From NCBI GenBank assembly GCA_000310025.1, contig FN649727.1:3096201-3122811 (forward strand): 26,611 nucleotides of DNA. The letters run 5' to 3'. The position numbers and the translations under genes are program-made. This DNA is from Ectocarpus siliculosus. Its lineage: Eukaryota; Sar; Phaeophyceae; Ectocarpales; Ectocarpaceae. The notes beneath the pieces were generated by a model. The model had not been told where the DNA came from and searched no databases. It worked only from the letters and a program-made list of their open reading frames with translations. This document shows positions 1-26,611 of the stretch, in pieces. Position 1 is the first letter of the stretch; the number at the start of each line of letters is the position of its first letter.

Positions 1-230
1 ACCCCAAAAAAATTACAGACAAACATAAGGTGGAAGGGATTTTAAAAAAATTTTTTTTTTTAAAGAACCCCCCTTAGGCCCCCCCCCCCCCCCCCTTTAT
101 TTTTTTCAAAAAAACCTGGGGTTAAATTTTAAAACCATAAAAAAAAAATTTTTAACCCCTCCCCTTGTACAAAAAAATTTTTTTCGGTGCCCACAGGAGT
201 TTGGGTTCTTCCCCCCCCCCCCCCCCGCCC
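1..230. other. Homopolymer-rich low-complexity edge, probably low sequence quality
   Basis: Nearly all of this stretch is made of long A, T, C and G runs, including C runs of 15 or more at about 80-95 and 210-226, with almost no mixed sequence. It contains no ORF or gene-like signal. The abrupt change to ordinary sequence near 230 suggests a contig end with inflated homopolymers rather than biology, although a genuine simple repeat is possible. Confidence 0.5.
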
Positions 231-278
231 GCCTAGAATCAGACCGTTCGTTGGGGTGGCCGCTACGTTTGCGTCGAG

Positions 279-3200
279 TCACGCCAGGACCCGGAAGCTC
301 TCGACAACGCGCTTTAGCTCAGCCTCCACCTGGGAGGGGAGAGGTGAGGGGTGACGCGGTCAGGGGCGAGAAGGGGAGGGGGAGGGGGGGGGGGTGCCCC
401 TCCGTGTGTTGCCTTCCCTGAGGATTTCCATCCGTCCACAACTGACCACATCCCAGCCCATGGGTACAGGCGTCGAAGTGACGTCACTTCGTTCAGGTTG
501 CAGTTGCTTCCAAGGCAAGTAGGGCGGGGGCTACGCCGTGGGTTTACTAGGTGCTTGTGGGGGGCGGAGAGCTGGTGACGACAAGAAATAGGTGAGGTGG
601 GGGAGGGGGGGGCGAAGGTGACCCAACGGAAGCCTCCTCCACCCCGCGGTGTGTGCGTAGCGATATTTCATTTGAGCGAAGTCTAATCGAGAGGAGGAGT
701 GCTTGAAGACCGGTTCGCCTCGTCGTAACGGCAACAACACGACAAACAGCAACAAGGCAAGACCAACACGCCTCTGTCGCTGCAAACCCGCCGCAAGCAG
801 GAGAGAGGTGGTGGTGATCAACATTGCCGCCGGACGGTCTTAACGGGGCATGGCAGGAAAGTAGAGACAGACGTGTTTCGCTCTCTGGGCGGAGTATACC
901 TGAGGGTAATCCTTTTCCTTGGCCTGCGCCGTGCAAGCGTACAGGAGGTTGTCCTTGATGGTCACCTTCGCGACGAAGTGCTTGAAGCCCCTCGTGCTTT
1001 CCACGAAGTAGTCCTGAGAAGAAAGTAAGCGGGCAGAAGCAGGGGCGGGGCGGGGGCGTACTCATTTTTTCTGCATAGTTTATTAGACCATTGACCACGC
1101 GTCCTCGAGGCAGCAGCGCATTGTCCCCACTAGGGGGGGGGGGGGGGGCAGGAGGAACAACGGGGCAATAACAAGTTAAGAGCCAACGCGTCGCGATGGA
1201 GAACAACCAACGATAGCAGGGGCAGCAACGGACAGCAGTAGTGAGAGCATAAATCCAGGGATGCTTCAGAACAACTTAGGCTAGCGCTATTTGGCGTAAA
1301 GGGTTACAGCGGCGATCGTATTTTCCTGGAGGTCCGGACTACTGTGTTTATTGCGGCTCTTGGAGTGGCAGGGCGAATGACACCACAAGCGTCTCCGCCG
1401 CAACAGAGTAGCGCGCAACAATCGGTTTGGGGTACTCGGCACTCGATACTGATCTACGGAGATTCTGCGCGTTACATGGATGCGTGCATGTGGTGGCAGG
1501 GCTGTTGGGAGACGGGGGCCCCAGCAAAGCCTCCACGCACTCTCTCTACCCACTCTCGCTTTGTCTAACAATACATATCAAGGTCCAGGGGTCACCTTTT
1601 CACTGCGCTCCTGACAGCAAGCTGTCGGCCTCCAAACAGCCCCTCTTTCTCACCTGACGTGAAACTAGCGGCTAGCTCTACCACCGTGTGACTACGTGTA
1701 GATGGGTCGGTAGTAAGTCTCGCTTCACCATGCCAAGTACAGCTACACAGCAGTGTACACACACGCGGGGCTGTGTTTGGTGCAGAGAGCGAAAACTTTA
1801 GACTTTGCCCATTGGCAGGCTGCATAAAGAAACAAAGCAGCATCGACACGAATGCCATGCATCCCCTCTCAAAGCGCGATCTGCGGTAGTTGATGCCCAT
1901 CAACCAAGGCATGCTTGTATAATGTTCTCGTGTGCATATGCCACAAAATATTACCATCTATCCATCTCATGACGAGATGCAGGACGACAAACCATTTCCG
2001 CCCTGGAACACACCAAGCAAGCACGGAGGGCGGAAGAGTCTCTGTCTCCGCCACTGACACCTCTGCCTGCCTGCCTGCCTGCCTGCCTGCCTACCTGCTT
2101 GCTTCTCTATCTGTCTGTTTGTCTGTCTGCCTTTCTGTGTGTGTGTCTGTCTCTATCTGTCTGCCTGTCTCTCTTTCTGTCCCCGTGCCGTAACCCCTTG
2201 ACCCACTCACTCTCCTCCCTCCCCTCTACATAGTACCTCTGTCTTCTTTCTCTCTTCCCGTCGCTGTCTGCCCATCTCTCTCTTTCTCTCTTCTTTTGCC
2301 CCACGTTACACCAATCTCTACCCCCCCCACCCCACACCTGCCTCTCTCCTCTCTCTCCCCTCATACTCGCCCACACACTCACCAAGGTGTAGAGCGACAA
2401 GTCCCCCTGCTTTTCCGCGCTAGTGTCCAAGAGCTTGGTGTCTAGCGTCCCGTCCTTTGCCTGCTCCACCTTGAGCACCCTCGCGCCTACTTCCTCAGGA
2501 GTTCCAAACGTCTCCAGGGACTCTATCCTAACCGGGTCGATCTGTTTCCGGTTTTCGACAAAGACGTCAGCGTCGTTTTGGGGGGGGGAGGGTTATGTTC
2601 GGAGAGGGTATGCCCGGCGGGGGGGCGGCAAGAAGGTTGGGGTTTCCTTCTGTAATGTGTTGCGTGCTTTGAGAGTATGACCGGATTTCTCCGTGGAGAC
2701 AGGCACAAAAGAACAAGGGTGAGTCTTTCGCGGCCGTTACCATCGCCATCTTCTACTTCTAGGAAGCGGTTCCCCATTGGTATAGGGTGGGGGGGGGCAC
2801 GCGATGAAAAGGACGGCAACTCCATTAGCGCCCAAAAGGCACGGGGAGTTACACTTCTCGTCCTTGCTGTACCGATAGAGGACAAGACCTCGGGCGGGGG
2901 GGGGGGGCGGCGACTGACTTGCACTAACAAAGGCAACCGAACGTGCGCGGTTCACCACGGTTGTGTCGAGGCCGGTCTGCTGGGTTCAACCGGGAAAGAC
3001 TTCCATAGAATAATAATAATAATAAACAGCAGTGTACTCGGTGAAACTCACGAAAGATCGTCGGTCAAAAACACTTCTAAGAATTCCGAACGCCTAGATA
3101 TCTCTTCCACATATGGGCTTGAAACGAGTGTACCCAGAGATAGAGAGAGAGAGATACAGAGAAAGAGAGAGACAGAGAGAAAGACAGAGAGATAGAGACG

Positions 3201-4788
3201 AGCGTGCGTGCGTGCGTGCGTGCAAAACACACCAACCCCTGTTGGTAGTAATTTACCCCGCTCAAGACACGTCAGAGCAAGTTCGTCGCCTCTCGATGCT
3301 CCCTCCCCCCCGTGTGCCTGAAAGAGACCGTCCTGCCGCGTGGTCAACCTTAGCTTTCACACGGCTTTCACACCACCAAGGCCAGCAACAAGCGAGAACG
3401 CGCCCCCCTCCCGCGCCCCCCCCCTCCAAGATTTAAGCCTCGATCAGACGAGCGGTCAAAGACAAAGCCTGTATAAGCGCAACCCGCCCAGATCTTGCTG
3501 TACCCTGCCAAGCTATCTTGTCCTTTGTGCTTACCGCCACGCCAACCTCGTACCCCTTCACCTCCTCGCTCTTGAAGTTCACCTGACCCAGGAATGGAAG
3601 TGGCCGACGGCGGCCAACAGGCGCGGTGGAGATATAGGTACACATCGAGCAAGAAGAGAGAGAGAGAGAGAGGGTCAACAAGAGAATGAAAGATGGATCA
3701 GTCACAGCAGTAGAAGAGAGTTCCCCCTCTGGAGGGCGTGCGGCGAAACGTGTGCGTGAGTGGTACAAGATATCCACCTAATGGGAACTCTTAGGCCGTT
3801 CGTAGCAACTCAGCTTGGTTCGAAGCGAAGCTCGCCAACTTGACTTGGGGTGGGGAGGGGCATCGAAGCTGATTTACGGCTCCAATCGGGAGAACTACCA
3901 CTCACGTTGCAAGCACTTACAGTACGTTGCAAAGCACGCTGTTAGGAACACGCAAGGGAACACCTTACCCACGGCGATCGAAGCACAGACACCAAGCAAC
4001 GTTGGAGGAAGGGTACCGAGCGGAGAGCGGACAGCAGAGCAAGGTTGATTGTGACAGCAGTGCTGCTTCGTTGGCCCCGCACAAACAGTTGACTCAACCA
4101 ACCTCCGTTGCTTCTGAAAAATCACCTCGACTTTGTGGGTCTTGAGCGGCTTGGAGAACCCCTTGAAGCCGACCGGGTACCGCAGCGCGAAGCTCCCGTC
4201 GGGCGACGCGTACTCCTCCAACGCCCCTTCCTTATCTTGCTGCTCCTTGTGCCCTTGCTCAGCCCTCGCCGCGGCCGGCGCGCCGACGATCCCTCCAAGC
4301 CCCCCCCCCACCCCCGCCAACAACAGCCCCGCCATCACGCCTGACATGCCTTTTAACGCACTCGCGCGTGAGAACGACACCTCTGCCCCAATGACTGACT
4401 CGTCCTTCATCTTTGTCCTGCGCGCGGCGCGGCTGCTGCCTGGGCCGCCGGCGCCGGCGCTCCCGGCTTCGTTGTTGGGGAGAAGACGTCGTCGACCACG
4501 GCGCTGCCGCTGCCCGGTTGCTGGTGGCCCGCGTTGTTGCTGTTCGTCGTAGCGGTGGTCGCCAACGAGGCCGCCAGGCATGCTGCCGCCACTGCTGCCG
4601 GCGCCAGGGCTAACTTCGGCGGCACATCGGGAGGAGACGGAGGACGTCGACGACGCGAACAAAGAGAATCGGCCTGTTTCGACTCGTACCCCTGGGCGGC
4701 GCGTGGGACGTGGGTACCAAGCAGCAGCAGCAGCAACGTCAAGGTAGGAGATGAGGACGAGAAACGTTCGGTATGGACGGCAATACAT
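279..4788 (-). CDS. PsbP-domain protein, thylakoid lumen (5 exons, spliced)
   Basis: Exons on the minus strand are 4788-4126, 3582-3535, 2541-2383, 1013-900 and 329-279. All junctions are GT-AG and phase 0, giving 344 residues ending in TGA. Residues 1-20 form a hydrophobic signal peptide (RTFLVLISYLDVAAAAA) followed by Trp, which resembles the heterokont ASA-F plastid-entry motif. A second hydrophobic stretch (SGVMAGLLLAGVGGG) ends in AAARA, a likely thylakoid-processing site. The last 150 or so residues match the PsbP/CyanoP fold: YASPDGSFALRYPVGF, KTHKVEVNFKSEEVKGYEVG, DPVRIESLETFGTPEEVG, ESTRGFKHF and the C-terminal helix KRVVESFRVL. PsbP-family proteins assist assembly or stability of photosystem II; whether this is the oxygen-evolving PsbP or a PsbP-like paralogue cannot be told. 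Exons 2-5 are firm. The Ala/Pro/Arg-rich middle of exon 1 and the start are less sure: a second frame opening at 4742 also encodes a signal-like Leu run. Confidence 0.9.
2063..2180. repeat. TGCC/TGTC tetranucleotide microsatellite tract
   Basis: TGCC units repeat from 2063 to about 2092 and pass into degenerate CTGT/CTGC and GT-rich units, followed by a long pyrimidine-rich stretch to about 2380. It lies inside the 1,369-bp intron between exons 3 and 4 of the PsbP-family gene. On the transcribed strand this is a purine-rich tract. Confidence 0.85.
3138..3224. repeat. GA-rich and GTGC microsatellite
   Basis: A GA/GACA-rich tract (about 3138-3200) runs into a short GTGC array (about 3204-3223). 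It lies in the 993-bp intron between exons 2 and 3 of the PsbP-family gene. A further pure AG run is at about 3655-3672 in the next intron. Confidence 0.8.
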
Positions 4789-5436
4789 ACGCGTGCTCAG
4801 GTAAACCGCTGCAGGCCGACTCTCACGTTCGGCGTTCTGTCACCGCCTCCCCATCTCACAAGACAAGAGACGTCTTCGACACGGGCAGCTCAACGCTACA
4901 GGTAGATACAGCAGTAGGTCCTCTTACGGTAGGTCACGACCAACCGTCTCCCTGCATGAAGACGTCGGGCCAAGCCAGGTTCCGCATCTTACACGGCAGC
5001 AGAGCAGGGCCTGCCTGCTCTGCGAGGCTAGACTGCACCGCCGTTGGTGTGAGGTCACCTCCAGCTTATGGAGATCAAGCGCAGCGCCCACTTGACAACA
5101 ACACGTGCACCTGTAGTGCACGAACCTCTGCTACAAGCTACAAGTATCGCAGGATACGTGCATAGTTGACCATCAAATCATAGCATCAACAAACACAATA
5201 ACACCGTTGCAGCAGGTAGATTGTAGAAGTAAATACACGCTGTTGGATTTTCCGTCCGCGCACTATGTAACTCGCCGTGTACTGCTGTGTGGTGCTCTCC
5301 CTGCAACCTTACAGTCGGTCTCCCACAGCCCTCGTAGACCGCGAGACGGAGACAAAAGCGACGTACCTTGAATTAGTAATAGCCTTCGTTGCGTGTGCTA
5401 ACCTCTGCTATGATAGGTGCACATGAAGACAGTATA
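4789..5436. other. Intergenic, upstream of the PsbP-family gene
   Basis: No convincing ORF on either strand. This holds the presumed promoter of the minus-strand PsbP-family gene, but I see no TATA box or other motif I could defend. Confidence 0.4.
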
Positions 5437-5653
5437 CCGTATATGACACAAGATAACACACCCCCTTGGCCGATTTTCAAAGCTCGATTTCTCAACAGCA
5501 GGAAGAGTCACAGCGCCGAAAACGGCGGCGTTGGAACCGTCTCGTCGAGAGCTGTTCGAAAACGTATTGTTTCATTTATGCATCCTCTTCGTCGTGGAGT
5601 AATCGAGCTTTGAAAATCGGTCCAGGGGGTGTGTTATCTTGTGTCATATACGG
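5437..5653. mobile_element. 217-bp MITE with about 53-bp terminal inverted repeats
   Basis: The left end reads CCGTATATGACACAAGATAA and the right end is its reverse complement. The two arms pair over about 53 bp with two mismatches (the CTTGGCC/CTGGACC pair) and then more loosely for another 15 bp or so. TA dinucleotides flank both ends (5435-5436 and 5654-5655), as expected of Tc1/mariner-superfamily insertions. The interior is too short to code for a transposase, so this is a non-autonomous element that needs a helper elsewhere. Family assignment rests only on the TA duplication. Confidence 0.85.
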
Positions 5654-5655
5654 TA

Positions 5656-6330
5656 GTCTACTGCTAAGATGTGTTACAGGTACAGGAAGGCGGGAAGAGC
5701 ATGTTAATCTGGAGCCCTCGCTGGTAGTACTGCAACTCACTGCTGACCTACAACTTGTAGTTTACACAACATGCGCGCAGCCCATTGCACGTAGATCGTA
5801 CGCAGCACGCTCCCAAACACACAGCTGCGTGGTGCTTCGGTGCAACATGCCACTGCACGCACCTCGCGGTCCTAAGCTGAACGCAGCAACGCCGTGGTGG
5901 TAGTGGTTGGTAAAGGCCACCATGATGGGCATCAGTGTCCGCATGGTATGCACCATCTTATCCGGTCTAGAGCTCCTACCACACGGCGGCGCCTTCCGTT
6001 TCTCTCTCCCTCTCGCTGCTGGATGCCGGGCGACGACCAAGGAATGCCCACCACCGCTCGGCACCACTCACAGAACCTGCCTGTCGCTGCTGTTGTTACT
6101 GCTCCGTGTCATACACATGTCATGTGTGACTTGATGACATGCGACCGAAATCGAAGGGTACCTCTCGGTCTCTTCATATCGAGACCGCGACTCCCCCCTC
6201 GCGTTTTTACTTTTTTATTTTTCTTAATATGACACAACGCTTTTTGTTTATGACGGGGCTGCTGGGGTGTTCGCGCGCCCTCTCTCCTCTCTCCCTCTCT
6301 TGACATACTCTGTTTATTCGCCTCGAACGG
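5656..6330. other. Intergenic, no supported gene
   Basis: Several short ORFs exist on both strands, but none has family-like composition or splice-site support. A minus-strand stretch around 5890-5950 (containing RTLMPIMVAFTNHYHHG) looks faintly protein-like, but no start, splice partner or family could be found. Confidence 0.3.
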
Positions 6331-6943
6331 AATGCACACCAGAGGCCTCCCCCGTCAAAGCGAACACTGAACCGAGTACATCTTGTGTGGGAGAGAGACG
6401 TTTCGCACCGGCGGGGCACGATGCACCCCGCGCAGAGAGGATGGGGCGAAGGTGAGAAGCCGATGAGAGCTTGCTTTTGCTGTGAAGAGATGAGGCGAGA
6501 GATTCGTAATTTTTTTTTTCGCTGTTAGGACAAGTGGTTTTTGGAAGGAAGAAGAGAGCGGGTGGGTGTTCCAGGGGCGGAGACAAACGCCGTGATCGTT
6601 TTGGCGTGCGAATCATCGCCGCGATCGAGGCGGGACTCCGAGCCCGTTCTGCCCTGTCCCGCCGTGGATCGTGTGCCGCGCCCCCCGAAGCACGACGAAC
6701 GACTGTGCGCGTTGGATATGTTCGTCGGCCGTGTTGAACTTAAGGCTGAACCGGCACCAAAGAGAATACAGCAGCGTGTGTGGTTTCTCGCCCCTCTCTT
6801 CCTCTCTCCCCGCTCTTGTTGGTGCCCACGCGGTTTTGGGGCGCGCGCATAAACCCGGCTGGGACGGCTCTCTCACGAAGCCCTTGTCTCTCCCGCAGCA
6901 CGCCGCGCGCGCCGAGGATTGCCCCGTGCTGGTGGTGTCTTGA
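6331..6943 (+). CDS. Candidate 3' exons of an unrecognised gene
   Basis: Three exon-like blocks on the plus strand have splice signals. The first is about 6351-6451, between an acceptor ACACCAG and donor GTGAGAAG. The second is 6529-6777, after a T-rich acceptor TTCGCTGTTAG, with a GTGTGG donor. The third is 6899-6943, after CTCTCCCGCAG, encoding HAARAEDCPVLVVS and a TGA. Blocks two and three join in phase 0, and the second reads as an ordinary soluble protein (CALDMFVGRVELKAEPAPK). The first block stays open in a frame that would give phase 1, conflicting with that reading; a frame consistent with it yields an Arg-rich tail stopping at 6737. I recognise no domain. Either frame, or a non-coding transcript, remains possible. 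Confidence 0.25.
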
Positions 6944-9095
6944 CAAAGTTCGTAGCCGCCGCGTCTCTTCGTCAGAAAGAGAAGAGGCGACTGGCGACCC
7001 TCTTTTTTTTTTTTTCGGCGTTTGATAGTGTTTTAGACTGGATCGACGTACGTACGCACGACATGGTACTTTGCTGAGGTGTTGTTGCCGAAGGGGAGAA
7101 AGAGAAGGCGGTATTTTCGTGCGTACGTTCAACGTTCAACTACATTTTACGTCAATATGTCTGAGATCACCATACGACGACTCTTGTTCCGCCCTCTGTA
7201 CTACCCCACCACTACCGCCGACCCCTTTTCTTCGCCTGCTGCTGTCTGCCTACAGCGCCTTTGTCTCATTCCGTACCGCCCTTGGATGTATGTATCTACC
7301 GCAAGCACGGAAGAACGGAAAAAGTGTAGAGACGAGAGGCGTAAAGACAGAATAGACGTATGCAAAGCTTGTGTCGGCTCGTCGGCTACCTTCTTTCAGA
7401 TTCTGCAAACACGTCTGCCATGTATCTATGTAGCTCCGATCACAGCATCAGCTCTTCGATTCCTTGTGTAAAGAACGGTTATTCCTGATAGTCCCTGCCG
7501 TCATGCTGACGCGCAGCGCCCTCCCACGACGTGCGTGTGTGTGGGTTCCCCGAGCTCTGGGATTTTGAGGCGTGTGCACGGATTGTCCGGCGTTTGTTTT
7601 TGGCCAACAAATCCACCGCCGACTAGACTACTCTGCTGTACAGCAGCAGCAGCAGCAGAGTGATTTGAGTTGAGGTTTTTGGATGGCCCGAGAAGAACAG
7701 AGTGAGCGCGGACGCAACCCATACCCCAACTCGGCCCTGCCCCCCGTGATCCGTGGTCGTATTAGTTAGAGTCCTGTGGCCAGCTTGTATGAGATGCTCG
7801 GATGTCTGGCGTCGCACCCACGGCCTTGGGAACATTTTTTTTACCAGACTGCTGTCATCATAGAGACGCAAACAGACCTGAAAATCCCACACCACCGCTC
7901 CACCGAACACACAACAAGGAAGCTGTAGATTGGCGCCATGTGCATCGCCCGCGTGCGCGACCCTCCTCTCCACTGCACACACACGCAGCCGATGCACGTG
8001 GAGAAGCTCACATGGGAAGGGGAGGATCGCACAAGGGAGATGATAGTCAAGTAGCGGCGGCAAGCGTCCAATGTGTTCGGGACGGCGGTGTGGGGAAAAT
8101 GTAGTTGTACAGCAGATCGAAAAGATGAAGAGAACCGCCCTCTGCTGTCAGCCGTCGGATGATGTTCTTTTTGTTCCAAGATACGTGATCGAAAGGATCG
8201 AAGATGTTTGCACACGCGTACACCCGACAAACGTCATCATCGACGACGATAACTCTTCGATGCCTCACAACGAGATATGCATACGCATACATGTACAGCA
8301 GTAGATACACATGCATCGGGCAAATTTAGCAGTTCTTGACTCTGAAGATCGATGGACGCCAGATGTACAATGGGACCTACAGCAGGTGTTGTGTTTGGTG
8401 TGTACCGCAGGTTGGGGCGAAAAAGACCGAGATCCGTTGTAAATAGTCCAAAATCCTTAGACTGCTGCTGTTCACTCTTTTGGCTATCATATTACATCCA
8501 GGAAAAAATACAGACACAGATGGACGACTCGTTGGAGATGTACCGCAGAAGTCGAAGGGGATGTGTTGAGTCTTTGCAGTGAGTGGAGGGAAACCGGCTG
8601 GGTACTGGGCTCATTTGAGTCTGTAACACTGATGATATTGATATAGAAGTACTATTTGTACCAGTGATCGTATCCAGAAGTTCCTGTTGGCAAGGATCCT
8701 GTTGGCAGGGATCTTCGCTGCTTGGGGGAGACTACGTACTTGTACAGTAGTCGCAATTGGTGTGCGCGATCGTAGAAACGCACACAGTAGTAGACACACA
8801 GAGTAGAGACTGCTGTCATCAGGATCATTTCGACGATAGTTGGATATCGAAAATCCGGAATGTCTCCAGCAAGACAAACACGTCTCTATGCTGCTGCGTG
8901 TCTCGCTTCTCACGATATGGACCGTTTTCGGTTTTTTTCTGTCATCTGTCCGCTTGCCTTCCTCACATGAACTTGATTTTGTCATGTAGAAAAAAACACG
9001 AACGTTTTCTCTTCAAAGCGAAAAGCCTTTCCGGTGCCTGCTCAGTAGCTACCGATACAACGACGCGAACGCCTTCCGTGGTCACAGGCCAACTA
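6944..9095. other. Long stretch without a supported gene
   Basis: Short ORFs occur on both strands, but none carries a recognisable motif or a consistent exon chain. The first part could be a long 3' UTR of the candidate gene ending at 6943, as brown-algal UTRs are long. A pure CAG run lies at 7641-7658. Confidence 0.35.
7641..7658. repeat. CAG microsatellite (6 units)
   Basis: Six CAG units directly after CTGTA, not inside a supported reading frame. Confidence 0.9.
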
Positions 9096-9240
9096 CAGTC
9101 GAGGTTTTAGTGCCGGTACGTGCACAGAGCGTTCGCCGGCACTAAATCGGGCACCCGGCACTATTGCGAATAGTGCCAAAACGGCACTATTGAGGGCTGG
9201 CCAATCCCTCATTAGTGCCGGTACCGGCACTAATGAGGTT
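9096..9240. repeat. Left terminal and subterminal repeat array of the Tigger-like element
   Basis: The TIR is followed by at least seven copies of TAGTGCC or its complement in both orientations. The array ends with a perfect 32-bp palindrome at 9207-9238 centred on GGTACC. Confidence 0.85.
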
Positions 9241-9435
9241 GTGTTCGATTTATGGTGTAGCGCCCACGCTTACGGGGCCAACAAAGAACGAAATGGATCG
9301 ACACTATTACTGTACTGTTGAGTGAAGTTCCAGCATGGGCGTGGGCAGAGTTGAGTTTTCTTTTTGTTGTCTTGGGGCGCTCTTTGGTTCTTGATTTTCT
9401 TCTGCACCTCACTTATTTGCTTATTTGTGTACTGT

Positions 9436-9770
9436 CGTCGGGACAAATTCTCTCCTGTTTGCCTGGCGCACCCGCTTCGATGTTGCAAGAAAAAAAAAAC
9501 GACAAGCACGACAGGCAGCGCACCGCAAAAAATCAAACACCCGTTACCACAGCTGTAACCCCTGCCCTCACTACTGTACGTCGGGACAAATTCTCTCCTT
9601 TTTGCCTAGCGCACCCGCTTCCATGTTGCAAGAAAAAAAAAAAAATGACATGCACGACGGGCAGCGCACGGCAAAAATCAAACAACCGTTTTTTTAGTGC
9701 CACAGCTGTTCCCCGCCCTTACTCCGTAGCAACAAACTCCCTCATGTCTGCCTGGCGCACCCGCCTCTTG
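9436..9770. repeat. Triplicated 3' end of the transposase gene (about 143-146 bp period)
   Basis: Three tandem units begin at 9436, 9579 and 9725. The first two share GTCGGGACAAATTCTCTCCT, TTGCCTNGCGCACCCGCTTC, an A-run, GGCAGCGCAC and CACAGCTGT. The third is the real coding end of the minus-strand gene (residues RRVRQADMREFVATE). The outer two are therefore duplicated copies of the stop-codon region, now lying downstream of the stop. Confidence 0.8.
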
Positions 9771-11418
9771 GAATGCGCTGCAATCATCGCCATCTTCGCT
9801 TTCGCTAGGTAGAGCGCCGCGTCTCCATTGCCGCTCTCCTCTGCTGCCGCTTCCAGGACGCCGAAGTGAGACGACAGTTCACCATAAGCCGGTGGGACAC
9901 GGCGCGCGAGCCCCGTGTTGTCATCGCCGCTGTCCTCCTCCTCGTCCTCCTCCTCGCGGCCGGTAGACACTCGAGTCCCAGCCAGCTGTGCCGTCATGTC
10001 TTCCACCGTATCCTCTCTGAGAGCCTCAACCACTTCATCGTCGTCCTCGATGGTAGCCCACCCTTGAATCGCGTTCACCGCTTCCTCCAGGAGCGGCTTT
10101 CCGGGTTCGATGCGGAGTTCGGCGATGAGTTCGGCGATGTCCTCGTCCTCGATTTGGGTACCCTGCTTGTGCGCCTCGTGCACGCTCGTGCTCAACGTGT
10201 TGAGAGTCTCCGTGAAAGCCTTCAAGGTAGGCTCGGCGACGTGGAACTGGGACTTTCCGTGTTGCTTGGTGAGCTCAGCGGCCATCTCGTCCGGAAGAGT
10301 CTCGGCTTTGACAAAGCACCTGATCCCAGGTAGCGCAGAAAATGTCATGCATACGTTTGTGGGTGGACAACAAGCGGATGTTAGATGAACTCAGGGACGA
10401 TCAAAGACTCATAGGCGGGGGAGGACTCAAGTTTTTGCGAAAAGCAAAGAAGATATGTATTCGGATGTTGGAAAACTCAGTCGAAAACAATATAATCTAT
10501 CCGTACAACCTTACCCACGTTACCTTTGTACCACCAAAGCTATGTGCACCAAGGCGCGAGTTGAACAGTTTACATTATAAACAGCGATTGCACATGCTCA
10601 AACCTCACCTGGCGATGTCCTGGGCGGTGACGCTGGCCCATGCTTTCTGGAGAAGTTCAGCGGCATCCCGCACGTGAGGTTGGTGCCCTTGCGCCAGCCC
10701 CATTGTCCCGGCCTTCATTTTGCGAGCTTTGGTCTCGGCAAAAATGGGGAAAGGGAACAGAGAACAGGGAACAACTTGACAAGAGAAGAAGAAAAAAGAA
10801 CAAGAACATCAGATAGACGAACAAGGCTACAGAAAAAGGTCCTTGCAAAAAAGAAAACTCTTTGCAAACAAGGCCCGGCAAAAAAAAAAGGCAAAGAAGG
10901 CGCGGGAACTACGCGTATTTTTTTGAAAAACAACAGCAGAGTAGCGCACCTCCCGGATTATTGCCTGTGCGCACGTTTTTTTTGCTTCCTCCGCGTCCTG
11001 CAGCAGCCTCGGTCTCGTACTTCTTCCTGTTCTTCTTCACATCCCGGACCAACCGTTCCGAGCACTTGAAGCGATCTGCTATCTGCTCATGAGTCACCTT
11101 CTGATCCATCAGCTTCAGCATCTCACACTTCGCTCTGAAATCTGGCCGCGCACGAGGCTGAGACTTGTTACTCCCCCCATTCGTGGCCTTCGGGCGTTTA
11201 GATTGTGCCTTCCCAGTGCTGTCTGCTGCTGACACTTTGCGCTTGCCGGCTTTGGCGACGCACGCGCTGCAGATGCGGTGATTCTCGTTGCCTACATCAA
11301 CCACACTGCCGCAAATGCCGTGCAGTCGCCCGCCACATCCTCCCTGGCAGCCGTGACCATGAGGGTCTTGCGGCGTGGTGTCCTGTAGTTGGCACAGTTC
11401 ACCTTCCGCACAGGGCAT
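9719..11418 (-). CDS. Pogo/Tigger-like transposase-derived protein lacking the DDE core (3 exons)
   Basis: Exons on the minus strand are 11418-10975, 10733-10609 and 10319-9719, with GT-AG junctions; together they give 389 residues in one open frame. Residues 1-60 hold a Cys-rich, zinc-binding-like region (GCQGGCGGRLHGICG ... CSACV). Residues about 95-135 are a CENP-B/pogo-type helix-turn-helix (KCEMLKLMDQKVTHEQIADR, then FKCSERLVRDVKKN). Exons 2-3 match the end of Tigger-type transposases (LLQKAWASVTAQDIARCFVK), then an acidic tail and a basic C-terminus (AALYLAKAKMAMIAAHSKRR). The roughly 200-residue catalytic segment expected between HTH and this end is absent; the 240-bp intron in its place is pyrimidine-rich and non-coding. 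The product could bind the element's ends but probably not cut. The exon 1 donor (GTGCGC) is weak. Confidence 0.72.
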
Positions 11419-11534
11419 GGTACGCCCCTGTGTAGAGCTGTTCGGGTCTGCAGCAGCACGTGTACCCTATTTCTGTGTGTGGAGTCTATGTTTTCTGCCC
11501 TGGGTTGTGCGTGTGTGTGTTTCGCGCGTGCGGA

Positions 11535-11705
11535 GTACCGGCACTATTGGGGGTGACAGCAGTGCCGAATCGGCACTATATCGGGCATGCTTTCATTAGT
11601 GCCGGTCTGGCACTATTGAGAGCTTCGCCTGTGTGCAGAGATTTTACCGGCACTATACCGGGCATCTGGCACTATTCAACCGGCACTAAAAGGGTCCCTC
11701 GACTG
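11535..11705. repeat. Right terminal and subterminal repeat array of the Tigger-like element
   Basis: At least six ACCGGCACTA/TAGTGCCGG-type motifs precede the right TIR, mirroring the left array. They lie just upstream of the transposase-derived gene start (11418), so they may also serve in its promoter. Confidence 0.85.
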
Positions 11706-12095
11706 TACCCAATACGGACGAAACGGAAAAGTTTCCCCAGTAAATTTTGTGCTACAATATATCTCGTGGTAATTGTCCAACTCAAACTCAGCAAGTCTTC
11801 TCCTTTGAGTACGATCAAATCGCAATAAGACCGGACACAAACAAAAGTACCTAGTTTTTGTATCCTGAGGCCGAGGACGTCGATGGCGACAGAACCCAGG
11901 GCGTTCATAGCGTAACCAAAAGCCTGAGATGAGAGTCCCCAAGACTCGCGAAAAGTCGAAAAAAAAATGTTCCTCGACCACAAAATAATGTGCCTGGGCA
12001 CAACCGAAAAAGCACTTGAACAGAGAAATCCAAAAAATGCGGCGTCGATTAAGCCACAGCCCCCAGCTAAAGGACAAAGTATTTTAGGCTCAGCT
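11706..12095. other. Spacer between two elements, no supported gene
   Basis: A minus-strand ORF crosses this stretch but runs into the transposon's right TIR and has no recognisable domain, so I do not call it. Confidence 0.35.
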
Positions 12096-12554
12096 GTTCC
12101 ACTCGTCAACTGCTGGCCGCTACCGCTTCGGGACAAGAGCTATCATAGCTCTCGGGACAACTTGGGGCCTTCCGCGTGTGTCGTCGGAGCCGCAAAAAAG
12201 TCGCCGCCGCGGAATAAGAGCCACCATTTGTAGTCCTCTTGGCAGCAGCGTTTCATATATATAGTGGTCCCGTTCAGTGGTTCATAGTTTCGAGGCGAAG
12301 AAAAGCCGCTCTTCAACAAGGACATCTCCACGCCCGCTTGCAACCGCTTAATGAACCGGAGGTTCAGCGGTGGTTTGTTGTTGCCCAGTATTGTATACTA
12401 GCGGTTGACAAGCGCGAAATCGGGCGAAAGCCCTAAGTTTGCGGAAGGAGAACAGTTTGTCGAAACGTCGCCGAAGTATGTCCATCGTGCGTTTCCCTTT
12501 CTGCAGAAGCACAGTGGTACACGAAGGTGGATAAAATAGTACCCTTGGGCAAAG

Positions 12555-12830
12555 GGAGCACCGCACGGGGTACAATCTGGAAGACCCGTGATGATGGACT
12601 ATTGTTCAATACAAACTCACTTGCTTGTTTTCTTTTTTGCGTAACAGCACCGCTCGCCATGCCTTGGTATTGGTAGGCTTGGGACTGAGCAGAAGGGGTG
12701 TAGGATCCATCCCTCAAGACGGGCTTCAAGCGCCCTGCCCCCTGTTGTATCCTTCAATCGGGAGTTGCCCTCACCCACATTTTACTACGGGTACTACTTA
12801 ACCCTTAGTACCGCCGTTGATACGCCTCCA
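12555..12830. repeat. Dispersed repeat, copy A
   Basis: Diverged direct copy of 13970-14212. Shared blocks include AATCTGGAAGACC, CTCACTTGCTT, GGGATCCATCCCTCAAG (AGGATCC here), TATCCTTC and GCCGTTGA. The stretch lies inside the inverted-repeat element; the other copy lies outside it. Confidence 0.65.
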
Positions 12831-12838
12831 ACTTCATT

Positions 12839-13039
12839 ATGTACCCCACCCTGGAGATTCTCATACGCAGATGCTTGAACTCCTCGGACTTGACGAGTTA
12901 CTTGTCTGATCCCAAATTGAAAGAATTGAGGATGCGGACCTTCAAAACACAACAGCTTATTCACCGCGTCCCACAGTTCTCACAAGACCATCGTTTGACT
13001 AAAAAGCTAAAAGCTGAGGTACAGGAAATAATGAAATAA
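12839..13039 (+). CDS. Small hypothetical ORF, 66 residues
   Basis: ATG to TAA, mostly hydrophilic and Leu/Lys-rich with a predicted helical look (LSDPKLKELRMRTFKTQQL). It follows directly on dispersed repeat copy A and lies inside the inverted-repeat element, so it may be a remnant of that element's protein. I recognise no family. Chance ORF is equally possible. Confidence 0.2.
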   Translation: MYPTLEILIRRCLNSSDLTSYLSDPKLKELRMRTFKTQQLIHRVPQFSQDHRLTKKLKAEVQEIMK

Positions 13040-13515
13040 TAGACATTTAAGAAGAACCCGAACGACACATGCCATAACAAGCTGAGACCCCAAGTAGAAG
13101 AGAGCAAAAGAAACAGCGCTGTCGAAAACGACAAACGGCTGTGTCGTTGATAAGCTCTGCACGTGTTGTCCGAGTGTACTGCACCAGCCTATAGCGCCAA
13201 GGTTTGCGCTCGCACCACAACACCACAACGTGCAGCCCCCTCTCCGGCCCTCACCAGCACCCTCCTTCCAACGGCCGCCGGCGACGACTTTTTTTCGGCT
13301 CCCACGAATCTCGCGGAAAATTTCTGATAGGTGTTGTCCCGAGAGCTATGATAGGTCTGATAGGTCTGATAGGTGTTGTCCCGAAGCGGCTGTAGCGGCC
13401 ACCAGTTGACGGAACGAATCTCCGGCGACGGAAGAGCTGCTGCAGCTCCTCCAGCGCCCGCCTTGGTCGGTTTGACGTGCGCTAGTGCTGTCTTACACCT
13501 GACGGTTTGACATAC

Positions 13516-13517
<2 letters not shown>

Positions 13518-13546
<29 letters not shown>

Positions 13547-13549
13547 CTG
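13518..13549. repeat. CTG/TGC microsatellite
   Basis: About ten TGC units with one TAC interruption, just past a candidate minus-strand stop codon at 13552. Confidence 0.9.
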
Positions 13550-13551
13550 TC

Positions 13552-13621
13552 TTAAGACTTGACGTCCTCCGTGGTCTTGAAATGGGCGATGTACTCGAGA
13601 AGCTGGAGGTTTGGTGCGCGC
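13552..13621 (-). CDS. Candidate terminal exon of an unrecognised gene
   Basis: On the minus strand a CTGCCCAG acceptor is followed by a 70-base open segment encoding RAPNLQLLEYIAHFKTTEDV, then KS and TAA. The composition looks like a genuine C-terminal helix. No partner exon upstream (higher coordinates) could be joined with confidence, so this may be an orphan gene end or chance. Confidence 0.25.
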
Positions 13622-13969
13622 CTGGGCAGCGTCAGTTTCCTTGGGGCTAACAACTGAACCAGTGAACCTCCCGTGCGGCGACGGCGAGGAGTAGATGTGG
13701 ATGCATTGGTTGCGATTTGGACGAACAGAGATGCCGTTCCTCCTTCTTATCACCTCGCCACTTTTGTTGCCGCCGTCGAGAGAGAGAGAGAGTGGTCGAG
13801 GCGGGGGCTTTGGACCTGTCTCCAATGCGGTTGGGTTGACCCCTACCGCTGCTCTCTTTTTACTCGACGGTGTCAAGGGAAGTTGTGGTCATGAGCAAGG
13901 ATGCACGGAGTTTCTTTCCGCGTCCGAATCGCAACCACACCGTTGCAGCAAAGGAGACCACTGGCTCGG

Positions 13970-14212
13970 CTTTAGCGCCGTAAAATCTGGAAGACCGGTG
14001 GTGATGGGCTCACTTGCTTATTGGTCTCTTTGTATGCTGTGCGTTGCTATTTGATAGGACTTGAGCTGAAGGGTGTGGGATCCATCCCTCAAGGGAGGCT
14101 ACTGCTGTAGAAGGGTCCTGTCGTCTGCGTTATCCTTCCACAGGGAAATACTTCTCCCACAATTTCTCTGGGTATTAATTTACCCAACGTGCCGTTGACA
14201 CCCCTGCACCCA
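13970..14212. repeat. Dispersed repeat, copy B
   Basis: Direct, diverged copy of 12555-12830, starting AAAATCTGGAAGACCGGTG and ending near GCCGTTGACACCCCTGCA. As with copy A, a short plus-strand ORF follows (to 14476, containing ERIGEDFFLTVYDLSFILLN), although the two ORFs are not obviously alike. Confidence 0.6.
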
Positions 14213-14738
14213 CACCCCGCAACACTCGCCTTGTATCGGGGTGTAGACCGCGAGAAGAACAGGAGCACTGCTATGCAGCTGTCGACGGAGCGCATAGGGG
14301 AGGATTTCTTCCTGACCGTGTATGATTTATCTTTTATTCTTCTTAATAAGACTATCTATAGATTGGTATTTTTTTCCACGGGATTGTGCAAGACTGTGAA
14401 GAAAATTCGTAGGGCCGTAAGAAGACTTTGCACTGATTCTCAGCAGCTGTCGCGTCGTGCGTCGGGCCAGTCGTGACATGTCTCATCGAACAGCCCGGCA
14501 GAAGACGTCAGCTTCAACCAAATACGTACGCAATGACAGCTGTTTGTCACGTGCAACCACATACTACCAACAGTTGATTGGCCACACCAACAAGCACGTC
14601 AGAACAACCAGCGGCGGACCAGCTGGCGCCGCTCAATCAATTCGTCGTTCTGCTGATGATGGCCATGAGGCCATGATTGAGTCCAACTGCTGAATGAACT
14701 ACACACAGTTTCCAGCTGCCGTAGAGCAAAGTACATGT

Positions 14739-15161
14739 CGTGGCAGTGTCAGCAGAGATGCTGAGCAGTGCACACATCTCCGTGCAGACCGCCGAGCCCG
14801 CGTCAGGAGGCCGGCACGCCGACACATGCAATGCACATATATTCACATCCATCCGATCGGCTATGGGTTGCAACCAAAAACTATTTACATAAACTACAGA
14901 ACTTCTCTTTGCAGCCAAAATCCTCCAGAAGGATCTCTTTAGAGTATCGATGAAAAAGCTCGTGGCGGTGTCAGCAGAGATGCAGAGCAGTGCACACGTC
15001 TCCGTGCAGACCGCCGAGCCCGAGGTCGGGAGGTCGGCATGCACATATTATACACATCCATCCGCACGGCTGGGCTTTCAACCGAACAAAATCCAGAAAA
15101 TATATTGCTAAATTCCTGCAGGAGGATCTCTTTGGCAGCAGGCAGTATCGATGAGAAAGCT
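14739..15161. repeat. Two-copy tandem duplication, 222-bp period
   Basis: Copy 1 (14739-14960) and copy 2 (14961-15161) both start CGTGGC(A/G)GTGTCAGCAG. Both continue with GAGCAGTGCACAC, CTCCGTGCAGACCGCCGAGC, ACACATCCATCCG and AGGATCTCTTT, and both end in TATCGATGA(A/G)AAAGCT. They differ by substitutions and a roughly 20-bp length change. No coding function is seen. Confidence 0.85.
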
Positions 15162-15530
15162 CGCGCCGACCTCCCAAAAATTGCGCGAACCTTTTTTTTC
15201 TTGGTGCACAGCTGTGGTAGAGCAGCAGGATATAAGTATGTAGCTGTTTTCCTATGTTTTCCTTGTGCATGTTCTTGCATCACCCCTTGCCGCGGTGCTC
15301 TCTTTACCCCACTCCGGAGGGGGGCCTTGTATGACAAAACGATTCCATCTCTATCCATAGAAAAGAGTCTACGATAGATTAGCTAATTATTTATTTTTTC
15401 GTACATGTGATCAGCAGTTACACGATGGTTTTCGCTCGTGCTTTGGTACCCGCGTGCCTTGCTGAAACGCGCCTCCTTCCAATCTTGTGCCCCATGGTAG
15501 TCCTAGTGGCAAGAGACCCCGCAGTAGATA
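15162..15530. other. Intergenic, no supported gene
   Basis: AT-richer patches and short ORFs only. A poly-T run near 15190 and the ATTATTTATTTTTT block near 15386 are simple sequence. Confidence 0.3.
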
Positions 15531-15847
15531 TTACCCGGAACCAACGCAGTTGAAGTGTTGACGGGTAACGAAACCATGACGATGAGACAACGGTGTGCAA
15601 TGCAAGGCCCTGTTGTCGACGTGGTCCTCGTTTTCGATGTCTTGAAAGAATAGATTGCGTCCTTGATCCAGTACCTCCCCACCTGCACTCTTGAAAAGAC
15701 AACAGAAATGAAATGCCACGGGTGCAAGCTACAAGATATAGCCGTTGAGCAAGGGTTATTGTCTGTGTAGCCCCCTACATAGTTGAACGTCTTGAGAAAC
15801 AAAGAAGCACGCTGGCCGTGCGTATGGTCGGGAGACCCGCCGAGCAA
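15531..15847 (-). pseudogene. Possible 2OG-Fe(II) oxygenase (prolyl 4-hydroxylase-like) remnant
   Basis: Two minus-strand segments in different frames resemble consecutive parts of the prolyl 4-hydroxylase fold. Around 15760-15820 is ASLFLKTFNYVGGYTDN, like the strand ending in GG-T. From about 15692 down to a TAA at 15531 is GGEVLDQGRNLFFQDIENED, then VDNRALHCTPL and FVTRQHFN; the RALH histidine would be the distal iron ligand. A pyrimidine-rich acceptor (TGTCTTTTCAAG) precedes the second segment. The proximal HxD motif is not clear and the frame is broken between the segments, so a decayed or partial gene is likelier than an intact one. The assignment rests on motif memory only. Confidence 0.3.
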
Positions 15848-15997
15848 ACGGCTCTACGTCTAGATGAGACGGCGAGACTAACGAAGAGGGAAGCAAAGAG
15901 CCGTCACAGCGTGGCCAAACACCGAAGAAGTGCAACGATCTCACCCCCGTCGTCCCCCCACACACACACACTTTGCTTGCTCGTTTTCGCAACAGCA

Positions 15998-16099
15998 ATG
16001 CTTGGACCCCCGGTATACGGGCACGGACACATGCCGGGGATGCCGCCCGTGTACACAATGGCCGCGATGCAGCCGGGGGCGCCGCACCCTCAGCACCAC

Positions 16100-16132
<33 letters not shown>

Positions 16133-19100
16133 GCGCCGCTGCAGCAGCAGCTCTTGGCACAGCAGGCGGAGGAGATGAGGAAGAGCGCGAAGCGAGCGGC
16201 TAACCGCAGGAGCGCCAACACGTGCCGGCTCCGAAAGAAGTTCTTCGTGGAGAACATGGCGGACGCGAACGAGCGGATGAGGAAGAGGGCGCGGGTGCTG
16301 TCCCTCCTGCCGGACATGATCCTGGCCATGCGGCGGGACGGGGTCATAACCTACGCCAGCGAGAACTGCCGGCAGTTTCTGCAGTTCACGAGACAGGTTT
16401 GTGCATGCGTGTGTGCTTGTGTGCGTGAGTGTTTTTGTTATTAGCATCGACCGCGCTAACCGGCTGACCAATGAACAGACGTCAGTTTCTGTGCGGTTGA
16501 AAACACGAAACACTTCTTAATGCCATGAACTGGGACCCCGTGAGGGGGCAGCATAGGGGGGGCTAAGCTATTCTCCGGATCAAAGACAGAAACGGTAGCA
16601 ACAGAGAATAATTGCACGTGTGTGTGTGCGTCAAGAGTTAAGAGGGATGCCGTTGCCTGGCGCCTGAGTGGGTCGCCTTGCTCGGAAGGCGTAAAATGCG
16701 GGACATGGAAACACCTAGAAGCGTGTGTACTGTACCTGCCACAAACAAGCGTGTTGCTCCATTTTTGTGTGGGAGTTTTTTTTCCTGACCCGTGTACAGG
16801 AGCAAGAACGCCGCGATGGAAAACGGCAAAAGCTGTTGCCCACGTAGATGCGTCCATTGTGGACCATTCATTGCTTGTTTTGACACCCCTCGGCGCTACA
16901 AACCTGTGCACACACGCCGCGCAGGAGGTGGAAGGCACCAACATCTTCGACCTCGTGGAGAGCGGGAGCCACAACCGTCTCCGCCGGCTGCTCGAGGAGA
17001 ACCTGGGGTCGGTCAGCAAGGAGGCCATCGCGTCGGCGCTGCGACACCAGGGCACGACCTTCGAGTCCCTCCTCGCCCGCGCCGAGAAGGCCAAGGAGCA
17101 GGGTGACTTTGGATTCTTCACGATGAGTGGGGAAGCCCCGCGGTTTCCGGGGCCGACACGAACGGGCAGGGGTGGCGGCGGCGGCGGCGGCGGCGGCAGC
17201 GGAGTGGGAGACATGGGCGGCAGCACGGACGACTGGGAGAGCGAAGCCGCGAGCTTGGCGGGCGAGAGTCAGGGCCGCAAGACCGGCGCTTCGTCCAGCA
17301 GCGGCGGTGGCGTAGCTAGCGGGGGGAGCAGCGGCGGCGGGCGAAAGATAAAGCGATGGAGCACGGTGGGGAGCAGCGGGAGTGGGGGCCTGAGCGACAG
17401 CAGCAGCGGAGGCGGCGGGGTAGGAGGAGGAGGAGCAGGGAAGGGGAAAGACGCATGGAAGTATCGAAGATCGTTTCCCCCGCTTGGCCCACCAGCGTTT
17501 CCCGTAGTAGCAAGTGGGGAGAGAGTCACAGGAGGGGGGTCGGCAGCAGCGGGGGGGGGGGGGACGCAGTCGGGAGGAGGAGCCAACGGCGCGGCGGGAG
17601 GCACGCGGCACGCAAAGGGCGGTGGTTCTCTTTTGCCGGAGGGAGCGAAGGCGAGAGAGGTCGGGGGGGCGGCGAGGAAGCTCGAGCTTTGCTCTGATGC
17701 ACAGGGCGAAAGGGCTGGAGGCGGCCCAATTAGCGGTGGGAGTGACGGCGGTGGCAGCGGCGGCGGCAAGGCGAGCATGGTCAACGTCGACCGCGACCTC
17801 CAGTCCAAGATCAACGCGTTCACCAACACCCAGAAGGTGAGCGAGACCTATGTTTGGCCTTGGTTCTCCACAGTTTTGTGGGACGGGGGTCGGCTTGCGC
17901 CGGAGGGGATGGTGGGAGACAGAGTGAATGGTGGCGTATTTGGTGACAGAAGTTAGGTGAAACGCGCCGGCGACCCGCTTTGTGACGTCGGCGCGTGCTG
18001 TGTTTGGTTTGCGCTTTTCGTTCAAGCCGTCAAGGGAAGATACAGACCGTCTGCCCGGCTGTTGACCATTGCTATCTGATGGATGACTGATGCATTTATC
18101 CGACCGTTGTGATGGCAAAAGGCTCTTGCGCTAAAGCATGCCTACTGCTCGCCCCACCCATCCCCCCACACACCGTTTTCTTAACTTTGAACTTTTTGTT
18201 CTGTTCGTCAAATAAAAATAAGACTCGTCCGTGAGCTTGTGTGGCGAGTCTGATGCGCCCAAAAGGCGTAAAGCCTGACGTCTAGAACGCATGGGACGAC
18301 GCACACACATGTGTTTGCTGCGTGTTTTACCTCGGGGATCAACGTCCCTCCCCCCCGCCAACCTCCAACACGCGACACACAACAATGACCAGGACTTGTG
18401 CAAGCTGGAGATCATGAGGCAGGACCAGAAGTTCGAGTGGTACGAGGTCCGCAGCTCGATGCGCCTGGCGTGGCTCAAGGCGAAGCAGATGATCATCCCC
18501 GTGGAGGTGATCTGCTCCTTCCAGCAGATGCACACCGATTGTCCCGCGGGGAGCGCCAACGGCATCGTCGCTCGGCTCCAGAGGGTAAGTGGAGCGGAGG
18601 GGGGGGAGATAGAGAGAGGCCGGTCGGAAAGGAGGGAGGCGGAATATCGTGATTTGAGTATGCAACAGGCGAGAGAGAACACACGTTACACGACAGAGAG
18701 AGGTTCAAGGAGTGAGAGGATGAACTTGGTTATTTCGCGACATGTGGGGGATGTGTGGGCAGACAGGGCTGCACCGGACGCAGGCAAGCACGCCGGCCAT
18801 AGATAGCGCTGGCACGTGGAAGAGAATGTGACGAACACACCCCTTTATGGCGAGTCAAGAGCTTTTTGTTCCCCCGCATTTGAACGGAAAGCGCGCTGTT
18901 GGAGGGGGGGGGGAACTCTTATGTTTGGCATGCCTTAGCCGTTACACAATTGATCACGCGTCCTCGAGAGGACGGAGCATTGTTCCCACAGGACCTATCA
19001 CCGATGACCAATCGTTCCTTCCTACTTTGCCAACGGTGGCTCAAAAAATGGTCCCTACCCTATCTATCCTATCGATATCACTTCCCACCTTTTCAACCCA

Positions 19101-21059
19101 TTTCCTATGCCCCAGTACAGCTACCGTCTTCTCCTGGCTATTCCATGCCTCAATCATTTCCCTGTACATCTTCCTTCTACTTTTTCCACTTTAGTAATGT
19201 ACACTTACTTCCCTCTTTGTACAATAGACATTCCGCAACTACTGTACATGAACCCGGGTCTTCGCACTCGCAGCCTTGTCGTCTTCATCGTCTACCTTCC
19301 GAAACCTTTGTCGACGTTCTCGAAGGCCTAATGTCCCCGGCCCTAAATTTGACGTTCAGCTTTGTCCCTGCATCCATTGGTCCATGTAGGTACTCCTTGA
19401 ACCCTATTCCTTCTTTCGACATTCCGTACACATCTAGACCCTCTTCGTCCTTGTTTTTTTTTTTGTTAGATTCTGTTAGTCTCTCTCGGCAAAAGCAACA
19501 GATATCTTCTCCTTGATCTTCCGTTCCCAGCGTATCACCTCCGTCAATTTCGAACTCCTTCCATTGATGATTGATGATTGCCTTTCCTTGATCCACCCGT
19601 CGGTTGCTCACTCCTCTTCTTCTGGACCGCCTACGCAGGATTTGAAGAGTATCTCGAAAAAGAATAGGGAGGGGGCACGCAGACCGTATCCCTCACCCTA
19701 ACCATAACCCCAAAGCACGAATTGAATACTTTATCCCATATGTTTGCTTAATCAATTTTGCTGCGTAGACTACTGCTTCTTCTTTACCACCTTCGCCTTG
19801 GCGGGGGGGGTGGATGCTTCTTCCGTCCGTTCGTCATCAAGAAATGAGAGACTTGACAAGACAGCTGTTGACACCTATGAATTGTCCAAGCTGGCGCCCG
19901 CAGTTCGTAGTCGTGATGAAAATGTCGATGAAAACGTCGATACGTACCACTATTCGCAACCTATCCACGGCTACCAGTTTTGTTGCAGAAACACCGGTGC
20001 CCACCAAGCACAAAAGAGGGCATGCTCCAAGCAACCGCAGCTCTTATTCCCGTACAAACCATACGGTAGGACTGATGCAGAGATGTCTGTGGCGGTGGAA
20101 ATACGCGCAAACCCAAGCGTATTGCCAAGAGACACGAATAACGAGACGAAGCAGGCACCAGGCTAACCTACAGCAACACATGCGCACACGTTTCCAACAA
20201 TCCACAACAGGCGGCGTCGGTGGCCAGGCCGCTGGGCGTGGGCAACGACGGCAAGGGCAGCGGCGACTCCCTCTCCGGAAACAGCAGCGGCTTCAGCGGC
20301 TTCAGTGGCTTCAGCGGCAGCGGCGGCAGCGGCGACAGTAACGGCGCCGGCAGCCCGGACCTGGAGGACAGCGTCGACCTCGCCAGCCCTGACCTCGACG
20401 ATCAAGGCAGCAGCAACGGCGGCCGGTGCGGACACCCTAGCTCCGAAGACGGGCACGCCAACGAGGCCGTCAGCAGCGACTACGGCGCGGGCACCAGCAG
20501 CGGGAGCGTCAGCGGGGACGGCAACAGCGCCCAGAACAACAGCAACGGCGGCGCACATCGGAGGACAGGCGCGGGCGGCGGCGGCGGCGGCGGCGGGAAG
20601 CAGCCCCCTTCGCGTAAGCGTAAGAGAGAGCGGAGCGTGTGTGCCCCCGTGCCGCCACCGCCCGCCGCGGTGGCCGCACCGCCGGTGGTGGCGGCCGTGG
20701 GAGGCCGGGGCAGCGGCGGCGGTGGCCAGAAGCAGCAGCAGCAGCAGCAGCAGCAGCAACCGACAGTTCACAAGGCAGCAGCAGCAGCGACTACCACCGG
20801 CACCGGCCGTGCCCGCCGAGGAGGCGGCGCTGCGGGTGGCCCGGAGCCGGAGGCGCGCGCGGGGGGGGGGTTGACGTCAGGGGGGACATCAGACTGGGCC
20901 GGGGATGGAGCCTCACCAGTGTCGGCGCTCGAGGCACTGGCGGCTGCAGCGGCAGCTGCGTCTCAAGCGGCGCCTTTGACACAGCAGCAGCAGCCCTCGA
21001 GGCGACTGGCCGCGAAGAAATCCATACTCTTCAGGCACGGAGCTGACTCTCAGTCTTGA
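15998..21059 (+). CDS. bZIP-PAS transcription factor (4 exons, 783 residues)
   Basis: Exons are 15998-16396, 16925-17836, 18393-18584 and 20211-21059, all GT-AG and phase 0. The first ATG after a possible acceptor (TTCGCAACAG) is used; an upstream exon is possible. Residues 61-82 are a bZIP basic region with the N-x7-R signature (N69, R77; NRRSANTCR). Only a short, leucine-poor stretch follows before a PAS-like domain (about 100-165: LLPDMILAMRRDGVITYASE, then EVEGTNIFDLV), which spans the first splice junction. Residues 438-501 (exon 3) form a conserved-looking block (DQKFEWYEVRSSMRLAWLKA) of unknown fold. Runs of Ala, Gly, Ser and Gln fill exons 2 and 4, and SRKRKRER is a likely nuclear signal. 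Heterokonts are known to have bZIP-PAS regulators; target genes and any ligand are unknown. Confidence 0.85.
18990..19690 (-). mobile_element. 5'-truncated LINE fragment, antisense in the last bZIP-PAS intron
   Basis: On the minus strand the segment GMSKEGIGFKEYLHGPMDAG, then TKLNVKFRAGDI, is nearly identical to the C-terminal region of the LINE at 24635-26611. Nucleotide similarity continues past a frameshift through the zinc-knuckle region and on to TACAGGGAAATGATTGAGGC. It then covers the stretch just beyond the end of the other copy. A T-run (about 19454-19466) and indels break the frame. Outer limits are approximate. Confidence 0.8.
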
Positions 21060-22892
21060 AATAAGACTAACCTTGATCCTGGGAGGGGCGTAGGGTGGGG
21101 GGGGGGGGGAGGGGGGGTGCGCCGTGCTTTCTCTGCCGTGCTTTCTCTGTATCTTGCCTGTTGCGCGGGGACGGATGAAAAATCAACCCGTTCTTGCCGA
21201 CGTGCCATGTTTTGTCTTTGACCTGTTCTTGCCTTAATTTGCCTCAGTCTCTGTTGCTTCATCAATGCTGGTTCACGCCGTGCTTTCTTGTTGCTTCGGT
21301 CGAGAACCGTACAGCCAGGCAGGCAGAGACGGGCTCTTGTTCGTGAATGGGTACTGGGTTTAGAGGCGTCGGCCGTTTCGCCGTTTATTTAGCCAGGATT
21401 GGATAGCCCTGGGGCGTTGCTAACGGGCTTTAGGGGCAGAGGTCCCCACGAGGTTCCGAGGATGATTGATTCTGTTTGTACTTCACATTCATGACAACGT
21501 TGTATTCGTACTAATACATTTATGCGTAAGCCTGTCGGCAGTTTCAGTTCGTCCCCCGTCGACCCCCAGATTGGATTTTTTTACCGTGTGTAGTTGTGTG
21601 GGGTGTGTGAAATACCCCCCTGTATTTGTGCATAGTTTTAAGGTTACAGTTGAGTGGTAGCGTTGTTCACGCGCCACAGCAGTGTAACAGCGGGGCAGCA
21701 GTGTAGTGATCCTGGAAAGCCAGGCAGGGCGTAGAACGTCATGAACCATGATTGTTTGCCAACGGCTTCTCGACGAATAATGTAGAGCTACAAGAGTTGT
21801 CTTCCATTTCCCCGTAAAACAGAGGGAAGAAGGGGGCGACAAGACACGAACATTCCGTAAAGAAGGGTTTTGGTTGCACGCGAAAATGGTGGCGTAGGAA
21901 GCAAGACGACGTTACTGATGGAGGTCGATCGATGGGCGGGATATTGTTTGGGAATGTTATCGACCGCTGCTTCCATTCGTTGTTTTTGGAGAAGACTCTA
22001 TTATTAGGTGAAATAAGAGGGAATTAGACGGGGGTAAAATTGAAAGTATCGTAGGTCGTCGGTTTGCACGCACGTGTTCTCCCTGCCTTTGCCTTTGTAC
22101 AATTCGGTGTGCCAATGGTATATAGAGAGGAGTAAAATGTTCCAGAACCCATCTCCGGTGTGCCCCGCGGTAACAGTGATATACGGACACGTAATATACG
22201 TACACTAGCATCGCTGCTCTCGGGCTTCTATCGAACGGTGTGCCCATTGGGTGTAGGGTAAATTCTTCAAGTATCCACCGCTCGATTCAGACCTTCATCG
22301 GTACTTGCTGCATGGATGGATCCACGGACGCTGGGGCAAAAACATACTTGGGAGGTGTCGTTCCAATAACGCCGCATGAATTCCTTGCTGATTTATCCTG
22401 GACTCGTCGTATCTGTGGATAGAGATGGATTCGTTGCGTTATACTTACTATGGATAGCAAGAAATTCAACAAATAACTTGGATTGCGTGATGAGTGGCGA
22501 TCGGATATGAAGGGGGCGGGGGGGGATGAGACTCGTGTCCCCGGATTTCCACGCAAGTTGATGGCAAAGGAGTTCGGGCCAACAGTACGGACAGACCAAT
22601 GAAGAGTTATCAATTTTGCCTCGCAAGGGTGTTTCCCGATAGCGCCCCGCCGTGTACAGTACCCCCGACAGCAGTGTACGCGGATCGCTCAGACTGCACA
22701 AACCGCAAACATGCCCTTTGCACCGGGGTACAGCAGTCAGTGGGTCGGTCACATGTGAAGGAACAGGCCGGTCACCGGTTCTTGTGTGCTATGATTTGTT
22801 GGCCGCGGTGATGATGATCCCCTTCCGATGGCTCTACTTGGTCTGACCGGCACACTATGCATACAGTACGGCAGGCGGAGTTGGGCTGTCCA
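21060..22892. other. Downstream of the bZIP-PAS gene, no supported gene
   Basis: The first few hundred bases are the likely 3' UTR; AAATAAGA follows the stop codon directly, but I would not call it a polyadenylation signal. Short ORFs occur on both strands (for example 22240-22422, plus) without recognisable domains or splice context. Confidence 0.35.
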
Positions 22893-23058
22893 TTAGAGCC
22901 GCCCAGAACACGGCAACTCTACAGCAGCCTTGACCGCGATGGACTGGCTACACTGCTGTGAATAGCGTTCGATTCGACTCATCTTGGAGTGTTGCATCAA
23001 CCAATCGCTGAATTGCTGGACCGACGCCTGAATGCAGTGAACTAGCCCTCTGTCCTGT
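22893..23058 (-). CDS. Candidate terminal exon of an unrecognised gene
   Basis: A good acceptor (ATATGTTTTACAG) on the minus strand precedes an open segment. In phase 0 it encodes DRGLVHCIQASVQQFSDWLM, then QHSKMSRIERYSQQC and a stop at 22893. Phase 1 gives a different protein-like tail stopping earlier, so the frame is uncertain. Upstream partner exons are not settled; a protein-like minus segment at about 23380-23500 (RRFAGVWDVRWLGAQMKADH), followed by a GTAAGG donor, would join in phase 1. Confidence 0.25.
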
Positions 23059-23379
23059 AAAACATATACTGCTGTATTACGCACAAGAAAAATAAGCCAG
23101 GATACTTTAGAGGTCTCTATTAAAAAGAGGAAGTGTGCCATACAAAAAAAAAAAGAAGCCCGAACAACGCCCTCCCCGAGAGATGAGATCCATCTGTCAA
23201 GTCAATATATTCGACCTGCCGCAAGACAAAAACAGTACCAAGAATGTAGTAAGAACCGACGTTCGCACCCCATCCAATTATTTGTACAAGAAGCTCTACC
23301 TTCAGCCTTTTCGTACCCGCACGCACTAGCACAGACTCGCCCCTCTCGCCTTCAGCTGACACTCCTTACTCTCCCCCCC

Positions 23380-23500
23380 CCAGGCAAACTTGTCCGTGAT
23401 CGAGTGATCCGCCTTCATCTGCGCACCCAACCAACGCACGTCCCATACACCCGCGAACCTGCGGGGCCCCGGCGGGTGCAATATGAGCTTTACCAAGCAC
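23380..23500 (-). CDS. Candidate internal exon of an unrecognised gene
   Basis: The minus strand reads VKLILHPPGPRRFAGVWDVR, then WLGAQMKADHSITDKFAW, before a GTAAGG donor. The mix of aliphatic and aromatic residues looks like real protein. However, the plus strand shows an equally good acceptor at the same spot (CTGAC, a pyrimidine tract, then CAG at about 23382), so strand is not certain. No family recognised. Confidence 0.22.
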
Positions 23501-23698
23501 ACTTGGTGGTTGGGTTTGCAGGCATGGTCAGCCACAACAGTCCGCAACAACAGAAAATGCCAGGTACTGTTAGGTGTGCCACGAACGACCGCAGCGGGAT
23601 CGGCAACAACAGGCGTGCACCTTACACACGGTAGCACCGCTACTTTGTGCCCCCCACCCCCGCTGCTCGCCCCCAAATTTCGGGGCCGCAACACGCAT

Positions 23699-23920
23699 TT
23701 ATCGGACGAAAATGTCATCTGCAGAAGCAGCGGCCGCAGCAGCAGCAGCGGACGCCGCCTGCTGCTCCTCATCGTAGATGGCGGCGGCCGCAGAAAGCTG
23801 TGGCCGCGGCGGCGCGCCGTCGTCCCCACCGCCCCCGCGGCTCGAAGCCAGTCGCTTCCGCCAAGACAAGCCCTTCGACGCCGCCTGCGAGAACCGCGGC
23901 AGGATGGACTCGTCGACGTC
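23699..23920 (-). CDS. Candidate terminal exon with Ala-rich tail
   Basis: After a CGCCCTCCAG acceptor the minus strand encodes DVDESILPRFSQAASKGLSW, then RKRLASS, a Gly/Asp/Pro-rich linker, IYDEEQQ, an Ala run and ADDIFVR, ending in TAA at 23699. The first 25 residues look helical and conserved; the remainder is low complexity. No upstream exon could be joined between here and 24,260, and I do not recognise the family. Confidence 0.35.
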   Translation of the reverse strand, partial: DVDESILPRFSQAASKGLSWRKRLASSRGGGGDDGAPPRPQLSAAAAIYDEEQQAASAAAAAAAASADDIFVR

Positions 23921-24260
23921 CTGGAGGGCGATGACAGCAACGCGTTTGGTTCACAACATGAAACCGCCGTGTGTCGAGCGAACGCGAAGGGGAACGGGGG
24001 GGAGGGGGACAAAAAACGAACGATAGACGCCTGTGAGAAACGTTGAAATGACTGTTGGCAGCAAATGCGGAATGATTATTGGCAGCGAGTGCTGGGTGAT
24101 GTTTCCTTTGTCCGAAGATTCGCCGGCCAGGCAATTCCACCTCGCACGCAAACAACAGCGTGGTATCAAAGAGAGGCATGCTGGCTCCCTCCAAAGCCGA
24201 CAAGCCCCGTGTTTCCTTCCGTCTTAGCCGCCACTCAAGCAATCCTTCCTAGGTACTCAA

Positions 24261-24634
24261 GGTGAGTCTTTCGATCTCGCGGGAGATGAAAGGCTGGTGT
24301 GGTTGTCATGGTCGAGATTCACCGGCCAATAAGCACACACGAAAATAGGCGGCCAACGAGAGGGGGCCGCGAGCGCTAAGGCAGGCGTGGCGTCGAACAA
24401 AGCTTAACGCAAGCAGTCCGGCGACAGGTACAGCTACAAAACATGGCACTAATCCCTGCCGCTGCGCAGCTCCGTTCTAGCGTGCGCCTTTGCCATCGCT
24501 TGGTTAACTTTCACCGCGCGCGTACATGTGACACTCTTGAAGATGTAAAAGAAAGCCTAGCAAGAAGTACATAGGATACCCAGCACAGGTTAAAAACCTA
24601 TCCCCCCCTCCCATCCAAGAGCCTGGTCCGGTGA
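24261..24634. other. Spacer before the LINE, no supported gene
   Basis: No ORF or RNA gene seen. It may contain non-coding or decayed 5' LINE sequence, but I cannot show this. Confidence 0.3.
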
Positions 24635-26611
24635 GAACCCGGCGTGCTCCGTCCCGGCTTTGTAGGGATGCGAGGTCAATGGTTTAAGGATTACGGCATG
24701 CACGACTATGAGTACCCCCCCCCCCCCTCCTACTAGAAAAGGAGTTCACTGAGGACGAGGTTGAGGCGTGTGTGAACAAGCTGCAGTGCCACAAAGCAGC
24801 AGGGGCGGATGGGATAGTCAACGAGTTCATGAAGTTTGGGGGGAAGGGGATGATCCAGCTGATGGTACTGCTGTACAACTGGGTGTGGAAAAACGAGTAT
24901 GCGCCAAGTAGATGGAGGGAAGGAGTGGTTGTGAACTTGTTTAAGAAAGGAGACAAGACTGACCCAGGAAACTACAGGGGTATCACACTGTTGAACACAG
25001 TAGGAAAAGTGTTTTGTAAGCTGCTGAACGATAGGATAGTGGGAGTATTGGAGAAGAAACGTAGCATTAGTGAGGGCCAGGCAGGTTTCCGACAGAAGAG
25101 GGGGTGCGTAGACCACGCATTCACGGTAGGGAGAATCATCCAAGGTAGAAAGAGGGCGGGAAAGCGGACGTACTGCTTCTTCCTGGACGTGAAAAAGGCA
25201 TACGATACCGTATGGAGAAATGGGCTGTGGAAACAATTATCCAAGTACGGGATCAAGGGGAAAATGTGGAGAGTGCTGAAGAAGATGACAGAGTGTACGA
25301 AAAGCGCGGTCATGCTAGACGGAGAACTTTCTAAATTCTTCGACATTGAGCAAGGGGTCCCACAAGGTTGCACGCTGTCCCCAACGTTGTTCCAGGTGTT
25401 CATCAACGATCTGTTGGAAGTCGTAGAGGCAGTCCGGAAGGGAGTAAAAGTAGGGGACACGGAAACGTTGGTGTCAGGAATGCTGTTTGCGGATGATTTT
25501 GTTGGTATGTCGGACACCCCTGAGGGACTGCAACTGCAAATTGACGCGGCGAAGAAGTTTACTGATAAGTGGAGATTGTCTGCCAACGTTACGAAGAGTG
25601 CCGTCATGGTATGCAACGAGGGCAGGGAGGAACCAGTAGAACATAGATGGAAGTGGGGGATCGAGGAGATTGCAGTAGTGGACTAGTACACATACCTCGG
25701 AGTAGAGATCGCAAAAGATTGCTCGTGGAATGCACACATGTCCAAGGTAGCGGAAAAGGGCAAAGAACGAGCAGGGAAGCTGCACCCAATACTCGCAAAC
25801 CGGCACCTTGATACACGCATCAAATTGGCGGTGTTGAAGAGCGTAATCGTACCGCCGCTAGAGTACGCCGGAGAAGTATGGGAAGGAAATAAGAAGGTAG
25901 TGAAAGAACTCGAGGCGGCGCAGATGAAAGCAGCGAAAATCATCCTAGGATGCTCCAAGCGCACAAGTAATGCAGCAGTCAGGGCAGAATTGGGGATCCA
26001 ATCCCTACGGTCGGGAAGAGACGTAAGGAAGCTGACATGGCAGTATCGCATGTGCGGGATGGGAGAGGAGAGGTTGCCGAGAATAGTATGGGAGGCGAAG
26101 TGGGCAAACAAAAAGAGGGGTAGACAACCCACGGAATGGGTCAAGGTTGTAGAGGACGTATGGAAGGGATTGGACATCGACGAAGATGAAACGCTGGAAA
26201 CGGAGGGTCTACAGGGGTTCAAGAAGAAGATATCTGTTGCTTGCGCCGACAGAGAAGAACATAATCTAAGGAAAGAAACCAAGGGTAAGGAGGGTCTAGA
26301 AGTGTACGGAATGTTGAAAGAAGGAATAGGGTTCAAGGATTACCTACATGGACCAATGGATGCAGGGACAAAGCTTAAGGTCAAATTCAGGACCGGGGAC
26401 ATAGGCCTTCGCGAACGTCGACGAAGACATAGGACGGTAGACGACGAAGACGATAAGTTCAAATGCGATTGCGGCTTCGAATGCGAAGACAGTGTTCATG
26501 TAGTCGCGGAATGTCCGTGGTACGAAAAGGAGAGGGAAGTGTACATGACTGAGCTGGGAAGAATACAAGTGACGTACAGGGAGATGTTTGAGGCATGGAA
26601 TAGAGAGGAGA
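24635..26611 (+). pseudogene. LINE (non-LTR retrotransposon) ORF2-like reverse transcriptase, partial, one in-frame stop
   Basis: Open from after a TGA at 24632-24634 to the window end, except for a single TAG at 25684-25686. The RT domain shows the expected order: CHKAAGADGIVNEFMKFGG, FKKGDKTDPGNYRGITLLNT, SEGQAGFRQKRGCVDH, the catalytic FFLDVKKAYDTVW (motif A), GVPQGCTLSPTLF (motif B) and FADDFVG (motif C). After the stop the frame resumes at YTYLGVEI and runs through the thumb/connection region to a C-terminal zinc knuckle (CDCGFECEDSVHVVAEC). No endonuclease is visible upstream, so the copy is 5'-truncated or decayed there, and the 3' end lies beyond the window. The encoded enzyme would copy its own RNA at a nicked target. 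A fragment of the same family sits at 18990-19690. Confidence 0.92.

Follow-up and report, generated by a model that had tools for sequence, protein, structure and literature searches.

A pogo-superfamily transposon copy in Ectocarpus siliculosus that lost its DDE core is very probably a recent internal deletion derivative

Introduction

Does a transposon that has lost its catalytic core, and still shows one open reading frame, encode a protein with a role of its own, or is it a by-product of transposition? Elements of this kind commonly undergo internal deletion, which normally accompanies cut-and-paste transposition. The locus that raises the question lies at positions 9096-11705 of a 26,611-bp stretch of the Ectocarpus siliculosus genome (contig FN649727.1), which was analysed as a whole and is called the window here. 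Based on the letters of the window, the original prediction described a complete pogo/Tigger-like transposon whose DDE segment had been replaced by an intron, and whose product could act as a repressor, compete for the element's ends or have been taken over by the host.

The families distinguished within the pogo superfamily include Tigger, pogoR, Lemi, Passer, Mover and Fot (PMC7386202; PMC7325037 is a further source on the superfamily). The catalytic spacing is given as DD29-36D for Tigger, DD29-59D/E for pogoR, DD29-42D for Lemi, DD35D for Passer and Fot and DD36D for Mover (PMC7386202). For Ectocarpus, 17 families of Mariner-Tc1 elements with almost 12,000 copies, most of them non-autonomous, have been reported, and introns in their transposase genes are mentioned (PMC12477816).

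Ends and flanks of the element

The element comprises 2,610 bp, begins with CAGTCGAGG at 9096, ends with the complement of this motif up to 11705 and is bordered by TA on both sides:

9094-9095, no strand: left TA target-site duplication (sequence read)
9096-9125, plus strand: left terminal inverted repeat (comparison with close copies)
9207-9238, no strand: perfect palindrome with 16-nt arms (repeat comparison)
11692-11705, minus strand: right terminal inverted repeat, CAGTCGAGGGACCC (sequence read)
11706-11707, no strand: right TA target-site duplication (sequence read)

TA together with the end motif was found at both ends in all seven close relatives that were cut end to end (L001-L004 and L006-L008; TA at one end belonged to the search pattern), and inspection of both ends of L001-L004 with their flanks gave the same picture; the motif of L001 has a one-base change. 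Because seven close relatives carry TA and the same end motif, the ends in the window are not a chance match, and the predicted TA duplications and matching ends are confirmed. Five nucleotides that are present in the other close copies, after about position 9105, are absent from the left end of the window copy, which may lower its mobility.

The first 305 bp of the element gave at least 65 matches in the genome (40 of 136 candidates scored), some of them second matches within one copy. Several TAGTGCCGG-type repeats, among them the palindrome at 9207-9238, lie near both ends. In the 3' non-coding part of the element (9436-9788), two units 143 nt apart share 95% identity, and a third unit 146 nt further on is 61% alike (64-nt reference). 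A search of the window for RNA families gave no match at curated thresholds.

Internal deletion and longer copies

Using the inner 1.8 kb as a genome query, we found at least four copies whose halves are 96-100% identical to the query and lie about 1.2 kb apart (40 of 201 candidates scored). The break in these four copies falls at query position 1041, which is position 10740 of the window; other copies break elsewhere. The search for longer copies with a DDE core, which the original prediction had proposed, thus yielded L001-L004. They are 96-99% identical to the window on either side of 10740 and carry an additional 1.22-1.23 kb at 10740/10741; L005, a more distant copy, also has about 1.2 kb extra at this place. 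The window copy, which lacks this segment, is therefore not a complete element, as had been claimed.

The missing segment begins within intron 1, of which it takes the 3' part, and includes the greater part of exon 2 with DDE_1. All three catalytic Asp residues lie within it; the loss of the DDE segment was correctly recognized. That the core had been replaced by an intron had to be rejected, since the four close longer copies hold the missing segment in place and show there intron 1 followed by a 325-codon DDE exon (322 codons in L001). By comparison with these copies, intron 1 became joined to the end of the DDE exon through a single deletion, which left the following gene parts:

10950-11418, minus strand: exon 1 with the Cys-rich stretch and the helix-turn-helix (HTH), up to the conserved donor of the family; HTH_23 match just below cut-off
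10974-10975, minus strand: donor boundary of the original prediction, GT in 10 of 40 sequences only
10741-10949, minus strand: remnant of intron 1, 5' part (comparison with longer copies)
10740-10741, no strand: internal deletion junction, one base shared between the two sides (comparison with L001-L004)
10609-10740, minus strand: remnant of exon 2 with its final 44 codons, which follow the third catalytic Asp and lie inside the last part of the DDE_1 match
10320-10608, minus strand: intron 2, GT/AG boundaries aligned in L001-L004, one changed base inside the L003 donor
9722-10319, minus strand: exon 3, which encodes the acidic C-terminal region (Pfam: nothing above cut-off)

As predicted, the Cys-rich stretch, one HTH and the C-terminal region were kept; a second HTH-like region was lost with the catalytic residues. 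The window copy has no DDE catalytic core of its own, as an autonomous element would. Its junction at 10740/10741 was spanned by this copy alone (34 of 34 candidates scored), and amplification of the deletion was rejected on these grounds.

The parent transposase and its family

The parent element is about 3.8 kb long and carries three exons, which encode a Cys-rich stretch with an HTH, a second HTH-like region with the DDE core, and an acidic tail. Pfam analysis identified DDE_1 in exon 2 of the longer copies (E 2.4e-30 in L003, 2.2e-27 in L001) and of L021 from a sibling subfamily (E 7.8e-29), with a catalytic triad of D-110-D-31-D (DD31D) in the parent. The matches to DNA-binding domains were all sub-threshold: HTH_23 in exon 1 reached 22.0-23.6 bits (cut-off 24.6), HTH_Tnp_Tc5 in the deleted segment 17.9-19.0 bits (cut-off 22.2) and CENP-B_N about 13 bits (cut-off 21.2). 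The Cys-rich start and the acidic exon 3 had no Pfam match above cut-off, and a search for relatives of exon 2 among solved structures gave none up to E 1.

Among the long copies, L001 has all three exons open, exon 2 being shorter by three codons; frame breaks occur in exon 1 of L002 and L003 and in exon 3 of L003 and L004. The sibling subfamily is 73-74% identical in DNA and has many copies (40 of 201 candidates scored), several of which have all three exons open (e.g. L021-L025, but not L027, L029, L031 and L032). Its long copies L021-L031 are closely similar and apparently recently active. Between the subfamilies (L001 or L002 versus L021), dN/dS is 0.44 for exon 1, 0.28 for exon 2 and 0.40 for exon 3, which indicates that the three-exon parent gene, exon 3 included, has been under coding constraint.

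TA duplication, DDE_1 and the DDxD spacing place the parent in the pogo superfamily, with its DNA-binding domains below curated cut-offs. In the terms of PMC7386202, the parent copies resemble this superfamily in TA duplication, matching inverted ends and the order of a sub-threshold HTH, a sub-threshold HTH_Tnp_Tc5-like region and DDE_1. The pogo part of the predicted label holds; the Tigger part is one possibility among several, as DD31D falls inside the published ranges of Tigger, pogoR and Lemi alike, and it differs from the DD35D of Passer and Fot and the DD36D of Mover (PMC7386202). Unlike known pogo elements, the parent has a Cys-rich start and an acidic exon 3 that Pfam leaves unmatched above cut-off. 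Like most of the Ectocarpus Mariner-Tc1 copies described in PMC12477816, the window copy is non-autonomous, and the parent transposase gene has introns, as mentioned there for transposase genes.

Splice junctions in the window copy

Joining 11418-10975, 10733-10609 and 10319-9722 indeed gives 389 codons, so the predicted arithmetic is correct; 10975 as the end of exon 1 did not stand. GT occurs at this donor (10974) in 10 of 40 sequences, compared with 37 of 40 at a site 25 nt downstream (39 relatives and the window, out of 70, in which the end of exon 1 was picked up by a peptide pattern). We therefore assign the exon 1 donor of the family to the downstream site. The three sequences without GT there are L003, which has a changed base, and L009 and the window, which have an extra G each. 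In the close alignment, the extra G of the window (at about 10954, just before the conserved donor) is a private insertion, absent from at least eight of the nine other rows, with L010 ending short of the site.

When the conserved donor is combined with the predicted acceptor, translation stops at 181 codons; the next acceptor gives 395 codons to the natural end, and other acceptors lead to frames of 367-411 codons to the natural end despite the extra G. Nine AG sites lie between the deletion junction and the exon-2 donor, of which four give a frame to the natural end from the predicted donor and three from the conserved one. Since all three pieces of the 389-codon frame were already open in parent copies and several donor-acceptor pairs work, the open frame does not exceed chance expectation. 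A DDE-less protein from the window copy is possible on paper, but the predicted junctions 10975/10733 are not supported.

Age and origin of the window copy

In 2,608 compared columns, the window copy has 11 private substitutions (4 in exons, 7 elsewhere), and so few changes mark it as young. Selection on this copy was rejected as a conclusion from private changes, 4 coding and 7 non-coding ones being too few; by manual reading, two of the four in exons are non-synonymous, again too few to inform.

We conclude that the window copy is very probably a non-autonomous member of a pogo-superfamily DNA transposon family that arose recently through internal deletion, because L001-L004 match both sides of 10740 so closely and carry the DDE segment. 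The comparison shows that a deletion with one base common to its two sides brought intron 1 next to the final 44 codons of exon 2; it may have arisen in faulty repair after excision, and the element would be mobile at most in trans, by the transposase of longer copies. The 389-codon frame would then be a by-product of pieces that were open beforehand, with the coding constraint placed in the three-exon parent gene because of the dN/dS values between subfamilies. If the transcript were spliced, its product would have the first HTH and no catalytic residues, and might interfere weakly by binding or dimerising. Two observations count against a plain deletion, namely that frames of 367-411 codons can be reached and that in-frame fusions in the family exceed one third.

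Other deletion derivatives and the repressor question

The second observation comes from other family members, in which the DDE core was lost by different deletions (L006 and L007, L008, L013 and L014, L015 and many more). We compared 48 sequences in a hand-picked rather than exhaustive set, consisting of 37 matches to exon 1 and exon 3 within about 3 kb, 10 others and the window; L046, with exon 1 only, was added to the hand-picked set. Classes were assigned by hand from frames and peptides: 20 loci are in frame, 12 are out, three are ambiguous (L048, L062 and L032), and the window was kept apart. Twelve loci fall outside these classes (L040-L046, L069, L011, L012, L020 and L059). Counted by structure, the distinct junctions into exon 3 are:

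In frame (14): L008; L013/L014; L015; L053/L056; L055; L057; L064/L065; L066; L006/L007; L038/L039; L033; L050; L051; L058/L060
Out of frame (10): L034; L047; L052; L061; L063; L068; L035-L037; L049; L054; L067

L057 was counted as in frame since the break in its reading frame precedes the junction; L066 was classed from low-identity matches.

Several of these derivatives retain one open frame. L008 (G000:C479:48480-50700) has 232 codons from the first Met and keeps the HTH, reading across the donor into the acidic tail; L013 (C138) has 245 codons from the first Met, also with the HTH and into the acidic tail; L015 (C165) has 156 codons from the first Met, with most of the HTH absent. At their junctions, the frames of L008 and L013/L014 include a few bases of the intron, and in L006 and L007 the N-terminal part is in frame into exon 3 through exon 2.

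Such structures recall the internally deleted P elements of Drosophila, of which KP encodes a 207-aa protein with repression described in PMC7776569 and PMC12393704. By analogy, DDE-less copies, the window copy included, would make proteins of N-terminal and C-terminal parts that occupy the ends or poison multimers and thereby damp transposition. We consider this explanation unlikely, and the evidence is divided. The window copy retains exon 1 and the HTH within it, the N-terminal part runs in frame into exon 3 in L008, L013 and L006 and L007, and the KP protein is a published precedent. The best support within the family, although fragile, comes from the 24 distinct junctions, 14 of which keep the frame (binomial P 0.010 versus one third).

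The fragility has several sources. The loci were hand-picked, and under other ways of counting the excess shrinks to 13 of 23 (P 0.019, L008 merged with L013/L014) or 14 of 27 (P 0.036, L048, L062 and L032 counted as out). Microhomology also favours in-frame joins, because the exons share a codon bias. In a control made of all breakpoint pairs in the exons of L001, L002 and L021 (exon 3 without its final 100 nt), the in-frame share was 0.37-0.41 for pairs sharing at least two bases and 0.39-0.51 for pairs sharing at least four, a share modelled over all such pairs. Against shares of 0.37, 0.45 and 0.51, 14 of 24 gives P 0.027, 0.134 and 0.304. The in-frame excess is thus weakened, since microhomology without selection predicts 0.37-0.51.

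The structures themselves also argue against repression. In six of the 14 in-frame structures (L015, L053/L056, L055, L057, L064/L065 and L066), little or nothing of the exon 1 HTH is left, as read from exon 1 ranges and peptides. Amplified derivatives include the out-of-frame L035-L037 and the intron-joined L040-L045, and in-frame derivatives have decayed, with two stops in L014, a stop after the junction in L050, frame breaks in L056 and L057 and exon 1 breaks in L051 and L058. The window copy has an extra G before the conserved donor.

As in KP and other deleted P elements (PMC7776569, PMC12393704), the window copy lost the catalytic part and kept a putative N-terminal DNA-binding part, the first HTH; its second HTH-like region is gone too. 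Unlike KP, for which those sources describe repression and which comes from another superfamily, the window deletion was found once. Repression or competition by a window-copy product is possible. It appears unlikely that the family as a whole sheds its DDE core repeatedly by deletions with a tendency to leave the N-terminal part and the acidic tail in one frame, that the resulting HTH-plus-tail proteins damp transposition as KP does for P elements, and that the window copy is a young, splicing-dependent member of this set. If this were true, the HTH-plus-tail set would consist of L008 and L013 as one frame and of L006/L007, L038/L039, L033 and L060 by splicing; L015, L053, L055, L064 and L066, with Cys-rich start and tail only, would work, if at all, through those parts.

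On its own, the window copy has little import, being an ordinary deletion derivative. The family offers more: with long copies, a sibling subfamily with open genes and about two dozen deletions in one genome, it would allow a direct test of pogo self-regulation by truncated proteins.

Some copies have other structures. The ends of one apparent copy, L009 and L010 (G000:C19:324353-348876), are separated by about 24 kb on one strand, which would fit a large insertion within the copy. L011 (G000:C21:1844400-1848400) contains an inverted internal exon 1 segment adjoining a run of N, and at G000:C2:3283183-3284618 two matches to exon 1 face opposite ways at a distance of about 0.6 kb and represent two copies in inverted arrangement. 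L040-L045 all belong to one derivative, present six times, whose intron 1 adjoins exon 3 directly; it was amplified although it is not a simple in-frame fusion.

Assembly error and host take-over as improbable alternatives

Alternatively, the DDE segment of a full-length copy could have been dropped during assembly, and the extra G could likewise be an assembly error. The 10740/10741 junction was seen once. We regard loss of the DDE segment in assembly as very unlikely, as private changes stand on both sides of the junction and the family contains many comparable deletions with different breakpoints.

That the host has taken over the locus as a DNA-binding protein, another suggestion of the original prediction, is extremely improbable: an open frame exists on paper, but the transposon still has its ends (one of them 5 nt short) and its TA flanks, the mobility signals that a domesticated copy would have lost, its structure was found once among the 34 scored candidates, and it carries 11 private substitutions as well as an extra base of its own close to the exon 1 donor.

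Other features of the window

Further along the window, positions 24712-25683 contain a reverse transcriptase frame (RVT_1, E 9.5e-33), which probably belongs to a non-LTR retrotransposon; Pfam gave no match for the open stretch that follows (25687-26610). A frame at 15749-16441 shows a weak PAS match (E 0.015, below cut-off), preceded by a basic stretch that we take to be bZIP-like.
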